Assembly (NCBI GenBank): GCA_025041175.1
Contig: JAKCFJ010000002.1
Location: 62,001-126,000 of the forward strand
Length of the DNA: 64,000 bases
From: Halobacteriales archaeon YIM A00010
GTDB taxonomy: Archaea > Halobacteriota > Halobacteria > Halobacteriales > Haloarculaceae
Reading direction: 5' to 3'
Numbering within the stretch: position 1 is the stretch's first letter; every line of letters starts with the position of its first letter. Both the position numbers and the translations under genes were made by a program. Under the pieces are notes generated by a model. That model was not told the DNA's origin. It was given only the letters and a program-made list of their open reading frames with translations, and searched no databases. Shown in pieces: positions 1 to 64,000 of this stretch.

Positions 1-176
1 CGGTCCAGTACCTCGCGCTCATCAATCCGCTGACCTACGGCGTCGACGGGCTCCGAGCCGCGCTGGTCGGCGCATCGACGTACCCGCTCATCGTTGACTT
101 CGGCGCGCTCGTGATCTCCTCGGTCGTGATGGTCTCACTCGGCGCGTATCTGTTCGAGCGGGTCGAGGCAGTATGA
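1..176 (+). CDS. ABC-2 type transporter permease, C-terminal end (partial)
   Basis: The open frame enters from the left edge and ends at TGA 174-176. It encodes about 57 residues: LINPLTYGVDGLRAALVG, a hydrophobic stretch, then LFERVEAV. A conserved proline/tyrosine loop followed by a last membrane helix and a short charged tail is typical of the C-terminus of ABC-2 permeases of the DrrB type. It would form the membrane channel of a drug or lipid exporter with an ATPase lying outside the window. A second, complete DrrB-like permease is at 34583-35419. Confidence 0.7.
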   Translation, partial: VQYLALINPLTYGVDGLRAALVGASTYPLIVDFGALVISSVVMVSLGAYLFERVEAV

Positions 177-210
177 ACACTGTCAACCTGAAATGTCCAC
201 CGATTAGGAT

Positions 211-232
211 TCCTCCGCGTTCACGCGGAGGA
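211..232. terminator. Hairpin between convergent genes
   Basis: TCCTCCGCG and CGCGGAGGA form a perfect 9-bp stem around the loop TTCA. It lies between the permease stop (176) and the convergent citrate synthase stop (235), where it could stop transcription from both sides. The short stem and small loop also resemble the mini-hairpins elsewhere in the window, so a transposon-end remnant is an alternative. Confidence 0.45.
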
Positions 233-234
233 TG

Positions 235-1389
235 TCAATCGTTCATCGTTCGAGTATAGCGCTCGTCTGGTGGGGTCCAGGATCGGTCACTGTCACCGAC
301 GTAGATGGACACTGGGCGAATTATCTTGTTATCCGCTAACTGCTCGAGGCAATGAGCCGTCCATCCACCGACTCGCGACACCGCGAAGGTGGTCGTGAAC
401 AACTCCTGTGGGATGCCGACGCCATACAGGAGCACGGCGGTGTAGAACTCGACGTTTGTTTCGAGTTTGCGGTCGGGCTTGTGTTCGGCCAATTGGCGTA
501 CTGCAATCTCTTCAAATTCTTCGACAGTCTCGAAGAACACCCTCTCGTCGGAATCTGAGTAGAACTGTTGAGCGGCGTAGGAGAGGACCTCTGCACGTGG
601 ATCGCGCGTACGATACACCCGGTGTCCGAAGCCCATCACCCGCTCACCGGAATCGAGTTTCTTCCACACATAACGCTCCGGATCGCCAGATTCGTGCACT
701 TTGAGGAGCATCTCCAGGACCGGTCCGGGGGCTCCGCCGTGAAGTGGTCCCTTCAGTGACCCCGCTGCACCCGTCACTGCCGAAACGAGGTCCGACTCGG
801 TCGACGCGATAGACCGAGCGACGAACGTCGATGCGTTTAGTCCGTGGTCAATAACCGTGTTGAGGTAGGTTTCGAGTCCTTTCACGGCCGCCGGGTCTGG
901 CTCTTCGCCGGTCAACATATAGAGATAGTTCGCGGCGTGGCCGAGGTCCTCGCGCGGACTCACCGGCTCTTGACCCGAGCGATACCGCCAGTACGTCGCG
1001 ACGATAGTTGGGAGCACACTCACCAGTCGTTTGGCGTGGTCCGTCGGGTCCGTCACCTTGTCGCCGAGATTGGCTGCGGCCACGCCCATTCGCAGGACAT
1101 CCATTGCGTCTGCGTCTTCTCGTGCCGCCTGTCGAAGCACCTGTTGGACCTCCTCGGAGATTTCCCGATGGCCAGCGAGTTCCCTGCGGAACGATTCGAG
1201 TTCGGATTCAGTCGGAAGACGGTCGTTGAACAGCAAGAAAACGCTTTCTTCGTAGACCGCATTCTTGGCGAGTTCCTCAACCGGGAATCCCCTGATGATC
1301 AGCTCACCAGCCTCGCCATCGATGGTACTGAGCTGTGTTTCCGTGACAGCGATGCCTTCTAGTCCTCGGTGTAGCTCTTGGTCAGCCAT
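235..1389 (-). CDS. Citrate synthase family protein with Asp-to-Glu change at the catalytic acid
   Basis: 384 residues from the ATG at 1389 (MADQELHRG); a longer frame from 1452 adds an implausible basic leader. Citrate synthases condense acetyl-CoA (or propionyl-CoA) with oxaloacetate in the cytoplasm. Family motifs are clear: the N-terminal IDGEAGELIIRGFPVEEL, HGLNASTF (about 182), GPLHGGA (catalytic His about 217), GFGHRVY (second His about 257) and the C-terminal GWTAHCLEQ. The third catalytic residue, normally Asp in NVDxY, is Glu here (NVEFY, residue 314, codon 448-450), one base from Asp. It lies downstream of a second paralogue on the same strand, 243 bp away. It may be a slow citrate or methylcitrate synthase, or a regulatory paralogue. 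Confidence 0.85.
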   Translation of the reverse strand: MADQELHRGLEGIAVTETQLSTIDGEAGELIIRGFPVEELAKNAVYEESVFLLFNDRLPTESELESFRRELAGHREISEEVQQVLRQAAREDADAMDVLRMGVAAANLGDKVTDPTDHAKRLVSVLPTIVATYWRYRSGQEPVSPREDLGHAANYLYMLTGEEPDPAAVKGLETYLNTVIDHGLNASTFVARSIASTESDLVSAVTGAAGSLKGPLHGGAPGPVLEMLLKVHESGDPERYVWKKLDSGERVMGFGHRVYRTRDPRAEVLSYAAQQFYSDSDERVFFETVEEFEEIAVRQLAEHKPDRKLETNVEFYTAVLLYGVGIPQELFTTTFAVSRVGGWTAHCLEQLADNKIIRPVSIYVGDSDRSWTPPDERYTRTMND

Positions 1390-1632
1390 ACCCATCCGTA
1401 TAGAGAAACAAAATGAATGGAGATAGGGCTTCGGAGAACGACATTTCCCCATCTGATGCGAATCCCTCGCCAGAAGAGGCTACCATCAAACCCGAGAGAC
1501 GCCATCCACTCTCGGCTGTTCCTTCGTCAGATGGCTCGGAGACAGTTCTATCGGACGTGTTCCAGCAAGCCTCAAACTACGAAGTAGTATCAATATGAAT
1601 GGGTAAATCTGCTTTTCCCGTCGATGACCCGT

Positions 1633-3078
1633 CTACTCGACTGGACGTGCGAGCAATTGCTCGTCGTCGAGAAGCATCTCAACGACCTTCTGACCCCCAT
1701 CAGTCAACGAGTAGCCGGCCTCCGTATTCGTGATGAAGATGCCACGAAGTTTGCGGAGATGATAGTTGAACCGTCCCTTATCTTCTATCGAACTCTGTGC
1801 TCGGATCGACGAGTACGAAAGTGGTTTTGCCGACTCATACAGAATCAATAAGAGCTCTAGCCGAGTTGGTTCTGAAAGAGTACCAAGGGTTGAGGAAATT
1901 CCCTCCAGTGCGCTGGGTGAGGGCGGACTCGAATCGCCAGCGACGTATCTATCAGAGCGCGAAACCCACGACCGTTCCTCCGGACCGACATATCGTGTCC
2001 GAGGACGAAGTAGTGTCTCGCTCTCGAGCTGTTCGAGATAATGTGCCATCCAGCCAGCGGAGCGTCCGAGAGCAAAGATCGCAGTGGACAACTCCAGCGG
2101 AATGTCGAGTCCGTGAAGGAGAGCCGCGGCGTAGTAATCGACATTCACGTGCATCTGCTGCTCGGGATAGTGTTCAGCGAGATATTCCTCTGCGGCGGCC
2201 TCGAGCTGCTGTGCGTTCCTCAGAAACGATGCCGAATCTCGGTTCTCGAAGACGCGTTCTGCTGCCCGCTTGAGAATGTTCGCCCGCGGGTCTCGTACGT
2301 TATAGACGCTGTGACCGAATCCAACCAACGACCCATCATTCTCGAGTCGCTGTTCGACGTATGTTGTTGGGTCTGTCCCCTCGTCAACGGTAGCGAACAT
2401 CTCGAAAATTCGTTTGAGTGCCCCACCGTGTCGCGGTCCCTTGAGTGCCCCGATGGCTCCAGTGGCCGCCGAGAATGGATCAGACCCGGTTGATCCGATA
2501 ATCCTGGCGGCGAACGACGAGGGATTGAGACCGTGTTCGATGATAGTTGTCAGATACGTCTCCAGGCCCTCAACGATCACTTCATCCGGCTCCACCCCGG
2601 AGAGCATATAGAGGAAATTCGCCGTGTGAGTGAGGTCTTGTCGTGGCTGTATGGGCTCTACCCCTCGACGATGCCGCCAGTAGGCCGCGATAATTGTCGG
2701 GCATATCGCGACGACGCGCCGAGTAGCCATCAGGGTGTCCTCGTCGTCAGCATGGAGGCTCCCAACCCCGAGCCCCATCTGAAGCACATCCATGGCTGGC
2801 ACACCCTCCTCTGCACCCGCCTGAATCAGCCTGTGGTCTGTGAGGCTTCGAGCGACTGAGAGTTCGTTCGTGAACCCGGCTAGCTCTTCGTCGGTTGGGA
2901 GTCGTCCGTTGAACAACAACCACGCTGCCTCTTCGTAGGAGGCGTTTTCGGCGAGATCTTCGATTGAAAACCCCTGAATGCGCAATTCACCGGTGTCGCT
3001 GTCGATTTCGGTGAGGCCAGTTTCAGCAACCGCAGTGGAGGAGAGGCCAGGATCAAAGACGGACGGAGTCACGGTCAC
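1633..3078 (-). CDS. Citrate synthase fused to a C-terminal winged-helix domain
   Basis: 481 residues from a GTG start (3078), about 100 longer than ordinary archaeal citrate synthases. Residues 1-380 are a full citrate synthase: HGLNPSSF, GPRHGGA (His 217), GFGHSVYNVRDPRA (His 256) and NVDYY (Asp 314), so the catalytic triad is present. Residues about 392-470 form a haloarchaeal ArsR-like winged helix (LSEPTRLELLLILYES, GRFNYHLRKLRG, YSLTDGGQKVV), the type usually found in stand-alone regulators. The joint is a short Ser/Pro linker (GDSSPPSPS). This suggests an enzyme that could bind DNA or be controlled through that domain; which of the two is inference. The next gene downstream is the Asp-to-Glu paralogue. 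Confidence 0.85.
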   Translation of the reverse strand: MTVTPSVFDPGLSSTAVAETGLTEIDSDTGELRIQGFSIEDLAENASYEEAAWLLFNGRLPTDEELAGFTNELSVARSLTDHRLIQAGAEEGVPAMDVLQMGLGVGSLHADDEDTLMATRRVVAICPTIIAAYWRHRRGVEPIQPRQDLTHTANFLYMLSGVEPDEVIVEGLETYLTTIIEHGLNPSSFAARIIGSTGSDPFSAATGAIGALKGPRHGGALKRIFEMFATVDEGTDPTTYVEQRLENDGSLVGFGHSVYNVRDPRANILKRAAERVFENRDSASFLRNAQQLEAAAEEYLAEHYPEQQMHVNVDYYAAALLHGLDIPLELSTAIFALGRSAGWMAHYLEQLESETLLRPRTRYVGPEERSWVSRSDRYVAGDSSPPSPSALEGISSTLGTLSEPTRLELLLILYESAKPLSYSSIRAQSSIEDKGRFNYHLRKLRGIFITNTEAGYSLTDGGQKVVEMLLDDEQLLARPVE

Positions 3079-3555
3079 TCGGATATTTCCATCACATCAC
3101 CAACAGTGTTACGGGGGAAGCCCCTCATTTGGGTGTTCATCGGATAGGTGGAATCGGCTCTGGTGAAATCCTCAGCTGATACAGATACTGTGGGTGATAG
3201 ATGTAACGAGCGGACCGAGCGCGAGCGAATGGGCTGAGGAATTCTTTGAGAAAGCCGACTCCCCTGTCTGAGACGCTACTCCGGTGAACGAAGCCGGAAA
3301 CAGGATCGTAAACCAGCCATCCTGGGTGCCAGATACTGCAAATAATCGATGTCCGCTAGGCGTCCTGGGAGGGCAATACTGTGAAAACCGAACGCGAGAA
3401 TGCGCACGGAACCTCGTCTATATCTTCACCTTATCGCCAGAACCACTTAAAGGAGCAGCGCACCCCTAGCCGTCACTCGGGCAGTCGCCACCATGACCTC
3501 CATCTCAACAGGCAGGGCTCCCTCACTCGGTGAGCACGCCTCCCGGCCCGAACAT
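3079..3555. other. Gene-free stretch upstream of the citrate synthases
   Basis: I see no convincing coding frame. Positions about 3411-3455 resemble 24561-24605 (shared core GTCTATATCT and CTTATCGC, a few mismatches), suggesting a duplicated fragment of a lost gene. Confidence 0.4.
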
Positions 3556-3715
3556 TCCATGAGTGACGAGGGCCCAAATCGGTGGCGAGCACGGCGCTGA
3601 TATCGTCCACGACCTCTCCGTAGCGATGACACTCGGTGGGACGGCCACGGTGCCAACGTGATTCACGTCTATCCGGCGCTCTCTGAGGTCGTCATGGCTG
3701 CAGCGAACAATGTCT
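3556..3715 (+). pseudogene. Pyridine nucleotide-disulfide oxidoreductase, C-terminal remnant
   Basis: One frame reads GEHGADIVHDLSVAMTLGG. After a frameshift near 3655 the next frame reads VIHVYPALSEVVMAAAN. Together these match the dimerisation-domain end of dihydrolipoamide dehydrogenase/mercuric reductase proteins (HGADLIHExSVAM...HxHPALSEV). The rest of the gene is missing, and repeat A1 begins 11 bp further on. Confidence 0.55.
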
Positions 3716-3725
3716 CTCGGTCCTC

Positions 3726-3826
3726 ATACTGTCGGACAGAGATGCTTGCATATCAGATGTTGGTGAACCGCCAGACAGCAACTGGATATTCCGTCTCATT
3801 CCTTATGTGGCTCTGTCCGACAGTAT
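3726..3826. repeat. Family A palindromic element, copy A1
   Basis: 101 bp bounded by ATACTGTCGGACAG and its inverse CTGTCCGACAGTAT. The inner part (GGTGAACCG, AGACAGCAACTGGATA) matches copies A4 and A5 closely. No coding capacity; it looks like a MITE. Confidence 0.85.
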
Positions 3827-3967
3827 CATAACGAACAACTCAACAACACAGTGTTGAATCTGAATATGATACTTATTCCACATCCGCAACCCCAACTAGC
3901 GATCTATATTGATCCGAACTAATAATATTATAGAATTGATAACACTACTAGTAAAAAACGAGTAGAT

Positions 3968-4465
3968 TCACTCCTGCATAACCAACGCATACGCAAGTGC
4001 GACCGGAACAGCATAGACGATGTGGCCGACGAGGCTCATAATGGTGTCGGGAATTGCGATGTTGGGAAGGGGCGGAGCACCAGGAAAGCCAACAGCCGAC
4101 AACCAGATCGGCATCACGAAGCCTGCAAGAAGGATTGTCGTCAGCACGCCGTAGCCGATCCCTAGACCGACAGCACCGCCAATCCGTCGTGCCGGATCAC
4201 GCAGCGGTTTGAGTTGGACGAGCGCGACATACGCTAGGCCGAGAACGACCCCATGAAACAGATGGAGCACCCATCCTGCTAGTAACGCTGGTCCTGCAAT
4301 ACCGTACATCGCAGGAATCGCCATTTCGAGTAATGGGGCGGGCATCACGAACTGCATGAGCAGACCGAACAGGATGCTCCCGATGAATCCGCCAACGGCG
4401 CCTGCGGCCCAACTACTGGCTGTGAGGCTTTCAGCGACTCTCGAAGTTTGTGTTTCGGTGGCCAT
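3968..4465 (-). CDS. Small integral membrane protein
   Basis: 165 residues with about four hydrophobic helices: GAVGGFIGSILFGLLMQFV, the PALLAGWVLHLFHGVVLGL region, GYGVLTTILLAGF and IVYAVPVALAYALVMQ. The N-terminus (MATETQTSRVAE) is polar and lies in the cytoplasm. I recognise it only as a type common in haloarchaea and cannot give a function. It is divergent from the DoxX pseudogene at 4697. A 14-bp perfect palindrome lies 74 bp upstream of its start. Confidence 0.75.
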   Translation of the reverse strand: MATETQTSRVAESLTASSWAAGAVGGFIGSILFGLLMQFVMPAPLLEMAIPAMYGIAGPALLAGWVLHLFHGVVLGLAYVALVQLKPLRDPARRIGGAVGLGIGYGVLTTILLAGFVMPIWLSAVGFPGAPPLPNIAIPDTIMSLVGHIVYAVPVALAYALVMQE

Positions 4466-4538
4466 ATGTATCTGATCCCTCAGTAGAGCAATACGTGACG
4501 ATAGCTAAAAAGTATAATCTATGGAAAAAGTAACTGAG

Positions 4539-4552
4539 TTACCACGTGGTAA
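4539..4552. promoter_or_regulatory. 14-bp palindrome between divergent genes (possible operator)
   Basis: TTACCACGTGGTAA is perfectly symmetrical and lies between the membrane protein start (4465) and the DoxX gene (4697) in an AT-rich region. Its TTAC/GTAA half-sites recur at 7091-7103 next to an HxlR gene. An operator is inferred from symmetry and position only. Confidence 0.4.
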
Positions 4553-4696
4553 TCTCCTAGTAGAATCAATAGTAATACTTCTATGATGTGATAGCCAATC
4601 AAAGAGCGTGAGTCATTAATTTTGGTATAGTTATATTTTTGGTATATTTGCTATCTATAGCTATAACTAGGGAAATAGATAGCAATATTATTTATT

Positions 4697-5157
4697 ATGG
4701 TCAACTCTCAAGCTATGATCGGGAGGAAATATGAACGCCAATCCAATGAACACACATACACTGATGTTGCATTACTCGTTGTCCGGATACTCCTCGGATT
4801 CGAATTACTATGGCATGGCCTGCCGAAACTTATCGATCCCGCAGCTGCAGGAGAGAAATTTGTCGGGATGGGATTTCCTGGGATGCTTGCACCTGTTATC
4901 GGTGTTCTCGAGGTGGGAGCGGCTGCACTGATACTCGTGGGATATTTAACTCCTATGGCCATCATCGTGGCGTTTGCTATCATTGCCGTGGCATTGGTAG
5001 CAGTCCAATGCCGAAGGGCGGTGCCCATGCTGCCCTTGAGAGGGATGCCCTTATCCTCACGGCAATGGTGGTCCTACTAGCCTTTGGACCCGGAAGACTC
5101 TCAACCGAAAATAAGCTTCCACAACTAACATTTCTCTCAAGAAAGACGGAAGGATGA
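4697..5157 (+). pseudogene. DoxX family membrane protein, frameshifted
   Basis: The first frame, from ATG 4697, gives VRILLGFELLWHGLPKL, FVGMGFPGM, a helix ending APVIGVLEVGAAALILVG and YLTPMAIIVAF, which is typical DoxX (small redox-linked membrane protein). Around 5000-5010 the frame is lost; the DoxX ending continues in the next frame as ALERDALILTAMVVLLAFG followed by PGRLSTENK. A single-base indel would explain this. DoxX proteins have four helices; here the fourth is read only after the shift. It is either a recent pseudogene or a sequencing error. Confidence 0.75.
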
Positions 5158-5414
5158 CTTCCCACCGACCGAAACGGGTATGCTAGCACTATAGTAAAGA
5201 GACCAGCATTGTCGGATAGATGTTATTTACTCTTATCTCAGAGTGAAGAAATCGAAATCCGGTCTTATCCATCCATAGCACTGCTTGGACCAAACATTTA
5301 CCACCCTGTCTGCTCATCAGTATATCACGTTTACAGAGCTCGTCCCCAAATGAGTGTACCCCACTTCGTGAAAGACCTGTTTCCCGCGGATCGCGTGAAC
5401 GCGCACACCGAGAG

Positions 5415-5717
5415 GTGGCCTCGTCGGTTAGCGCTGCTCGGTGGTCTCACCCTGATCAGCTCGAAACGGTTCTGGGCCGTCGGTATCGGAAACGACGAAC
5501 GGAGGAAACGAGACGAGCGTACATCCAAGACATTCAACAGACAACGCAACCGGACGAACGGTTAGATCGACTGCTACAGATTTACGAACAGACAGTCTAC
5601 AAAGGTGAAATATCACAGAAGCACGCAGACGAGGCACGAGAAATAGCCACCCACATCATTAGGGAGAACTCGCTCGTCACGAGATGGAGAACCGAGTACT
5701 CCCCTGATGTAGACTGA
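5415..5717 (+). CDS. Hypothetical protein, uncertain
   Basis: About 100 residues. The second half (QTTQPDERLDRLLQIYEQT, KGEISQKHADEAREIATHII) has the charge pattern and helical periodicity of a real soluble protein. The first 35 residues are less convincing, and a neighbouring frame starting at 5350 (MSVPHFVKDLF) may be the true N-terminus before a frameshift. No family recognised. Confidence 0.3.
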   Translation: MASSVSAARWSHPDQLETVLGRRYRKRRTEETRRAYIQDIQQTTQPDERLDRLLQIYEQTVYKGEISQKHADEAREIATHIIRENSLVTRWRTEYSPDVD

Positions 5718-5824
5718 TATAGTACAGACAGCACTCATCCCACACACTCCTAGACAGCATCGAGAGCAATAGATGACAGATACCTCGATCGAGAACGGCC
5801 GGGAGAAGGCCGTGTTTACCGCCG

Positions 5825-6427
5825 TCAGTTCGGGTTGTACTCGATCGTTCCCGTCCAGACGCCGTACACGTCGCCGTACTCACTGTCGCGGTCGACGAGG
5901 AGTACCTTCACTTCGAGCGTTCCGGGATCGAACTGTTCGAGCCCCTCCTCCTGCACGGTGATGTTGAACGTTTCGTACTCCTGGTCCTGTCGCGGATCGA
6001 GGATGGCCGATCGCTCGACCAGCGTGCCGTCGATTTCGATGAGGAAATACGGCTCCCCGATCACGTCACCGTAATCCGGGGGATCGATGTCTTCCATCGT
6101 CGTGTTGGCGGTGATTGCCAGATTGAAGTTGGATACACCGCTCCCGTTTTCGGAATCCGTTTGGTCCACGAACTCGACGCCATCGATCCGTTCGTCCTCG
6201 ATCTTATCCTCGGTCGGTTTGTTCGGCGTTTGTGGCGCATTCCACTCCGAGGATCCGGGGGCCGTTTTGACGACCGTCGTTGGAGTGGGTGATGGAGTCT
6301 CGGCTGTCGTGGACGGCGTATCCGTTGTCTCTGGTGTCGAGGAACTAGTCATAGAATCGATACTACTACACCCCGCTAATGCGACGACAATGACGAGGGC
6401 AAGCACCGCGAGACGATTCACGTTCAT
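5825..6427 (-). CDS. Secreted lipoprotein, function unknown
   Basis: 200 residues. The N-terminus MNVNRLAVLALVIVVALAGC ends in a lipobox (LAGC, Cys 20), so it should be exported and lipid-anchored outside the membrane. A Ser/Thr/Pro-rich linker (about 25-60) is typical of haloarchaeal surface lipoproteins. The rest is acidic and beta-rich (FNLAITANTTMEDIDPPDYG, VWTGTIEYNPN). It stands alone; the nearest gene, the wHTH regulator, is 300 bp upstream on the same strand. Confidence 0.75.
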   Translation of the reverse strand: MNVNRLAVLALVIVVALAGCSSIDSMTSSSTPETTDTPSTTAETPSPTPTTVVKTAPGSSEWNAPQTPNKPTEDKIEDERIDGVEFVDQTDSENGSGVSNFNLAITANTTMEDIDPPDYGDVIGEPYFLIEIDGTLVERSAILDPRQDQEYETFNITVQEEGLEQFDPGTLEVKVLLVDRDSEYGDVYGVWTGTIEYNPN

Positions 6428-6729
6428 ACGTACAGACTACCGCATGTTCAAATAACGGTTGGGAAATCGTTCGATGAGTAAGTTGCAAGCTCTGATCGAG
6501 CAGGGAGATTGCCGTGAGGACGTCACGCCGATGTCGATCGCGGGGAACTACCACAGCCCAGAATCGGGTGTTCGTGTTGCCGCCGACACTCGATCGTGCG
6601 GTGGGGTGAGCGATTGGTAACCTGATTACCATTACGTAAGTACGGATGTAAAGACGGTCGAGTGGGCACGCCCAAACCGCTCCGTAATCGTCAGGTGATG
6701 AGATTGAGAGACTGACGATGGTGATCTCC

Positions 6730-6999
6730 TTATCGTTTGCTTTTGGGGGCGTTATCGGAAGTGTGTTCCGTAGTGGGAAGAGAATAGAGCCGTTTTCGAG
6801 CGTCAGCGAAGTAGATGTCCTGTTCGATCGCATCGATCGATTGGAGACTATTCAGCGCGTATCGCACGGTCCGTGCCGAGAGTCTCGTTTCTTCGACGAG
6901 CCGACGTTGCGTCATCGTCCCCTCGTATTCTAACACTTTGTAGACGAGCTTGGCGCTGGGTGGAAGGTCCCAAAGCTGTTCGGTGTCGGCTTCGTTCAC
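6730..6999 (-). CDS. Winged helix-turn-helix DNA-binding protein
   Basis: About 89 residues from a GTG at 6999 (VNEADTEQLWDLPPSAKLVY); an ATG at 7038 would add 13 residues that do not look native. The pattern LPPSAKLVYKVLEYEGTMTQ, RRLVEETRLSARTVRYALNS then YFADARKRLYSL is a MarR/wHTH fold common in haloarchaea: recognition helix about 37-50, wing about 62-75. It is divergent from the HxlR gene with an inverted repeat between them, which suggests shared control. Confidence 0.75.
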   Translation of the reverse strand: MNEADTEQLWDLPPSAKLVYKVLEYEGTMTQRRLVEETRLSARTVRYALNSLQSIDAIEQDIYFADARKRLYSLPTTEHTSDNAPKSKR

Positions 7000-7090
7000 T
7001 GTGTTGTATACGTCTGCTGTAGCCACAAATAACCACATGGTCGGCGACCGAGGAGCGACGGGTTGCTACTCGACGCTACCATCTTTCGAG

Positions 7091-7103
7091 TTACCATTCG
7101 TAA
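7091..7103. promoter_or_regulatory. TTAC-N5-GTAA inverted repeat between divergent regulators
   Basis: TTACCATTCGTAA lies 51 bp before the HxlR start (7154) and about 90 bp before the wHTH start (6999). The half-sites match the palindrome at 4539-4552. A likely HxlR operator, from position and symmetry only. Confidence 0.4.
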
Positions 7104-7153
7104 TTCAATATCCATAAGTGACTCTTATGGTGATCGAGATTCAATGGTGTATC

Positions 7154-7543
7154 ATGGTAGATAGATCCGAGCCCGATGATCTCGACCAGCTCGAAGTCTG
7201 GTGTGCCGGTGAGGCGTGGTGTCCGGTGACGACCACAGCGACGCTGATAGGCAAGAAGTGGCACCCAGTGATCGTCCATCGACTGCTTGATGAGGGACCG
7301 AGCGGATTCAACGAGCTGAAAGCGGACGTGGACGGCATTTCGAGCAAGGTGCTCTCGGACAGCCTCGACGATTTAGAGGACAAACAGCTCATCGACCGCG
7401 AGATCATCAGCGAAAAGTCCGTTCGAGTTCAGTACTCGCTCACCGATCACGGCCAGTCGCTTGAGCCAGTGATCTACGCGATGCGCGACTGGGGACTCGA
7501 CTATCTGACCGTCCCCGAGGATCGAAGCGATTCGATCGCGTGA
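7154..7543 (+). CDS. HxlR family transcriptional regulator
   Basis: 129 residues from ATG 7154 (MVDRSEPDDLDQLEVWCAG); upstream in-frame starts only add an odd leader. Features of HxlR are EAWCPVTTTATLIGKKWHPV, the helix LDEGPSGFNELKADV, recognition segment ISSKVLSDSLDDLEDKQLI and the wing SVRVQYSLTDHGQSL. The two cysteines (WCAGEAWC) sit where redox- or electrophile-sensing HxlR members carry theirs. In haloarchaea such regulators often control DoxX or oxidoreductase genes; a DoxX gene with a similar palindrome lies 2.4 kb upstream. Confidence 0.85.
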   Translation: MVDRSEPDDLDQLEVWCAGEAWCPVTTTATLIGKKWHPVIVHRLLDEGPSGFNELKADVDGISSKVLSDSLDDLEDKQLIDREIISEKSVRVQYSLTDHGQSLEPVIYAMRDWGLDYLTVPEDRSDSIA

Positions 7544-7675
7544 AACCCTGAGCAGTATGGAGGTCGTTCTTCCCTCAACGAATGGTAAGGTAGTTTCGAG
7601 CGGGGTGGCACAGGATTACGTACCTCCAGCCCAAAGTAGTTACTGTAGGTTGGTAGATAACGAGAGGGAATCACA

Positions 7676-7800
7676 ATGTCCGTGGAAGCCAATCCGACGC
7701 CGACGGTCGCTCTCGATCTCACGCTCGATCAGCAGTGGGTGATCCACCACGCCTTGTTGGAGTACGTGGCGGTTGCGAGCAGGGAGGCCACCGATCTGCT
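7676..7800 (+). pseudogene. Small haloarchaeal protein, N-terminal part only
   Basis: Starts ATG 7676 with VALDLTLDQQWVIHHALLEY and VAVASREATDLLQP, typical of short (about 100 residue) haloarchaeal proteins of unknown role. After about residue 44 the frame runs antisense into the methyltransferase remnant on the other strand and loses sense. The two gene starts face each other across a junction near 7785-7800. Confidence 0.5.
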
Positions 7801-7934
7801 ACAGCCGATCGTCGTCGGATCTGTCGTTCGTGACCCAAAAACGCGAGGTCGTATAAGACATCGAGCGCCCGCGGATGGCGACCCCACCAGTCATACACCT
7901 GTTCCGTTCTCTCCGTGTCGTCGCCAGTGGTCAT
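7785..7934 (-). pseudogene. SAM-dependent methyltransferase, N-terminal remnant
   Basis: From ATG 7934: TERTEQVYDWWGRHPRALDV then LYDLAFLGHERQIRRRSAV. This is the start of a UbiE-like class I methyltransferase (VYDxWxRHPRxYD...FLGRExxxR); the SAM-binding GxGxG region is gone. It is cut at the junction with the opposing remnant. Repeat A2 begins 19 bp upstream of its start codon. Confidence 0.5.
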
Positions 7935-7952
7935 TATCGTGTCTTCATCGTC

Positions 7953-8053
7953 ATACTGTCGGACAGAGCCACGGATGGATTGAGACGGAATATCCAGCTG
8001 CTGTCCGGCGGTTCATCGGCATCTGATATTCAATCACCTCTGTCCGACAGTAT
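7953..8053. repeat. Family A palindromic element, copy A2
   Basis: 101 bp with the family ends; inner part in the opposite orientation to A1 (CGGAATATCCAGCTGCTGTC). Its right end runs into the dehalogenase: the last T of the element is the first base of the RC stop triplet TCA at 8053-8055. Confidence 0.85.
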
Positions 8054-8730
8054 CAGACGCCCAGCGCGTCGGCCACCTCGTCCAACGTCTCGACCGTCAG
8101 ATCGGGTTCGCCGTCGAACGGCTCCCACGGAGATCCGTTCCGATCGACCCAAACGGCCTGCATCCGAGCGTGTCGTGCGCCCATCACGTCGAACCAGCCG
8201 GCCGTGACGTGTGCGATCTCGTCGATCGGCGTCCCGGTCCGCCCAGCGGCGTGGCGATAGAGTTCAGCGTCCGGTTTGAACGTCCGGATCTCATCGGCGC
8301 TGATCGTGTCCTCGATCAGATCGCCAATGTCAGCGTGGTCGACCATCGACGCGAGCATTTCGGGATCCCCGTTGGAGACGACGTAACACTCGTATCCCGC
8401 ATCACGAAGCCGATCGATACCACCGCGAACGTCGTCGAACACGTCGAGTTCGTGGTAGACGGCGAGGATCTCATCACGCTCATTACGCGTGATGTCGACA
8501 TCGTAGGCATCGAGTGCGTACTGCAAGGCATCGCGGTTCATCTCGTAAAACGGCTGGTAGGCGTCGATATGGTTCGCAACGAACGTGTATTCCAGTGATC
8601 GTGCGCGCCAGAGCTTCGACACCGGTTCGGGATCGTCGACGCGGTCGGCCAGCGCCGCTTCGGCCGCGTCGACATCCACCAGGGTGCTGTACGAATCGAA
8701 CGTGATCGTCCGCACGCGATCGGGATCGAA
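8053..8730 (-). CDS. Haloacid dehalogenase, type II (HAD superfamily)
   Basis: 225 residues from ATG 8730 (MSFDPDRVRTITFDSYSTL). HAD hydrolases use an Asp nucleophile; the L-2-haloacid dehalogenase branch removes halide from 2-haloacids. Motif I is TFDSYSTLVD (Asp about 14), motif II YVVSNGDPEML, motif III FKPDAELYRHA (Lys) and motif IV HVTAGWFDVMGARHARM. The Tyr/Ser after Asp and the cap-domain sequence fit type II dehalogenases; a phosphatase cannot be excluded. The gene ends exactly at repeat A2, whose terminus supplies the TGA. Confidence 0.85.
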   Translation of the reverse strand, partial: FDPDRVRTITFDSYSTLVDVDAAEAALADRVDDPEPVSKLWRARSLEYTFVANHIDAYQPFYEMNRDALQYALDAYDVDITRNERDEILAVYHELDVFDDVRGGIDRLRDAGYECYVVSNGDPEMLASMVDHADIGDLIEDTISADEIRTFKPDAELYRHAAGRTGTPIDEIAHVTAGWFDVMGARHARMQAVWVDRNGSPWEPFDGEPDLTVETLDEVADALGV

Positions 8731-8804
8731 CGACATTACGATAGAAATGATGGGGACTGTCCTCATAATTCTCGGGTGTTTGTGCGGACCGAACCGCGTT
8801 TTTC

Positions 8805-8901
8805 ATACTGTCGGACAGGGGCGATCGCGTATCGGCTGCTGGTGAACCGACAGATAGCAGCTGGCTAGTCCGTCGCACTCCGTCCGCAGGTCCGACAGTA
8901 T
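8805..8901. repeat. Family A palindromic element, copy A3
   Basis: 97 bp. Left end ATACTGTCGGACAGGGG; right end GGTCCGACAGTAT. Its reverse complement is very close to copy A6 at the right edge (shared GTCGGACCTGCGGACGGA). Confidence 0.85.
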
Positions 8902-8978
8902 ACTGTAGCATGGCCCTGATGAGTACTAGCTCCACCTTGCTTGCTCATCACTCTTAAATACAGTTTATAATTCTGATA

Positions 8979-9427
8979 TATTTGGTGTCGAACGGGCTCA
9001 TTCGACCGTTCATAATTGGTTCACACGGCCGATCCCCAGCCTGAGGATAGACGAAGCCCGGATCACGTTGTCAATGAAACCGTGATCCAATGCAACGACG
9101 AGAAAGCAACGATTGGCTGCTTGAGCCGACAACAACCACGGTTCTCGTTCATTCGTTTCTCACTGAACTCGCCGAGAAACACGATGATGACGAGGCTGTA
9201 GTTCTCGTTGATGGCTCGCACTCGGTACAAAATGTGTGTCATCGACACGGTTTCGATTTCAGATACGAACAGCATGGAAATCGGAACAGCGTCGAACGTG
9301 TCTTTATCGAGGTAAAACGACACAAATATTTGTTTTTAAACTGTTTTAGCAATACCCACGAAGAAACTGCAAACGAGTGGCTCAGATCGTTTGCTTTCGC
9401 ATGGAATCAGCGTATCTGAACACCACC
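8979..9427 (+). pseudogene. IS6-family transposase, decayed copy
   Basis: Broken by stops and frameshifts but clearly related to the intact transposase at 27843-28535: FGVERAHSTVHNW, then in another frame EAVVLVDGSHSVQNVCHRHG, FDFRYEQHGNRNSVERVF, ETANEWLRSFAFAWNQRI. The N-terminal 60 or so residues are missing. The terminal repeat (ATCTGAACACC) is still seen at 9415-9425. This copy lacks the 57-bp hairpin insert of its relative and so shows the ancestral sequence at that point. Confidence 0.8.
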
Positions 9428-9945
9428 CATCATTCCACTAGCTATGCTATCTGGTTATTCCACCCGTACTTCTGTAACGGAGGGTTGTGTTTCATTGATA
9501 AAGGGTATTGGGTTGACTGGTCATCTAAGGTGATCGGACGAAATCACTACGCGTGCTGTCTCAATTTTCATAATTTATCGAAATGATCCGACGGACAGCG
9601 CGGTCCTCGCGGTGCGTCGTGCCGTCCCGAAACCGGCTACCAGATGATCGTTCAGGTGGGTCCGAGCAAACGATTCGGGGATGTTACAACAGTACTCCTG
9701 TAATGATCGAGATGGAATACGACGCATCCGGTCGAGGACGTGTTCGCAGCGGGAGACGCCTGGAAAGGGTCGTCTTCGCCGGCCGCTCCATCTTGCAGAC
9801 GCCGAGTAGCCATATCGATTTGATCGGGCTCAGCGTGGATTGACGCATATTTCGTTCGATGACTACGAACAGTTCTGAAAATATCGTCACTGATCACGCC
9901 TACGTATAACAACAAATTTATTGGAAACGGGACCAAGAAAGACGT
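9428..9945. other. Gene-free stretch
   Basis: No convincing gene. Frames on both strands between 9583 and 9936 are open, but their sequences fit no family I know. A TATA-like TTTATT at about 9918 precedes the IclR gene. Confidence 0.4.
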
Positions 9946-10725
9946 ATGGGTGATGATCGACCTTCCCGACGGACCATCAAGACTACCGAGACCGTTTTCG
10001 ATGTTGTCGAATCCCTGTGGACCACGAACGGGGCAACAGTCACTGAACTAGCTGATCGGCTAGACATTGCGAAGAGCACCGCACACGCCCACCTTTCCAC
10101 CCTCGAGCAACGGGAGTTCGTCGTAAGAAATGGTAATACGTACCAACTTAGTCTTCGGTTTCTCGAATTGGGCATCCACGTTCGGGACCAAATCGAACTC
10201 TCTCGCGTTGCCGAGCCACTGTTGACGAAACTCGCCGATGAAACCGGTGAGGCGATCTGGCTCATCGTCGAGGAGCATGGCTGGGCAGTCTACCTGAACA
10301 AAGCGATGGGTGAGGACGCCCTTCAAATAAAGAGCACCATTGGGGAGCGGTCACATCTTCACTACCTCGCGGCCGGGAAGGCGTTGCTCGCGTACGTACC
10401 ACGCGAGCACGTCGAATCGATCGTCGAACGGCGCGGTCTCCCCAGTCGAACGAGCCACACCATCACAGACTCCGATGAACTGTTCACGGAACTCGACGAG
10501 ATCCGTGAGCGTGGGTATGCGTTCAATGAGAACGAGGAAATTGATGGCGTCCGAGGGGTGGGGGTCCCAATCTGTGCTGACGATCACGCTATCGGAGCTG
10601 TCGGCATCGGAGCGCCGGAGAATCGCCTCCGCGGTAAACGGTTCCGCGAGCAGGTTCCAAACCAACTCCTCGGAGCAGCCAACGAGATCGAACTCCGGAT
10701 CACTTACTCGGGGCTACGGGGGTAG
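9946..10725 (+). CDS. IclR family transcriptional regulator
   Basis: 259 residues. Winged helix at about 12-75 (TVTELADRLDIAKSTAHAHL, TLEQREFVVRNGNTYQLSL) and the IclR effector domain after that (LADETGEAIWLIVEEHGW, HYLAAGKALLAYVP, IRERGYAFNENEEIDGVRGV, GVPICADDHAIGAVGIGAP). IclR proteins bind a small organic effector and act on nearby catabolic genes. The PLP enzyme and NhaC transporter follow on the same strand and are the likely targets. Confidence 0.9.
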   Translation: MGDDRPSRRTIKTTETVFDVVESLWTTNGATVTELADRLDIAKSTAHAHLSTLEQREFVVRNGNTYQLSLRFLELGIHVRDQIELSRVAEPLLTKLADETGEAIWLIVEEHGWAVYLNKAMGEDALQIKSTIGERSHLHYLAAGKALLAYVPREHVESIVERRGLPSRTSHTITDSDELFTELDEIRERGYAFNENEEIDGVRGVGVPICADDHAIGAVGIGAPENRLRGKRFREQVPNQLLGAANEIELRITYSGLRG

Positions 10726-10955
10726 CTGGCATTCCCGGCGCTCGGAGACCGAGATCATCGCTGTTCGAGGTCATCGAACCCATCAACGATACGTTACTAT
10801 CGCAGTCTGCGGAGACCACTGTCACTGTGTCGGGTTTCTACGACAGTTACTCGGCCACAGATCGGTCTGACAACACAAACATTTATCCCGTCATAGCGAT
10901 ATGTAGCGGTGTGAGTCCCAGCGACCACAGCACAGAGTATACCGAACCGAATAAT

Positions 10956-11921
10956 ATGACAGATGAAATAAATTACGAGAGTACGCTCACTGTGATCGGC
11001 GACACACCGATGGTTGAACTCCCATCACTGCGTCCGGAGGGGGGTGCCTCCATCTATGTGAAGTGGGAGGGAGCGAATCCTACCGGAAGCCTCAAAGATC
11101 GGATGGCATTGGCGATGATCGAGCAAGCAAAGAAGCGCGGAACGCTTCAGCCAGGGGAGCCGGTTGTGGAGTTCACTGGTGGGAGTACGGGCTCAAGTCT
11201 CGCGTTTGTCTGTGCGGTTCTGGATCATCCGCTTCATATCGTTACTGCTGATTGTGTTGCCGAGGAGAAGATTGCATCGATGCGGGCGCTTGGCGCACAG
11301 CTTGAAGTCATTGAAACGCCCAACGGGACGGCGTACGAGGGGTTATCCGACGATCTTCGAACCGAAGCCGAGAAACTCCAGACAGAGACCGGAGCGTACT
11401 TTACGGATCAGTTCGATAACCCCGATCAGCTCACTGGATACGAGACACTTGGTCAGGAGATCCTCGATCAACGGCCGGACATCGACGATTTCGTGATGAT
11501 CGTCGGAACGGGTGGCTGTGCGATGGGGACCTCCCGATCGCTGCGAAACCACGGTGTAGATGCCACCGTTACAGTCGTCGAACCGGCGGAATCCCCCGTT
11601 ATCTCTGACGGAACGACGGGATCCCACAGCGTGCAGGGGACAGCCATTGTCGGTTCTCCTCCCCTCGTCGAACAAGACCTGTACGATCAGGTGTGTACGC
11701 TTCCCACAGAGGAAGGGATAGAATGTGTTCAGCAACTTGCGAGAGACGACGGGTTCCTCGTGGGGACGAGCACCGGGATGAACGTCGCTGCCGCGAGGCG
11801 AATCGCAGCGGAACGACACCCGGATGAGGCTGTTGTCACAGTCGCCTGTGACACCGGCCTGAAATACCTCTCCGATGGGCTCTACGAAGGATTGAATGGA
11901 TCGGAATTCTGTCTCTCCTGA
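10956..11921 (+). CDS. PLP-dependent cysteine synthase family protein
   Basis: 321 residues from ATG 10956 (MTDEINYESTLTVIGDTPMV). Fold type II PLP enzyme: NPTGSLKDRMAL contains the Schiff-base lysine (about 44), GGSTGSSLAF binds the phosphate, GTGGCAMGTSRSL is the second glycine loop and VACDTGLKYLS is the family ending. Such enzymes make cysteine from O-acetylserine or degrade amino acids by beta-elimination. It lies between an IclR regulator and an NhaC transporter, which suggests amino-acid use rather than core cysteine synthesis. A TATA-like ATTTATCC lies about 75 bp upstream. Confidence 0.85.
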   Translation: MTDEINYESTLTVIGDTPMVELPSLRPEGGASIYVKWEGANPTGSLKDRMALAMIEQAKKRGTLQPGEPVVEFTGGSTGSSLAFVCAVLDHPLHIVTADCVAEEKIASMRALGAQLEVIETPNGTAYEGLSDDLRTEAEKLQTETGAYFTDQFDNPDQLTGYETLGQEILDQRPDIDDFVMIVGTGGCAMGTSRSLRNHGVDATVTVVEPAESPVISDGTTGSHSVQGTAIVGSPPLVEQDLYDQVCTLPTEEGIECVQQLARDDGFLVGTSTGMNVAAARRIAAERHPDEAVVTVACDTGLKYLSDGLYEGLNGSEFCLS

Positions 11922-12077
11922 TCCGACGGTTCACGAACGGTCGTTACCGCGCTGCTATATTCATCATTCAAATTGAATGATGATGTTCTTCATTAAGAGT
12001 GAATATATGATGACCGAGCGTTCGTTTCAGTGCTCACCGACACGTACGTCAGGTGGAATTGCACAGACGGAAAATCT

Positions 12078-12084
12078 TTTATAT
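12078..12084 (+). promoter_or_regulatory. TATA-like box of the nhaC gene
   Basis: TTTATAT lies about 26 bp before the ATG at 12107, the spacing expected of a leaderless haloarchaeal transcript. Confidence 0.45.
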
Positions 12085-12106
12085 TGTTAGATAATGTCTA
12101 CGTAGT

Positions 12107-13711
12107 ATGCCGACTGACTTTGGAGCACTGTCGCTGGTACCGCCGCTTCTGGCTATCGGGTTGGCTATTGTTACACGCCGAGCGATGATATCACTGTTTT
12201 TTGGTATATGGGTTGGTGGTATTATTTACTCCGGCAGTGTAGGAATCCCCCAGACGTTCGATTGGATTATTGCCTCTATCGGCGAGAGCACTTTTAACGC
12301 GAAGATCATCGTGTTTACGCTCCTGCTTGGAGCAGGGATTGCACTCATCTGGCGGTTAGGCGGTGCGATCGCACTCGCGCAGTTCGCTACCAGGTGGATC
12401 GATTCTCACCGGAGGATTGGAGTAACTGCGTGGTTGCTCGGTCTCATCTGGAGCTTCGATGATTACGCCAATAATGCGATCGTGGGCAGCGCAACGAAAG
12501 ATCTCGCTGACGAAATGCGGATGTCACGTGAGAAGTTAGCGTACATCCTTGACTCAACTGCTGCACCTGTGGCGACTATTGGCATTTCCAGTTGGGTTGC
12601 GTTCCAGATCGGGCTTATCAACCAACAGTATGAGCAACTAGGTATCGCTGCGGAAACGCCGTCGGCAACCTCGACATTTCTTCAAAGCATTCCATTCAAC
12701 GTTTATTCCATCCTCGCGATAGCGATGGTTGGTATCATCGTTCTTACCCAACGGGATTTTGGCGAAATGCTCAACGCTGAAACCCGCGCTCGACGGACTG
12801 GAAACGTTACTCGAGAGGAGGCACAACCGCTACAGAACATCAAAGAAGAGTTAGGGTCGCCCGTGATCGAGGATGCGCCGCTGCGGATGTTCGTTGCCCC
12901 TGTCCTTGCGCTCATCAGTGTTGTTGTTGGGGGAGCAGCCGTGATGGGATACGCTCCTGATCGAACAGCGCTAGAGATGATCGACAATACGAACATCGCT
13001 ACAGCCCTCGTCTGGGGATCGTTTGCCATGGTCACGACAGCTGTAACGCTGGCATTGACCCATGATGCTATGACTCTTGATGAAGCGATGGAAACGGTTA
13101 TCGATGGGTTCGGTACAATGCTCACCGCCATTAGTATTATTGTGTTGGCATGGTCGATCGGGACGGTTGCTGAGGTGCTGGGAACCGGTGCGTACGTCAC
13201 AGCGTATGCCGAGGGCATTGTCTCACCGCTAGTACTTCCGATCATCATCTTCTTCGTTACCAGTTTCATCTCCCTCGCGATCGGGACTTCTTGGGGGACA
13301 ATGTCGATCATGACTCCGATCGTGATACCGCTAGCGTGGAATATCAGTGGCGGTTCATCGCAATTCATCCCAGTGATGGTGGGAGCGATGTTCAGTGGCG
13401 CTATTTTTGGCGATAACTGTTCACCAATCTCCGATACCACTATTCTTTCAGCAACGTTCGCGGGGTCGGATCATATCGATCACGTCCGCACTCAGACGTA
13501 TTACGCCGGTACCGTGTTCCTCGTTGCTACCGTTGTGTTCCTACTCTACGGACTCACTAAGATCACTCCGCTCGTACTGCTCCCTGTTGGGTTTGCTATA
13601 CTGTTTGGTCTCGTTTATATCTTCTCAGAATGGGATGCTCAGCGCAAAGATCTATTTGTGAAACCCGGGGCGGCTCAGTCATCGAAACTAGATCCGGCTA
13701 GCGATGACTGA
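12107..13711 (+). CDS. NhaC family Na+/H+ antiporter-like transporter
   Basis: 534 residues with about 11-12 hydrophobic helices, the usual size for the family. NhaC-type features are FGALSLVPPLLAIGLAIVTR at the start, SFDDYANNAIVGSATKDLAD, FISLAIGTSWGTMSIMTPI and GDNCSPISDTTILSATFAGS. Members exchange Na+ for H+, or carry amino or organic acids with Na+. The TATA-like box at 12078 gives its own promoter. Together with the IclR and PLP genes it may form an uptake-and-use unit. A paralogue lies convergent at 14033-15784. Confidence 0.9.
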   Translation: MPTDFGALSLVPPLLAIGLAIVTRRAMISLFFGIWVGGIIYSGSVGIPQTFDWIIASIGESTFNAKIIVFTLLLGAGIALIWRLGGAIALAQFATRWIDSHRRIGVTAWLLGLIWSFDDYANNAIVGSATKDLADEMRMSREKLAYILDSTAAPVATIGISSWVAFQIGLINQQYEQLGIAAETPSATSTFLQSIPFNVYSILAIAMVGIIVLTQRDFGEMLNAETRARRTGNVTREEAQPLQNIKEELGSPVIEDAPLRMFVAPVLALISVVVGGAAVMGYAPDRTALEMIDNTNIATALVWGSFAMVTTAVTLALTHDAMTLDEAMETVIDGFGTMLTAISIIVLAWSIGTVAEVLGTGAYVTAYAEGIVSPLVLPIIIFFVTSFISLAIGTSWGTMSIMTPIVIPLAWNISGGSSQFIPVMVGAMFSGAIFGDNCSPISDTTILSATFAGSDHIDHVRTQTYYAGTVFLVATVVFLLYGLTKITPLVLLPVGFAILFGLVYIFSEWDAQRKDLFVKPGAAQSSKLDPASDD

Positions 13712-13858
13712 GTGACCGGACGACGCAGTGTATTCATCTTTCACTCCTGGCTTGTATCGTCTGCTGGCCCATACGTATAGACATTTCCTTGAACGAATGG
13801 GAATGGATTCGTAACTATAAACTGATGGTTGTGTGATCGTCGGTCACTTTTTACTACT

Positions 13859-13996
13859 ATGACGAGCCTCTCCGAATACGACGTGGCAGTTGTCGGTGGG
13901 GGATCCGCCGGGTTGACGACCGCGCTGTACACACCCTGGAGCGTTCGTTTCGTCCGGTCGATGAGCGGCTCGTCCCGATCGATCCCCTCATATTAA
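13859..13996 (+). pseudogene. FAD-dependent oxidoreductase, N-terminal remnant
   Basis: MTSLSEYDVAVVGGGSAGLT TALYT is the Rossmann start of a thioredoxin-reductase-like flavoprotein (GGGSAG). It loses family resemblance after about 25 residues and stops at 13996. Only the FAD-binding tip remains between the two convergent antiporter genes. Confidence 0.6.
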
Positions 13997-14032
13997 CAGC
14001 AATCGCCCGCTAGCTGGGTAGCGGAACGGCAG

Positions 14033-15784
14033 TCACCCCCCGAGTGCCGCGAACGCGAACACGAGTGCGACGTATGCGACGACGATGGTGACCGCTATGA
14101 CTGGAACCGGCGACAAGTAGTCGTAACTGCCATTGCTTCCCGCCACGTCGCCGCGCTCGATGCGCTCAACGTCGACCTCACCGGACTCGATGGCCTCGGT
14201 CGTCGGCATCACTTCGGGGAGTCCCTTTCGCCGCGCGTCGAGCTTGTTGAGCGCGAGGACCGCCACGGCCGTCAGCACGAATCCGAGCGGCAATGCGACG
14301 ATTGGGCTCTGCAGGCCGAGCCCGTACAGCACGAGGATGATCACGGTGACGCCGGCGGCCGTCGCGGCGAAGGGGATCTGCGTGTTGACGTGGTCGATGT
14401 GATCGGAGCCAGCAAAAATCGACGACATCACCGTAGTATCGCTGATCGGCGAACTGTGGTCGCCCCAGATGGCACCACCAAACAGCATTGCCACCACGAC
14501 CGGAAGCACCGACGGCCCGACGAGCTGGAGGCCCAGCGGGATCGCCAGCGGCGTCAGGATGGCCATCGTTCCCCAGGATGTCCCGGTCGTGAACGCGACG
14601 AACATCGCCGCAATGAAGATGATCAGCGGGAGGAAGCCACTAGGGACGCCGCTCCCGACCATCACGTCCACGATGTACTGGGCAGTTCCCACGTTCTCGG
14701 CGGCCAGACCGATCGCCCACGCGAGTACAATTATCGCAAGAGCGATCACCATCGTCTTGAAGCCGTCGAGTATTGTCTCGCTGGCCTCCTCCAGGTCCAT
14801 CGTCCGGTAGGCGAGTGAGCCGACGAACCCGGTGAGCATGAACGCGAACGCGCCATACAGCAGGCCGAGCGCGACATCAGTCTCTTGGAAGGCCGTCATG
14901 ACGTCGACGTTGGGCTGGGGTCCACCACCGAGGTACCACATCGAGACGAGGCCGACCACGAGTAAGACGAGGATTGGTGCGAAAAAGTTCACCAGTGAGG
15001 GGTTCTTCTCGCTTGGTTCACCGACATCGGTGGAGACGTCCGATAGTGGTGTCGCGTCCTCCCGGATCGTCCGTCCCGTCGAACGTGCGCGCCACTCGGC
15101 GTCCAGCATCGGACCGAAGAACCGCTGGGTGATCGTGATGAGCCCGACCATGAAGAAGGCCATGAAGCAGTAGATGTTCCATGGAATTGATTGGAGGAAC
15201 AGTCCGAACGCAGTGACGCCTAGTTGGTCGGCGGTGAACTGCGTCGCCTCGAATCCCACGATGATCATCGACACTTGGAACCCGATCCAATTCGACACCG
15301 GACCGAACGTCGTTACCGGTGACGTCGTCGAATCGAGCACGTACGCGTGCATTTCCCTCGACGAGTGGTTATCTTGGGAGAGTTCTCGCGTTGCGTTGCC
15401 TGTAACGACGGTGCTCGTGTAGGAATCGAAGAAGATGAACACACCAATCAGCCAGGTGAGTATCTGTGAGTCACGCGCTGTGTTCACGCGATCGCCGATC
15501 TCGCGCTCCAAGGCCAGGATTCCACCTGACCGGTAAATGAACGCGGCACCAGCACCCATGAACAGGATCAGAACGATGAACTTGGTGTTGAACGGCGAAC
15601 GGACCACCTCTACGAGCCAGTCCATCGTCAGCGCCGTGGCCGCAATCGGGTTCCAACCGGCGACGAGCAACGCCCCGCTCCAGATGCCGGCGAACAACGA
15701 TACCAGCACCTGGCGGGTCGCCATTGCCAGAACAATCGCCAGTAGTGGCGGTATCAGTGCAAGCACGCCGAAGTGTTCTGCCAT
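14033..15784 (-). CDS. NhaC family Na+/H+ antiporter-like transporter
   Basis: 583 residues from ATG 15784 (MAEHFGVLALIPPLLAIVLA); an upstream start at 15808 adds an unlikely leader. It shares with the 12107 gene FFDSYTSTVVTGNATRELSQ, FTTGTSWGTMAILTPLAIPL and GDHSSPISDTTVMSSIFAGS, but has a longer tail with an acidic segment and one extra helix (VIAVTIVVAYVALVFAFAA). A T-rich TATA-like stretch lies about 25 bp upstream. Two NhaC copies in opposite orientation suggest different substrates or conditions. Confidence 0.9.
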   Translation of the reverse strand: MAEHFGVLALIPPLLAIVLAMATRQVLVSLFAGIWSGALLVAGWNPIAATALTMDWLVEVVRSPFNTKFIVLILFMGAGAAFIYRSGGILALEREIGDRVNTARDSQILTWLIGVFIFFDSYTSTVVTGNATRELSQDNHSSREMHAYVLDSTTSPVTTFGPVSNWIGFQVSMIIVGFEATQFTADQLGVTAFGLFLQSIPWNIYCFMAFFMVGLITITQRFFGPMLDAEWRARSTGRTIREDATPLSDVSTDVGEPSEKNPSLVNFFAPILVLLVVGLVSMWYLGGGPQPNVDVMTAFQETDVALGLLYGAFAFMLTGFVGSLAYRTMDLEEASETILDGFKTMVIALAIIVLAWAIGLAAENVGTAQYIVDVMVGSGVPSGFLPLIIFIAAMFVAFTTGTSWGTMAILTPLAIPLGLQLVGPSVLPVVVAMLFGGAIWGDHSSPISDTTVMSSIFAGSDHIDHVNTQIPFAATAAGVTVIILVLYGLGLQSPIVALPLGFVLTAVAVLALNKLDARRKGLPEVMPTTEAIESGEVDVERIERGDVAGSNGSYDYLSPVPVIAVTIVVAYVALVFAFAALGG

Positions 15785-15906
15785 AGGTATGGTATCAACC
15801 CTGTACATTAAAAAAGATACTTATCAATAATGGGTGATTCATGGCTGTTGCGGTAATCGGTGCTCTGTTATCGTGTTCGGGCTGAAACGAGGTATGATAC
15901 CAGACG

Positions 15907-16365
15907 GATGTAGCTCGATTACAAGATGATACGAATAACACTGCCACAATCAACGGTAACACAGCCTCCGGAAAGGTCACCGGTAAGACGGATGTTTTCA
16001 ATTTTACCGGAGATCTCCTCGAAGTTATCTTCCTAACCTCGATCAAAGTAAAATTCGAGACTCCGTATCCACGGTTGTCAGGCGAAACCAATACACGGAC
16101 GCAACTGTCGAAGAACTCGCCATTGAATCGATCGTGGATCCGAATAAAGACCGCATCGTGTTCACCTCGACCGTCTGTCGAGGATCTTCTCAATCAACTC
16201 GCTGACGCGGTCCCTGATGGCTCTGCAATAGAGCTCATTCTCGAGGTAGCACGCTGGCTTGTACTTTTCATCGTTGTCGTGCCAGCTGCCGCTTTCCTCT
16301 CCGGTCCCGCTTTAACTGCCCTTGCTCTCACAGGCCTGCTGGGGGGTGGTGCGATCGTGTCGTAA
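15907..16365 (+). pseudogene. Membrane-anchored protein, probably frameshifted
   Basis: One frame reads TATINGNTASGKVTGKTDVF; another then reads YTDATVEELAIESIVDP; the first frame returns with SVEDLLNQLADAVPDGSA and a hydrophobic C-terminus (LVLFIVVVPAAAFL...LALTGLLGGGAIVS). The sense-like segments alternate between frames, so this looks like a decayed gene for a protein with a C-terminal membrane helix. Family unknown. Confidence 0.3.
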
Positions 16366-16439
16366 TTATCATTTTTATATTTTATATAGCTGTTATTTAG
16401 ATGAAATGCACAATGAATATATAACCATCGTGTTAAAGG

Positions 16440-16961
16440 ATGGTGAGGAAGTATATGTCATTAGTTCCAATTAGACGAGGTGAAATGAAGATAAATGAAG
16501 AAGGTGTGGAAATAGAGTCTACTTCGATTGGAGGGATAAAGAGACTTTACGGGCAGAGTAAACTTTTTGTCATTTTCCTGCTCTTCTGTTGGTTAGTGCT
16601 TATTGCAGACGCAATTGTCAATCCTACATCGTTGGCACGTGAGAGGTTAGCTTTCGCTACAGTGTTTGTCGTCCTGTTAGCTGGTTTCAACTTTGTGGCC
16701 AGAGAGTTTTGGGATAGCATTGCCACAGCCTCAACCATCTCCTATAATGATATCAATTGGGTTGAGTACACAACAGAATCATGGTTTCGACCAAAGCTTA
16801 GAATCATCGTTACCGATGGTGATTCGACGGGCGTACGAAAGGTTCGTCTATCACTACGACGGCACGGGGGCGACCAACAATTGGAGCGCGCAATTCAAGC
16901 CTTCGAAGATGCTGGCATCACGGTCACCTCGATCGAGGATCCGGGCGACGAAGACCGTTAA
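16440..16961 (+). CDS. Membrane protein with two helices, hypothetical
   Basis: 173 residues. Helices at about 40-58 (FVIFLLFCWLVLIADAIV) and 70-87 (LAFATVFVVLLAGFNFV) are followed by a soluble C-terminal part with PH-like alternation (STISYNDINWVEYTTES, RIIVTDGDSTGVRKVRLSLR) and a closing helix and strand (LERAIQAFEDAGITVTSI). The layout resembles bacterial-PH-domain membrane proteins, but I do not claim the family. AT-rich DNA upstream; no clear operon. Confidence 0.6.
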   Translation: MVRKYMSLVPIRRGEMKINEEGVEIESTSIGGIKRLYGQSKLFVIFLLFCWLVLIADAIVNPTSLARERLAFATVFVVLLAGFNFVAREFWDSIATASTISYNDINWVEYTTESWFRPKLRIIVTDGDSTGVRKVRLSLRRHGGDQQLERAIQAFEDAGITVTSIEDPGDEDR

Positions 16962-17046
16962 TCTTACTCCCTCCAGCGAATCGAGGTGGCCAACGCTCCA
17001 GTCGATCGTGAGTAACAGATACCACCGTTGGACTCTCCAGTCGCTG

Positions 17047-17188
17047 TTAGCTATTTCTCAGTCCGATTTGTGTGTATCGACGCACGAGATAGAGACCGGC
17101 TATCGGAGCCAGAAGTGTTATGAAAGTAAATACTTTTATTCCGAGTGCGACGAGTCCAAGCCCGCCCCACAGCAGAAGTTGGCTAGGT
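17047..17188 (-). pseudogene. C-terminal fragment of a small membrane protein
   Basis: LLLWGGLGLVALGIKVFTF then ITLLAPIAGLYLVRRY and a stop at 17047. The frame enters from the end of the truncated IS (17189-17721), so its N-terminus is lost or lies beyond the IS. The first bases (AGAAGTTGGCTAGGT on the + strand) also resemble a family B end. Confidence 0.35.
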
Positions 17189-17721
17189 CTGATGTCGGGC
17201 AGGTAGCTCAGTAATACACGATCCAGACGTTCATTCTAGTCATTTTCCCAACAGTGAAAACTGACACCGATCCATCTCAGCTCGACATTTCGAAATCGTT
17301 CGGAGATGATATGAAACAAAGTCTTCCAACACAGGGCCGCCGCTCCCGAACGGGGCGAACACAGTGGGGGTTCTGGCGTTAGTCAGGCGGATCGAGACCG
17401 TACCACTGCTTGGCGACGGTCAGGAACTGGTTGGCGTCCACTAGCGGTGCATACGTTCTGTACTCGTCGTCGATGGCGAACTTCACCAGCAGATCGACGA
17501 GCCGCCACACATTGTACAGCACGCACGCGAACGCGACGTTGAAGAACCGGTAGTCGAGGTCGTTCGGACCATGAAGTGTTTCTGTTTCTTGAAGCCGTTC
17601 TCGATACCCCATCTGTGACGATACCGATGGATCATCCGCTCGATCATGTGGATGAACGTCTTCGCATCCATCCGCCCGTCATCGGTATACTCGATGATGA
17701 GTGATTACTGACTGATTTCAG
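17189..17721. mobile_element. Internally deleted copy of the large IS
   Basis: Left end CTGATGTCGGGCAGGTAGCT and the following 200 bp match the left end of the complete IS at 32246. The right end CTGATTTCAG at 17712-17721 is an inverse-like terminus. Only the last quarter of the transposase lies between them, so this may be a short derivative that kept both ends. Confidence 0.6.
17379..17671 (-). pseudogene. Transposase C-terminal remnant (same family as 32435-34435)
   Basis: FFNVAFACVLYNVWRLVDLL, VDANQFLTVAKQWYGLDPPD and, in the next frame, YRHRWGIENGFKKQKHFMVR match the C-terminus of the complete transposase. A frameshift separates the two parts near 17560-17612. The first two acidic catalytic residues are missing. 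Confidence 0.8.
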
Positions 17722-17722
17722 A

Positions 17723-18430
17723 CTACAGCGGCTCCACCCATCCCAATCCCCCTGCAGCAGAGTACGCAATGAGAAAACCCACGACCGCTGGCACCCACAC
17801 GGTTGCTTCATCGACTTCCTTGGCAATCCACTTGCTGAGGCGCTCCAGCCACGGTTCCACTTTCTCATGTACAAGGATTCGGATGGCGAAAAGCACCAGC
17901 GCAGGAACAATCATTACGAGAGCATATGCTGCCAGCAGGAGGATTCGTACCGACCAGCCAATATCTGATGTCGTGAGTATCCCGATCGCCCCTAAGTACG
18001 GCACCATCATGGTGAGTTCCAGCACACCAGCGAGCAATGCGAGTCCCATGAGACTACGCGTTGACGACGACCGGTTAGCGACACGCGTCCGCCACCGGTC
18101 GGTCCTGTCGGCCGAATCTCTCATTTGCTTCTTCAGCCAGAAGTAGAGGGCCATCACAAGTAATCCAACCCCAATAGCCAGTTGGAGATAGAGTGTTGTG
18201 GTTCTGTCGAGGGTACCGACAAGAGAATCAACCAGTGAGGCAGCGCCCAACATCACTACGATGCCGATCACAAAGTAAAAAAACGCGATTGTCATCAAGT
18301 ATGTGAGGAGGCGACTGGTTGCGACTCGTTTCGGTTGTAAGAGCAACCAAATAGGAATGAACAGCGTGCCAACGCTCGTGCTATCAATCAGGGCGAGCAC
18401 AGTGAGCGTAATGATTAATGCCCCATCCAT
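17723..18430 (-). CDS. GAP family (Sap/sulfolipid-addressing-like) membrane protein
   Basis: 235 residues with six predicted helices, for example TLTVLALIDSTSVGTLFIPI, LMTIAFFYFVIGIVVMLGAA, LQLAIGVGLLVMALYFWLKK, LLAGVLELTMMVPYLGAIGI and VRILLLAAYALVMIVPALVL. The LALIDSTSVGTL opening and a central SMV/TMMVPYL region fit GAP/LysE-like exporters. Substrate unknown. The stop lies 2 bp from the end of the truncated IS, so the last residues may have been altered by the insertion. Confidence 0.7.
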   Translation of the reverse strand: MDGALIITLTVLALIDSTSVGTLFIPIWLLLQPKRVATSRLLTYLMTIAFFYFVIGIVVMLGAASLVDSLVGTLDRTTTLYLQLAIGVGLLVMALYFWLKKQMRDSADRTDRWRTRVANRSSSTRSLMGLALLAGVLELTMMVPYLGAIGILTTSDIGWSVRILLLAAYALVMIVPALVLFAIRILVHEKVEPWLERLSKWIAKEVDEATVWVPAVVGFLIAYSAAGGLGWVEPL

Positions 18431-18603
18431 AGTTAATTCTTAAAATAAATATTCACTACGGTGTCCGTAGCAGGCTCGAAACACTCGCGTGATGAACGAC
18501 ATCGGACTGGAAGATCCACAGTCATGATAATGATGGTGAATTTATCGGAGACGTTTATGGGCCATCTCTTGCCTTGTGTATACTGGATTACTATTTTAAG
18601 CTT

Positions 18604-18811
18604 CTGAAGTCAGGCAGGTAGTTTCCTCATTCACGGCCGAGATTGAAACAATCTCGAAACTAAATATCGCACAGTCCTGTGCATGACAAATCCATCTAGC
18701 CGACCTCTGGCTAGGTAAGATTCCTAATGCACGGTTTGCTGTGAAATTTGGACAGTTAGGCTAAATTTCGCGGGTGGCCATGCATGACGAATGCTACCTA
18801 GCCGACTTCAG
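18604..18811. repeat. Family B elements, tandem pair B1-B2
   Basis: B1 starts CTGAAGTCAGGCAGGTAG and ends CTAGCCGACCTCTG; B2 begins at once with GCTAGGTAAGATTCC and ends CTACCTAGCCGACTTCAG. Each unit is about 105 bp with a weak inner palindrome. The first bases of B2 (CTGAAGTCG) are missing at the joint. Confidence 0.8.
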
Positions 18812-18880
18812 GTCTAGAGGATAAACGGTTCGAGTGGACCGTCAAATCTGGCAACACCTTCGAGCTGCGAGTGATCAAGG

Positions 18881-19348
18881 ATGACGACTGACACCGCTGT
18901 CGGCTATATCCGTCTTTCACAGGACGTGAAATCCCTTGACCGCCAGCGCCAGGATGTTGAGGAATACATCAACAAGAATGGCTACCCGCTCGATGAGATC
19001 TACAACGAAGGCAAGCGAACGTCTGGCTTCGATGCCGACCGCCCGGAGTACACGGCTCTCCTCGATCACATAGAGGGTGAGAGCATCGACGTGGTGATCA
19101 TCCCGAATCTCTCACGGCTCTCTCGGGATCGGAAAGAACGGTTGCGGCTCCTCCTCAATCTCGACGCCATCGGGGTGCAGCTCCACTCCGTCGACCTCGA
19201 TGACGAACCGGATTGGGGGCACCCTCTCGAACCACAATACAATAGCCTCCCTGGGCGTGTACCACACAGTAGATCACTCATGTCCCAGAACGATACCGAC
19301 GCTACGCTTTCAGCCATATTCAAGGAGGGCCATCAAGCAGTCCGATAA
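18881..19348 (+). pseudogene. Serine recombinase (resolvase), catalytic domain only
   Basis: The N-terminal 115 residues are a resolvase catalytic domain: AVGYIRLSQDVKSLDRQRQD (Ser about 13), GKRTSGFDADRPEYTALLDH and VVIIPNLSRLSRDRKERLRL. After about residue 118 (19230) similarity ends and the frame runs on to 19348 without sense; the DNA-binding domain is lost. The ATG overlaps the TGA of a 20-residue fragment (FEWTVKSGNTFELRVIKDDD) left after repeat B2, which suggests an original two-gene operon. Confidence 0.75.
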
Positions 19349-19536
19349 GCACCTTCTGGGTGGTGCTCTTCCCGGCTCCGCTTGGGCCGAGAATGCCAAA
19401 GATTTCTCCCTCACGCATTGAAGGACACATCCCACACGGCTGGCTCAGCGGCTCCTGGGTATGTATAGGTGAGGCCAGAGACATTGATGGCGTCCCCTCG
19501 CTCAGCCTTGGGAGCGTGCTCGCTCTGCATCATCGC
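19330..19536 (-). pseudogene. ABC transporter ATP-binding protein, N-terminal remnant
   Basis: From ATG 19536: [20 protein letters not shown] then VSFN, followed after a 1-base shift (19420) by [20 protein letters not shown] with the Walker A motif. The signature and Walker B parts are missing; the gene is cut where it meets the recombinase remnant. It follows the TetR gene on the same strand, the usual order of TetR-regulated haloarchaeal ABC-2 exporters. Confidence 0.75.
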
Positions 19537-19612
19537 TACGTGAATCGACTTAGCTGGCTGCTGCTCGGTATAAAATATAACCGTTGTCCTCAAGACGGGG
19601 TGACAACCGGTA

Positions 19613-20218
19613 TCACTCGACATCCGTTCCGAGCCCCCGCGCGAACATCTTGATTACGAAATCCCGCACAGCGGGGTACTTTTCAGGGCCGATATCGTCT
19701 TCGTGGAGTGTCAGATACGGGATCGCAGCGATGGCATTCGCAACCAGTTCGGGGTCGTTACTGTAAACATCTCCTCGCTCGACAAACGGGTCCATGAACG
19801 CCCTGATAGCCTCGATCTCTTCTTTTCGCTTGGCCTCACGTTCTGCCTCTGTCCGATGATTTCGCAATCGGTCAAGTTCACCTGACACGATAAGCTGTCG
19901 GATGAGTGGATTCGTCTCGATCTCCTCAAAGAGAAAGTGAAGAAATTGTTCCACGACCGCCTGGGGGTCCTCGCCCTCTCGTAAGTCTTTATCGGCTAAT
20001 TCTCGGCTGATCGTCTCGCCCTCAGTTTCGAGAACCACCAGGTACAGCGCCTCTTTCGAGTCGAAAAACCGATAGAACGTACTGCGACCGATACCGACCT
20101 CCTCTGTGAGATCTGAAATTGTTGTCTTCTGAAGACCGAATTTCGAGAATAGTGTGCGTCCCACTTCGATCAGGTCCCCTCGGATCTGGTCGCGCTCTTC
20201 ATCAGAGAATTCCCGCAT
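19613..20218 (-). CDS. TetR/AcrR family transcriptional regulator
   Basis: 201 residues. N-terminal HTH: LIEVGRTLFSKFGLQKTTIS, DLTEEVGIGRSTFYRFFDSK. The C-terminal helices carry the ligand pocket (IRAFMDPFVERGDVYSNDPE, VIKMFARGLG). TetR proteins repress nearby exporter genes until a ligand binds. Its natural target, the ABC ATPase 76 bp downstream, is broken, so this repressor may now be orphaned. A C-terminal TetR fragment of similar type lies at 25464. Confidence 0.85.
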   Translation of the reverse strand: MREFSDEERDQIRGDLIEVGRTLFSKFGLQKTTISDLTEEVGIGRSTFYRFFDSKEALYLVVLETEGETISRELADKDLREGEDPQAVVEQFLHFLFEEIETNPLIRQLIVSGELDRLRNHRTEAEREAKRKEEIEAIRAFMDPFVERGDVYSNDPELVANAIAAIPYLTLHEDDIGPEKYPAVRDFVIKMFARGLGTDVE

Positions 20219-20398
20219 ATGTCACGGTATGAATCAAGACTGCATAAGTTTTGAGTTCGTAGTTCGTGAGCGGGCTACTATTGCCTGGTGGTAGATCCGA
20301 CCGCCAAGATGTCTGGCCGAGCTTTAAAACACTAAAACAGAAAATGTTTTATGTTCTCAGACCAAAGGATTGATACGGATTCAACCGAGCGATTATGA

Positions 20399-20901
20399 AT
20401 GAATATTGAAAAACGCTTGCACGACTGTTTGGACTGGAGGGTGACCAATGGTTGCGCCACGCGAATCCAAAGAGTGTATACTCACGATTCCCAATACTCC
20501 CGCTACTCATCATCTCGGTCTGGACTCGGGTCTGGATCGGGGTGTATTTCGTGATTCCACTGGGCCTGACACTCCTGTGGACGTTCGTCAATCCGCGACT
20601 GTTCGACGAACCCGACTCGCTGGAGAACTGGGCTTCGAAAGGCGTGCTCGGGGAACGAATCTGGAAAGACCGATCGGCATACGACATCCCGAGAGACTTC
20701 TCCGTGCTCACTCACATGCTGAACGCCACCCAGGTGATCGGACTGATCCCTTTCCTCTGGGGCCTATATACTCTCGATTTTTGGATGACGATGACGGGAT
20801 TCGCGGTCGCGTTCCTGTGCAAGGCCTGGTTCTTCGATAGGATGGTGTGGCTCTTTGAGGACATGAGAGAAATGGAAAAAATACATGAATGGATGGCATG
20901 A
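20399..20901 (+). CDS. DUF6653 family membrane protein (start disrupted)
   Basis: The core frame (20452 onward) reads RHANPKSVYSRFPILPLLII, WTRVWIGVYFVIPLGLTLLW, FVNPRLFDEP, then SVLTHMLNATQVIGLIPFLW and a last helix. The residues before it in the same frame (RLFGLEGDQW) also belong to the family but have no start codon. The only nearby ATG (20399, MNIEKRL) is in another frame. A one-base slip near 20415-20420 would join them. Function unknown; followed after one base by a SHOCT-domain peptide. Confidence 0.6.
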
Positions 20902-20902
20902 A

Positions 20903-21052
20903 ATGTTGACGCTTCTTCGGCAGCGGTACGCCCGAGATGAGATTGACCAGGCCGAATTCGAACGTCGTCTGGATGATCTCCTCGAAACAGAAACCATCGA
21001 ACAGGCTGCAAATCACCGCGATGAGACGACGATCGCCGAACGATCACAGTAG
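20903..21052 (+). CDS. Short SHOCT-domain protein
   Basis: 49 residues from ATG 20903: LTLLRQRYARDEIDQAEFER and RLDDLLETE form a complete SHOCT helical hairpin, usually found at the C-terminus of small membrane proteins and thought to mediate assembly. Here it has no membrane segment, so it is either a stand-alone domain or the end of a lost gene. It starts two bases after the DUF6653 stop. Confidence 0.55.
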   Translation: MLTLLRQRYARDEIDQAEFERRLDDLLETETIEQAANHRDETTIAERSQ

Positions 21053-21511
21053 CTAAGCTACGGGCCAATCGTTCCGACGAGTGTCTACATTCACACCGTT
21101 GCAAGACCGACGCACTCCAGTCTTCACTGTCGCACCTCCGCTGTAGGGTTGGCAGGAGACGTATACACTCTCGAACCATTCCCCGAGTGCAGGAGAAAAA
21201 GTGGTACGTTGCGTGAATGTGTAGTAACGTGCAACTCACCACTCGACCATCCCGTTGAGACCGTCCGAGAGTACGCTGACGGCGAACAGGAGCCTGGTGA
21301 GGGAGTTCGTCGGGCGATTGCCGACGCGCCGCCTCGAAGACTGCCCGCTCGTCAATCATTGAGATAGATTCGTCATCCATAGGATCATCTGAAATTTAAA
21401 ATTCAAGAACTGTTTCCATCACATATACTATATTATGATTTCACTTGCCAGACTTCAGGTCGAGTCAATCGTGCCGGGGGGATAGCGTTATCATGCGGTC
21501 TCATACCGATA
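21053..21511. other. Gene-free stretch
   Basis: Frames are open on both strands (for example MDDESISMIDERAVFEAARR on the minus strand from 21380), but I recognise no family and sense switches between frames. Probably remnants. Confidence 0.35.
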
Positions 21512-22768
21512 CTACTCGGATTCGATCATCGATACGGCCGGCGTTGCAGTGATGCCGTGAACGACGACTGAGATGAGCACGACCAGCCCGACTACTGCCC
21601 AGAGCAGGTCGGCGTCCGGAAACACACCCTCGTTCAGCCCGTGCGAGAGATAATAGAAGGAGCCGAGACCACGAATACCGAAGAAGGCGACCGCCGCCCG
21701 CTCAGCCCAATCGCGTTCGAAACCGAGCAGGCCGACGAGGCCGGCCGCCGGCCTGACGACGAAGACGATTGCGACGGCTGCGAGGATCGCTTCGAGTGTC
21801 AGGGGTGCGAGCAGGCCGCCGGCGAGCGCGCCGCCGAACAACACCATAACGAGCGCCATCACGATCTGTTCGGTGAGTTCGGTGATGCGGTGGAGCGGCT
21901 CGTTGTACTCGTGGGTGCGTTCGTAGTTCCGGATCATCGTTGCGGCGACGAACACCGCGATGAATCCGTACCCACCCGCGAGTTCCGTGAGACCGTAAAC
22001 GAGAAGCGTACCGGCGAGTGCCTCTACCCCTTGTACCGACCGGGAAATCTGTGTCTCAGGAACGGTGGTGAAAATAAGGCGAGCCAACAGCCAACCGGGC
22101 ACGATACCGGCGAGCGTGCCGACAGCGATCCTGTAGCCGACATCAACGAACAGCCACTCGCCCATCCAGGTCCCTGGAGCGAGACCCACCAGTGCAAGCG
22201 CAATCGCCAGATTGGTGAACGGAAAGGCAAGCCCGTCGTTGAGTCCGGCCTCCGAAGAGAGTGCGAAACGGACCTCATTTTCGTGTCTCCCTGCCCGGTC
22301 GGATTCATCGACTACCCCTTCGCCCGGGTCGCCGACCTGTACTTCCGAGGCCAGTACCGGATCGGACGGCGCGATGACCGCCCCCAGTAACACCGCCGTC
22401 GGGACAACTAACCCGACAGCCCACCAGCCCAACAGTGCGGCACCGACAATCGAGAGCGGCATCGTGACCGCGAGCAACCGCCACGTCACGGACCACTCGG
22501 CGAGACCGGGCGGGCGGTCGACCTTCAGGCCGACGGCCATCAACGCGACGATGACGCCGAGTTCGGCGAGCCGTTCAGCACTTTCGCCCTGTTCGAGCGG
22601 GTCGAGGACGAATGGCACGAACGGGAGCGAGAAGACGACAACGCCGAACCCGACGAAGAAGATTGGTAGTGAGACCGGTCGGTTCCCGATAAGTCGCGGA
22701 AGTACCCCGATGCCGAGCAGCACAACTCCAACAGCAACCAGTCCGGCAGTGTACGACTCAACAACCAT
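21512..22768 (-). CDS. CPA1-type Na+(K+)/H+ antiporter
   Basis: 418 residues with 12-13 helices. Transport signatures: IAPSDPVLASEVQVGDPGEG (Asp in the first half), FALSSEAGLNDGLAFPF (the EAGLND motif with the ion-binding Asp) and FFGIRGLGSFYYL (conserved Arg). These place it in the NhaP branch, which expels Na+ or K+ in exchange for protons. The C-terminal regulatory domain is absent. It is divergent from the Tat lipoprotein at 22858; the pair may be functionally linked. Confidence 0.9.
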   Translation of the reverse strand: MVVESYTAGLVAVGVVLLGIGVLPRLIGNRPVSLPIFFVGFGVVVFSLPFVPFVLDPLEQGESAERLAELGVIVALMAVGLKVDRPPGLAEWSVTWRLLAVTMPLSIVGAALLGWWAVGLVVPTAVLLGAVIAPSDPVLASEVQVGDPGEGVVDESDRAGRHENEVRFALSSEAGLNDGLAFPFTNLAIALALVGLAPGTWMGEWLFVDVGYRIAVGTLAGIVPGWLLARLIFTTVPETQISRSVQGVEALAGTLLVYGLTELAGGYGFIAVFVAATMIRNYERTHEYNEPLHRITELTEQIVMALVMVLFGGALAGGLLAPLTLEAILAAVAIVFVVRPAAGLVGLLGFERDWAERAAVAFFGIRGLGSFYYLSHGLNEGVFPDADLLWAVVGLVVLISVVVHGITATPAVSMIESE

Positions 22769-22857
22769 GTCTCTTTACGTATGCGGATTAACAGCAAAAG
22801 GGCAATCCCGGAACTTGCAGGTGAAACATCCATAACTATCGAATCCACAGCAGTGGT

Positions 22858-23457
22858 ATGGTACGCTCCCGGCCACCGGACTGCTTTCGCCCGTCCCGGC
22901 GGGCGATGCTTCGGTGGGGAGCCGTCCTCGGCTTGTCGGCCCTCGCTGGCTGTACCGAGGAGATCGGTCAGGAGTTCCCACCGAATGAGAAAGTTCCACT
23001 TTCAGAGATGATTCCCAACCTCCCAGTCGAGGAGCAGACCGAAGTACTCGAAGCGGGCATCACTGCTCTTGCGAACACAGACATCGCCAGCGAGGACGAG
23101 TTCGTGACGGAACTCGAAGCAGCGGACATTGCAGTCGAGTCGCTCGACACGGCTCACGACGTTCTGACGCTCGAATACACTATCCAGAGGTCCCGAAACG
23201 AGGGCGTTCTCCACGAACTCGGACCGATTGCTGGCGCGTACGCCGCACTCGTCGCGGCTGGACATGGCGCGACGGCACTCGACGTCACTATCGCCGACGA
23301 GCGGTCCTCAACATACGGCGTCGCCGAAATTACGGCGGAGGACGCGGAGCGATACAACGCCGGTGGATACTCGGCCACGGAGTACGGAGAACTCGTGGCG
23401 AGTTCGATCAGATCGAAGCGCGACCCGCCAGAAGTCGAGACCGTTTCGAGCACCTGA
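22858..23457 (+). CDS. Tat-exported lipoprotein, function unknown
   Basis: 199 residues from ATG 22858. The signal is PSRRAMLRWGAVLGLSALAG followed by Cys 32, with a twin arginine and a lipobox, so it is exported folded and lipid-anchored. The mature part is acidic and helical (LPVEEQTEVLEAGITALANT, GPIAGAYAALVAAGHGATAL). It lies divergent from the CPA1 antiporter with 89 bp between the starts. Confidence 0.75.
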   Translation: MVRSRPPDCFRPSRRAMLRWGAVLGLSALAGCTEEIGQEFPPNEKVPLSEMIPNLPVEEQTEVLEAGITALANTDIASEDEFVTELEAADIAVESLDTAHDVLTLEYTIQRSRNEGVLHELGPIAGAYAALVAAGHGATALDVTIADERSSTYGVAEITAEDAERYNAGGYSATEYGELVASSIRSKRDPPEVETVSST

Positions 23458-23646
23458 GCCGCTCGACTATCCTCGTTAGACGCTTCGTGGCAGCATCAAC
23501 AGACTCCGGGGCTCATTGTCTGCATCCCCTACTGCAGGATGAGAATGAACTGCTGGCTCACTCTCGGCTTGTACCGGGGTTGTAGGATAACCTCGACACC
23601 GACGCGCACCCCGATCACAGTTTAGCCCCCTCGCGTCGATTCTCTC

Positions 23647-23752
23647 CTGAACTCAGGCAGGTAGATTGCTCATGCACGTCGAACGGAGAAATTAAGTTGT
23701 GACCTATATTTCAAAGAAAATATACATGATAAATATATCTAATCGGCCTCTG
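23647..23752. repeat. Family B element, copy B3
   Basis: About 106 bp: left end CTGAACTCAGGCAGGTAGAT, right end TCTAATCGGCCTCTGG. More diverged than other copies. Confidence 0.65.
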
Positions 23753-23885
23753 GCAGATCGTCCCCAGCCGGAGGCGCAGTTCGACGACAGTCGCCGTCGA
23801 TGGGGGATTTATACTGTTTGCTAGCTGGTATTCTTCTACTCTGGGCTGGTGCTATGCAGCAGCTAGCATCCGCTGATGAAGCCAC

Positions 23886-24503
23886 TTGTCCCGTTCAGCC
23901 ATCACAGATCTAGCCGGTGGGACGATATTTTATGAGGAATGCGCGGTAATTACCGCACGAGGTACTGACGAAACAGCGTTTCTCTCGAGTTCGATTCCGC
24001 TACAGACCTCCGGTCATAACGCCATATCTACGCTTCGGGAAGGGGAATCACACTGGTTGGTCCTCGGCTACGATCACGAACTCTCGATAGAACCAGCGAA
24101 CCATCGACACGTTCGAGAGGAAGTCGTTTGCTTTTGGCGCGACTGGACACACGAGTGTTCTGACACCGATGAGTGTCCGATCGGTGGGCCGTGGCATCAG
24201 ATCGCTGTGCGATCAGCGTCGGCTCTGAAGTTGTTGATTCATCACGAAACTGGGGCGATCTGTGCAGCGCCGACGACATCGCTCCCTGAAGATATCGGCG
24301 GCGTGCGAAACTGGGACTACCGATACAACTGGATTAGAGATGCCGCCTTCACGGTACGAGTCGGTGACTATGGGTCCCCACTGGCCGTACTTACGGCGCT
24401 GTTTCTCCTTGGCGTCGTCTATGCGGGAGGATATTACCTCGTATACGAGAACGGATATCAACGGTTGAAAAGCCGGTATATAGGCAGTGATACCCGGGGC
24501 TGA
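23886..24503 (+). pseudogene. Glycoside hydrolase family 15 (glucoamylase) fragment
   Basis: Residues about 25-155 match the middle of archaeal GH15 proteins: ETAFLSSSIPLQTSG, WHQIAVRSASALKLLIHHET, AAPTTSLPEDIGGVRNWDYR and YNWIRDAAFTV, the start of the (alpha/alpha)6 barrel. The N-terminal start is only a TTG and the catalytic C-terminal half is missing. From about 24354 the frame runs into unrelated sequence with one membrane helix (AVLTALFLLGVVYAGGYYLV), perhaps the end of another protein. A chimeric leftover rather than a working glucoamylase. Confidence 0.7.
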
Positions 24504-24740
24504 ACGCACTGCTCGTCGATCACTGAGATAGCCCGCGCAAAATAATGGAAGCGAACAGGCCCTTGTCTATATCTCCAGCTTATCGCTAGAATCACGTACA
24601 GGACTACCAGCACACCCAACGTTTTTTACGCCTAAAACCCGACAGGTCCTGTCTTAGCCCCCGTTCTGGTCCTCACCCACGCGTCTATCGCTCCCGCCGC
24701 CATACGATTCCACATCCTCCACTAACGTATGAAGAAGTGG

Positions 24741-24794
24741 GCTTTTGCACGGTGTGTGCAAACGGAATTCCGTTTGCACACACCGTGCAAAAGC
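24741..24794. repeat. 54-bp perfect palindrome made of two nested hairpins
   Basis: The 27-bp arm starting GCTTTTGCACGGTGTGTGCA is followed directly by its exact inverse; the centre is CGGAATTCCG. Each arm is itself a hairpin (TTTGCAC-GGTGT-GTGCAAA). It lies 25 bp before a serine recombinase start, so a recombination or regulatory site is possible. Confidence 0.9.
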
Positions 24795-24818
24795 TCTATT
24801 CCTTATATGCTAGCCGAG

Positions 24819-24887
24819 ATGTGCAATAGTGTGGCTACGGGAACGATCTACGTGCGCGTGAGTACCAACGAAAACGACGGTTGTTGA
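24819..24887 (+). pseudogene. Serine recombinase, first 22 residues
   Basis: MCNSVATGTIYVRVSTNEND then GC and a stop. ATGTIYVRVSTNE is the start of a resolvase/invertase catalytic domain with its active-site serine. The rest is gone. Differs from the recombinase at 18881. Confidence 0.55.
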
Positions 24888-25463
24888 TCACGGATACGGC
24901 GAAATCACGTTACCCTCGGTGGAAGGCGTTCCGAGGCAAGAAGAGGCTGTGACTGGACACCCCGATAGATCACACTCTAGCATATACTATACGGGATCTG
25001 TCGGAGTGCGTAGTGACGATGACTCTTCAGTGCGCCACTGCCCTCCTGACACAGTGATTCTGCCCGCTCCCGAGGAAGTCGCGGCCAGGCCACCACCAGA
25101 CTGATACGGGCTGTAACCGACCTGTCGGCCCTCATCTATGAGGATCCCTTTTCGCTCGGCAGTCTGGTGTGAGTCTCCTCTCGTCGATAGGCCAGGTGTG
25201 GCTTCACTCGATGCTCCTCTCCTTAACTGATGTCGGCTAGGTAGATTTCTAATGCACGATCAGTTACGGAATTTAGATTGAAAGCCCAAATTCCCGGAAG
25301 GCTGTATATGGCTCTGGTGAATCACTAGGCTGCGTCGACTTCCGGGGTAAGATCCGGTGGAGCGCCTTCGTATGCTAATTGAAATTGTCTTAGCTGGTGA
25401 CCAATATACACCGAGTGAAGATTTCTATATTTCATTGTATGAAATCATGGCGCATGTCCCACA
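24888..25463. other. Gene-free stretch with repeat B4
   Basis: No gene recognised apart from repeat B4 at 25227-25358. Confidence 0.4.
25227..25358. repeat. Family B half-element fused to another sequence (B4), inverted copy at 39286
   Basis: The left half is family B (CTGATGTCGGCTAGGTAGAT). The right half (CTCTGGTGAATCACTAGG, GGTAAGATCCGGT) is not. The whole 132 bp recurs inverted at 39286-39416 with about two differences. Confidence 0.85.
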
Positions 25464-25718
25464 TAGTCCAAAATTGAAGGAACATTCATTCAAAACGGGC
25501 AGGATGCGATAAACCTCATGGCAGACATCCTCCAAGAAGGGATGGAAACTGGACAGATCAAGCAAATTGACCCAGTTGAAACCGCTGCGTTTCTCTCTGC
25601 AGCGATCGACGGCATACGCCTCCACCGTGTCCTCCTTCACGATACTGAAACCATAACGATTCCACAGAGAATGATCGAACACTGGTTTATCGACCCGTTG
25701 CTAGCCAAGGATAGTTGA
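25464..25718 (+). pseudogene. TetR regulator, C-terminal fragment
   Basis: FIQNGQDAINLMADILQEGM, IKQIDPVETAAFLSAAIDGI and RLHRVLLHD match the ligand-binding end of haloarchaeal TetR proteins (DPEETAxFLxAxIDGIRLHRVLL). No start and no HTH; sequence before 25464 is out of frame. Not from the TetR gene at 19613, which is complete. Confidence 0.65.
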
Positions 25719-26507
25719 GTGTCTATGGCGTGTGTATGGTGATCTGAGGGTTGTCAAACGCATTTATCATCCGCGACAGATGGTGAAGCTGTTCTCGACA
25801 GCCTGAATTGCGATACATACGATCAATAAAGAATTGGCCTATCTGACTTCAGCTCCTCCCTGATCTGTGAGTCTACTCCTTCTGTCTGCACAGGGATAGT
25901 CTCGGCCAGAGAGCCATTGGTATCGTCCTGAGCGGATCTCGGTCGCTTTGAGAAATAGTAGTGCAAAGACGACGCCGGGTTCTTCGCCGACGCGACTACG
26001 CGGCGGACGACCTGATCCGGAAGCTCTTGGGGTGCGGGCGCGAGTCGTCCCCTGTCGACCTGCCGTCGAGTCCACCGTTGATGGCGGTCTCCGGGTGCCT
26101 AGATCGCGGCGGTGGCCGGCTTCACCATGTGGTCGCCAAGCCACCGCCGGGCGTCAGAGTCGAGATCGAACGGACCGGCCCGTACACGCTCGGCCCTCGT
26201 AAACTCGTTTCCCGACTGACCGGGCTTCAGCGCGAGGTCCTCAACGCGGCGGCGGCCGTCTTGCGGTCAAACCACCGGCGGAGGGCAATCGTGGCGAAGA
26301 GTGTGCGCCAGCAATCCGTCTCGTCGATCCCCGTCGGCCCCGGGTATCGTCGGACCCGATCCGTCCATCTTGACTCCAGAAACCGTGGGGAACATGCTCC
26401 ATTGAAGACCTGATTGGCCTTCTCGTCCCTTGTATTGTCAGAATTTGTGTGAATGCCCAAGTCAAATTCTTGGGGGTTTATACACAGGCAACCAGAATAT
26501 ATCAAAT
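25719..26507. other. Long stretch with only decayed sequence
   Basis: Higher GC than its surroundings and open in several frames from 25961 to 26413, so it was probably coding once. RLTGLQREVLNAA near 26215 recalls the HTH_10 start, but I cannot confirm it. Confidence 0.35.
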
Positions 26508-27494
26508 ATGGATGAGATAGAATTGATCGGTGATCACTACGAGTTGGGACGGCAATACGGGCAGATCCTCGACGACGTCGGGTTTGCTCCACAACCTATT
26601 TCGGCGGAGAAACGTCAGTTCGTCCGCGACTGCGAGCCGGCGGTGGAAGAACATACACCGTCTCTCCGTAAGGAACTCCGCGGTCTCGCAGACGCCGGTG
26701 ACTGGGACCTCGAACGGATCGAAGCGATGCCGCTCGCGCTGGGCTACGAGACCGGGTGTTCGGTGGTCGCCGTCTCGGGTGAACACACCGTCGACGGAAA
26801 ACCCCGATTCGGTCGCAACTACGACTTCTACGAATCGTTCGGGGATTTCTCGGAATTGTACCGGACCCGGCCGACCGACCACCTCGCCAGTGTCGGGTGT
26901 TCGGACCACTGGGTCGGTCGGCACGACGGGATCAACGAGGCGGGGGTGGCGATCGGACACACGTTCGTTCCGAACGACGGCACCGAACCGGGCATCATGT
27001 TCGGACTCGCCGCTCGCGCGGTCCTCGATACCTGTCGGACGGTCGACGACGCGGTGTCTTTCCTCGAACGCATCCCCCACGCACGGAACACGAACTTCCT
27101 GGTCGTAGATGCCGCCGGCGACATCGCCTCGATCGAGGCGAGCCCGGAGGTAGTCGTGACGACACGACCCACCAACGGGTTCGGTGCCGTCACGAATCAC
27201 TTCCAGTCCGAGTCGATGCTCGAGTACGAACACATCGAGGAACGATCCGAGAGCAGCGAAACCCGACTCGAGAACCTCGACAACTGGTTCGACACGCAGC
27301 AGGATGGATTCGACACGGTCGACGTCCAGGGTGTCCTCACGGACCCCAAAGACGGGGTCTGCTCGTGTGCGAACGGGAACGAGGACGATCCGATCCTCAC
27401 CCTCTGGTCGTGGGCGGTGGCACTCGGCGATGAAACCGGCACACTCGCAAAAGGGGGCCCAGACGAAACGCCGTATACGTCCGTCGAGTTGTAA
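26508..27494 (+). CDS. C45 family peptidase / acyl-CoA:6-APA acyltransferase-like Ntn hydrolase
   Basis: 328 residues from ATG 26508 (MDEIELIGDHYELGRQYGQI). Family marks: GYETGCSVVAVSGEHTVDGK (candidate nucleophile Cys about 84), PRFGRNYDFYESFGDF, GINEAGVAIGHTFVPND and FLVVDAAGDIASIEASPE. The Cys lies within the chain; these proteins often mature by self-cleavage before the Cys. They hydrolyse or transfer acyl groups on amides such as N-acyl amino acids. The stop overlaps the ATG of the next gene (TAATG), a former operon whose second gene, perhaps a transporter, is cut short. Confidence 0.85.
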   Translation: MDEIELIGDHYELGRQYGQILDDVGFAPQPISAEKRQFVRDCEPAVEEHTPSLRKELRGLADAGDWDLERIEAMPLALGYETGCSVVAVSGEHTVDGKPRFGRNYDFYESFGDFSELYRTRPTDHLASVGCSDHWVGRHDGINEAGVAIGHTFVPNDGTEPGIMFGLAARAVLDTCRTVDDAVSFLERIPHARNTNFLVVDAAGDIASIEASPEVVVTTRPTNGFGAVTNHFQSESMLEYEHIEERSESSETRLENLDNWFDTQQDGFDTVDVQGVLTDPKDGVCSCANGNEDDPILTLWSWAVALGDETGTLAKGGPDETPYTSVEL

Positions 27495-27670
27495 TGAGTA
27501 CGAACACACATTTGGACGCGGAATCACCCGATACAGACACAGGGATCGACGCGAATTTACTGACCGAAGACCGGCCGAACGACGACACCGCGAGAACGAC
27601 AATACCGACTCTCGCCGGGAACAAAACCACTCACCATCTGAACTCGGCTAGGTCGATTCGTCACACATAG
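27494..27670 (+). pseudogene. Second gene of the C45 operon, N-terminal stub
   Basis: MSTNTHLDAESPDTDTGIDA NLLTEDRPNDD is an acidic cytoplasmic leader of the kind that precedes membrane transporters. Within 50 residues it runs into repeat B5 and ends. Probably a transporter interrupted by the repeat, but the diagnostic part is lost. Confidence 0.45.
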
Positions 27671-27742
27671 TTCTATATAAAATCTAGGCCGCAGATTGAT
27701 TCAAACGGTATCGTCCATGAGGAAACTACCTGCTTGACTTCA
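27638..27742. repeat. Family B element, copy B5
   Basis: About 105 bp: CTGAACTCGGCTAGGTCGAT to CTACCTGCTTGACTTCAC. It cuts the gene starting at 27494. Confidence 0.7.
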
Positions 27743-27842
27743 CGTAATGCGGTTTCATCTTATCCTGCTAATGCCAAAGATGTATGTCCATATCTCTATA
27801 CGGAAGTTGAGGCCCGTATTTTCAATGCACAGCTGGTAGTGT

Positions 27843-28535
27843 TCAGATTAGCTGATTCCATGCAAAGGCGAATGATCTGAGCCACTCGTTTGCAGTTTCT
27901 GCGTGGGCATTGCTGAAGCAGTGTGAGAACGAAGAAGTTCTCCGTTTTATCTCACGAAAGACACGTTCGACGCTGTTCCGATTTCCATGACGTTCGTATC
28001 TGAAATCGAAGCCGTGTCGACGACACGCATGTTGTACTGAATGTGAATCATCAACGAGAACTACAGCGTTCACAAGACGCATGCGTCTTGTGTGCCCACG
28101 AGAACTGCATGCAGTTCTCGGGTCATCGTCAACATCATGTTTCTCAGCAATCTTAGTGAGAAATGAATGGGCGAGAGCCTTATTCGTGGTCGGCTCAAGC
28201 GTTGTATGGAGCGATTCGTTCGTGTCAGGATCAACTGCAGCGTACAGCCAATACTGCTCATCGTTGAGTCGGATCACGGTTTCGTCAACCGCAATGTGAT
28301 CCGGACTTCGTCCACCTTCGGGCTGTAGATCGGCCTTGTGAACCCAATTGTGAACGGTCGAACGAGGCCGTTCAACACCGAATACCTCAAGAATAGCAAC
28401 GGTATTCGAAAGAGATAGACCAGCAAGATGGAGCTGAATACCGAGCTTCATCAACAGTCGCGGTGTTGCTTCTCGCTCCATAAAATTCACGTCGATGTCG
28501 TCCAAACAACCGTTGAGGCGGTCGTTTTTGGGCAT
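27843..28535 (-). CDS. IS6-family DDE transposase with a 19-residue insert
   Basis: 230 residues. HTH part LHLAGLSLSNTVAILEVFGV and RPRSTVHNWVHKADLQPEGG; catalytic core HIAVDETVIRLNDEQYWLYA (D1), AVVLVDDSHSVQHACRRHG (D2) and RHGNRNSVERVFREIKRRTS (E). All three acidic residues are present. Between KHDVDD and AVVLVDD there are 19 extra residues (DPRTACSSRGHTRRMRLVN) coded by two perfect palindromes. The decayed copy at 8979 lacks them. The frame is kept; whether the enzyme still works is unknown. Confidence 0.9.
   Translation of the reverse strand: MPKNDRLNGCLDDIDVNFMEREATPRLLMKLGIQLHLAGLSLSNTVAILEVFGVERPRSTVHNWVHKADLQPEGGRSPDHIAVDETVIRLNDEQYWLYAAVDPDTNESLHTTLEPTTNKALAHSFLTKIAEKHDVDDDPRTACSSRGHTRRMRLVNAVVLVDDSHSVQHACRRHGFDFRYERHGNRNSVERVFREIKRRTSSFSHCFSNAHAETANEWLRSFAFAWNQLI
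28068..28124. repeat. Twin-hairpin insert in the IS6 transposase (57 bp)
   Basis: Two perfect 22-bp palindromes, 28071-28092 (CACAAGACGCATGCGTCTTG plus TG) and 28099-28120 (CGAGAACTGCATGCAGTTCT plus CG), joined by 6 bp. On the transposase strand it starts GACCC and ends GAAC. Compare 39020-39079 and 56679-56732. Confidence 0.9.
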
Positions 28536-28584
28536 AGATCACTCAGAAAACGAACCGCCTCACACTTCATCCGTATCTGAACAC

Positions 28585-29079
28585 CGCCAGTTCCCCAGGG
28601 AATACATCAATATGATTGCTCCGCCTGCCTCTTTCCTATGTTTACTGGAAACGATGGGAGGAGAGTGTCATCCTAGACCTTCCTTCCCAGTACTCTATCG
28701 ATATTATGTACTATCAATATATTAGTGGAAATGGTGGGGTCTAACGCACGTGCTCTTGTGTAGTCTGGCGGAATAGAAGGGATGTTCCACTTTGTCCGTG
28801 TCTTCACCTGGAATATCGTGGGCTGGTCGTGAATCGGAACGACTACGCAAACAAGAGTCACGCCTTGCACCCTCAACACGGCCTCACGCGTACGGTGAAG
28901 AAGTTAAGCGTTGGGACGAGAATTCCGCGAACGTTGCGGCGACCACGGGTGTAGGGATCATGCCCATCCGGTTCAAGTACGAGGCTCATGTCGAGAATGT
29001 ATAATTCCGTTGTGTGCTCGTCGACAATCCATTCGAGGTGCAGTGACAATTCTCGGAATCGTAGGAGTGGCTTACCAAT
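28585..29079. other. Gene-free stretch
   Basis: Nothing recognised; open frames are short and carry no family motif. Confidence 0.4.
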
Positions 29080-29190
29080 CTGAAGTCGGCTAGGTAAGAT
29101 TCCTAATGCACGGTCCCTCTCGAAATCTAGGTCGTCAGTCCAAATTTCGCAGGTAGCTATGCATTAGGAATCGTACCTGCCCATCATCAG
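29080..29190. repeat. Family B element, copy B6
   Basis: 111 bp: CTGAAGTCGGCTAGGTAAGA ... TCGTACCTGCCCATCATCAG. The inner CGAAATCTA/AAATTTCG gives a partial hairpin. Confidence 0.8.
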
Positions 29191-29288
29191 TTCACCAGTG
29201 CCTCCCAGCCTACAATAGTGGCCGAGTGCTTGTTGTATAGTTCCACCCTCACTGATGTAAGCAGGATGGAGTTGAACCCGCAAGTGGA

Positions 29289-29624
29289 TTAAGCAGACCG
29301 AAGTCCGGTTTGCAGCGTGCCCACTGTTAGGATGGTTCCCAGAGCAAGACTCGAAACACCACCGAGCGGTATCCACAGCCAAGTCCACATATGGTTGCAA
29401 CCATTATACCAAGACAGTTGCATTTGCATCGGATCGATTGCGACTGACTGGACGATAGGAAGAGAGATTCCAAACAGGTTCCAGTGTGTTGTACTGTCGG
29501 GACAAGCAGCAAGCGTGCCTACTACCGGAAATGCGAATGTGTACACGAGAAGTCCGATTCCAATAGTAATTAATATACTGCCACTCAGAAGACGGATATT
29601 TTTGCCGCGATTACTCAGCTTCAT
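29289..29624 (-). CDS. Small membrane protein, hypothetical
   Basis: 111 residues with a positively charged start (MKLSNRGKNIRLL) and two helices (LITIGIGLLVYTFAFPVVGT and the WLWIPLGGVSSLALGTILTV region). A loop with three cysteines or tryptophan-rich patches (CPDSTTHWNLFG, WYNGCNHMWTW) would lie outside. Unknown family. It sits between repeats B6 and B7. Confidence 0.55.
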   Translation of the reverse strand: MKLSNRGKNIRLLSGSILITIGIGLLVYTFAFPVVGTLAACPDSTTHWNLFGISLPIVQSVAIDPMQMQLSWYNGCNHMWTWLWIPLGGVSSLALGTILTVGTLQTGLRSA

Positions 29625-29735
29625 TGTCTCGTCTCACATCAGTAGTCTTCCATACTATCTCTTAAATATCTTCTACAGTAACTTGACATGGCAACCTTTC
29701 GATTTGGCTAGTCAGTGAGCGAATTCTATACGGAT

Positions 29736-29842
29736 CAGAAGTCGACTAAGGATTTGTCATACATAACTACCTACGAGATTTAGATGTCCAGTATTGATTT
29801 CGAATCTAGCCATACATGAACAATCCACCTAGCTGATTTCAG
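29736..29842. repeat. Family B element, copy B7
   Basis: About 107 bp: CAGAAGTCGACTAAGGATTT to CCACCTAGCTGATTTCAG. Diverged left end. Confidence 0.7.
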
Positions 29843-29945
29843 ATTATATAATCTTCGCCGGAGCGGACGAGGAGGACGTTGATGACCGAATGGAATAAGG
29901 GATGTCCACACGCTCTTCCGATCGCCCTATTCATCCCTTCAGTAT

Positions 29946-30059
29946 CTGATGCCGGCTAGGTAGATTGCTCATGTACAATTGGGCGTGGAATCTATACCGG
30001 CAGTCTACATTTCGCAGATGGCTGTGCATGACGAATCTACTTAGCCGACTTATATTCAG
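29946..30059. repeat. Family B element, copy B8
   Basis: CTGATGCCGGCTAGGTAGAT to CTACTTAGCCGACTTATATT CAG; a few extra bases disturb the right end. Confidence 0.75.
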
Positions 30060-30191
30060 TATAAAACATAAGATAGTAGGACGACGAATACAGAGCGCGA
30101 TTCGGGCACTGACCATCGGCCAGCGAGGAAAAGGCTGTTCGTCTGACTTAGAAGACTGGGTGGATCACAGCGGACCAAGCTCTCCGTTTGG

Positions 30192-30425
30192 TCAATTCTC
30201 CGAACGGATATCGATGTGATGGACTGCTTCGGGGGAGATGAGCCGGCCAGTTGGAAGTTCGAGCCATCCGTCACCACGCATTCGGACAGGCCCCTCGTGG
30301 AGGACGACGTCGCTCTCACGGTCTCCATACACAACCACGTCGTCGTACTGGTGTTCGAAAATCTTCCGAAATGCGTCTCGAATGGCTTCCAATACGGATA
30401 AGTCAGTGATGATGGGATATACCAT
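30192..30425 (-). CDS. Small acidic protein, hypothetical
   Basis: 77 residues from the ATG at 30425 (MVYPIITDLSVLEAIRDAFR); upstream starts give an unlikely leader. It has two short helices, then a beta-rich end (VVVYGDRESDVVLHEGPVRM, WLELPTGRLISPEAVHHIDI). The composition is typical of haloarchaeal cytoplasmic proteins of unknown role. No operon partners. Confidence 0.5.
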   Translation of the reverse strand: MVYPIITDLSVLEAIRDAFRKIFEHQYDDVVVYGDRESDVVLHEGPVRMRGDGWLELPTGRLISPEAVHHIDIRSEN

Positions 30426-30595
30426 AAGCCCAATCATACGTGATAGGTGATAGGTGTGTTGCAACGAACCATCTCGACAGACTCGCACGCTCGGTCTATC
30501 AGTGTATTCAGCAACTCCACAGAGAAACAAAAGAGGATCGGTTGCTGAACACATCCTCTATATTTAGCACACGATTGTTATCAGACGCTAAGGGG

Positions 30596-30638
30596 TTCAA
30601 CAGAGCCTCATGAAGTTGAATCCATCGGCTCTGTTGAA
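30596..30638. repeat. 12-bp inverted repeat
   Basis: TTCAACAGAGCC and GGCTCTGTTGAA are exact inverses separated by 19 bp. GGxTCTGTTGAA-like ends occur on IS5-type elements, so this could be the scar of such an element; as RNA it would be a strong hairpin. Confidence 0.5.
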
Positions 30639-30972
30639 GTTCTATTATATCAACACCTTTCCTACTGAAACAGTCCTCCGAACATTCTCTCAGATTCGAT
30701 GAAATTCGTGGAGACGTGCTACACGTGGGCGTATATCGGCACCAGTCAACAGTTTGTAGAGGACTAGAACAACAGATACCCCCATTCCAATAGGTTTTAA
30801 TCATTCATGACGTAATTTCGCGTGCCATGTCACCCTCTAATACTACCCACCACAACCGTTCATTTGCTGTTCTGGAGCACTCACAATGCTGACCCCCGTC
30901 GAAAATCGCTTCTTTTCCTTATCGTGGGAATCGGTCTGCTAATCAACCCGTACGCGCCCGGCGTCCATTTTG

Positions 30973-31081
30973 CTGAAGTCGGCTAGGTATATTTCTAATG
31001 TACAATTGATCTTGAAATTCATCTCGGAAGTCTATGTTTCGCGAGTAGCCGTGCATGATGAATCCACCTAGCCGACCTCAG
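30973..31081. repeat. Family B element, copy B9
   Basis: 109 bp: CTGAAGTCGGCTAGGTATAT to CCACCTAGCCGACCTCAG. It ends 43 bp before the hydrolase start and so forms part of that gene's upstream region. Confidence 0.85.
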
Positions 31082-31124
31082 TCGGTAACGTAATTACAGT
31101 TCTGTTAGTATTATCTTTTGTTCG

Positions 31125-32033
31125 ATGGCACAAGATTCCTCCGCTGACGTGACGGAACGCACAGCAACGACACCCGACCAGACAGCCCCCGAGTCCACCG
31201 AGAAGTCGGCTCACTCACCGGCCCAGTCGGTGAGTCGGCGCGCGCTACTGAAGGGGACGGCATCAGCAGCCGTCGGTCTGACCGGACTGTCGGCGATTAG
31301 TGGGACGGCTGCCGCTGAGTCGTGTAACTATCGCCCACAGCGAGCGCCGAGTTGGTTTGGCTACGTCAATCCGATGACTGGGGCCACCCACAACGTGCCG
31401 TGGGGGACCGATCAGATAACCATCTTCATCCATGGCTTCGACACCCAGCGAGCGAGCGCTCGGGATTATGGCTGGGAAGTCTGGCGGAAACTGCATGATA
31501 TGGGCTATCCAGGCGATGGTATCTCCTGCATCTGGGCTGCTGGTGACTCGTGGAACGACTGGCCGTGGGCTCAGACCAACGCCATCGATGCAGGATACGC
31601 CCTTGGAAACTGGCTGGCTGACATCGGCAGTGTGCAAAATAATGGCATCGAAGTCAACCTCGTGTGTCATTCGCTCGGGGCAAAGGTGGCGCTGCATTGT
31701 CTCAGTACGCTGCAGAACAGAGGTCTGTATATCAATACGGTTCACTTTCTCGGTGGCGCAGTGGTTGATTATCTCGTCGGTCAGCAGTACCTCGACGCTG
31801 TTGTGTACGGGTGTAACTGGCTACATAACTGGCACAGTACGCATGACGACGTTCTCGGGACAACGTTTCGTAGAGCCGAGGGTTACAGTTGGCCTGTCGG
31901 CTGGCGTGGTATCGCATCAGGGACAGTCCCTGAGAACTGGACCGACCACGACCATGCATTCGAGATCACCCAGCATTGCCAGTACATGGACTACAACGCT
32001 GGCGTCGTCAACGACTTGTACTACACACTGTAA
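31125..32033 (+). CDS. Tat-exported alpha/beta hydrolase (lipase-like)
   Basis: 302 residues. An unusually long N-terminal tail precedes the Tat signal SVSRRALLKGTASAAVGLTG (about 35-55). The mature enzyme has an oxyanion-strand motif TIFIHGFDTQRASA, the nucleophile elbow VCHSLGAKVALHCL (Ser about 187), and a late FEITQHCQYMD that may carry the catalytic His. CHSLG departs from strict GxSxG in its first residue. Several cysteines are notable for an exported haloarchaeal protein. Likely a secreted esterase or lipase; substrate unknown. Confidence 0.8.
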   Translation: MAQDSSADVTERTATTPDQTAPESTEKSAHSPAQSVSRRALLKGTASAAVGLTGLSAISGTAAAESCNYRPQRAPSWFGYVNPMTGATHNVPWGTDQITIFIHGFDTQRASARDYGWEVWRKLHDMGYPGDGISCIWAAGDSWNDWPWAQTNAIDAGYALGNWLADIGSVQNNGIEVNLVCHSLGAKVALHCLSTLQNRGLYINTVHFLGGAVVDYLVGQQYLDAVVYGCNWLHNWHSTHDDVLGTTFRRAEGYSWPVGWRGIASGTVPENWTDHDHAFEITQHCQYMDYNAGVVNDLYYTL

Positions 32034-32245
32034 TCGAGTTCTAACTGGAGCACAGCAATGATGCTTTCGCCCGTCTTGACAGGTTCTGTTGGCAGCATCC
32101 ATTGGACCTGTTGGCGATCAACGATCGTGGGGTGGGCAAGGCGACGTACTCCTGAACCTCCTCGACGAACGCTCGATACGCCGGACTCGGGCGGCGATTA
32201 AAGCGGCTCATGCCAGTCCTGCTCTTCGAAGGCGTCATTAACAAC

Positions 32246-34560
32246 CTGAAGTCAGGCAGGTGGCTCAGCAATGCACAATCCAGAGGTTCTTTCCAGCCAC
32301 TTCCTCCAACGGTGAAAAATGACGCCGCACCAAATCAACGCGTTATGTCGGAATCATTCATATATGGTGCGAAACAAAGCAGTCAAACACAGCGCCGCCT
32401 CTCACGAACCGGGCGAACACGGGGGAGTCGAGCGTTAGTCAGGCGGATCGAGACCGTAGCACTGCTTGGCGACGGTCAGAAACTGGTTCGCGTCCACGCG
32501 CGGTGCGTACGACGTGGTCTCGCCGTCTATGGCGAGTTTCACCAACAAGTCCACCAGCCGCCAGACGTTATACAGTACGCACGCGAACGCGACGTTGAAG
32601 AATCGGTAGTCACGCTCAGTCAAGGTGGTCCGCACCATGAAGTGCTGTTGCTTCTTGAAGCCATTCTCGATACCCCAACGGTGGCGATACCACCGGATTA
32701 GTCGCTCGATCATGTGGATGAACGCCCTCCCGTCCATCCGCTGATCGCCAGCGTCACGCGCTGTCGCGTAGGGGTGGTTCGTCTCGAAGACGACGGTTTC
32801 GGCAGTGTCTACGTCTCCATCCTGTGCTTTCTGCTTGCGCTCTTCGATATCTTCCTCGCGCTGGATGTCCGCGAGCAACCGCGAGAACGACATGCGCTCG
32901 CTCGGTTCACCCTCCACGTCCTCGAACTCCCACTCGCCGCACAGCTCCGTCCACACTGCTGAGAGGCTGTCGTCTTCGTCATCGTCGTCATCGTCCGAAC
33001 TTGACCGCTGCGGGAGATAGATTTGCCTGCGTGCCGGCGTGCCGTCGTCGGATTCTTCCTCGGTAACGTGGAAGCGTTTGCCGTTGCGGTACATCCACGC
33101 GATGGTCTCGGCCTCGTCACTGCCTTCGAAAATGCGCGTCGGGTTCAGGAAGTGAACGCCGTACTCCTCACAGGTCTCCTTTACGCCCTCGCTATCGAAC
33201 TCGCGGTCCATCAGCACGAGGTCAATAGTGACCATCTCGGTCGCCTGCGACAGGAGTTCCTCAACGATCTCGTGCTTCGACTGGCCGCGCACGCGCGGGA
33301 TGACGTCGAGCACGAGCGGCACGTCCATCCCAACGATCTTGAGTACGGCCCACTGGTAATACTCGTTGCCGTCCTTGTAGCCGAGGATATCGTCCTCGTG
33401 GTCCTCCACGTCGCCGGTGAACGGGAATCCCTTGGTCACGTCGATGGCCGCCCAAAGCTTGCCGCCGAGTTCGCCGTGCTGGCGGGCACGGGCGATGAGC
33501 ATCCGTGTGGTGTTCCGGAGCATCGAATGAATATCCGGGACTGAGAGCGTGCCGATCTGGTAGCGGTGGGTCGATCCCGATGGGATCCGCTTGCGGGTCG
33601 TATCAAGGACAAACGAGGCCGGGCCACTCGCAGCGTACATATCTTCGCGCATCCCCATGTAGGCGTGCTGCTCCCAGAAGGCGTTCTCGTGGATCTGCCA
33701 GTTCTGGCCGCGATCGAGTCCGAACGCATCGGTCACGAACGGCTTGGCCTGCTGCCACACTTCATCGGTCTTCTCCGCAACGAGCTGGTGTTTGGGAGGG
33801 CTGTCGGCTTCCGATTCGTCCGCTTCGTCACCGCCAATCCGGTCCGGAAGCGAACCCTCGCAGGTACGTGTGGCCCTCACAATCGCGTCAGTGCATTCCT
33901 GTACGGCGTCACGGAGTGCCTCGCTGAACCGTTCGTTCCACGCTCGCCAGAACGTCGATTGATTTGGAAGAGACTCGAAGCCGAGATTCTGGCGGAGCGA
34001 GAGATGTGCTCGCAGGTGGTCGTGGAGCGCAGTTTCATTCCAGCTGTTGACCTCTTTGAGCAGAGACGCTCGGATGTGTATTGCTATCGGATACGGTCCC
34101 GAGTAGGGTGCGAACGAATCGTGTTCAGCGAACGTGAGATGATCAATCGAAAGACAACAGATCAGTGCCTTGATGTCGGCGTAGTCTGTGATATGTTCGC
34201 GCTGTGACTGTGCAATGGGGGTAACATCCGCGACGAACTCATCGAGATTGACGGTCGCCATGTCGGATTCGGAGTCGAAAATGCCCGACCGGTCGGGATG
34301 TGGATCGGTGGTGCCGACAGGAGCCGGCGTGACTGGATTCGCAAGATCGATCGGCCGATCGGCGGTTGCGTTTTGTGTGTCGATGCGTGCGTCCGTGTCG
34401 AGTAAATCCGCCTCCAACTGTGTGTTCGTTCCCATAATGTGTCACCACAATCACGAGTTACCCGACAGAGAGACGAGACGAGTATCACCTACGGCGGACT
34501 CTCTGGGAATTTGATCTTCAATTCATCCACCTTCTTGTTAGATCCGATTGATATTTTGGA
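32246..34560 (-). mobile_element. Complete large insertion sequence (about 2.3 kb)
   Basis: Left end CTGAAGTCAGGCAGGTGGCT resembles the family B ends and is shared with the truncated copy at 17189. One long transposase gene fills the element. The right boundary is not clear: CGCCTGACTCTTCAC near 34569 is a weak inverse match, so the end given is approximate. Confidence 0.6.
32435..34435 (-). CDS. DDE transposase, IS4-like
   Basis: 666 residues. The N-terminal 40-60 residues are an acidic, poorly conserved leader, followed by a helical region (DYADIKALICCLSIDHLTFA, NQSTFWRAWNERFSEALRDA). Catalytic residues: Asp in AAIDVTKGFPFTGD, Asp in LVLMDREFDSEGVKETCEEY and Glu in YRHRWGIENGFKKQQHF, an IS4-type YxxRWxIExxF motif. 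An Asp/Glu run (about 475-485) and a charged insert lie between the second Asp and the Glu. It appears intact; a C-terminal relic of the same family is at 17379. Confidence 0.85.
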   Translation of the reverse strand: MGTNTQLEADLLDTDARIDTQNATADRPIDLANPVTPAPVGTTDPHPDRSGIFDSESDMATVNLDEFVADVTPIAQSQREHITDYADIKALICCLSIDHLTFAEHDSFAPYSGPYPIAIHIRASLLKEVNSWNETALHDHLRAHLSLRQNLGFESLPNQSTFWRAWNERFSEALRDAVQECTDAIVRATRTCEGSLPDRIGGDEADESEADSPPKHQLVAEKTDEVWQQAKPFVTDAFGLDRGQNWQIHENAFWEQHAYMGMREDMYAASGPASFVLDTTRKRIPSGSTHRYQIGTLSVPDIHSMLRNTTRMLIARARQHGELGGKLWAAIDVTKGFPFTGDVEDHEDDILGYKDGNEYYQWAVLKIVGMDVPLVLDVIPRVRGQSKHEIVEELLSQATEMVTIDLVLMDREFDSEGVKETCEEYGVHFLNPTRIFEGSDEAETIAWMYRNGKRFHVTEEESDDGTPARRQIYLPQRSSSDDDDDDEDDSLSAVWTELCGEWEFEDVEGEPSERMSFSRLLADIQREEDIEERKQKAQDGDVDTAETVVFETNHPYATARDAGDQRMDGRAFIHMIERLIRWYRHRWGIENGFKKQQHFMVRTTLTERDYRFFNVAFACVLYNVWRLVDLLVKLAIDGETTSYAPRVDANQFLTVAKQCYGLDPPD

Positions 34561-34582
34561 GATGTGATCGCCTGACTCTTCA

Positions 34583-35419
34583 CTACTGCTCACGACGGAA
34601 GAGGTGCATCGTTACAGGACCGAAGACAATAATGAGAACTGCGGACATGAGCAAAACGACGCTGATTTCTTCCGTCGTAGCGGTTCCGTGCATCAGCCCA
34701 CGCATCGCCGTAACGAGGTGACTAAACGGGTTGACGTCAACGAATACTTGGAGCCACTCCGGCATGGTCTCCGGGTCGACGAAGACGTTACTGACGAACG
34801 TAAGGGGGAACATGACTATCATGCTCGCGTTCATGAGGGATTCGGACGACCGCATGACGAAGCCGAGAGCGGTCCAGATCCACGAGAGACTGAACGAGAA
34901 CACGAGCAAGAGCGCTACCGCCGAAAGGACGCCGAAGGCGCCACCGTTGGGGCTGAATCCGAGCACGAGGCCGAGGACGATGATAATCGTCGAGGCGAGC
35001 GTATAGCGCACTGCGTCGCCCAAGAGCGCACCGATTATTACCGAGGGCTGCCAGATTGGCAACGTCCGGAAGCGATCGAAGATCCCTTCGTCGATGTCGT
35101 CGTTGAGGGTGACCCCGGTGTAGATGGTGATGAAGACGACGCTCATCGCCAAGATTCCCGGCAGGAGTTCCTGTAAGTAGACGCTCGTCGAACCTGCGAG
35201 CGCACCGCCGAAGAGGTAGGTGAACATCAGTAGGAACATGATCGGGATAGCGGTGACGTCGAGTAGTTGTTCGGGGAGGTGCTTGATCTTCAGCAGGGCC
35301 CGCCACCCAAAGGTGAGCAACGCCGAAAACGCGTTCGGAGCGGACGGGCGGTCGCCGCTCGCCACTGCGCCCTGAATGTGCTCGATGTCGGGATCAGCTG
35401 GTGCATTCGTATCCGTCAT
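34583..35419 (-). CDS. ABC-2 permease, DrrB-like
   Basis: 278 residues, six helices. The N-terminus is acidic and cytoplasmic; then [40 protein letters not shown], the [20 protein letters not shown] loop that contacts the ATPase, and [27 protein letters not shown]. This is the drug-resistance exporter type (daunorubicin DrrB). Its ATG overlaps the ATPase stop by four bases, showing translational coupling. Confidence 0.85.
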
Positions 35420-36438
35420 TGCGTCACACCCCTATCGGATTCGGCATCCGTGGGACGATCGGTCAGCTCGAGGAAGACCTCGTCAAGGCTGGGTTGTCCA
35501 AGCGCAAAGTCAGCGATCTCGACGTCAGACTGTGATAGTTTCGTGAATGCGCGGACGGCGTGTTCGGCGTTTGAAACCCTCGCAGACCGTGACAGAGGGT
35601 CGGAACCACGTTCGACGGACGTGTCGAGCGTTGCACCCAACAGCCGCTCGGCTTCCGCGCGCTGTTCTGCGGTGCGGACGCGGATGTTCAATACGCCCGA
35701 TCCGACCGACGCTTTCAATTCGGCGGGTGTTCCCTCGGCGATGATTCGTCCCTCGTCGATGACAGCGATGCGGTCGGCCAGCTGATCCGCCTCCTCGAGA
35801 TACTGCGTGGTCAGGAGCACGGTCGTGCCGTTGTCCACGAGCGCGCGGATGATTTCCCAGACCTGGTTTCTGTTGCGCGGATCGAGCCCGGTAGTTGGCT
35901 CGTCGAGGAACAGGAGTTCCGGCGTGACGACGATACTCGCCGCGATGTCGAGCCGCCGTCGCATTCCTCCCGAGTACGTCTTCACCTGGCGGTCCCCCGC
36001 GTCGGTGAGTCCGAACGCCTCGAGGAGGTCGGTGCTTCGCTCTTTCGCCCCCGTCCTCGAGTATCCGAGCAACTTCGCCAGGAGAACGAGGTTTTCGTGG
36101 CCGGTGAGATCCTCGTCGACCGAGACGAACTGGCCGGTCAGGCTCACTCGGCTTCGAACGTCGTCTCCCGCCTCGGTGACGTCGTGACCGAAGACACGTG
36201 CCGTCCCCCCGTCGGGCTGTAACAGGGTTGCGAGCAAGTGGATGATGGTGGTCTTGCCGGCACCGTTTGGTCCGAGAAGTCCGTAGATCCCGCCAGCTGG
36301 AACGACCAGATCGACGCCGTCGACTGCCTTCGTCTCACCGAAATGCTTGACAAGTCCGTCGGTTTCAACCGCGTAGACTGGCTCGGTGTCACTATTCTCG
36401 TCGATAGACCCATGCCGTTGTTGCTGTATCTCGTTCAT
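35416..36438 (-). CDS. ABC transporter ATP-binding protein, DrrA-like
   Basis: 340 residues. Walker [22 protein letters not shown]-loop [19 protein letters not shown], signature [17 protein letters not shown], Walker [21 protein letters not shown] and the switch region [20 protein letters not shown]. The C-terminal domain with [13 protein letters not shown] is the DrrA mark. It powers export by the permease it overlaps (ATGA). A 12-bp palindrome 57 bp upstream may be an operator. Confidence 0.9.
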
Positions 36439-36494
36439 ACATCAGGGCTTGAGGAAGGAACCAGATAATGTTTACGATCAATCATGTTACGTGT

Positions 36495-36506
36495 GTACCA
36501 TGGTAC
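36495..36506. promoter_or_regulatory. 12-bp palindrome upstream of the ABC exporter
   Basis: GTACCATGGTAC lies 57 bp before the ATPase start, within a region with no other gene; candidate repressor site. Confidence 0.35.
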
Positions 36507-36629
36507 GAGTGTCCCACGTTAAGGACATTTAGAGCACGTGAACGGGGGATATGAGAATCACACAGAAATAGTAATCACGAAGATACATCCAGGTCTATAT
36601 TAATAATTCAGACACTCAATCTATGATAA

Positions 36630-36693
36630 ATATGTCTATTAAACTAAATTCCATATTCGGATGTGCATGAATAATCTACCTGCCTGGCTTCAG
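36630..36693. repeat. Family B right half, copy B10
   Basis: Ends GCATGAATAATCTACCTGCC TGGCTTCAGG; the left half is missing. It overlaps the 3' end of the small membrane gene at 36644. Confidence 0.65.
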
Positions 36694-36859
36694 GAATATG
36701 CGTGAGATAGGTGACTGCTCCGACAACGCCAAGCACTCCCCAGAAAATACCCTGGAGTTTCGGAGACGACCGATTTTCTTTGTTTGCTTCTCGATACACG
36801 TACTGCCCTATAAGCACCCAGAAAAACAGAACCATCACCCCTGCTGTGAACCAATCCAT
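36644..36859 (-). CDS. Small membrane protein whose tail is encoded by repeat B10
   Basis: 71 residues from ATG 36859 (MDWFTAGVMVLFFWVLIGQY). Two helices (the start and LQGIFWGVLGVVGAVTYLTH) are joined by a polar loop. The last 16 or so residues (PEARQVDYSCTSEYGI) are read from the family B half-element, so the natural C-terminus was replaced. It resembles the common two-helix small proteins of haloarchaea. Confidence 0.55.
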   Translation of the reverse strand: MDWFTAGVMVLFFWVLIGQYVYREANKENRSSPKLQGIFWGVLGVVGAVTYLTHIPEARQVDYSCTSEYGI

Positions 36860-37032
36860 ATCTAAGATTAGGGTTCGTATCTGATAAATATGCACTCGAA
36901 TATAACCCGAGATTCATCCTGAGTCGCATCGGAATTATCTCTTCGATCCACATAGCAGGCGACTAACTAGTGAATCTTGATATGATGATTGGAGCCTGCT
37001 GGACCACTGACGCGAGTACAGCATCGGGGATG

Positions 37033-37443
37033 TCAGGCCCGGTGCTGAGTATCGGTCTCTGTGTCAACGGGATCTTTGATCACCGCCTCGATGTTGTATC
37101 TGTCCGGATCAAAGAGATATGCTGCGTAGTATTCCGGACCATATTTGGGCCTCAACCCGGGTTTGCCGTTATCTCGGCCACCATTGGAGAGTCCAGCTCG
37201 ATAGAAATCTCTGACTGCCTCTCGGTCAGGCGCAGCAAATGCGAGGTGGAATTGCGCGGGAGGAAGGGGTATATCCGGCTCGGACACTTTGATGGCCAAT
37301 TTATCGCTTCCTCCTGGGAGACCGTATCCGACGGCCGATTCGAACGACCACGAGCGGGTGAAGCCGAGGGCTCCTAATGCAGCGTCATAGAACGATGCCG
37401 CTCGCTGGAGGTCTGTCACGGCAATGGATACGTGGTGAAGCAT
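37033..37443 (-). CDS. VOC family (glyoxalase-like) protein
   Basis: 136 residues from ATG 37443 (MLHHVSIAVTDLQRAASFYD). Two beta-alpha-beta-beta-beta units: the first with ALGALGFTRSW, the second starting FHLAFAAPDREAVRDFYRAG and ending YYAAYLFDPDRYNIEAVIKD. The metal ligand positions are His 4, His about 70 and Glu about 121. Members include glyoxalase, dioxygenases and antibiotic-binding proteins; the sequence does not tell which. Confidence 0.85.
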   Translation of the reverse strand: MLHHVSIAVTDLQRAASFYDAALGALGFTRSWSFESAVGYGLPGGSDKLAIKVSEPDIPLPPAQFHLAFAAPDREAVRDFYRAGLSNGGRDNGKPGLRPKYGPEYYAAYLFDPDRYNIEAVIKDPVDTETDTQHRA

Positions 37444-37738
37444 GGGAGTTTTCAATCGGCGAATCGGTCCTCCATACGGTGGAGACCTGATTCGCAACGG
37501 CGATGATCCCGATTTTAGTGGGAGTTCTATTATAGGCTTTGGTGAATCGCCATATAGCGTTAGGTTGAGGATTTTAGCTGTATTGTAGGCGGTAAGCCCC
37601 CTTTCTCACCGCCCGAACGGAGTGAGGGCGTAGGGAGGGGATACACCGCCGTCATCACCATTCATACACTCTTCAATTGCTGGCTCACAGGCCCACATAT
37701 CGACACATTTATGTTGAAACAATGTGTAAACACCGGTA
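37444..37738. other. Left flank of the TnpB element
   Basis: No gene. TAAGCCCCCTTTCTCACCGC at about 37592 could form the left-end hairpin of the TnpB transposon. TTTGGTGAATCGCCATATAG (37539) resembles the non-B half of repeat B4. Confidence 0.4.
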
Positions 37739-37879
37739 ATGGATAGACACGAAATCGAAGGCAGCGAAGTCATCGAAGGCGAGGTGAAAGCAACTGGCAA
37801 TGGGGCACATGTTCTCGTTCCAAAGCGGTGGCGTGGTGCAGAGGTGAAGGTCGTCCGAACGTCTGACCCCGACGAATAA
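37739..37879 (+). CDS. DUF2080 family transposase-associated protein
   Basis: 46 residues: HEIEGSEVIEGEVKATGNGA then HVLVPKRWRGAEVKVVRTSD. It is complete. The NGAHVLVPKRWRG core matches DUF2080, a small AbrB-like DNA-binding protein found just before tnpB in haloarchaeal IS1341-type elements. It ends 3 bp before the tnpB start and is surely co-transcribed. Confidence 0.85.
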   Translation: MDRHEIEGSEVIEGEVKATGNGAHVLVPKRWRGAEVKVVRTSDPDE

Positions 37880-37882
37880 TTC

Positions 37883-39022
37883 ATGTACTACAACTACAGG
37901 TATCGATTGAACCCGACAGCAGACCAGCGTAAGACGCTGAACTACCACCGTGATACCTGTAGACAGCTCTACAACCACGCTCTCTATCGTTTCAATCAGA
38001 TTCCTGAATCGGCGGGGACACTCAATCAGCGCGTGCGAACAATCCGTGACGAACTCCCCGACCTCAAAGGCTGGTGGGACGCCTTGACTGACGTGTATGC
38101 GAAAGTGCTCCAACCCACCGTCATGCGGATCGAGCACAACGTCACGGCGCTCGGCGAACTCAAGGATCGTGGCTACAACGTCGGTGAACTCAAGTGGAAA
38201 CCACCACGGGAGTTCCGCAGTTTCACCTACAACCAGTCTGGCTTCGAACTCGACAAGAAGGGTGGTCAGACTGTGTTGTCCCTCTCGAAACTGGCGAATA
38301 TTCCGATTCGAATGCACCGACCACTCCCCGAAGCAGCGACGATCAAAGAGGTGACACTCAAGAAAGAACCGACGGGTGAGTGGTTCGCCATCTTCGGGAT
38401 TGAATTCGACCGAGACCCACCGGAGAAACCTGACGAAATTACTGACGCAGTAGGGATCGACGTGGGCATTCTCAACTATGTTCACGACACCGACGGAACG
38501 GCTGTCGGGTCGCTTGACCTCACTGACGAACGCGAACGACTGGAACGCGAGCAACGGACGTTGTCGCGCAAACAGCACGGGTCTAACAACTGGAAAAAGC
38601 AACGTCAGCGCGTTGCAGAGTGTCACGCCACGATCAAACGCAAGCGGCGGGACTTCCTCCACAAACTCTCGACGTACTACGCTACTGAGTACGATCTCGT
38701 CGCCGTTGAAGCGCTCAACGCCACGGGGCTGATGGAACTCCCATCGAACAGTCGTAATCGCGCGTCAGCTGCATGGGGTACCTTCCGGCGGATGCTCGAA
38801 TACAAGTGTGAACATAACGGCACACATTTCGTCGCTGTTGAGCCAGCTGGAACGACCAAAGCGTGTGCAGCCTGCGGTGTCTCGACCGATAAACCATTGT
38901 GGGTCCGCGAACACTCCTGTCCAAGCTGTGGCTTCGAGGCCGATCGAGACTGGAACGCAGCCTACAACATTCTTTCTCGGGGAATCAAGCACGTAGGAGT
39001 GGGACACTCCGAATTGACGTGA
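37883..39022 (+). CDS. tnpB: RNA-guided endonuclease TnpB (IS1341 type), C-terminus cut by a hairpin insert
   Basis: 379 residues. N-terminal WED-like strand (YRYRLNPTADQRKTLNYHRD), helical recognition region, RuvC parts AVGIDVGILNYVHD (Asp 193) and YDLVAVEALNATGL (Glu 276), zinc ribbon C328/C331/C346/C349 and EADRDWNAAYNIL (third Asp). The catalytic set is intact. TnpB cuts DNA guided by an RNA from the element's right end. The TGA at 39020 is the first codon of a 60-bp hairpin insert; after it the same frame resumes as PVETALPTGTTNVPAQRVVE and ends at 39184. Without the insert the protein would have 413 residues. There is no tnpA nearby. Confidence 0.92.
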   Translation: MYYNYRYRLNPTADQRKTLNYHRDTCRQLYNHALYRFNQIPESAGTLNQRVRTIRDELPDLKGWWDALTDVYAKVLQPTVMRIEHNVTALGELKDRGYNVGELKWKPPREFRSFTYNQSGFELDKKGGQTVLSLSKLANIPIRMHRPLPEAATIKEVTLKKEPTGEWFAIFGIEFDRDPPEKPDEITDAVGIDVGILNYVHDTDGTAVGSLDLTDERERLEREQRTLSRKQHGSNNWKKQRQRVAECHATIKRKRRDFLHKLSTYYATEYDLVAVEALNATGLMELPSNSRNRASAAWGTFRRMLEYKCEHNGTHFVAVEPAGTTKACAACGVSTDKPLWVREHSCPSCGFEADRDWNAAYNILSRGIKHVGVGHSELT

Positions 39023-39079
39023 TCCGAGAGACCTTCGGTCTCTCGTCATCACGAAAGGCGCAAAGCACCTTTCGAACGA
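39020..39079. repeat. Twin-hairpin insert in tnpB (60 bp)
   Basis: CGAGAGACC-TTC-GGTCTCTCG (39025-39045) and CGAAAGG-N9-CCTTTCG (39052-39074), flanked by TGATC and GAACGA. The length is a multiple of three, and the tnpB frame is the same before and after it. It introduces an early TGA. Confidence 0.88.
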
Positions 39080-39199
39080 CCTGTGGAGACCGCGCTCCCT
39101 ACGGGAACTACGAACGTTCCTGCACAGCGCGTCGTGGAAGCAGGAAGCCCCACCCTCAACCGCGAGCCGTCAGGCGAGCGGTAGGGTGGGGTAGTTCAC
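39020..39199 (+). ncRNA. Probable reRNA (omega RNA) region of the TnpB element
   Basis: TnpB guide RNAs come from the 3' end of tnpB and the right transposon end. Here a terminal hairpin (CCCCACCCT 39148-39156, AGGGTGGGG 39183-39191) precedes the end GTAGTTCAC (39191-39199). The guide would be read from bases just after 39199. The exact 5' end is unknown. If the twin-hairpin insert is included, it enlarges the RNA. Confidence 0.5.
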
Positions 39200-39285
39200 A
39201 AGGGCTGTGGCAGTGTCCAACGGCTTCGCTATCATGGACTCCTTCGAGAGTGTGGCTAGATTGTCTCAGAGTAGCGTCGCAAGCT

Positions 39286-39516
39286 ACCGGATCTTACCCC
39301 GGAAGTCGACGCAGTCTAGTGATTCACCAGAGCCATATACAGCCTTCCGGGAATTTGGCTTTCAATCTAAATTCCGTAACTGATCGTGCATTAGAAATCT
39401 ACCTAGCCGACATCAGGCTAGGTGGAATCCCTAATGCACGGTTGGGTTGAAAAATAGCCTGGCGGCCCAAATTTCGAGGGAGTCTATGCATGAGAAATCC
39501 ATCTGCCTGACTTCAG
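39286..39516. repeat. Inverted copy of B4 fused in tandem to family B copy B11
   Basis: 39286-39416 is the inverse of 25227-25358. It ends CTAGCCGACATCAG and continues at once with GCTAGGTGGAATCCC, the start of B11, which ends CATCTGCCTGACTTCAG. The joint lacks the first bases of B11, as in the B1-B2 pair. Confidence 0.85.
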
Positions 39517-39850
39517 CTGTTGAGGAATTCTCGCCGCTGTGGGATAGATCGAGTAGCATACCGATAGACGCCGTCTCGTGGCAAGAATTTTCAAATTACA
39601 TCCAGACAGATGTGAGAAAAAGCCATTTACAGAAATCCATCCTCCGAAGTAGGGGGAAGCAGAAACAACGATTCCATATATCGACATACAATTTATTCTC
39701 GCAATGCATACTACAGCGGATTAAGCTATTTGTTTCGTTGTTAGCGTCACGTCCACGACCGCCTATCGAGGGGGATCTGCGCCGGTAGCCATCGGTCGTC
39801 AACGTACTCACTGCAATCGACCGACCTAGCTGCGTTCGTCTCGCCCGTTA

Positions 39851-39949
39851 TCATGGTAGCGCCTGGCAGCACTCAGATTTTGTCAATCTCCCGTTATCGT
39901 ACAGTGCGATGAGAGCACTCGTATCGACAAATATCTGGTTGTATTCGAC
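39851..39949 (-). pseudogene. PIN-domain toxin (VapC-like), N-terminal remnant
   Basis: VEYNQIFVDTSALIALYDNG is the first catalytic motif of PIN RNases (VDTSALIAL with the metal-binding Asp). After 32 residues it stops; no start codon is present. A short acidic frame just upstream (40095-39976, MEQGSQPLLEEATKHDEIGE) might be left from an antitoxin, but I do not recognise it. Confidence 0.5.
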
Positions 39950-40461
39950 ATAGAAAGCAACGTTCTGTTACTGTACTAGGTCGCTCGGCTCGATAGCGCA
40001 CACTCAGAGCCGTCCGGTCGCCGAGCAACGACATCCTCACCGATCTCGTCGTGCTTGGTGGCCTCCTCCAATAGCGGCTGGGAGCCCTGTTCCATGGATT
40101 GGCTGCGTGGTGTGCAGTTTGTCGGTGGTACGTGGCCATCTCGTGGACGCCACGGAAGTGTTCAGTTGTGATCGGTCTCGAACCCGATATCGAGTGATCG
40201 TCTTCTATTTTACGCCCAGGACTCGTAACTGATAAATCTAATATCGCTATACAAAAATATCCGCCAGCGCCCCTCAGCTTCGGAGTATGGATTTCTGTAA
40301 ATGACTTTTGTTCACGAAATGTGCCTTGGAACGTGCCGTGAGATGTCGATAGAAGGCTTCGTTCGGTGTGCTACTCAATCGGACTCCCGGCTCAGATTCT
40401 CTTAGAGTGCTCACTGGAGTCGGGTCTCGGTCGCCTCGATCGCCACCGAGGACGAGGAGAC
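39950..40461. other. Gene-free stretch
   Basis: Nothing recognised apart from the possible antitoxin remnant mentioned under the PIN entry. Confidence 0.35.
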
Positions 40462-40570
40462 CTGAAGTCGGCTAGGTCGATTCGTCATGCACGACAACTT
40501 CCGAAATCTATCTTGACAGTCTAAATTTCGTGAGATGATGAGCATAACTAATCCACCTGCCCAGCTTCAG
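40462..40570. repeat. Family B element, copy B12
   Basis: 109 bp: CTGAAGTCGGCTAGGTCGAT to TCCACCTGCCCAGCTTCAG. Confidence 0.85.
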
Positions 40571-40609
40571 GATTACAACCGCGAGTCAGACTGGATCACA
40601 GTGAACAAA

Positions 40610-40990
40610 GTGAACTACCTCACCTTACCACGCTCGGGGCTACTTGCCCCTTGCTTGTTGAGGGTGTCGCCAGACTACGTCTAGCTGTCACCGGCCTGTG
40701 GTCGGTTGCTTGAGGAGCTTTGCTCCTCACTGCTAACCAGATCGCGCTGCGTTCTGGTGATGGGATCTCGCAAATCACTACGTGATTTGCTGGATACGGG
40801 AAATCTTCGATTTCCGTGATCTCGCAAGAGCAACGCTCTTGCGGACCTCGTGGAGGTTCCCTCCGCTCAGTGACGAGACACTTCGTGTCTCGAACCACTT
40901 GACTCTGAGGCGGTTCACGAGCGACATGGCCACCGTTCTCACCGAATCGTCTCACTTCAAGCCGATGGGACGAGACAGGGCCGTCGATCG
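40610..40990 (-). mobile_element. TnpB-type transposon right end with a hairpin array (remnant)
   Basis: Read on the minus strand the segment ends GGTAAGGTGAGGTAGTTCAC at 40610, nearly the right end of the intact TnpB element (GGTAGGGTGGGGTAGTTCAC). Just before it the frame GDTLNKQGASSPERGKVR resembles the TnpB tail GSPTLNREPSGER. The remaining 250 bp is a chain of hairpins and no tnpB catalytic sequence is left. Possibly a PATE-like non-autonomous element. Confidence 0.5.
40636..40892. repeat. Array of ten mini-hairpins
   Basis: Stems of 4-10 bp with mostly 3-nt loops at 40636-40650, 40672-40682, 40690-40706, 40711-40729, 40736-40758, 40770-40790, 40799-40815, 40823-40843, 40843-40860 and 40874-40892. 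Examples: GCAAATCAC-TAC-GTGATTTGC, CGCAAGAGC-AAC-GCTCTTGCG, CGAGACAC-TTC-GTGTCTCG. Stem sequences all differ; linkers are mostly short (0-21 bp). Confidence 0.88.
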
Positions 40991-41026
40991 CCATACTGGC
41001 GCTCGTTCGAGCCGGTAAAGCGGCTG

Positions 41027-43660
41027 TTAGCGGCCGATATCGAGCAATATGTAGTCGTGGTCGGGAGTGTAGCGCCGGAACAGGAGACTGTTCGTGAGCA
41101 CCGACACCGACGAGAACGCCATTGCTGCTGCGGCCAATACCGGCTGGAGCAGTCCGAGCGAGGCCAGCGGAATCATCGCCGTATTGTACCCAAGCGCCCA
41201 GAAGAGGTTCTGTGTGATCTTCTGGAGCGTACCATCGGAGATGCGAATCGCTTTCACGACATCGAATGGATCGTCACGCATCAACGTCACGTCTGCGGCC
41301 TCGATCGCCACGTCAGTACCCGAGCCGATCGCTGTTCCAACGTAGGCAGTCGCGAGTGCTGGTGCATCGTTGACCCCATCACCGACCATCATCGCTCGCT
41401 TCTCTTCTGACTGGATGTCGTCGACGACAGCAGCTTTGTCCTCGGGAAGGACCTCTGCACGAACATTCGCGGGATCGATCCCGACCTGTTCGGCAACCGC
41501 ACGCGCCGTACGCTCGTTGTCGCCGGTCATCAGATGGATCTCGACGCCCCGATCGTGCAGCGCCGAGACGGCTTCGGTGGCGCTCTCTTTCACCGTGTCT
41601 GCATCGGCCACGAGACCGATCAGTTCGCCCTCATATGCGACGAGCATCGCGGTCTTGCCCTCGGTCTCCAGACGTTCGAGATCATCCTCGGCGGGCGCGG
41701 GATCGATGTCATTGTCACGCATGAGCTTGCGGTTGCCGACGAGTACCTCACCATCGTCGACAGTCGCGCGGACCCCGTGGCCCGGCACGTTCTCGAAGTC
41801 GATGGGATCGGGCACGTCGATCCCCCGCTCGGTGGCCCCCTCGACAATCGCCTGCGCAAGGGGGTGCTCACTCCCGGATTCGGCACTCGCCGCGATCCGG
41901 AGGACGGCCTCCTCGTCAGGTCCCGATACTCTATCAAGTCCGGACCGTTCTTGGAGTGCCTGCGCACCGCCGTCGGTCGCCGTCTTGGAATCATCACCAT
42001 TGGTGGCAGTGTGAGTTCCATCAAGGGAAACGACGTCGGTCAGTTCCATCTCACCCGCAGTGAGCGTCCCGGTCTTGTCGAACACCACCGTATCAACATC
42101 CTTCGCGCGTTCGAGGATATCGCCTCCCTTGAATAGGACGCCGTTTTTCGCCCCGATGGAGGTGCCGACCATTGTTGCGGCAGGCGTTGCGAGTCCCAAT
42201 GCACACGGACAGGCAATCAGTACTGCCGAGGCGAAGACAACCACTGCGAACTCGAAGATTGATACCGTGCCGCCAGCGACCGCCGGACCACCTTCGACAA
42301 GCCCCCACAACGGGAGCGCGCCGACGAATCCAGCGAGTGCTTCGGGGAACAGATACCAGACGATGCCCCAGAGTAGCGCATTCGCAATCACGATCGGGAC
42401 GAAGTACGCCGAGATGCGATCGGCGAGGTTCTGAATGTCAGGCTGTCGGCTCTGTGCCTCTTTCACCGTCTGAACGATCTGCTGGAGCGCCGTATCAGAC
42501 CCGACCTTGGTGGCTTCAACAGTGAGGACGCCGTTTTCGTTGATGGTCGAACCCACCACCTCGTCGCCTACCTTCTTCTCGACGGGCACCGACTCGCCGG
42601 TGACCATCGATTCGTCGACCGCTGACTGCCCGTCGACAACGGTACCGTCGGTCGGGATCTGCTCGCCCGGCCGGACCTTTATCCGGTCGCCGACGCCAAC
42701 GTCTTCAAGCGGAACCTCCTCTTCGTTACCCTCCTCGTCAACAACAGTTGCGGTGTCGGCCTCCATTTCGAGCAGTTGCTGGAGTGCCTCGCCGGCTTGG
42801 CCTTTCGAGCGGGCTTCGAGGTAGTTGCCGAGCGTGATGAACACGAGGATGAGCGCGGCCGTGTCGAAGTACAGACTCCCCGCGAGCACACCCAGTAGCA
42901 CGACCACCGAGTAGAGATAGGCCGTCGAGGAACCGAGCGCTATCAGCACGTCCATGTTCGCGGTGTGGTTCTTGACGAGCGCCGTGTAGGCGTTCTCGTA
43001 GAACGGCCGCCCGAGTACGATTTGGACGGGGGTCGCAAGCAGGAACTCCACCCAGCCGAACTCCACGCCGAAAATCGTCTCGGGGAGTGCGCCGCCGCCC
43101 AACAACAGCTTCTCGACCATGAACGCGATCAGCGGCAGCGATAGCGCCGCGCCGAACAGCGTGAGTCGAAGTTGGCGGCGGATTTCGCCCTCGCGTGCGG
43201 CATCACGGCGGTCCTGCTCGGATTCCTCACTCCCGTCGCCGCGCACGGGCGAGTAGCCGGCGTCCTCGATCGCGTCGTACAACTGCTCGCGGGTAACCTC
43301 TGCTGGGTTATACTCGACAGTCGCCTCGTCAGTCGCGTAGTTAACCTCTGCCGAGAGAACGCCCGGTACGTCCGTGAGTGCTGTCTCATTCGTTTCGGCG
43401 CAGTTCGCACACGTCATATCTGTGATCCCGATCGACGCCGAGGTACTCACTGCGCTGTACCCGGCGTCCTCGATCGCTGTATAGACCTCCGCCAGCGTCG
43501 TATCCGTGGGATCGTATGCAACGCGCCCCTCGTCAGTGGCGAAATTGATCGTCGTCTCGTTCACCCCATCGAGCGCTTCGACAGCCTGCGTTATCGTCTG
43601 GGAACAGTTCGCACAGCTCATCCCCTGAATATCGAGCTGTGCTGTTCGTGATGTCATCAA
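41027..43660 (-). CDS. copA: Copper-translocating P-type ATPase
   Basis: 877 residues. Two N-terminal heavy-metal domains (GMSCANC 13-19, DMTCANC 81-87), eight membrane helices, the ion-path motif [20 protein letters not shown] (about 484), phosphorylation site [18 protein letters not shown] (Asp about 527), HP motif [15 protein letters not shown] and hinge [20 protein letters not shown]. The CPC plus C-terminal YN and MxxS motifs ([27 protein letters not shown]) define Cu+ exporters (PIB-1). It removes cytoplasmic copper. The sensor gene lies 101 bp upstream on the same strand. Confidence 0.95.
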
Positions 43661-43761
43661 TAGTAGTTACGGGATCCTCCTTCAATGGCCTTGTCCTTAT
43701 GATTTCTCGGTTTGAAGATCCTCTGAATTTGTGATCCAAACATCGGGGTGACTGGTTTGCG

Positions 43762-44358
43762 TTAGGGTGTTGCCTCCTCATTTAGCCGCTCGTATTGGGC
43801 TTCAAAGCGAGCCTCACACGAGGGACAACAGAACTGGTAGAGGTCGTCGCCGATGCGAGCGGCAACGCCCTCGCTTGTCACCGTGTTCCCACACTCGGCA
43901 CACGTCAGCGCGAATTCTGTTCCATCAATGCTGGGTGTCCACTCGGCTCCCGTCAGAAGTGTCACATCGTAGTCAGCCACGCGTGTCATATCGAGGGTTT
44001 CTGCCAGCCACGCCGGGACATCGCCGTCGACGACACGCGCATAACAGAGGAGCTTGTTCTCTGCGGTCGTAAAGATATACTCGACTGCGTCGGCGTCGAG
44101 GAGTGCCTTGTGGACAGTGTCGCGCCCGCCAGTCTCCATTGTGAGTGTCAGGAGGACGGGAACGCCTTCGCGGAGCTGCGACCGATCGACATCGACTGTA
44201 AATCGCTGGATGATTCCCATTCCCTGAAGTCGGGCAACACGATCCGAGACCGCTGGTGCGGAGAGATCGACTACCTCAGCGATCTCACGCCATGGACGGC
44301 GCGCATCGCTCATCAACAGCTCAAGGATTTCGAGGTCGGTTTCGTCAAGATCACGCAT
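43762..44358 (-). CDS. Lrp/AsnC family regulator with C-terminal TRASH metal-sensing domain
   Basis: 198 residues from ATG 44358 (MRDLDETDLEILELLMSDAR); the longer frame upstream to 44682 is not native. HTH WREIAEVVDLSAPAVSDRVA, Lrp ligand domain in the middle, and a TRASH end CAECGNTVTSEGVAARIGDD, YQFCCPSCEARFEAQY with the metal-binding cysteines. In Halobacterium a regulator of this build controls the copper P-type ATPase. It lies between copA (same strand) and copZ (divergent, 132 bp), so it probably senses copper and controls both. Confidence 0.9.
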   Translation of the reverse strand: MRDLDETDLEILELLMSDARRPWREIAEVVDLSAPAVSDRVARLQGMGIIQRFTVDVDRSQLREGVPVLLTLTMETGGRDTVHKALLDADAVEYIFTTAENKLLCYARVVDGDVPAWLAETLDMTRVADYDVTLLTGAEWTPSIDGTEFALTCAECGNTVTSEGVAARIGDDLYQFCCPSCEARFEAQYERLNEEATP

Positions 44359-44490
44359 ACAGTAGCAAATGTGCGTGACGAACAAATGTGCTTCCCGATG
44401 TCCAGTTCGGAACCAAAGGGATAGGAGACCTCTCACCCGCAACATTATAGTGAAAATGAAGATAAAGCAGGCGACCGTAGCATCTCTTGT

Positions 44491-44688
44491 ATGACGACGA
44501 CCATACGCGTCGAAGGAATGAGTTGTGGCCACTGCGAGCAGACCATCGAGGAAGCCCTCCGTGAGGTTGCGAACGTCTCGGAGGCTCACGCGGATCGTGA
44601 GACGGAAACCGCCACAGTTGAGGGGGACCCAGAGACCGCTACCCTCGTTCAAGCGGTCGAAGACGCGGGCTATACCGTTCACGCATAG
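44491..44688 (+). CDS. copZ: Copper chaperone, heavy-metal-associated domain protein
   Basis: 65 residues: one ferredoxin-like HMA domain, TTIRVEGMSCGHCEQTIEEA (metal site CGHC), ending VEDAGYTVHA. Such chaperones bind Cu(I) in the cytoplasm and hand it to the ATPase. It is divergent from the TRASH regulator and likely shares its control region. Confidence 0.9.
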   Translation: MTTTIRVEGMSCGHCEQTIEEALREVANVSEAHADRETETATVEGDPETATLVQAVEDAGYTVHA

Positions 44689-44886
44689 AGCCTGATCAGT
44701 TACTAGGGACAGCGATCCCGGAGACCGACCGGGAAGATGCTGTTCTGTCGTTCAATTCGCTGCTGGATCGAACGCCACGCGCCTGAACAGCCACAAATAC
44801 CGCGTGATAGGCGACGTATAGCCATCGAAGAGGTCGAGATCCTCATCCGCGGCGTTCGACTCCCCAGCCGTAGTCGTCAGTAGCAA

Positions 44887-46023
44887 TCAGTCCCCCTTCG
44901 GAATGGCCTCGGCGAGACGTCCACCACGCTCTTCGAAGTACGTGACGTATACCTGTGCGAGGAAGATGAGGGCAAACACACCATCTAACACCATCGTATA
45001 TCCACCGGGTTTCGTTCCCCCGACTGCGCCGCGGTTCGGGATCGCTCCGAGTCCGGCCCAGAGACCGTGCACGACGAGCCCCGAGAGTGCCGCCGCTCCA
45101 AAGATGAGCACAAACATCGTTGCGGCCATCCGCCAGCCGTAGAACTTGCGATACATCTGGACAATGTGGGGGACGATTAAGTCGGCGAAAATGTAGGACA
45201 TCACGCCGCCGAACGGAATCCCGCCTTGCCAGAGCACGAGTGCAAGTGGGACGTTCGCGACCGAGCAGACGAACGTAGCGACACCGATCACCACACCGAT
45301 GACGACGCCGAAGACGACCCACGCGAGCGTTCCTTCCGGGAAAATCGAGAACAACTGGTCCCAGGCCGACTTCGGCACAAATCCCTTGATGAGACCAGCG
45401 ATGACGAACCCGACGACAAGTTCCTTCCAGAGCATCCGCCACTCTCCCATGGCGTTACTCGAGGCCTTTCGCCATCCGGAGAGGGTGAGCAGTTTCTCCC
45501 GCCAGCTGTGGTTTTGGACCCAGTCTTCGTCCGTCCCGTGTTCGTGAATGTCTTCCCTGAGATTCCGGGCGTGCTCTCGGGCGTCCTCGATCCAGCCGTC
45601 TGGGACGACGTATTTAAACCCGCTCGCGAGCAGGATGATGAGCACGAATCCACCGATGAAGTCCGCAACCATGAACGTCGGGCTGAGCACGATCCAGATG
45701 ACGATCCCGATCTCGATAACAAGGTTGGTAGCTGCGAACTCGTAGGCTGCCAGTGAGGTTGCAGCTGAGGCACCCTTCTGATAGAGCGATCGCGCCGTGG
45801 CGACCGCCGCGAATGAACAGCTCGATGAAATGAAGCCGAAAAACGAAGCGATCCCGATTTCACGCCAGCTCTCTCCGCCGATGAGCTCACCGAGACGGTC
45901 CTGGCTAACGAACGCCTGGACTGCCCCCGAGATCGTGAACCCGGCGACGAGCGGCCACCAGGTGACGATGACCATCTCGACGATGAACGTCCCCGATTCG
46001 AATAGGTTCTGTTGGATCGTCAT
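44887..46023 (-). CDS. Permease of the ArsP/DUF318 type (metal or metalloid efflux)
   Basis: 378 residues with eight to ten helices in two halves. Marks: WWPLVAGFTISGAVQAFVSQ, GFISSSCSFAAVATARSLYQ KGAS, FAATNLVIEIGIVIWIVLSP and GVATFVCSVANVPLALVLWQ GGIPFGG. The paired cysteines (SSSCSF, FVCSV) lie in facing helices, as in the DUF318 permease group, which includes trivalent methylarsenical exporters. Next to the copper genes it may export a thiophilic metal. Its ATG overlaps the stop of the small membrane gene upstream by four bases. Confidence 0.8.
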   Translation of the reverse strand: MTIQQNLFESGTFIVEMVIVTWWPLVAGFTISGAVQAFVSQDRLGELIGGESWREIGIASFFGFISSSCSFAAVATARSLYQKGASAATSLAAYEFAATNLVIEIGIVIWIVLSPTFMVADFIGGFVLIILLASGFKYVVPDGWIEDAREHARNLREDIHEHGTDEDWVQNHSWREKLLTLSGWRKASSNAMGEWRMLWKELVVGFVIAGLIKGFVPKSAWDQLFSIFPEGTLAWVVFGVVIGVVIGVATFVCSVANVPLALVLWQGGIPFGGVMSYIFADLIVPHIVQMYRKFYGWRMAATMFVLIFGAAALSGLVVHGLWAGLGAIPNRGAVGGTKPGGYTMVLDGVFALIFLAQVYVTYFEERGGRLAEAIPKGD

Positions 46024-46349
46024 GAGATCCCTCCGGTCAACACGGTTTCTGATACCATGGACCTGCTTCCGTCAGCAACGGCTGGTGGCTTGGGTATTGG
46101 TAACATGCGTTGAACATCTCCTACAGACGTAACGGACACGCATGGTGTCTCGGCTTCGACGCTACCGGCGGTGGCAACCCCGACGACAAGTGCCAACCAC
46201 GTGATCCACGCCATTGTAATCATCGTCTGGCTGGCTGAAACGGTACTATTGACGAAGAATTTCCCGAAAGGCTCCGATGTCGTCACCACACCGATGGCGA
46301 TCGTCGCGAGGGCAACCAACGCTAGGAATGCGTATTCGTTCCGATCCAT
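46020..46349 (-). CDS. Small membrane protein in the permease operon
   Basis: 109 residues with two helices (YAFLALVALATIAIGVVTTS and the MITMAWITWLALVVGVATAG region) followed by a polar tail. Translationally coupled to the permease (ATGA overlap, 46020-46023), so probably a partner subunit. Unknown family. Confidence 0.65.
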   Translation of the reverse strand: MDRNEYAFLALVALATIAIGVVTTSEPFGKFFVNSTVSASQTMITMAWITWLALVVGVATAGSVEAETPCVSVTSVGDVQRMLPIPKPPAVADGSRSMVSETVLTGGIS

Positions 46350-46604
46350 GGTTCACCCGTGATGGGGAGTATGCCTGCAATCCTTATCGGGATTGGGGCT
46401 AGTCGATCAGACGTTTGATCGCCGTGTTAGTTAGTAATCGAAAGCGCTCTTGACGTATTACACATTCCAGCGAATCCTCCCAAAGGATAAGACCGCTTGC
46501 GTCCAGAAACAATGGTCCTAGAACGTGGCTCCGATAGAATATCCCTGTTCCTACTTTGGTTTCCAAAGGAATACTGCAATAGATGATACCGCTGTAGTAA
46601 CGAT

Positions 46605-47284
46605 ATGCCCAAGAGCAGTGTCTCCTCGCTCATGCGACGCTCGTCTGCTCAGTGGGGTTCTAGTAGTGGGCCGCTCCCACAGCCGATCGCTTGTGTCTCC
46701 GAATACGGCCTCTATACACTGCTCACGGGATGTGTGTTCATTGGAATCGCGTTCCTGACCAACCCGGTGCCGGACCCATCGTTTCCGTGGGCAACGCTGC
46801 CGGAGCCCTTTCGAGTGCCGTACACACAACCGCGGATCGAACACTGGCCAGTGACATACACAGCCGGACTGTGGCTAATCGTCTTCACGCTGCCACTCGT
46901 GGTGTTGCAGACGTACCAGCGATACGGGACTACCTCCCGGTTCTCGGCAAACAGTTGGCTTGCAGCTGTGCCAGTGGCAGCCATGTTGGCAGTGACGACG
47001 TACTGCCGTTGTTCTGGCCGAAGCTCCACCCCGCAACCTGGAACGCGCCCTCGTACACGCTCGTATGCTGGGCGTACTGCTCGTCATATGTCCCGCTCTG
47101 GAGTAATTTAGCATACGTTGTTGCTCTGTTCGGTGTTGGAGCGGTCGTTCTAGCCTACCGGAACTCACCGTGGGCGACATATGGACTGGCCGCATGGGGC
47201 ATACTGGCGTTTCCGCTTGGGATTCCTGCGCTCTACGAAGGCTATCGACGGCACACGGCAACAAGACAAACGAAATCAACCTGA
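46605..47284 (+). pseudogene. Multi-helix membrane protein, frameshifted
   Basis: From ATG 46605: YGLYTLLTGCVFIGIAFLTN PVPDPSFP, then VTYTAGLWLIVFTLPLVVLQ and SWLAAVPVAAMLAVTTY. Near 47000 the sense passes to the next frame: LPLFWPKLHPATWN, LAYVVALFGVGAVVLAYRNS and GLAAWGILAFPLGIPALYEG. Together about 220 residues with five helices. One indel would restore it. Family not recognised. Confidence 0.6.
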
Positions 47285-48046
47285 ATATCATCGATCGCCT
47301 GCTTCATCGAATCATCTCCATCCATAGCTACTGCGCTCTGTTGTAGGCGACTACCGGCATCCATTACCTCGACGAGGTTGCGCATGATAGTCGAACTGAT
47401 GAACCGTCATGAGCAGTTACCAGCTCGCCATCTACTACGAATCGTTCGGTCGTTTCACCGAGATCTTCTCGAATCGTGTTCGTCCATATATACATCCTGC
47501 TGTTACAAGCATACGTTTGTAATCCCCATTCATCTCGGGTCACGGTGTTACTGTTCTGGAGGTGAGTCTGCCCAGAAGTATTTATAAAAATATTGGAATA
47601 AGGATGAAAAGACTGGGGATATTGCTGTATCGCTATTACAACTGCGGTTGTCGGATACTGAGCTTCGGACCAGTATCTCACCTAATTCCTATTTAATCAC
47701 CTCGGCTTCGTTCAACCGTTCGGCAGGAACGGGCGCTTCTTTTTGCTTGATTCGGTTAGAGGACCCACCGATTTATTTTCCTACTGACTCTGGTATATCT
47801 AGTACGATGGCTGGGTGCGAGTGAATCAATGCGGCTGGAACTAGAGCTGGGATTACTTGATGGCGGCCAGCATTGTGCGCCACACGTCGGTAGCAGATGT
47901 TTGCTCCTCGAGCAGCAGTTCGGTCTCGGGTGTGTTTCGGTGGTCGCACCGGATATGGTCGGGATCGTCTCAGAGACCGTCGGTCCCTTTGCTCGGAGAA
48001 TGAGCGATCTCAGTCTCATCGCTCGACGATCTCACAGACTGTATAA
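47285..48046. other. Long gene-free stretch
   Basis: I see no convincing gene. A minus-strand frame at 47364-47681 is open but without family motifs. Confidence 0.4.
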
Positions 48047-49339
48047 CTAATTGTCTGCGGTCTCAATCTCGACGAAATGTACTTCCACGATAATATCTCT
48101 GTTAGTCTCTGTCTCTATCCGGCGTTCGAGCGTTGCTGCGAGTGATGGGGTGGGATGTCCGGGAGGATGGCCGACTTCAATAATGACACGCTGTGGGTTT
48201 TGAATTAGCCCTCGTTCTTGTTCCACAGATATATCTAGTAGAACGAACTTCTGATACGTCCCCGACGAGAAGAGTGAGCGCGTCTCGTGGCGGGCACTCT
48301 CCTCCACAGCCGATGTGTGAATAGAAGCGAGCGTCACGCTGCCGAGATACGCCGATAAGACGAGAATCACCAACAGCAGTATGCCGATACGCTTGAGCGT
48401 AAGCGTTCGGGCTTTGTCAAGCTCAAACCACTGTTCGGGACGGTATCCCTTGTACCAAAACGTGATGAGTGCAGTAACGTTGATCGAGATCGTGTTTACT
48501 ATCACAAGAACACCAGAGGCGAGGATGACAGACGGCAACCCCCACGCGATCCCAATCCCCATGTCCCCAATCGGTGGAACGAGTGCCGCGGCGATCATCA
48601 CGCCAACGATGGCGGCAGAGACGCCTGTCGAGAGGCTGACTGCCCCAGCGACGCCTGCACCCAGGGCAATGGCGAGTGAGAGAATATCCGGTGTTAGTCG
48701 GGTATTGATCTGGGTGATCGATAGGAGGTTGGAGACGCCCGGGACGATGTTGATCGCCCGCACAACAGAGGCGAACGCTGCTGCACTGACCACAGCCACC
48801 ACGAGACCGAGGAGTTGGAGTTTGACGCCACGCCTGAAAAGAGCTGTATCGTTGATGACTGATCCAACGCTCGTGGCCATCGCGGGACCAATCAACGGAG
48901 CAATTACCATTGAGCCAACAACAACCGCGGGGGAATCCAGAATAAGGCCAGCGGTAGCGATGATGGCGCTGATCGCAGTCAGTGTGAGAAACGTCGAAAC
49001 GGTCGGGGCAAGCTCCTGGGCGTTCGTTCGTATCTCATCACGAGCAACTCGATTCTTGTTTATATCATCTGTTTGTTCTTCTTGGAGCTGTTCGAAATCC
49101 TTAGAGACGACCGCTTCGACGTCCAACACGACTGTAAACGCTTGTTCTCCGATACGGGCCTCGCGGAGTTGATCGAGAACATCCTCGACCGTTCCCGTCG
49201 GAAGTGGAACGTAAATGATGCTCGTATATTCGGGGCCGCCCGTTTCCTCCGTCGCAATGTACTTGATATCGTTATCATCAAGCAGTCGCTGGACGTGCTC
49301 GCGTTCGCCAGCAGGAACGATGATTTGAGCGAGACGCAT
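48047..49339 (-). CDS. DUF389 / TIGR00341 family membrane protein
   Basis: 430 residues. A small N-terminal soluble domain (MRLAQIIVPAGEREHVQRLL, ending about 110) precedes seven helices with the family core SPAVVVGSMVIAPLIGPAMA TSVG, ATGVSAA-like SLSTGVSAAIVGVMIAAALV PPIGDMGIGIAWG and NTISINVTALITFWYKGYRP. The C-terminal soluble part follows the last helix. Widespread in haloarchaea; function unknown, possibly transport. Confidence 0.9.
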   Translation of the reverse strand: MRLAQIIVPAGEREHVQRLLDDNDIKYIATEETGGPEYTSIIYVPLPTGTVEDVLDQLREARIGEQAFTVVLDVEAVVSKDFEQLQEEQTDDINKNRVARDEIRTNAQELAPTVSTFLTLTAISAIIATAGLILDSPAVVVGSMVIAPLIGPAMATSVGSVINDTALFRRGVKLQLLGLVVAVVSAAAFASVVRAINIVPGVSNLLSITQINTRLTPDILSLAIALGAGVAGAVSLSTGVSAAIVGVMIAAALVPPIGDMGIGIAWGLPSVILASGVLVIVNTISINVTALITFWYKGYRPEQWFELDKARTLTLKRIGILLLVILVLSAYLGSVTLASIHTSAVEESARHETRSLFSSGTYQKFVLLDISVEQERGLIQNPQRVIIEVGHPPGHPTPSLAATLERRIETETNRDIIVEVHFVEIETADN

Positions 49340-49461
49340 ACGCTGGCATTGGGATGGAGAATAAAGGATGTTGGCTCTGAAGAGTTACTGTCTACTGAAG
49401 TAGAGATGGTGTGCGGTCTGCCCGAGTGGTACGAACACCGGGTGTTTGTAGGGGGACTGGA

Positions 49462-49581
49462 TTATCCAGGGGTGGCTTGTCCTCGAAGCTTGCGTACCAG
49501 CTTCTTGAGAAGCCGAAGCGTTGTGATCACGCTCGATATCTTGTACGCCAATTTGAACAGACGCTTTATTCGTGATGCCAT
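49462..49581 (-). CDS. Very short basic amphipathic peptide, uncertain
   Basis: 39 residues from ATG 49581: MASRIKRLFKLAYKISSVIT then TLRLLKKLVRKLRGQATPG. The regular mixture of Lys/Arg and hydrophobic residues forms an amphipathic helix, unusual in this acidic proteome. It may be a real small protein or chance. Confidence 0.3.
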   Translation of the reverse strand: MASRIKRLFKLAYKISSVITTLRLLKKLVRKLRGQATPG

Positions 49582-50160
49582 ACCTGATAGACGTGCTCTC
49601 GTCGTATGAATATGTGGCTTTCACAATCACGCTTTTCTGGCCGTCCCGCCGAAACAGTTCTGGAAGGCCAACGTTCGGAACGTTGCGCTCCTCGAAGAAC
49701 AGATCGAGAAAAGCGAGTGAATGCATTGCTCTCGAATGGCTGTACAGCAGAGCCAACTCACAGTCCCATAGGGCTCTCTGTGCGTCGGTTCCCTGCGAAC
49801 AAACCATCTGACGGTCGATGCAGCCGATAGCTAAACTCAGACAACAAGGCGTGCCTGTGAGCGCCACATTTGACCGCCGACCTCAACAAGAATAACGCCG
49901 AGAGAAAACGACACTGTAGCGGTGACGGCTGTTCGGCCTTCGAGCGTCGTAATCCCACAGGGTGATGAAACCGGGAGCGAGTTCTGACAGTGTGGCTGCC
50001 GACATCGAGGGAGAACTCGACTCTTGCTGGTTCTTCTCTCCGTTTACCACCGTCATGTTTCGCGTCTCTCCCCAACGTTATTTTCGCCGACGGGGTGTGG
50101 AGTAGCAGGCTGTCATCGGTGTCTAGAACACAGGCGTGATCGAGTACGCTGGTTGGGCAG
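49582..50160. other. Gene-free stretch
   Basis: No gene recognised. LTADLNKNNAE on the + strand near 49875 recalls the zinc-ribbon end of TnpB-type transposases, but the cysteines are missing. Confidence 0.35.
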
Positions 50161-50454
50161 CTAGTGGTCTGTCGGTTCGTCGGTGATGTCGACGTCAGTG
50201 CCAGCATCCGGGTCCCAGGTCTCATTCGCTTCGCTTCCGAGACCGGGAAGATAGTCCTGGAGTCCACTCTCTTGGGCCGCTGTGGTAATCTCGGACGTCA
50301 TTCGTTCGAGTTCGTCGCCATCTGTGAGTGTGCGCACCTGATCGACGACTGCGTCGGGATCGCCATACTCGATGAATGCCTCCACTGCTGCCTCCCCGAG
50401 TCTCTCACCGACGACGTTTCTAACCGTTGTCTCAATGACTTGACCCAGTGGCAT
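50161..50454 (-). CDS. Small acidic protein, hypothetical
   Basis: 97 residues: GQVIETTVRNVVGERLGEAA, VEAFIEYGDPDAVVDQVRTL, LERMTSEITTAAQES, then a disordered acidic tail (DPDAGTDVDITDEPTDH). All helical, cytoplasmic. It follows the next gene by 8 bp on the same strand. No family known to me. Confidence 0.6.
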   Translation of the reverse strand: MPLGQVIETTVRNVVGERLGEAAVEAFIEYGDPDAVVDQVRTLTDGDELERMTSEITTAAQESGLQDYLPGLGSEANETWDPDAGTDVDITDEPTDH

Positions 50455-50462
50455 GTAGCTCG

Positions 50463-50687
50463 TCAGTTCTTTCGCAACGCGACGCCGATAAGCCGACCGA
50501 GCACTTTTCCGACATCCTCAGAATCGACGGCCTCGCTTTCTACGTCCTCGATCTCTCCGTCGAGTATCTCCTCGATATCGATGGCTTCGAGCAGGCTATG
50601 GACTGCATCAGCCATGAAGTAAGTCTCGAGTCCCGCTGCGATAGCGTCACGGGCGCTCTCTGGGATGGCCTCAGAATCTGTATCCAT
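50463..50687 (-). CDS. Small acidic protein, first gene of a pair
   Basis: 74 residues: ESARDAIAAGLETYFMADAV HSLLEAIDIEEILDG, DSEDVGKVLGRLIGVALRKN. Helical and acidic with a basic end. Forms an operon with the gene at 50161 (8-bp gap). The two share the style of paired helical proteins, but I cannot assign a role. Confidence 0.6.
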   Translation of the reverse strand: MDTDSEAIPESARDAIAAGLETYFMADAVHSLLEAIDIEEILDGEIEDVESEAVDSEDVGKVLGRLIGVALRKN

Positions 50688-50845
50688 CGATCTATCGGGC
50701 GGGAATCGGATAAGGATACCCCCTATAGACCACGTGATGGCTTGCTTCTAGCGGACGACAACCGTGGCTTCTGGAATGGTAGAGCTGTTGTGATTTTGCA
50801 GGTCCGCCCGCGAGTATTTAAAAATGCTCGCCTTCCCGTCGCTCA

Positions 50846-51511
50846 TCAGCGCTGGTCGTGGTCGTCTTCGTCAACCAGTAAGGCGTTCTCGATGAGGCTT
50901 CCCGTCGCTCGACGGAACCGCTCGGAGAGCGCTTGATGAGAGATATCGAGGACATCAGCAAGGTCATCCAAGTGGATTTCTCGCGGGATGTCGTAATAGC
51001 CACGCTGGAACCCCTCGACGAGCGCCTCGTGCTGGTCGCTGGTGAGGTTGTATCGGACACGACGAATGGCGTCGACATCATAGAGTCGTTTGAGATCGAG
51101 TGAAAACTCGTGTTGCTGGGCATAGTCGCTGGCTGCTGAGACATCGCTTCGCTCCGGAAACAACACGCGCAGATGCCACTCCCTATTGCGTGCGATGGCT
51201 CGCTGGACGGTCGCATCGTGCTCGACGATCATGTGACCAATGAGCTGGGCATCGTCGGCCCACTCCATGCGATAGAACTGTTCATTCTCGTACTCAGCGA
51301 GTCATTCACACTCCCCGACGCTGGGATCATCGTCGAGAATCCCGGGCAGGTCCTCACTCCCCTCGCCTGACGCCCAGACGAATGGCAGTACGTGGGTCGC
51401 ATCGTGGACGACAACCCGATCGATCTCGATTGCAATCTCTGGCAGGCGCTCGAGCGTCTCCCGCAGCGCGAATTCATCGGCCGGAATCGAAAATTCCGCA
51501 ATCGATGACAT
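50846..51511 (-). pseudogene. HTH_10 (bat-type) regulator interrupted by one stop codon
   Basis: The frame from ATG 51511 (MSSIAEFSIPADEFALRETL) runs through DDPSVGECE, meets TGA at 51302-51304, and continues in the same frame with LAEYENEQFYRMEWADDAQL, LRVLFPERSD and the HTH_10 end LTSDQHEALVEGFQRGYYDI, DVLDISHQALSERFRRA. Nothing else is wrong. It is paralogous to the genes at 51778 and 52768. A translation restart at ATG 51268 would give only the second half. Confidence 0.85.
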
Positions 51512-51777
51512 AGATAAAGAATGTCGATGAGAGGGAAAGCTGTTGCTATACGACTGCAAGCTGTCTGCCTAGAGCAACCCCGCAGCTACTGCTCTTGCTC
51601 ATGGACGATGCCCGCTTATCCCTGCCAGCATCCCCTGCTCGTTATATGAGCCGATCCCGGTCAGTACGACGCATCGAAATAGTTTGCTGTGCTATCTACA
51701 CCTACGCTTCGTCCGTCCTCAAGAGACTGTACTCACCAGTACACCGTGGTCGCGTTCCTGTAGGGTCGATCCCTTCG

Positions 51778-52515
51778 CTAGTCATCCACCGGTGGCGCAT
51801 TCTCATCGTCGCTGTAGTCAGCGTCGGTCGCAGGCTGTTGGTCGGCCATCAAGGGGTCGTTGCCACTCAGCAGCGTCTCCCGGATAAGCGTCTCGTGGCC
51901 GCGACGGAGGCGTTCGGAGAGTGCTTGATGGGAGATCCCGATGTCGGTGGCAAGATCCTCAAGCCCAACCACACGGGGCACTTCGAAATATCCCTGCTCG
52001 TAGGCGAAGAGTAACCCTTCGTGTTGGTCGGCTGTGAGTCCGAAGCGAGCGGATTCGGAGGATGCAGTCTCACTGTCGAAATCCCGAATGGAGTGAATGC
52101 TAAGGGAGATGTTATGTGTCTCACATCTCTCAACCGTCTCTGTCAGATCGTCGCGAGATGAAAAGAGCACCCGAAAACGCCAGCCATCGGCACTCCCCAT
52201 CGCATCGAGAATCACCGCACCCTCAATCGTGAAAAACTTGAGCACGAGTTGAATGGTATCACTCCACTCCAGCTTGTAAAGCCACTCGTTCTCGGTGCCG
52301 GCCAATTGGGTGTATGTCACAACGGTTGAGTCCTCTGCAAGCGCTGTCTCGAAGACGTCGGGGCTGATCTCACGGACCCGGATCAGCGGCATGCCGGTGT
52401 CAGGTGGTGGCTCGATAAGTTGTTCGCACTCAACGATCGCATCCGGACACGTCTGGAACGTCCTCGCAAGCGCAAATTCTCGGACAGGGACGGACAGTTT
52501 ACAGATGGTTGCCAT
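51778..52515 (-). CDS. HTH_10 (bat-type) transcriptional regulator
   Basis: 245 residues. The N-terminal domain starts LSVPVREFALARTFQTCPDA and includes WLYKLEWSDTIQLVLKFFTI and RFRVLFSSRDDLTETVERCE. The C-terminal HTH is LTADQHEGLLFAYEQGYFEV PRVVGLEDLATDIGISHQAL SERLRRG, the haloarchaeal bacterio-opsin-activator type. An acidic tail follows. Effector and targets unknown. It lies between two paralogues. Confidence 0.9.
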   Translation of the reverse strand: MATICKLSVPVREFALARTFQTCPDAIVECEQLIEPPPDTGMPLIRVREISPDVFETALAEDSTVVTYTQLAGTENEWLYKLEWSDTIQLVLKFFTIEGAVILDAMGSADGWRFRVLFSSRDDLTETVERCETHNISLSIHSIRDFDSETASSESARFGLTADQHEGLLFAYEQGYFEVPRVVGLEDLATDIGISHQALSERLRRGHETLIRETLLSGNDPLMADQQPATDADYSDDENAPPVDD

Positions 52516-52767
52516 TGCTCTCCTAGGTGGGACTGATGAATGCCTTCCCAGATGTCCGGTAACTGCTATTGTCTACGTGTGTAATTGGAATAGTAATTCT
52601 TTGACATATGGCGACCCAGCAGGCCGTAGTGGATTTGATACTGTGCCGGAAATAATTACTACATAACATATGGTGGTGTATATTCGTCTTGGAATACATC
52701 TAGCCGCTAGCTAAATATGATGCTTGCAGGTTAAGACTTAAGTCAGATCAATGAAATTGGTCCATGT

Positions 52768-53439
52768 ATGTCCACCATTGTTCGGGGACGTGTACCAGCG
52801 TCTGAGTTCGCACTCGCGGAGACGCTCTCGTCGGTGCCGGATATGGAGTTAGAAGTTGATCGGATCGTCGAAACCGCCGACGATCGTGTCATGCCACTGT
52901 TGTGGGTGCGCGGGGCTGATCCTACCACAGTGTCCGCCGTGATCGAGGACGATCCCAGTGTTCAAAACGTGGAACAGTTGTCGATCTTCGAGGACGGAGA
53001 GCACCAAGAACAACTGTATCGGATGGAATGGGTCTCCGAGATCGAGCTCGTGCTCCAGGTCCTGACGACACCTGAGGCGACAATCAGGGAGGCCTACGGC
53101 GAAGGCGAGAGCTGGTTTTTACGAGTGTTCTATCCAACGCGTGATACCCTGACAGAGACGATCGAGTATTGTAAGGACAATGACCTCACATTCGACATCG
53201 AGTCGATTCACGAGATGGAGGGGAATCCATCCGGACGCTATGGACTGAGTGAGGTCCAACACAGAGCACTCACAGCGGCAGCCGAGGCAGGTTACTATCA
53301 CGTTCCGCGTGACACCACGCTGCAGGAGTTGGCTGCAGACCTCGACGTGTCCCATCAGGCCCTCTCCGAGCGTCTCCGGCGTGCAATCGATACGTTGCTT
53401 GCAGAGACCGTCCTCGTGGGACCGCCCTCGGACGAGTAA
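52768..53439 (+). CDS. HTH_10 (bat-type) transcriptional regulator
   Basis: 223 residues: VPASEFALAETLSSVPDMEL, QLYRMEWVSEIELVLQVLTT, LRVFYPTRDTLTETIEYCKD, then LSEVQHRALTAAAEAGYYHV PRDTT and DLDVSHQALSERLRRAIDTL. Same build as the two minus-strand paralogues, from which it diverges (252 bp between the starts). The intergenic region probably holds promoters for both. Confidence 0.9.
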   Translation: MSTIVRGRVPASEFALAETLSSVPDMELEVDRIVETADDRVMPLLWVRGADPTTVSAVIEDDPSVQNVEQLSIFEDGEHQEQLYRMEWVSEIELVLQVLTTPEATIREAYGEGESWFLRVFYPTRDTLTETIEYCKDNDLTFDIESIHEMEGNPSGRYGLSEVQHRALTAAAEAGYYHVPRDTTLQELAADLDVSHQALSERLRRAIDTLLAETVLVGPPSDE

Positions 53440-53790
53440 CCACGGAACTATGCTGATCGACGGCTTGCAGGGCTCGATGAATATGCACGGCACCGTAGCC
53501 TATCGGGACGAGAACGGACTCCATGCCGACGCGATGCCCGTCAACCGTATGCTGGCAGGGAAAATGATGGTGAAGCAGCGAACAACGAGAATAGTAAAGA
53601 CGAATCGTCGCAAGGGTGCTGAGTTCGACAAGATGGCGCACTTCTGAGCCTCCGCATGATAGCAGTTTCGAACTATGCGAGCGCTGTATCCCCTCTCTTC
53701 AGTCGCTCTGGGGAGGAAGGTGGCTTAACATCCTCACCGCGAAAGCTAGCAAATAGATAGAGACAACGAAAGCAGACGACCGAGCTGTGG
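53440..53790. other. Mostly gene-free stretch
   Basis: A frame from ATG 53450 to 53647 (MLIDGLQGSMNMHGTVAYRD) is open but unlike anything I know. Confidence 0.35.
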
Positions 53791-54030
53791 TTAGTGGTGC
53801 TCTTCGAGTCGAAGTTCGTCGTCTGTGATGGTATCGACCACGGTACTATCTACTCGATACGTATCTTCGTCGGCATCGCCCCAGCCGAGTTCTGCGGCCA
53901 GTTTGTCGGTCAGTCCGGGATCTGGCTCGACGTGAGCGGTAGTATTGTCTACGTCGACGATTCTGCCGATGGTCTCGCCAGTAGCGGTGACGACGGTTTT
54001 TCCCTCGTCGCTCTCATCAATTGTTGCCAT
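53791..54030 (-). CDS. PRC-barrel-like small protein
   Basis: 79 residues from ATG 54030 (MATIDESDEGKTVVTATGET); ATG 54045 is possible. The pattern GKTVVTATGETIGRIVDVDN TTAHVEPDPG followed by YRVDSTVVDTITDDELRLEE is a PRC-barrel fold, which in haloarchaea occurs as short single-domain proteins thought to bind RNA or partner proteins. No operon. Confidence 0.75.
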   Translation of the reverse strand: MATIDESDEGKTVVTATGETIGRIVDVDNTTAHVEPDPGLTDKLAAELGWGDADEDTYRVDSTVVDTITDDELRLEEHH

Positions 54031-54156
54031 CGCATACAATACCACATCATCGAGTGGGCTATAACTGGTGCATGCGTCTGCAACCTCAACAGGGTATTAC
54101 AAGCCTTGTATAGGTCACCATCGGTATTAAGCACTTTACTACCATCTGTAGGCATC

Positions 54157-54552
54157 GTGATCCAACGATATCGGCTTCACTTACTTGTCGCGGCCATGAT
54201 CGTCGTTTCCGCAAGCAGTGGCTGTGTCACTCTCAATCCGAGAGTGAGTCTCAACACCACTGGTTCGACTGTCTTCGAGACAGCTTCTCACTCCGGTTCG
54301 TGGGCGACAGGACAGGCTGCAACGAACGTCACACTCACGTCCAACGCGACGACCGACGAAGGAGTAACGCAACTGAACGTCATTACCGCAACCGGAACCA
54401 CGTTCGACAAAACATCGCTCGACAGCGGCGAATCGACTGCCACGGTGATGCTTCCGACGAACGGCACCGTGATGATCGTTGCTGTTAATACAGTTAACGG
54501 AACAACAGTTGAATCACGTAATGCCACCGTTACTGGTGAGCCACTCGTTTAG
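54157..54552 (+). CDS. Small secreted lipoprotein, hypothetical
   Basis: 131 residues from a GTG at 54157 (VIQRYRLHLLVAAMIVVSAS then SGC). The hydrophobic signal ends in a lipobox-like SSGC. The mature part is Thr/Ser/Asn-rich with many N-x-S/T sites, TNVTLTSNATTDEG, VNGTTVESRNATVTG, suggesting a glycosylated beta-rich surface protein. Followed 33 bp later by a membrane protein gene on the same strand. Confidence 0.55.
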   Translation: MIQRYRLHLLVAAMIVVSASSGCVTLNPRVSLNTTGSTVFETASHSGSWATGQAATNVTLTSNATTDEGVTQLNVITATGTTFDKTSLDSGESTATVMLPTNGTVMIVAVNTVNGTTVESRNATVTGEPLV

Positions 54553-54585
54553 CGATGAACACTCACCAACGACTTATCATACACT

Positions 54586-55038
54586 ATGAATAACGCAAAG
54601 AAGTGGTTTTTGATCGACGGAAATAGGTTAGTCATCGCCAGTATCTTCGTGATTGGAACGTTCCTCGTCACGTACGGTCTCACGACACTCGGGTTCATCA
54701 CCTTTCGACCGGAGAGTGCTGTCTCGACGATGTTCGGGAGTGGTATCATCTCGGGGATCTTCTCGCTCATTACGATCAAACATCTCGCACAATTATCACG
54801 TATGCTGGCGTATATCGGCGGTCCCGTCCTGTTGGGGACCTTCGTTGTAACGACGATGTATACGACGCTTCCGAGTACAACAGTTGCTCAACCAGTGCTG
54901 GCCGAAATCATTAGTCTCGGGATCGCTGTCGTGTTTATTCCACTGTCCATCCTCCTCAGCTACATACTCAGGGCCGCCTCGATCGCTCGATATACGGTCT
55001 CCGTTGGCCCATTCATTCCCCCAGAGGAGCAGACGTGA
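54586..55038 (+). CDS. Four-helix membrane protein, hypothetical
   Basis: 150 residues: LVIASIFVIGTFLVTYGLTT, VSTMFGSGIISGIFSLITIK, LAYIGGPVLLGTFVVTTMYT and EIISLGIAVVFIPLSILLSY. Both ends are cytoplasmic. The layout is common in haloarchaea; no known function. Possibly co-transcribed with the lipoprotein upstream. Confidence 0.65.
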   Translation: MNNAKKWFLIDGNRLVIASIFVIGTFLVTYGLTTLGFITFRPESAVSTMFGSGIISGIFSLITIKHLAQLSRMLAYIGGPVLLGTFVVTTMYTTLPSTTVAQPVLAEIISLGIAVVFIPLSILLSYILRAASIARYTVSVGPFIPPEEQT

Positions 55039-55361
55039 TGCAGTGCGTTATCTACCATCGCTGAATCGTCGTTATTTGATGGAATGAGTCCGAGAAGGTT
55101 GTGATAATCTTGGTGAACACAAACAATCGGGGCACAGCGGCGTGATGTGGCTCGAGAACGGATCGCAGCCCCTGGTCACCCACTGGCTGAGGAAGCAGTC
55201 GGCTAGTAGAGCAGCGACGCGTTGTTCCATCTCATACAGACACAGAAGACTAGCTGCTCCTCTCGCCATGGTGTGCTGGGTACAGTAGACCGTGTACAGT
55301 CGTCTTATTCGTCCGATTTACAACCGGTCCCGGCAACATTTCCTTACTCAGTTTCGTCGAC

Positions 55362-55570
55362 TCACCACGCGACGATGGTTTCGAGCACCGTCACCAGACT
55401 GTTGTGGGGACCGCGCCCCCAGACGGCCGTCCCAGTCGATAGCTCGCCAGTGTTGAGCGCGCTCATCAGCACGGTGTCGCGATCGACGAGCAGGAAGCGG
55501 CCAGTTCCTCTTCGAGTTGCGTGAAGGTTGCGTCATACTCACGTCGGAAGTGATCGAGGATCCGCTACTG
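55362..55570 (-). pseudogene. TrmB-type regulator, C-terminal remnant
   Basis: One frame reads DHFRREYDATFTQLEEELAA; the next carries on as FLLVDRDTVLMSALNTGELS TGTAVWGRGPHNSLVTVLET IVAW and a stop at 55362. The VLMSAL...AVWGRG pattern is the phospholipase-D-like effector end of TrmB-related haloarchaeal regulators. The HTH is gone. Confidence 0.5.
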
Positions 55571-55630
55571 CTCGGGCCATAATCTGATGGGGAAGAGGAA
55601 CCAGTAGCCCCTGTCCTGGGCGGATACCGA

Positions 55631-56020
55631 TTATCCATCCGCATCAGCGTCGGCGTCCGTGCCGTCAGCGTCCGCATCGGCGTCGAGGCCATCGGAATCA
55701 GTGTCCGTATTGGTCCCATCTACATCGGTATCGGTATCACCATTATCTGTATCCATGTCTGGATCAGTCTCGTCAGCTGATTGGTGCGTCTGTGTGTGTT
55801 CGGGCATATCGCCGGTGAGATAGAGGTAGACTGGCGGAAGCAAATATACAGCGATGGCTGGGATCACGAACCATCGATTGAAGTACATCAACAAGCCGAA
55901 TGCTGTCAAGCCAGCTGTCGCTGCCCCATGCACTCCGACTCGTGTTCGCGCATAGATCCAATAGTAGTCCCAGAACCCACGGACCTGTGCGCGAGCGGCT
56001 GAGAGTGTTGGAGTGACCAT
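55631..56020 (-). CDS. Two-helix membrane protein with Asp-rich repeat tail
   Basis: 129 residues. Helices at about 33-50 (AATAGLTAFGLLMYFNR) and 52-70 (FVIPAIAVYLLPPVYLYLTG) are followed by a 55-residue tail of DTD/DAD repeats (DTDTDVDGTNTDTDSDG, LDADADADGTDADADADG). The repeated GAC/GAT-rich DNA probably changes length by slippage. Acidic tails of this sort may bind cations. Unknown family. Confidence 0.7.
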   Translation of the reverse strand: MVTPTLSAARAQVRGFWDYYWIYARTRVGVHGAATAGLTAFGLLMYFNRWFVIPAIAVYLLPPVYLYLTGDMPEHTQTHQSADETDPDMDTDNGDTDTDVDGTNTDTDSDGLDADADADGTDADADADG

Positions 56021-56345
56021 AAGTGTTCAGAAGGACTAGGGGGTCTACTCACTCAACTCCGTCGGTGCTCGCTGTCGTTTCGGTTGACGTGATCGATCAC
56101 GCTCCAATCACTGATCGTCACTTGCTGTTCGACGCTGTCCGACTCCGAAGTCGCCCCCGCTCTTATCGGCTGCCTAGATCGTTACATTCGTTCGGTTTGT
56201 CGTTTGTGGTGACTACTGATTTGAGCTCCTGATACCGATCGCTGTGCCGATCATCTTGGTCTGTTACACGCACCTGTCTCCTCTCGGCAACTACCCCCGA
56301 GGACCGGCAAAACAGAACGGTTCGTGAAACTCCAGAGCAGTCGTC

Positions 56346-56445
56346 ATACTGTCGGACAGAGATAGTTGAATATCGGCTGCTGGTGACCGCTAGACAGCAA
56401 CTGGATATTCCGTCTCAGTCCGTACGTGACTCTGTCCGACAGTAT
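56346..56445. repeat. Family A palindromic element, copy A4
   Basis: 100 bp, ends ATACTGTCGGACAG/CTGTCCGACAGTAT; the inner part is very like A1. It lies just before the decayed IS6 copy. Confidence 0.85.
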
Positions 56446-56489
56446 CACTCAACGACCGTGCCGCTACTCACAACAGTCACTATCAGCTC

Positions 56490-57064
56490 ATGGAACTCGA
56501 CATTCGACGCCACCTTGCTGATCTTTCTCGTTCGGATACTGTTCGAGAAGTAGAAACGTACGGTGTCGAACGATCACGAACGGTCGTGCGACTGGGTAGA
56601 CAAGTGCGATCTACAGCCGATCACTGGCGCTTCGTCGAACTACGTTGGATTGATGAGCAGCAGTATTGGCTGTCCGCAGTCACCAGAACTCTGTGAGTTC
56701 TGGCTGGCTCATCAGACTACCGTCTGATGAACGCTATCGATCCTCAAACGAACAGACTGCTGCACAAACGGCTGTTTTCGACGGCTACAATCACCCTTAC
56801 TGAAATATCTCTGCGAGAAGTGACCGGAAACACGACGTCAAGAACGCCATGTCTCTCGTTGATGGAGCAAAACAGCTTCAGTCGGCACTCCGTCGCTGAA
56901 GACTCCAATTCCAGATACAAACGCCGCGGACATCCGAATGTCGAACGTGTCTTTCATGAGGTAAAACACCACACTTCTTCGTTTTTAAATTGTTTCAGTC
57001 ACGCGAAGCCAGAAACCACAGAATCGTGGCTCTAATCTTTTGCTGTTTGGCATAATGCTACAAA
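56490..57064 (+). pseudogene. IS6-family transposase, decayed copy with hairpin insert
   Basis: Related to 27843-28535: LDIRRHLADLSRSDTVREVE, TYGVERSRTVVRL, WIDEQQYWLSAV, then after the insert NAIDPQTNRLLHKR, and RGHPNVERVFHEVKHHTSSF LNCFSHAKPETTESWL. Several stops and shifts. A 54-bp twin-hairpin insert splits the first catalytic region. Confidence 0.8.
56679..56732. repeat. Twin-hairpin insert in a decayed IS6 transposase (54 bp)
   Basis: CCAGAACT-CTGTG-AGTTCTGG (56683-56703) and TCATCAGAC-TACC-GTCTGATGA (56709-56730) joined by 5 bp; begins GTCA and ends AC, so that the whole reads GTCAC...GAAC. The intact transposase has nothing at this point. 54 is a multiple of three, but the insert contains an in-frame TGA. 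Confidence 0.88.
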
Positions 57065-57353
57065 CTAAACACTGCCTTCGCCGGTCGCGAATATTTATGT
57101 TTCTTTGACTCCTCAATAAGGTCGATACCCCAATGAGTGTGAGGCCCGCACGAGTCCGCGTCGTCACCGCTTCCGACGGCTGCGATCTCACGGCTCGGAG
57201 GATGGCCTACAAGTATAGCGCGCGAGGAAAACGTGCCTGATGATAGCCAAGAAGCTCTCCGCCCATCACGAAAAAGGAGGAGTGGCGCTGATCCGGCGGC
57301 GACGAGGCGCTCTTCCCAGAACCAACGTGCACGCGAGAGCGGTCGAATGAACG
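57065..57353. other. Intergenic stretch
   Basis: No gene seen. GC content rises from here to the right. Confidence 0.4.
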
Positions 57354-58685
57354 ATGAAAGGGAGCGATTTCCGTGCTGGTAGCGCGAGCCGAGACATCAC
57401 GCCGGGCACCCCACAGCAACTGAGCGGCTACGGTCCTGGGAGCATCGAACGCGTTTCGACGGGCGTCCACACCCCGCTCGCCGCGTCGGTGCTCGTCGTT
57501 AGTGACGGTGAGACGGCTGTCGCTCTCGTTTCGCTGGACCTGTTGAACGTCACCCGGAAGTTCACGACCGAGATCTGCCAGCGGGTTGCGGATCTCGGTC
57601 TCGCTGCGGTGACGCTCGCGGCGACCCACACCCACTCCGCGCCCTACGTCCCGGGCGAACTCCTCGAAGTCAATCCGCTCCTCTCCTACGATGCTGACAC
57701 CTCCGCGTACGTCGAAGACGCCATCGAAGCGACGGTCGCCGCCGTCCGTGAGGCCCACGACGCCCTCGAACCCGCGACGCTCCGAGTGGGCCGCGCGGAG
57801 AACGTCGACGCGGTGTGGAACCGCCGTGGCGACGGTCCCGTCGATCCCGAGCTGCTCGTTCTGCTCGTCTCCGGCGAATCGGGCACCGAGACGGTCCTCT
57901 TCAACTACGCCTGTCATCCGACGTGTACGAAGCCGTTCTCCACGCTCGTCAGCTCCGACTGGCCGGGAACGGTGTACGACGTGGTCCGTTCCGAGACGGG
58001 TGCTGACGTACTCTTCGTCAACGGTGCGACCGGCGACGTGAACCCGCGGGACAGCCGGAAATCACGGTCGATCGAGGAGGCCAACGAGTACATGGAAGCG
58101 GTCGGGCGCGACATCGGCGAGACGGTTCTGGCGGCGGTCGACGATGCCCGTGAGACGGCCCCGCTCGCGGGCTCTCTTTCCGTCTTCCACCGCGACCTCC
58201 CGCTATCGAAGCGCGATCTGGCGCCGCGCACGAAACTCGAAGCCGAGTATGCCGACCTCACCGCCGAGATCGACGCATACGGCGGTGACGACGTGGCACC
58301 GGAGTTCCAGGCGCTTCCCGGCGACGATCCGCGCAAAGGCCTGTTGCTCGATCGGTGGTACGTCGAAGAGGATCGACAACTCTACGACATCGGCTGGGAT
58401 GAGTACGACACCTCGCTCACGCTCATCGAGATCGGCGGTCTTGCGATTCTCACCGTTCCGGCCGAGATCCACGCGCAACACGGTCTGGATTTCAAGGCCA
58501 CAGCCGACTCCGAGCGGCTTCTCGTCGCGGGCTACGCCGACGATTACGTGGGCTACCTCCCCACCGAGACCGCCTTCCCGAACGGCGGCTACGAGGTTCG
58601 GACCTGTAAGTTCAGTCCCGCGGCTGTCGAGCGCTTCCGTTCGGTGGCGTTCGACCTCCTCGACTGCGCCCTCGGAACGGATTGA
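57354..58685 (+). CDS. Neutral/alkaline ceramidase-like hydrolase
   Basis: 443 residues. The start FRAGSASRDITPGTPQQLSG YGPG and the metal sites ATHTHSAPYVPGELL and LFNYACHPTCTKPFS, plus VNGATGDVNPRD, are the marks of the neutral ceramidase N-terminal domain, a zinc amidase. The second (C-terminal) ceramidase domain is absent, as in many archaeal members. There is no signal peptide, so it acts in the cytoplasm. Archaea lack sphingolipids, so the substrate is probably another amide. The gene stands alone on the + strand beside a minus-strand sugar/phosphoesterase group. Confidence 0.85.
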   Translation: MKGSDFRAGSASRDITPGTPQQLSGYGPGSIERVSTGVHTPLAASVLVVSDGETAVALVSLDLLNVTRKFTTEICQRVADLGLAAVTLAATHTHSAPYVPGELLEVNPLLSYDADTSAYVEDAIEATVAAVREAHDALEPATLRVGRAENVDAVWNRRGDGPVDPELLVLLVSGESGTETVLFNYACHPTCTKPFSTLVSSDWPGTVYDVVRSETGADVLFVNGATGDVNPRDSRKSRSIEEANEYMEAVGRDIGETVLAAVDDARETAPLAGSLSVFHRDLPLSKRDLAPRTKLEAEYADLTAEIDAYGGDDVAPEFQALPGDDPRKGLLLDRWYVEEDRQLYDIGWDEYDTSLTLIEIGGLAILTVPAEIHAQHGLDFKATADSERLLVAGYADDYVGYLPTETAFPNGGYEVRTCKFSPAAVERFRSVAFDLLDCALGTD

Positions 58686-58774
58686 TTCACGCGTACGCGT
58701 CGCCTCACCCTCGGTGTCCGTCGTGACGGGAGCGAGCATGGCACGGCTGACGGCGGCGAGCTAGCGTCTCGGAA

Positions 58775-59629
58775 TCACCAGGTGGTTTCGGTCAGGAGCC
58801 CCTCGCTGTCCGTGCCGACATCGTAGTACCGGATCGCCGCACGTCGGTCGTCCGCATCCACGGTCATCCAGCGCACGTCGCCCCCGTAGTCCGCTTGCTC
58901 GGACATGTGACTGAGGTGGCGGGCGAGAACGTACTCGACGCCGTTGACGACTTTGCTCCCCCGTCCGTGATCGTAGTAGTAGTGACCGCTGTTGACGAAC
59001 ACGGTGTTCCCGCGTTCGAGGATGCGTTGGATGGTCGGATAGTTAAGGACGAAAAAGTAGGGTTTCGATCCGGTTTCCCAATCCTCATCGAGCTCGGTGT
59101 GCTTACAGAGCGGCGCGTGACAGAAGACAAACGTCGGGGTTACCGGGTCGTCGTCCATCAACCGCTGTAGCATCGAGACCTGTGGTGACGTGAGGAAGTT
59201 CTGGATCTCCGCGAGCGGGTGGTATCCTTCGTGTGGGTTCGAGTCGAGGAAGACGTACCGCGCCCCCTCGTCTTCGAGGACGAACCAGGGTGGAAACTCC
59301 TCTGCAGGGAAATGTTTCCGGTAGGCGGCCAGCGGTCGCTCGTTGTTCCCGCGGATGACGTAGTAGTCGCTCTCCAGGCGACCGTCGAGGAGCTCTTTCG
59401 CCCGCCCGAACTCGCTGTGGTAGTACGCGTCGTCGGGCCGTCCGTGCCACGCCCCCCACTGCGTTTGTTCTTCCCACGGCGAGAGCAGCCGGAGGTCACC
59501 GCCGACCACCGTCCAATCGACGCCGACCTCGTTGAGTTTGTCGATGGCCCGGCGTTGGACGCGTTCGTCCTCGTGTTCGTAGCGGCCACTGCCAACGTGC
59601 AGGTCGTAGAGGAGGCCAATGGTCCGCAT
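58775..59629 (-). CDS. Calcineurin-like metallophosphoesterase
   Basis: 284 residues from ATG 59629 (MRTIGLLYDLHVGSGRYEHE); the longer frame starts in the upstream gene. Metal motifs: YDLHVGS (the usual DxH has become DLH), VGGDLRLLSP, VIRGNNERPLAAY, FCHAPLCKH and VNSGHYYYDHG. It probably acts on a phosphodiester or sugar phosphate. Its ATG lies one base after the stop of the upstream gene (59631), so the two form an operon. Confidence 0.85.
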   Translation of the reverse strand: MRTIGLLYDLHVGSGRYEHEDERVQRRAIDKLNEVGVDWTVVGGDLRLLSPWEEQTQWGAWHGRPDDAYYHSEFGRAKELLDGRLESDYYVIRGNNERPLAAYRKHFPAEEFPPWFVLEDEGARYVFLDSNPHEGYHPLAEIQNFLTSPQVSMLQRLMDDDPVTPTFVFCHAPLCKHTELDEDWETGSKPYFFVLNYPTIQRILERGNTVFVNSGHYYYDHGRGSKVVNGVEYVLARHLSHMSEQADYGGDVRWMTVDADDRRAAIRYYDVGTDSEGLLTETTW

Positions 59630-59630
59630 C

Positions 59631-60248
59631 TCACTCGCTCCAGAGGTGAACGCTCGTTCCCTGATCGAGGTAGCCAGTTCCGCCGGAGACGGCCGCCGAG
59701 AGGACGTATCCGCCGTACATCTCCGACCCGATGAACGAGTGCTCGCCGTACGCACGCCGGTCGGGAGTGAATTCGACCATCGGCGTGACGAACGGTTCGT
59801 CGGTCGTGTTCGTCAGCTGGATCGTCGTCTCGAACTCGTCTCCTTCGAGGTGCGTCGGTTCGAGCGCAAGAAAGAGCGTCTCGCCCGGCGTGTCGATCCG
59901 ACCGGTCCCACGGACACCCACGTAGAGGGCCGTGTAGTCGATCGGGCCAAGAAGGTGAGTGAGAGTGAGGTTGCGCTGGAGTTGGACGAACTCCTCGCTC
60001 GTCACCTCCCAGTCGACGTTGCCCGGTTCCGTCTGTGCCGGTGTCGGGCCCAGCGGCCACGACGCGACGAGTTCCGGTCCCCCGTGTCTCGGCTGGTAGT
60101 CGCGCGACACCAGCCCAGACTCGCTTCGCTCCATCGACGACCGGCGGGAAGACACGCGGTTGTCGGCGGTGTTCGGGATGTACATTCGGGGGGTTGCCCG
60201 CTCCGACGTGCATCCGGTATCGGCTTCGGAATCATCTCTATCCACCAT
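59631..60248 (-). CDS. Beta-rich protein, hypothetical
   Basis: 205 residues from ATG 60248 (MVDRDDSEADTGCTSERATP). A polar N-terminal 50 residues precede a beta-sandwich-like part: LLGPIDYTALYVGVRGTGRI, ETLFLALEPTHLEGDEFETT, IQLTNTTDEPFVTPMVEFTP, YVLSAAVSGGTGYLDQGTSV. No signal seen. Operon with the metallophosphoesterase (1-bp gap). No family recognised. Confidence 0.6.
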   Translation of the reverse strand: MVDRDDSEADTGCTSERATPRMYIPNTADNRVSSRRSSMERSESGLVSRDYQPRHGGPELVASWPLGPTPAQTEPGNVDWEVTSEEFVQLQRNLTLTHLLGPIDYTALYVGVRGTGRIDTPGETLFLALEPTHLEGDEFETTIQLTNTTDEPFVTPMVEFTPDRRAYGEHSFIGSEMYGGYVLSAAVSGGTGYLDQGTSVHLWSE

Positions 60249-60845
60249 GCCGGGCGGTTCTCGGCGCGACGAATAAAGGTTTCTGTGCGGACGGCGTCTG
60301 TGATTCGCTTCATACGCGTGGTGGTTTCGCAGCCCGCGACCAACTGTCCGTTCAGCTGTGGTGAACTCCTGCCAGCAGCCGCCCCGCCACCGGCAGCGGC
60401 CATCGATCGACCCCGAGTCCATCGCGCCGTCTCGATCTCCTGAGCGAGCCAATCAGCTCCTTTCGTGGAATGGGCGTGACAGTGGTACGTCTGTCATGGA
60501 AGCAAGTCGCTACACACGGGCGTGCCGTTGTCACGCTCCTCGGAACAGCGTCGAGGAACCGACGGCCGCGTTCCAGAGCACCTTGCGGAGTGTTCACTTT
60601 GACCGAACAAAGCTTACCGAGAGCGTCGTTCGATCGTCGACCGTTAGAACCGCGCTCGGAACGCTGTGCGTGCCGGGGTTCAGTTCACTCCTCTGTTAGT
60701 TCGTTCAGCCGAAGTGAACACGGAAACGAGCGGCGCGAGCCATGGGGCTGGGAGCAACGGTACTACGGTGCATCGGACGGATCGATGGAACCGCGGCAGT
60801 GTCGTCGCCGACGAGGCGACACGCGACGGCGTGATCGAGGCCGGA
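60249..60845. other. Gene-free stretch
   Basis: GC-rich and open in several frames by composition, but without sense. Probably holds the promoter of the operon read to the left. Confidence 0.4.
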
Positions 60846-61613
60846 TCAGCGGTCCAGAAGCGACCGGACGTACGCCAGATCGGCTGCGATCGCCTCCCGG
60901 TAGGTCCGGTCGTCGGTCACGAACTCGATGTTCGTGTGCCCGTCGAACCCGCGCTCGACGAACGGATCGAGAATCGTCGCAAGCTCGAAGTAGGCCGCCG
61001 AAAGCGGCGCTCGCGTGCGTACGTCCCGGTCGGCGGTCGCCTGCAGATGGAGCTGGTTCGACAGCGGTGCCAGCACCTCGGCCTCGGCTGCCAGTTCCGG
61101 AGCCGGGATGTCGAATCCCGGCTGGTAGTTGAGTCGACAGCGATCGTCATCGACGGCTTCGATCAACCGCCGGGCCCCTTCGCGGTCGTTGGTGAGGGTG
61201 TTGGCGTGTTTTTCGACGGTAACCTCGACACCGTACTCGGCGTCCCGTTCGGTGAGTCGTTCGAGGTCGGCAACGACACGGCTCCAGTCGTCGGGGTCGT
61301 GATCGCCGTACTCCACTCGACCGGCCCAGACGCGGATCAGATCTGCACCGAGCCGGTCCGCGATCGCGAGTTCTGTGGGCAGTTCGTCTTCGAACGCCCC
61401 AGTGCCACACCGTAGATACGACCCGTAGGTAGCAACCTCCACGCCGTGTTCGGCCGCCGACTCGGCGATCCGGCGGCAGGCTTCGACGGATCCGTCCGAG
61501 ATGTGCTCTTTTCCCCAGATCTCGACGCTGTCGTAGCCCACAGCACCAGCCAGACGAAGGATATTCTCGACGTCCCGATTTTTGGCCGAGATCGTGCAGA
61601 GTCCTACCTTCAT
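60846..61613 (-). CDS. Sugar phosphate isomerase/epimerase family protein (TIM barrel)
   Basis: 255 residues from ATG 61613 (MKVGLCTISAKNRDVENILR). An AP-endonuclease-2-like barrel: AGAVGYDSVEIWGKEHIS, DLIRVWAGRVEYGDHDPDDW, EVTVEKHANTLTNDREGARR (metal-binding Glu), RLNYQPGFDIP, HTNIEFVTDD (Glu). It resembles xylose-isomerase-like epimerases acting on inositol, hydroxypyruvate or keto-sugars. The ATG overlaps the TGA of a truncated upstream gene. Confidence 0.85.
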   Translation of the reverse strand: MKVGLCTISAKNRDVENILRLAGAVGYDSVEIWGKEHISDGSVEACRRIAESAAEHGVEVATYGSYLRCGTGAFEDELPTELAIADRLGADLIRVWAGRVEYGDHDPDDWSRVVADLERLTERDAEYGVEVTVEKHANTLTNDREGARRLIEAVDDDRCRLNYQPGFDIPAPELAAEAEVLAPLSNQLHLQATADRDVRTRAPLSAAYFELATILDPFVERGFDGHTNIEFVTDDRTYREAIAADLAYVRSLLDR

Positions 61614-61706
61614 TCGGCGGACACCGAGGTGAGCCACTCGGGGGGGTCGACGTTCGCCTCGAGGAGTTCGATCGAACGCTCCTCGACGGTGCGTGTACGC
61701 TGCTCA
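61610..61706 (-). pseudogene. C-terminal end of a gene cut by repeat A5
   Basis: EQRTRTVEERSIELLEANVD then PPEWLTSVSAE and TGA 61610-61612, which overlaps the isomerase ATG. The coding frame runs back directly into repeat A5, so the rest of this operon gene was removed. Family cannot be told. Confidence 0.55.
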
Positions 61707-61805
61707 TACTGTCGGACAGGGGTGATCGAATATCGGCTGCTGGTGAACGACAGACAGCAGATGGATAGTCCGTCTCGATCCGTACGTGGCTCTGTCCGAC
61801 AGTAT
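61707..61805. repeat. Family A palindromic element, copy A5
   Basis: 99 bp with the standard ends. It separates a truncated gene from the gamma-glutamyltransferase; the last T of the element belongs to that gene's stop triplet. Confidence 0.88.
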
Positions 61806-63769
61806 CACAGCCGCGGCTCCCGCTTGATCGCGTCGTCGCCAGCGCCAACGACGCCACCGCCGCGACGGGGATCGAACACGCCGACGAGTTCGTCTCGCTC
61901 CTGATCGACGGCGACCATCTGGGTGTCGCCGACAGCCCTGGTCGTCGGCTCCGTGGACGTCTCGTACCCGAGATCGCGTAGCCCTTGGAGGGTCTCTTCT
62001 GGGAGACCAGCCTCTAGTTCATCAGTGTAGATGTACATTCGCGGGTGCTCGACAGCCGCTTCCAGCGTCATGCCGTACTCGATCATGTTGAGGATCACGT
62101 CGATGACCGTCTGAGAGATGGAGCTACCGCCCGGGGAGCCACAAGCGAAAAGCGGCTTTCCGCCCCGCAACACCAGACTCGGCGCGGTCGTGGTTCGGTA
62201 GCGACGGAGCGGGCCGATCTTGTTCGGCCCGCTGTAACCGAGTCCCGAACCGATCGAGTTGTTGAGGAAAAATCCGTAGCCAGGGACCACGTTCCCGGTC
62301 CCGAAGCCCGACGAGAGGGTGCCAGTGAACGAGACCACGTTCCCGTCCCCGTCGGCCACCGAGAAGTGCGTGGTGTGCTCGGTCTCGGGCAGTTCCGCCT
62401 CGGCAACGACGTCGTCCTCGGAAACGTCGACCGGCGGATCCGTCGTCCAGGGTTCGCCGGCTTGGTACGCCCACGGGTCGCTCGGCTCGTTGAGAATGTT
62501 CGGATTCCGCGTCGTCCGGTCGATGAGCTCGCGTCGTCCGGTCAGGAACTCGCTGTCGAGGATCCCGCGGGGCACGTCGACGAACTCCGGATCGCCCATC
62601 GTTCCGACGACGGGATCGTTCATCGCCGCGCGGGCTTCCCACGTGAGGTGATACCGCTCGGCCGACAGCGGATCCGTCTCCGAGAGGTCGATCCTGTCGA
62701 GGATCTTCATCGCCGCCGGAACGATCGTCCCACCTTCGCCTGGCGCCGGTATGGAGAGGATGTCGACCGGTCGGTTGTTCGCCACCGACGGGTGGGGGTC
62801 CTCGTACCGCGTTTGGGTGGGTCGATCGATCGTCGGGCGATACGCCTTCAGATCCTCGACTCGCATCACGCCACCCCACTCCTGTACCGCGTCGGCGATG
62901 GCCTCCGCGATCTCCCCCCGATAGAACGGTCGGAGCCCGTCCGTCTCGATCAATCGGAACGTCTTTGCAAGATCTTCTTGGACGATGACGTCGCCCGCCT
63001 CGACCGGCTCACTGTCCGGAGCCCAGATCTCCCGAGCGGCCTCGTTCATCCGCCAGGCCGTGGCGCTCGCAACGCTTGCGACGTACTCGTCGACCTCGAA
63101 CCCCTCTTCGGCGAGCGCTGCCGGCGCGCTAGCGAGGTCACGGAGCGACTTCGTTCCCCAGTGTTTCAGCATGAGGTCGAGCCCGCGGAGCGTGCCCGGC
63201 GTTCCGACAGTGATTCCGCCGTAGAACAGTTCGAACCGCGGTTTGAGGTCCCCGTTCTCGTCGTATCGGATGCCGACCGAGGCGTCGATGGGCGCACGGG
63301 CCTGGGCGTTCAGCGCGTACGCCCGCTCATCGTCGGTCGAGTAAGCGGTCGCCATTGCGCTCCCACCGATTCCGGAGCCGTACGGATCGACGACCGTGAG
63401 CATCAACTGGACCATCGCCGCCGCGTCGAAGGCGTTTCCGCCGTTCCGGAGCACGTCCGCGCCTTCCTCCGCCGCGATCGGATTCGAAGCGGCGACGATC
63501 CCGTCCCCATCTCGGATGGATTCCGCCTCCCAGCCGGTCTCGCCGGCGGCACTCGCAGGTACGCCGAGCGCGCTCGGAACGGCAAGTGCCGCCAGTGTCC
63601 CTTTCAAGAAATCCCGTCGAACCGCCGACGGCCACAGCCGATCGTCGTTGCTCGCTGTGAGCGCTCTTTCTGCCCGGTCTCTCCCCTCTCGCGTCGAAAC
63701 GTGGTAGTCACTCGACTCGTCCTCCTCCCGGTTGCCGTCTGCCACCATGTTTCTCTCCATCGTCTTCAT
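61805..63769 (-). CDS. ggt: Gamma-glutamyltransferase, Tat-exported
   Basis: 654 residues. A polar 50-residue leader, then the Tat signal VRRDFLKGTLAALAVPSALG; ATG choices downstream of 63769 are possible. The mature enzyme starts near GIVAASNPIAAEEGADVLRN GGNAFDAAAMVQL. The self-cleavage and catalytic Thr 466 lies in ETEHTTHFSVADGDGNVVSF; the substrate pocket GYGFFLNNSI and GSPGGSSI are present. It transfers or hydrolyses gamma-glutamyl groups (glutathione-like thiols, poly-glutamate) outside the cell. The gene ends exactly at repeat A5. Confidence 0.92.
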   Translation of the reverse strand: MKTMERNMVADGNREEDESSDYHVSTREGRDRAERALTASNDDRLWPSAVRRDFLKGTLAALAVPSALGVPASAAGETGWEAESIRDGDGIVAASNPIAAEEGADVLRNGGNAFDAAAMVQLMLTVVDPYGSGIGGSAMATAYSTDDERAYALNAQARAPIDASVGIRYDENGDLKPRFELFYGGITVGTPGTLRGLDLMLKHWGTKSLRDLASAPAALAEEGFEVDEYVASVASATAWRMNEAAREIWAPDSEPVEAGDVIVQEDLAKTFRLIETDGLRPFYRGEIAEAIADAVQEWGGVMRVEDLKAYRPTIDRPTQTRYEDPHPSVANNRPVDILSIPAPGEGGTIVPAAMKILDRIDLSETDPLSAERYHLTWEARAAMNDPVVGTMGDPEFVDVPRGILDSEFLTGRRELIDRTTRNPNILNEPSDPWAYQAGEPWTTDPPVDVSEDDVVAEAELPETEHTTHFSVADGDGNVVSFTGTLSSGFGTGNVVPGYGFFLNNSIGSGLGYSGPNKIGPLRRYRTTTAPSLVLRGGKPLFACGSPGGSSISQTVIDVILNMIEYGMTLEAAVEHPRMYIYTDELEAGLPEETLQGLRDLGYETSTEPTTRAVGDTQMVAVDQERDELVGVFDPRRGGGVVGAGDDAIKREPRL

Positions 63770-63911
63770 TCATAAAATATTTTCCCACTACTATCGTATA
63801 AATTGAGATAATCCCACGTTATCGTTTCGTTAGTGCGCTCGGGATGTCAGTACTTTCCTCGGCATACGTACCGAACCGGCGTTCCGGTCGATTGTGGCGT
63901 CACGAGGGTTG

Positions 63912-64000
63912 ATACTGTCGGACCTGCGGACGGAATGCGACGGACTATCCAGCTGCTGTCTGGCGATTCACCAGCAGACGATGTTCGATCACCCCTGTCC
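63912..64000. repeat. Family A palindromic element, copy A6 (cut by the window edge)
   Basis: Starts ATACTGTCGGACCTGCGG and matches the inverse of copy A3 to the window edge; the last bases (CCCCTGTCC) are the beginning of the other terminus. Confidence 0.85.

Follow-up and report, generated by a model that had tools for sequence, protein, structure and literature searches.

The insert at positions 56679-56732 of the window (the whole stretch of DNA analysed, 64,000 nucleotides) is, we believe, probably a single unit from a family of paired palindromes in haloarchaea, mobile but non-autonomous, which would be moved as single-stranded DNA in the IS200/IS605 style by an enzyme supplied in trans. 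At the level of sequence comparison, the family is miniature palindromic mobile DNA, ordinary in kind but larger and clearer than the first-pass annotation could show, and the window copy is an inherited single-unit example of it. No report of this family, here called class A, was found in the literature searched; most subscription journals lay outside that search.

The insert and its host gene

Read directly, positions 56679-56732 are GTCACCAGAACTCTGTGAGTTCTGGCTGGCTCATCAGACTACCGTCTGATGAAC, flanked by TGGCTGTCCGCA and GCTATCGATCCT; the junctions read TTGGCTGTCCGCA|GTCACCAGAACTCTGTGAGTTCTGGCTGGCTCATCAGACTACCGTCTGATGAAC|GCTATCGATCCT, and the insert is 54 bp long. It separates two alanine codons exactly (WLYA|AVDP) in an IS6 transposase, the uninterrupted order being present at window 28250 and elsewhere. 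The features considered are the following.

56679..56732, plus strand: class A twin-hairpin unit of 54 bp, inserted exactly (covariance model 70.3 bits; 10 ungapped empty-site copies)
56679..56708, plus strand: hairpin A, with a GTCA/TGGC foot, one bulged base, a 9-bp stem CCAGAACTC/GAGTTCTGG and the loop TGT (DNA fold; foot-pair covariation)
56709..56730, plus strand: hairpin B, 9-bp stem TCATCAGAC/GTCTGATGA, loop TACC (DNA fold; covariation)
56731..56732, plus strand: terminal AC; the unit ends in GAAC and the next base is G, target N|GC (sequence; flank tally)
56490..56678, plus strand: host IS6 transposase pseudogene, 5' part, ending ...WLSA (ORF; alignment)
56733..57035, plus strand: host IS6 transposase pseudogene, 3' part, starting AIDPQTN (ORF; alignment)
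28068..28124, minus strand: second IS6 insert, class C, 57 bp, in frame and stop-free, between D and AVFLVD (covariance model; alignment)
40793..40846, plus strand: lower-scoring relative (41 bits), probably a twin-hairpin unit from a different class (covariance model)
40705..40761, minus strand: lower-scoring relative (36.3 bits), probably a twin-hairpin unit from a different class (covariance model)

Folded as DNA, the insert reaches -16.8 kcal/mol (z -6.7), a value that none of 200 shuffles equalled. Hairpin A has four extra foot pairs (GTCA/TGGC) around one bulged base, and hairpin B adjoins it directly. The sequence and the fold thus agree with the first-pass annotation, which had described a 54-bp twin-hairpin insert here; the in-frame TGA that it reported is also present, the ORF terminating at 56696. 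Of the two other inserts of the same build that it mentioned, one is the 57-bp insert in IS6 at 28068-28124 on the minus strand, and the other is probably 40705-40761 or 40793-40846.

The host IS6 gene was already a degenerate pseudogene, with additional deletions relative to intact copies in the alignment. A Pfam search with the two host IS6 fragments flanking the insert gave zero matches, as expected for short degenerate pieces.

A separate repeat of about 105 bp (window 56340-56448) lies just upstream of the IS6 remnant. Its copies at 3720-3828, 7950-8053, 8803-8901, 61704-61808 and 63910-64000 are 75-88% identical; with its CTGTCGGACAG-like inverted ends, it looks like another MITE.

Fold, distribution and arrays of the family

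BLAST of the insert region against its own genome (G000, 5.97 Mb, 7 contigs) found 12 places, and the insert with short flanks found 26, reaching weak E-values; 27 units from these loci were aligned. As far as aligned sequences can tell, the two-hairpin fold is maintained by compensatory change. The two helices are paired in 92.3% of cells (92.4% once the foot of hairpin A is included), and both sides have changed in 73 cells, whereas shuffling gives 22.1 on average and sliding the partners never more than 17. Relatedness by itself can lift sequences above shuffles even where there is no structure, but the slid controls lack this signal. The foot pair 4-27 of hairpin A is A-T in 18 of the 27 units, C-G in four, G-T in two and unpaired in three. 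The earlier remark that stems differ between units stands, and the change is strongly compensatory; loops vary freely, and arms change jointly.

The unit is a block of about 55 bp of the form GTCACC-hairpin-YTGGC-hairpin-GAAC, with loops mostly of three bases, C-G first pairs and the linker YTGGC. Its length ranges from 48 to 58 bp and is mostly 55; 23 of the 37 measurable units have 55 bp and four have 57 bp (41 loci, minus L163, L165, L169 and L174, which were not measurable). Further twin-hairpin classes in the same genome (B to E) have other linkers and ends, and the covariance model scores them lower; we do not claim common descent of all the classes. Rfam gave zero matches for the unit up to E 1, as well as up to E 0.1 in a second search.

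The covariance model matches the window unit at E 1e-16; this unit was in the training set, but many untrained units were matched too. In the own genome, 154 matches reach E<=1 and 95 reach E<=1e-6; many of the 154 fall on a single place read from either strand. Reduction to one strand leaves about 91 non-overlapping units, single and tandem, at 69 loci, with a locus density of 8.6 to 17.7 per Mb on the four large contigs. Matches at E<=1e-6 are present in 34 of 39 genomes, the own genome included, and in 28 of 33 genera. A wider phylum sample of 196 genomes, treated with stricter filters and E<=1e-8, has a match in 23 of 33 genomes of the same order versus 0 of 163 others. The exact pattern of hairpin A with the linker occurs in 41 stretches among 84,980 species genomes. 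Forty are haloarchaeal by name; the remaining one belongs to Euryarchaeota archaeon B79T1B8, and its flank resembles Halorubrum loci. The pattern search of viral contigs returned 0 stretches and thus gives no evidence for a viral carrier.

In one genus (g20: G025, G118, G138 and G197; L230-L255), many class A units share a fixed position within a larger intergenic repeat of many copies; in several of these copies, another twin-hairpin class is also present at a distance of about 45 bp.

The units occur singly or in head-to-tail arrays. All 31 array units considered (11 arrays, own genome) are closest to a unit of another array and none to a unit of its own, the mean best similarity being 0.87 to another array and 0.71 within the same one, which argues for assembly from different units rather than for local duplication. 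Local tandem duplication occurs too, as indicated by an array in G004 (L262, 640-859) with three identical 55-bp units in a row. A common order of units across arrays was also considered (6 concordant and 4 discordant cases); 761 of 2000 shuffles scored as high, and the idea was dropped.

Precise insertion and the possible mode of movement

The host's IS6 group is matched at 36 places of the own genome. Judged by filled and empty copies, the insertion is precise, without duplication or loss of the target. Ten full-length IS6 copies (L189-L195, L199, L201 and L203) are ungapped across both insertion sites, which also confirms the boundaries first assigned to the insert; the joined flanks of the class C site served as the empty IS6 reference. 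Inserts of 54 to 266 bp are found at WLYA|AVDP (site 1) in nine copies (L202, L204, L206, L208, L211, L216, L111, L112 and the window), and the 57-bp class C insert is found at D|AVFLVD (site 2) in six (L188, L196-L198, L200 and L205). L206 and L210 were put at site 2 by hand, as the pairwise alignment did not give one gap. Two codons of the IS6 group were consequently struck, in agreement with the first-pass annotation, which had reported a second insertion at another codon. L194 and L198 are identical at 624 of 650 flank positions, and the sole length difference is the 57 bp of the insert, without duplication.

Copies with the empty site, which the first-pass annotation proposed to look for, were thus found, and members of the family occupy many loci unrelated to each other. 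Outside IS6, L122 has ungapped counterparts in its own paralogues and in the sister species G006 and G003 (joined-flank query, 12 loci). G000 and G003 share a 55-bp unit at the orthologous L084 position. Two larger sister-species counterparts of L094 were considered as a full-length relative and rejected; they appear to contain unrelated coding sequence.

The flanks of the own genome and of 16 units of relatives point to the target preference N|GC: the units insert 5' of GC and less often of GT. At +1, 35 of 39 flanks have G, and positions +1 and +2 together read GC in 28 and GT in 5; C is present at +2 in 28 of 39 and at +3 in 30 of 39. On the other side, 29 of 40 distinct flanks have C at -1. 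An IS91-type target GAAC is ruled out, as GAAC falls inside the insert at loci with an empty site.

The IS200/IS605 TnpA and RAYT systems use bulged hairpins, exact ends and a short one-sided target, and they duplicate no target sequence. Two hairpins with one bulged base, exact ends, the lack of duplication and a short one-sided target in the present case suggest that the DNA is transferred as a single strand by a trans-acting enzyme. We presume that the unit moves as folded single-stranded DNA and is recognised by its shape and end motifs, and that the enzyme, similar to TnpA or RAYT transposases, is encoded elsewhere. New units would land serially at the end of resident ones, which would produce arrays. 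The window copy would go back to an old insertion, inherited within an IS6 copy that is now dead; after the split from its sister L111, the array either shrank to one unit in the window or, alternatively, reached four in L111.

The comparison of Y1 transposases across 39 genomes found no mobiliser for the units. Y1_Tnp is present in 21 of the 39, with four in the own genome; Y1-free carriers exist (G025 has 7 units and 0 Y1), and unit numbers differ weakly between genomes with and without Y1 (Mann-Whitney p = 0.06). In the stretches read, none of the four Y1 genes of the own genome has class A units on its flanks; a full-length element with class A unit ends was not found either. Twin hairpins of other classes are observed in or beside Y1 transposase (TnpA/TnpB) loci, at L144 (712-757, 1060-1104 and 1459-1508) and L145 (1405-1451 and 1828-1868). 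Since some carriers have no Y1, it is tempting to propose a haloarchaea-wide minimal mobile DNA, with folded units of about 55 nt inserted serially at N|GC, recognised by shape and not by sequence, moved by a non-Y1 enzyme, and persisting in frame in host genes as translated loops; we consider this wider proposal rather doubtful.

It is possible, although we do not favour it, that the hairpins are what remains of IS605-type transposons after deletion of the core, with left and right ends fused, i.e., terminal-only PATEs. Those of Haloquadratum walsbyi are 52 bp long (PMC3119063). According to the part of that account used here, PATEs resemble class A in being haloarchaeal, about 50 bp long, non-coding and multicopy, with two near-terminal palindromes and no target duplication (PMC3119063), and class A units are also found beside and inside TnpB elements. 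The following points speak against this reading. The ends of PATEs match the ends of IS605-type transposons (PMC3119063, same part), whereas the four Y1 loci read here contain no IS605-type element ending in these two hairpins. PATEs follow a conserved target of 4-5 bases, again as far as that part of the source goes (PMC3119063), while class A has no such targeting sequence outside the unit, its flanks showing only G at +1, C at +2 and +3 and C at -1; with 1-2 bases, its target is less specific than those of IS605-type elements, for which 4-5 bases are described. Finally, tandem arrays of unlike units with variable stems are common in class A and are not described for PATEs in the same part of the source (PMC3119063).

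SMR-A elements of Haloquadratum, in the portion of the description relied on here, are also similar to class A: they are enzyme-free, make no target duplication and often lie within IS605-type elements (PMC3119063), where they target the near-terminal palindromes. Compared by this description, they are about 110 bp long with prominent terminal inverted repeats (PMC3119063), and class A units are about 55 bp; the ends GTCACC of class A and GTTCA of SMR-A share just a GTC/GTT-like similarity.

Bacterial systems offer further comparisons. REPINs and BIMEs are mobile units made of an inverted palindrome pair, with near-identical halves in REPINs, and are served by a RAYT helper in trans. The palindrome pair is common to them and class A, but the hairpins of class A differ from each other, and no RAYT with class A flanks was found in the stretches read. 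The head-to-head dimers of CGTC-tagged REPs have, in the portion of their description considered, hairpins of 8-9 bp, outward CGTC-like tags, intragenic copies and no dedicated transposase (PMC3733652), as class A does. However, these REPs are bacterial and, in the same portion, have loops of 4-5 bases, A-T first pairs and CCA tails (PMC3733652), whereas class A has mostly 3-base loops, C-G first pairs and the linker YTGGC; when the criteria for these REPs are applied to class A, the tag and stem fit in part, and the loops and tails do not. The palindromic elements of Rickettsia, as presented in the part of the source consulted, likewise survive in frame within protein genes (PMC10969869), but they are bacterial and about 150 bp long, while the in-frame units seen here have 57 bp, with three clear cases. 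For each of PATEs, SMR-A elements and CGTC-tagged REP dimers, class A lacks at least one of the defining features tested, so we assign it to none of them, although it appears to work alike.

Inheritance in IS6 and the genomic settings

The preferred reading, a family moved in trans, has to be weighed against inheritance without present mobility. According to this alternative, which we consider unlikely, a few ancient insertions were copied together with IS6, IS605 and other repeats and were reshaped by hairpin repair or recombination. It was addressed with a tree of 28 IS6 copies from which the insert columns were removed. The tree excludes L104a, L104b and L114 (duplicates of L206, L210 and L200), second fetches of included copies (L218-L226, L134, L137, L139, L116, L120, L127, L125 and L119), and copies too short or undeterminable (L214, L217, L207, L126, L212, L213 and L115).

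For the window copy, inheritance is the simplest explanation. Its sister with 100/100 support is L111 (G000:C2:765.6k), which has an insert at the same nucleotide, with four units versus one. As both are filled at this nucleotide, the window insertion was most simply inherited from their common ancestor, with only the number of units changed afterwards. For the group as a whole, the sequences likely point the other way. The site-1 label requires 6 changes on the tree (bootstrap range 4-6; shuffled mean 7.8), a single change occurs in 0% of 200 bootstrap trees, and the site-2 label likewise requires 6. One clade of site-1 inserted copies stays compatible with the AU test (p = 0.065), so that repeated insertion at the same IS6 nucleotide is the better reading but is unproven. 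L194 is empty within a clade carrying the insert, which may reflect precise loss, gene conversion or separate gain.

The first-pass annotation argued for active insertion rather than inheritance. This stands in so far as the build recurs, two codons were struck and empty sites exist; it does not stand for the window copy itself. The competing idea that the insert is ancestral to the whole IS6 subgroup is disfavoured, since inserted copies do not group, yet the same AU value leaves a single clade unrejected. The alternative of inheritance alone also agrees with the units at one fixed place within a multicopy repeat in Halorubrum-like genomes, and with several closely similar IS6 copies having an identical class C insertion. 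It is at odds with inserts at the same nucleotide in diverged IS6 branches whose near relatives are empty, with the many unrelated contexts, with 69 loci in one genome and with precise empty sites at several loci. It was also observed that the class C insert of 57 bp, in frame and free of stops, is carried by highly similar IS6 copies at several places of the genome (window 28068-28124; L196, L197, L198 and L200), so that it appears to travel with the IS.

The settings of the units are diverse. An IS6 match is within 700 bp of 14 of the 69 loci (1.0 expected under random placement), a figure inflated by the fact that IS6 copies carry inserts along and that the search started in IS6; the three hand-added IS6 rows were left out of this count. 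A TnpB domain is within 1.3 kb of 11 of the 69 loci (0.9 expected under random placement). Some units are in the hairpin-rich 3' ends of IS605-type elements, a setting also described for SMR-A elements of Haloquadratum (PMC3119063); most loci are elsewhere.

Of the four 57-bp units among the 37 measured, three are in frame, the fourth being L154. In Haloferax marisrubri (L175) and Halobium salinum (L182), the unit occupies the same place in short-chain dehydrogenase genes, where it reads as 19 additional residues; the Pfam domain spans it (E 7e-36 and 7e-38). At L168, the unit is inside a long acidic reading frame. The units at L154 (Haladaptatus sp. DYF46) and L183 (Halorientalis pallida) lie at what we take to be a dnaK 3' end, where hairpin B codes for acidic residues followed by a stop, as though it had been fitted to the tail. 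In Halolamina salifodinae (L155), a 55-bp unit after an ILLTNDD motif shifts the frame of a conserved gene, presumably surE-like.

The strong enrichment in IS6 and TnpB genes could alternatively mean that the units are a host device, i.e., structured RNA or terminator-like hairpins inserted in transposons for silencing. A defence role was proposed for SMR-A elements in the part of the source cited above (PMC3119063). We consider this very improbable: units are also in host genes in frame, no Rfam family corresponds to them, and the IS6 copies with the 57-bp class C insert are found at several places of the genome with high similarity. We give almost no credence to products of template switching or hairpin misrepair that form no mobile family. 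Palindrome correction would indeed yield freely varying loops and jointly changing arms, but conserved ends, linker and target preference across many genera are hard to obtain via local copying.

If a mobile palindrome-pair family is indeed what we observe, its units would rank with the smallest known units of mobile DNA, with a wide distribution in a single archaeal order. For annotation, the observation is a warning: many broken haloarchaeal transposase genes carry units, and some intact genes carry them in frame. Filled and empty sites within one genome would also make the spread of enzyme-free palindrome repeats, which is an old question, testable in a laboratory haloarchaeon.
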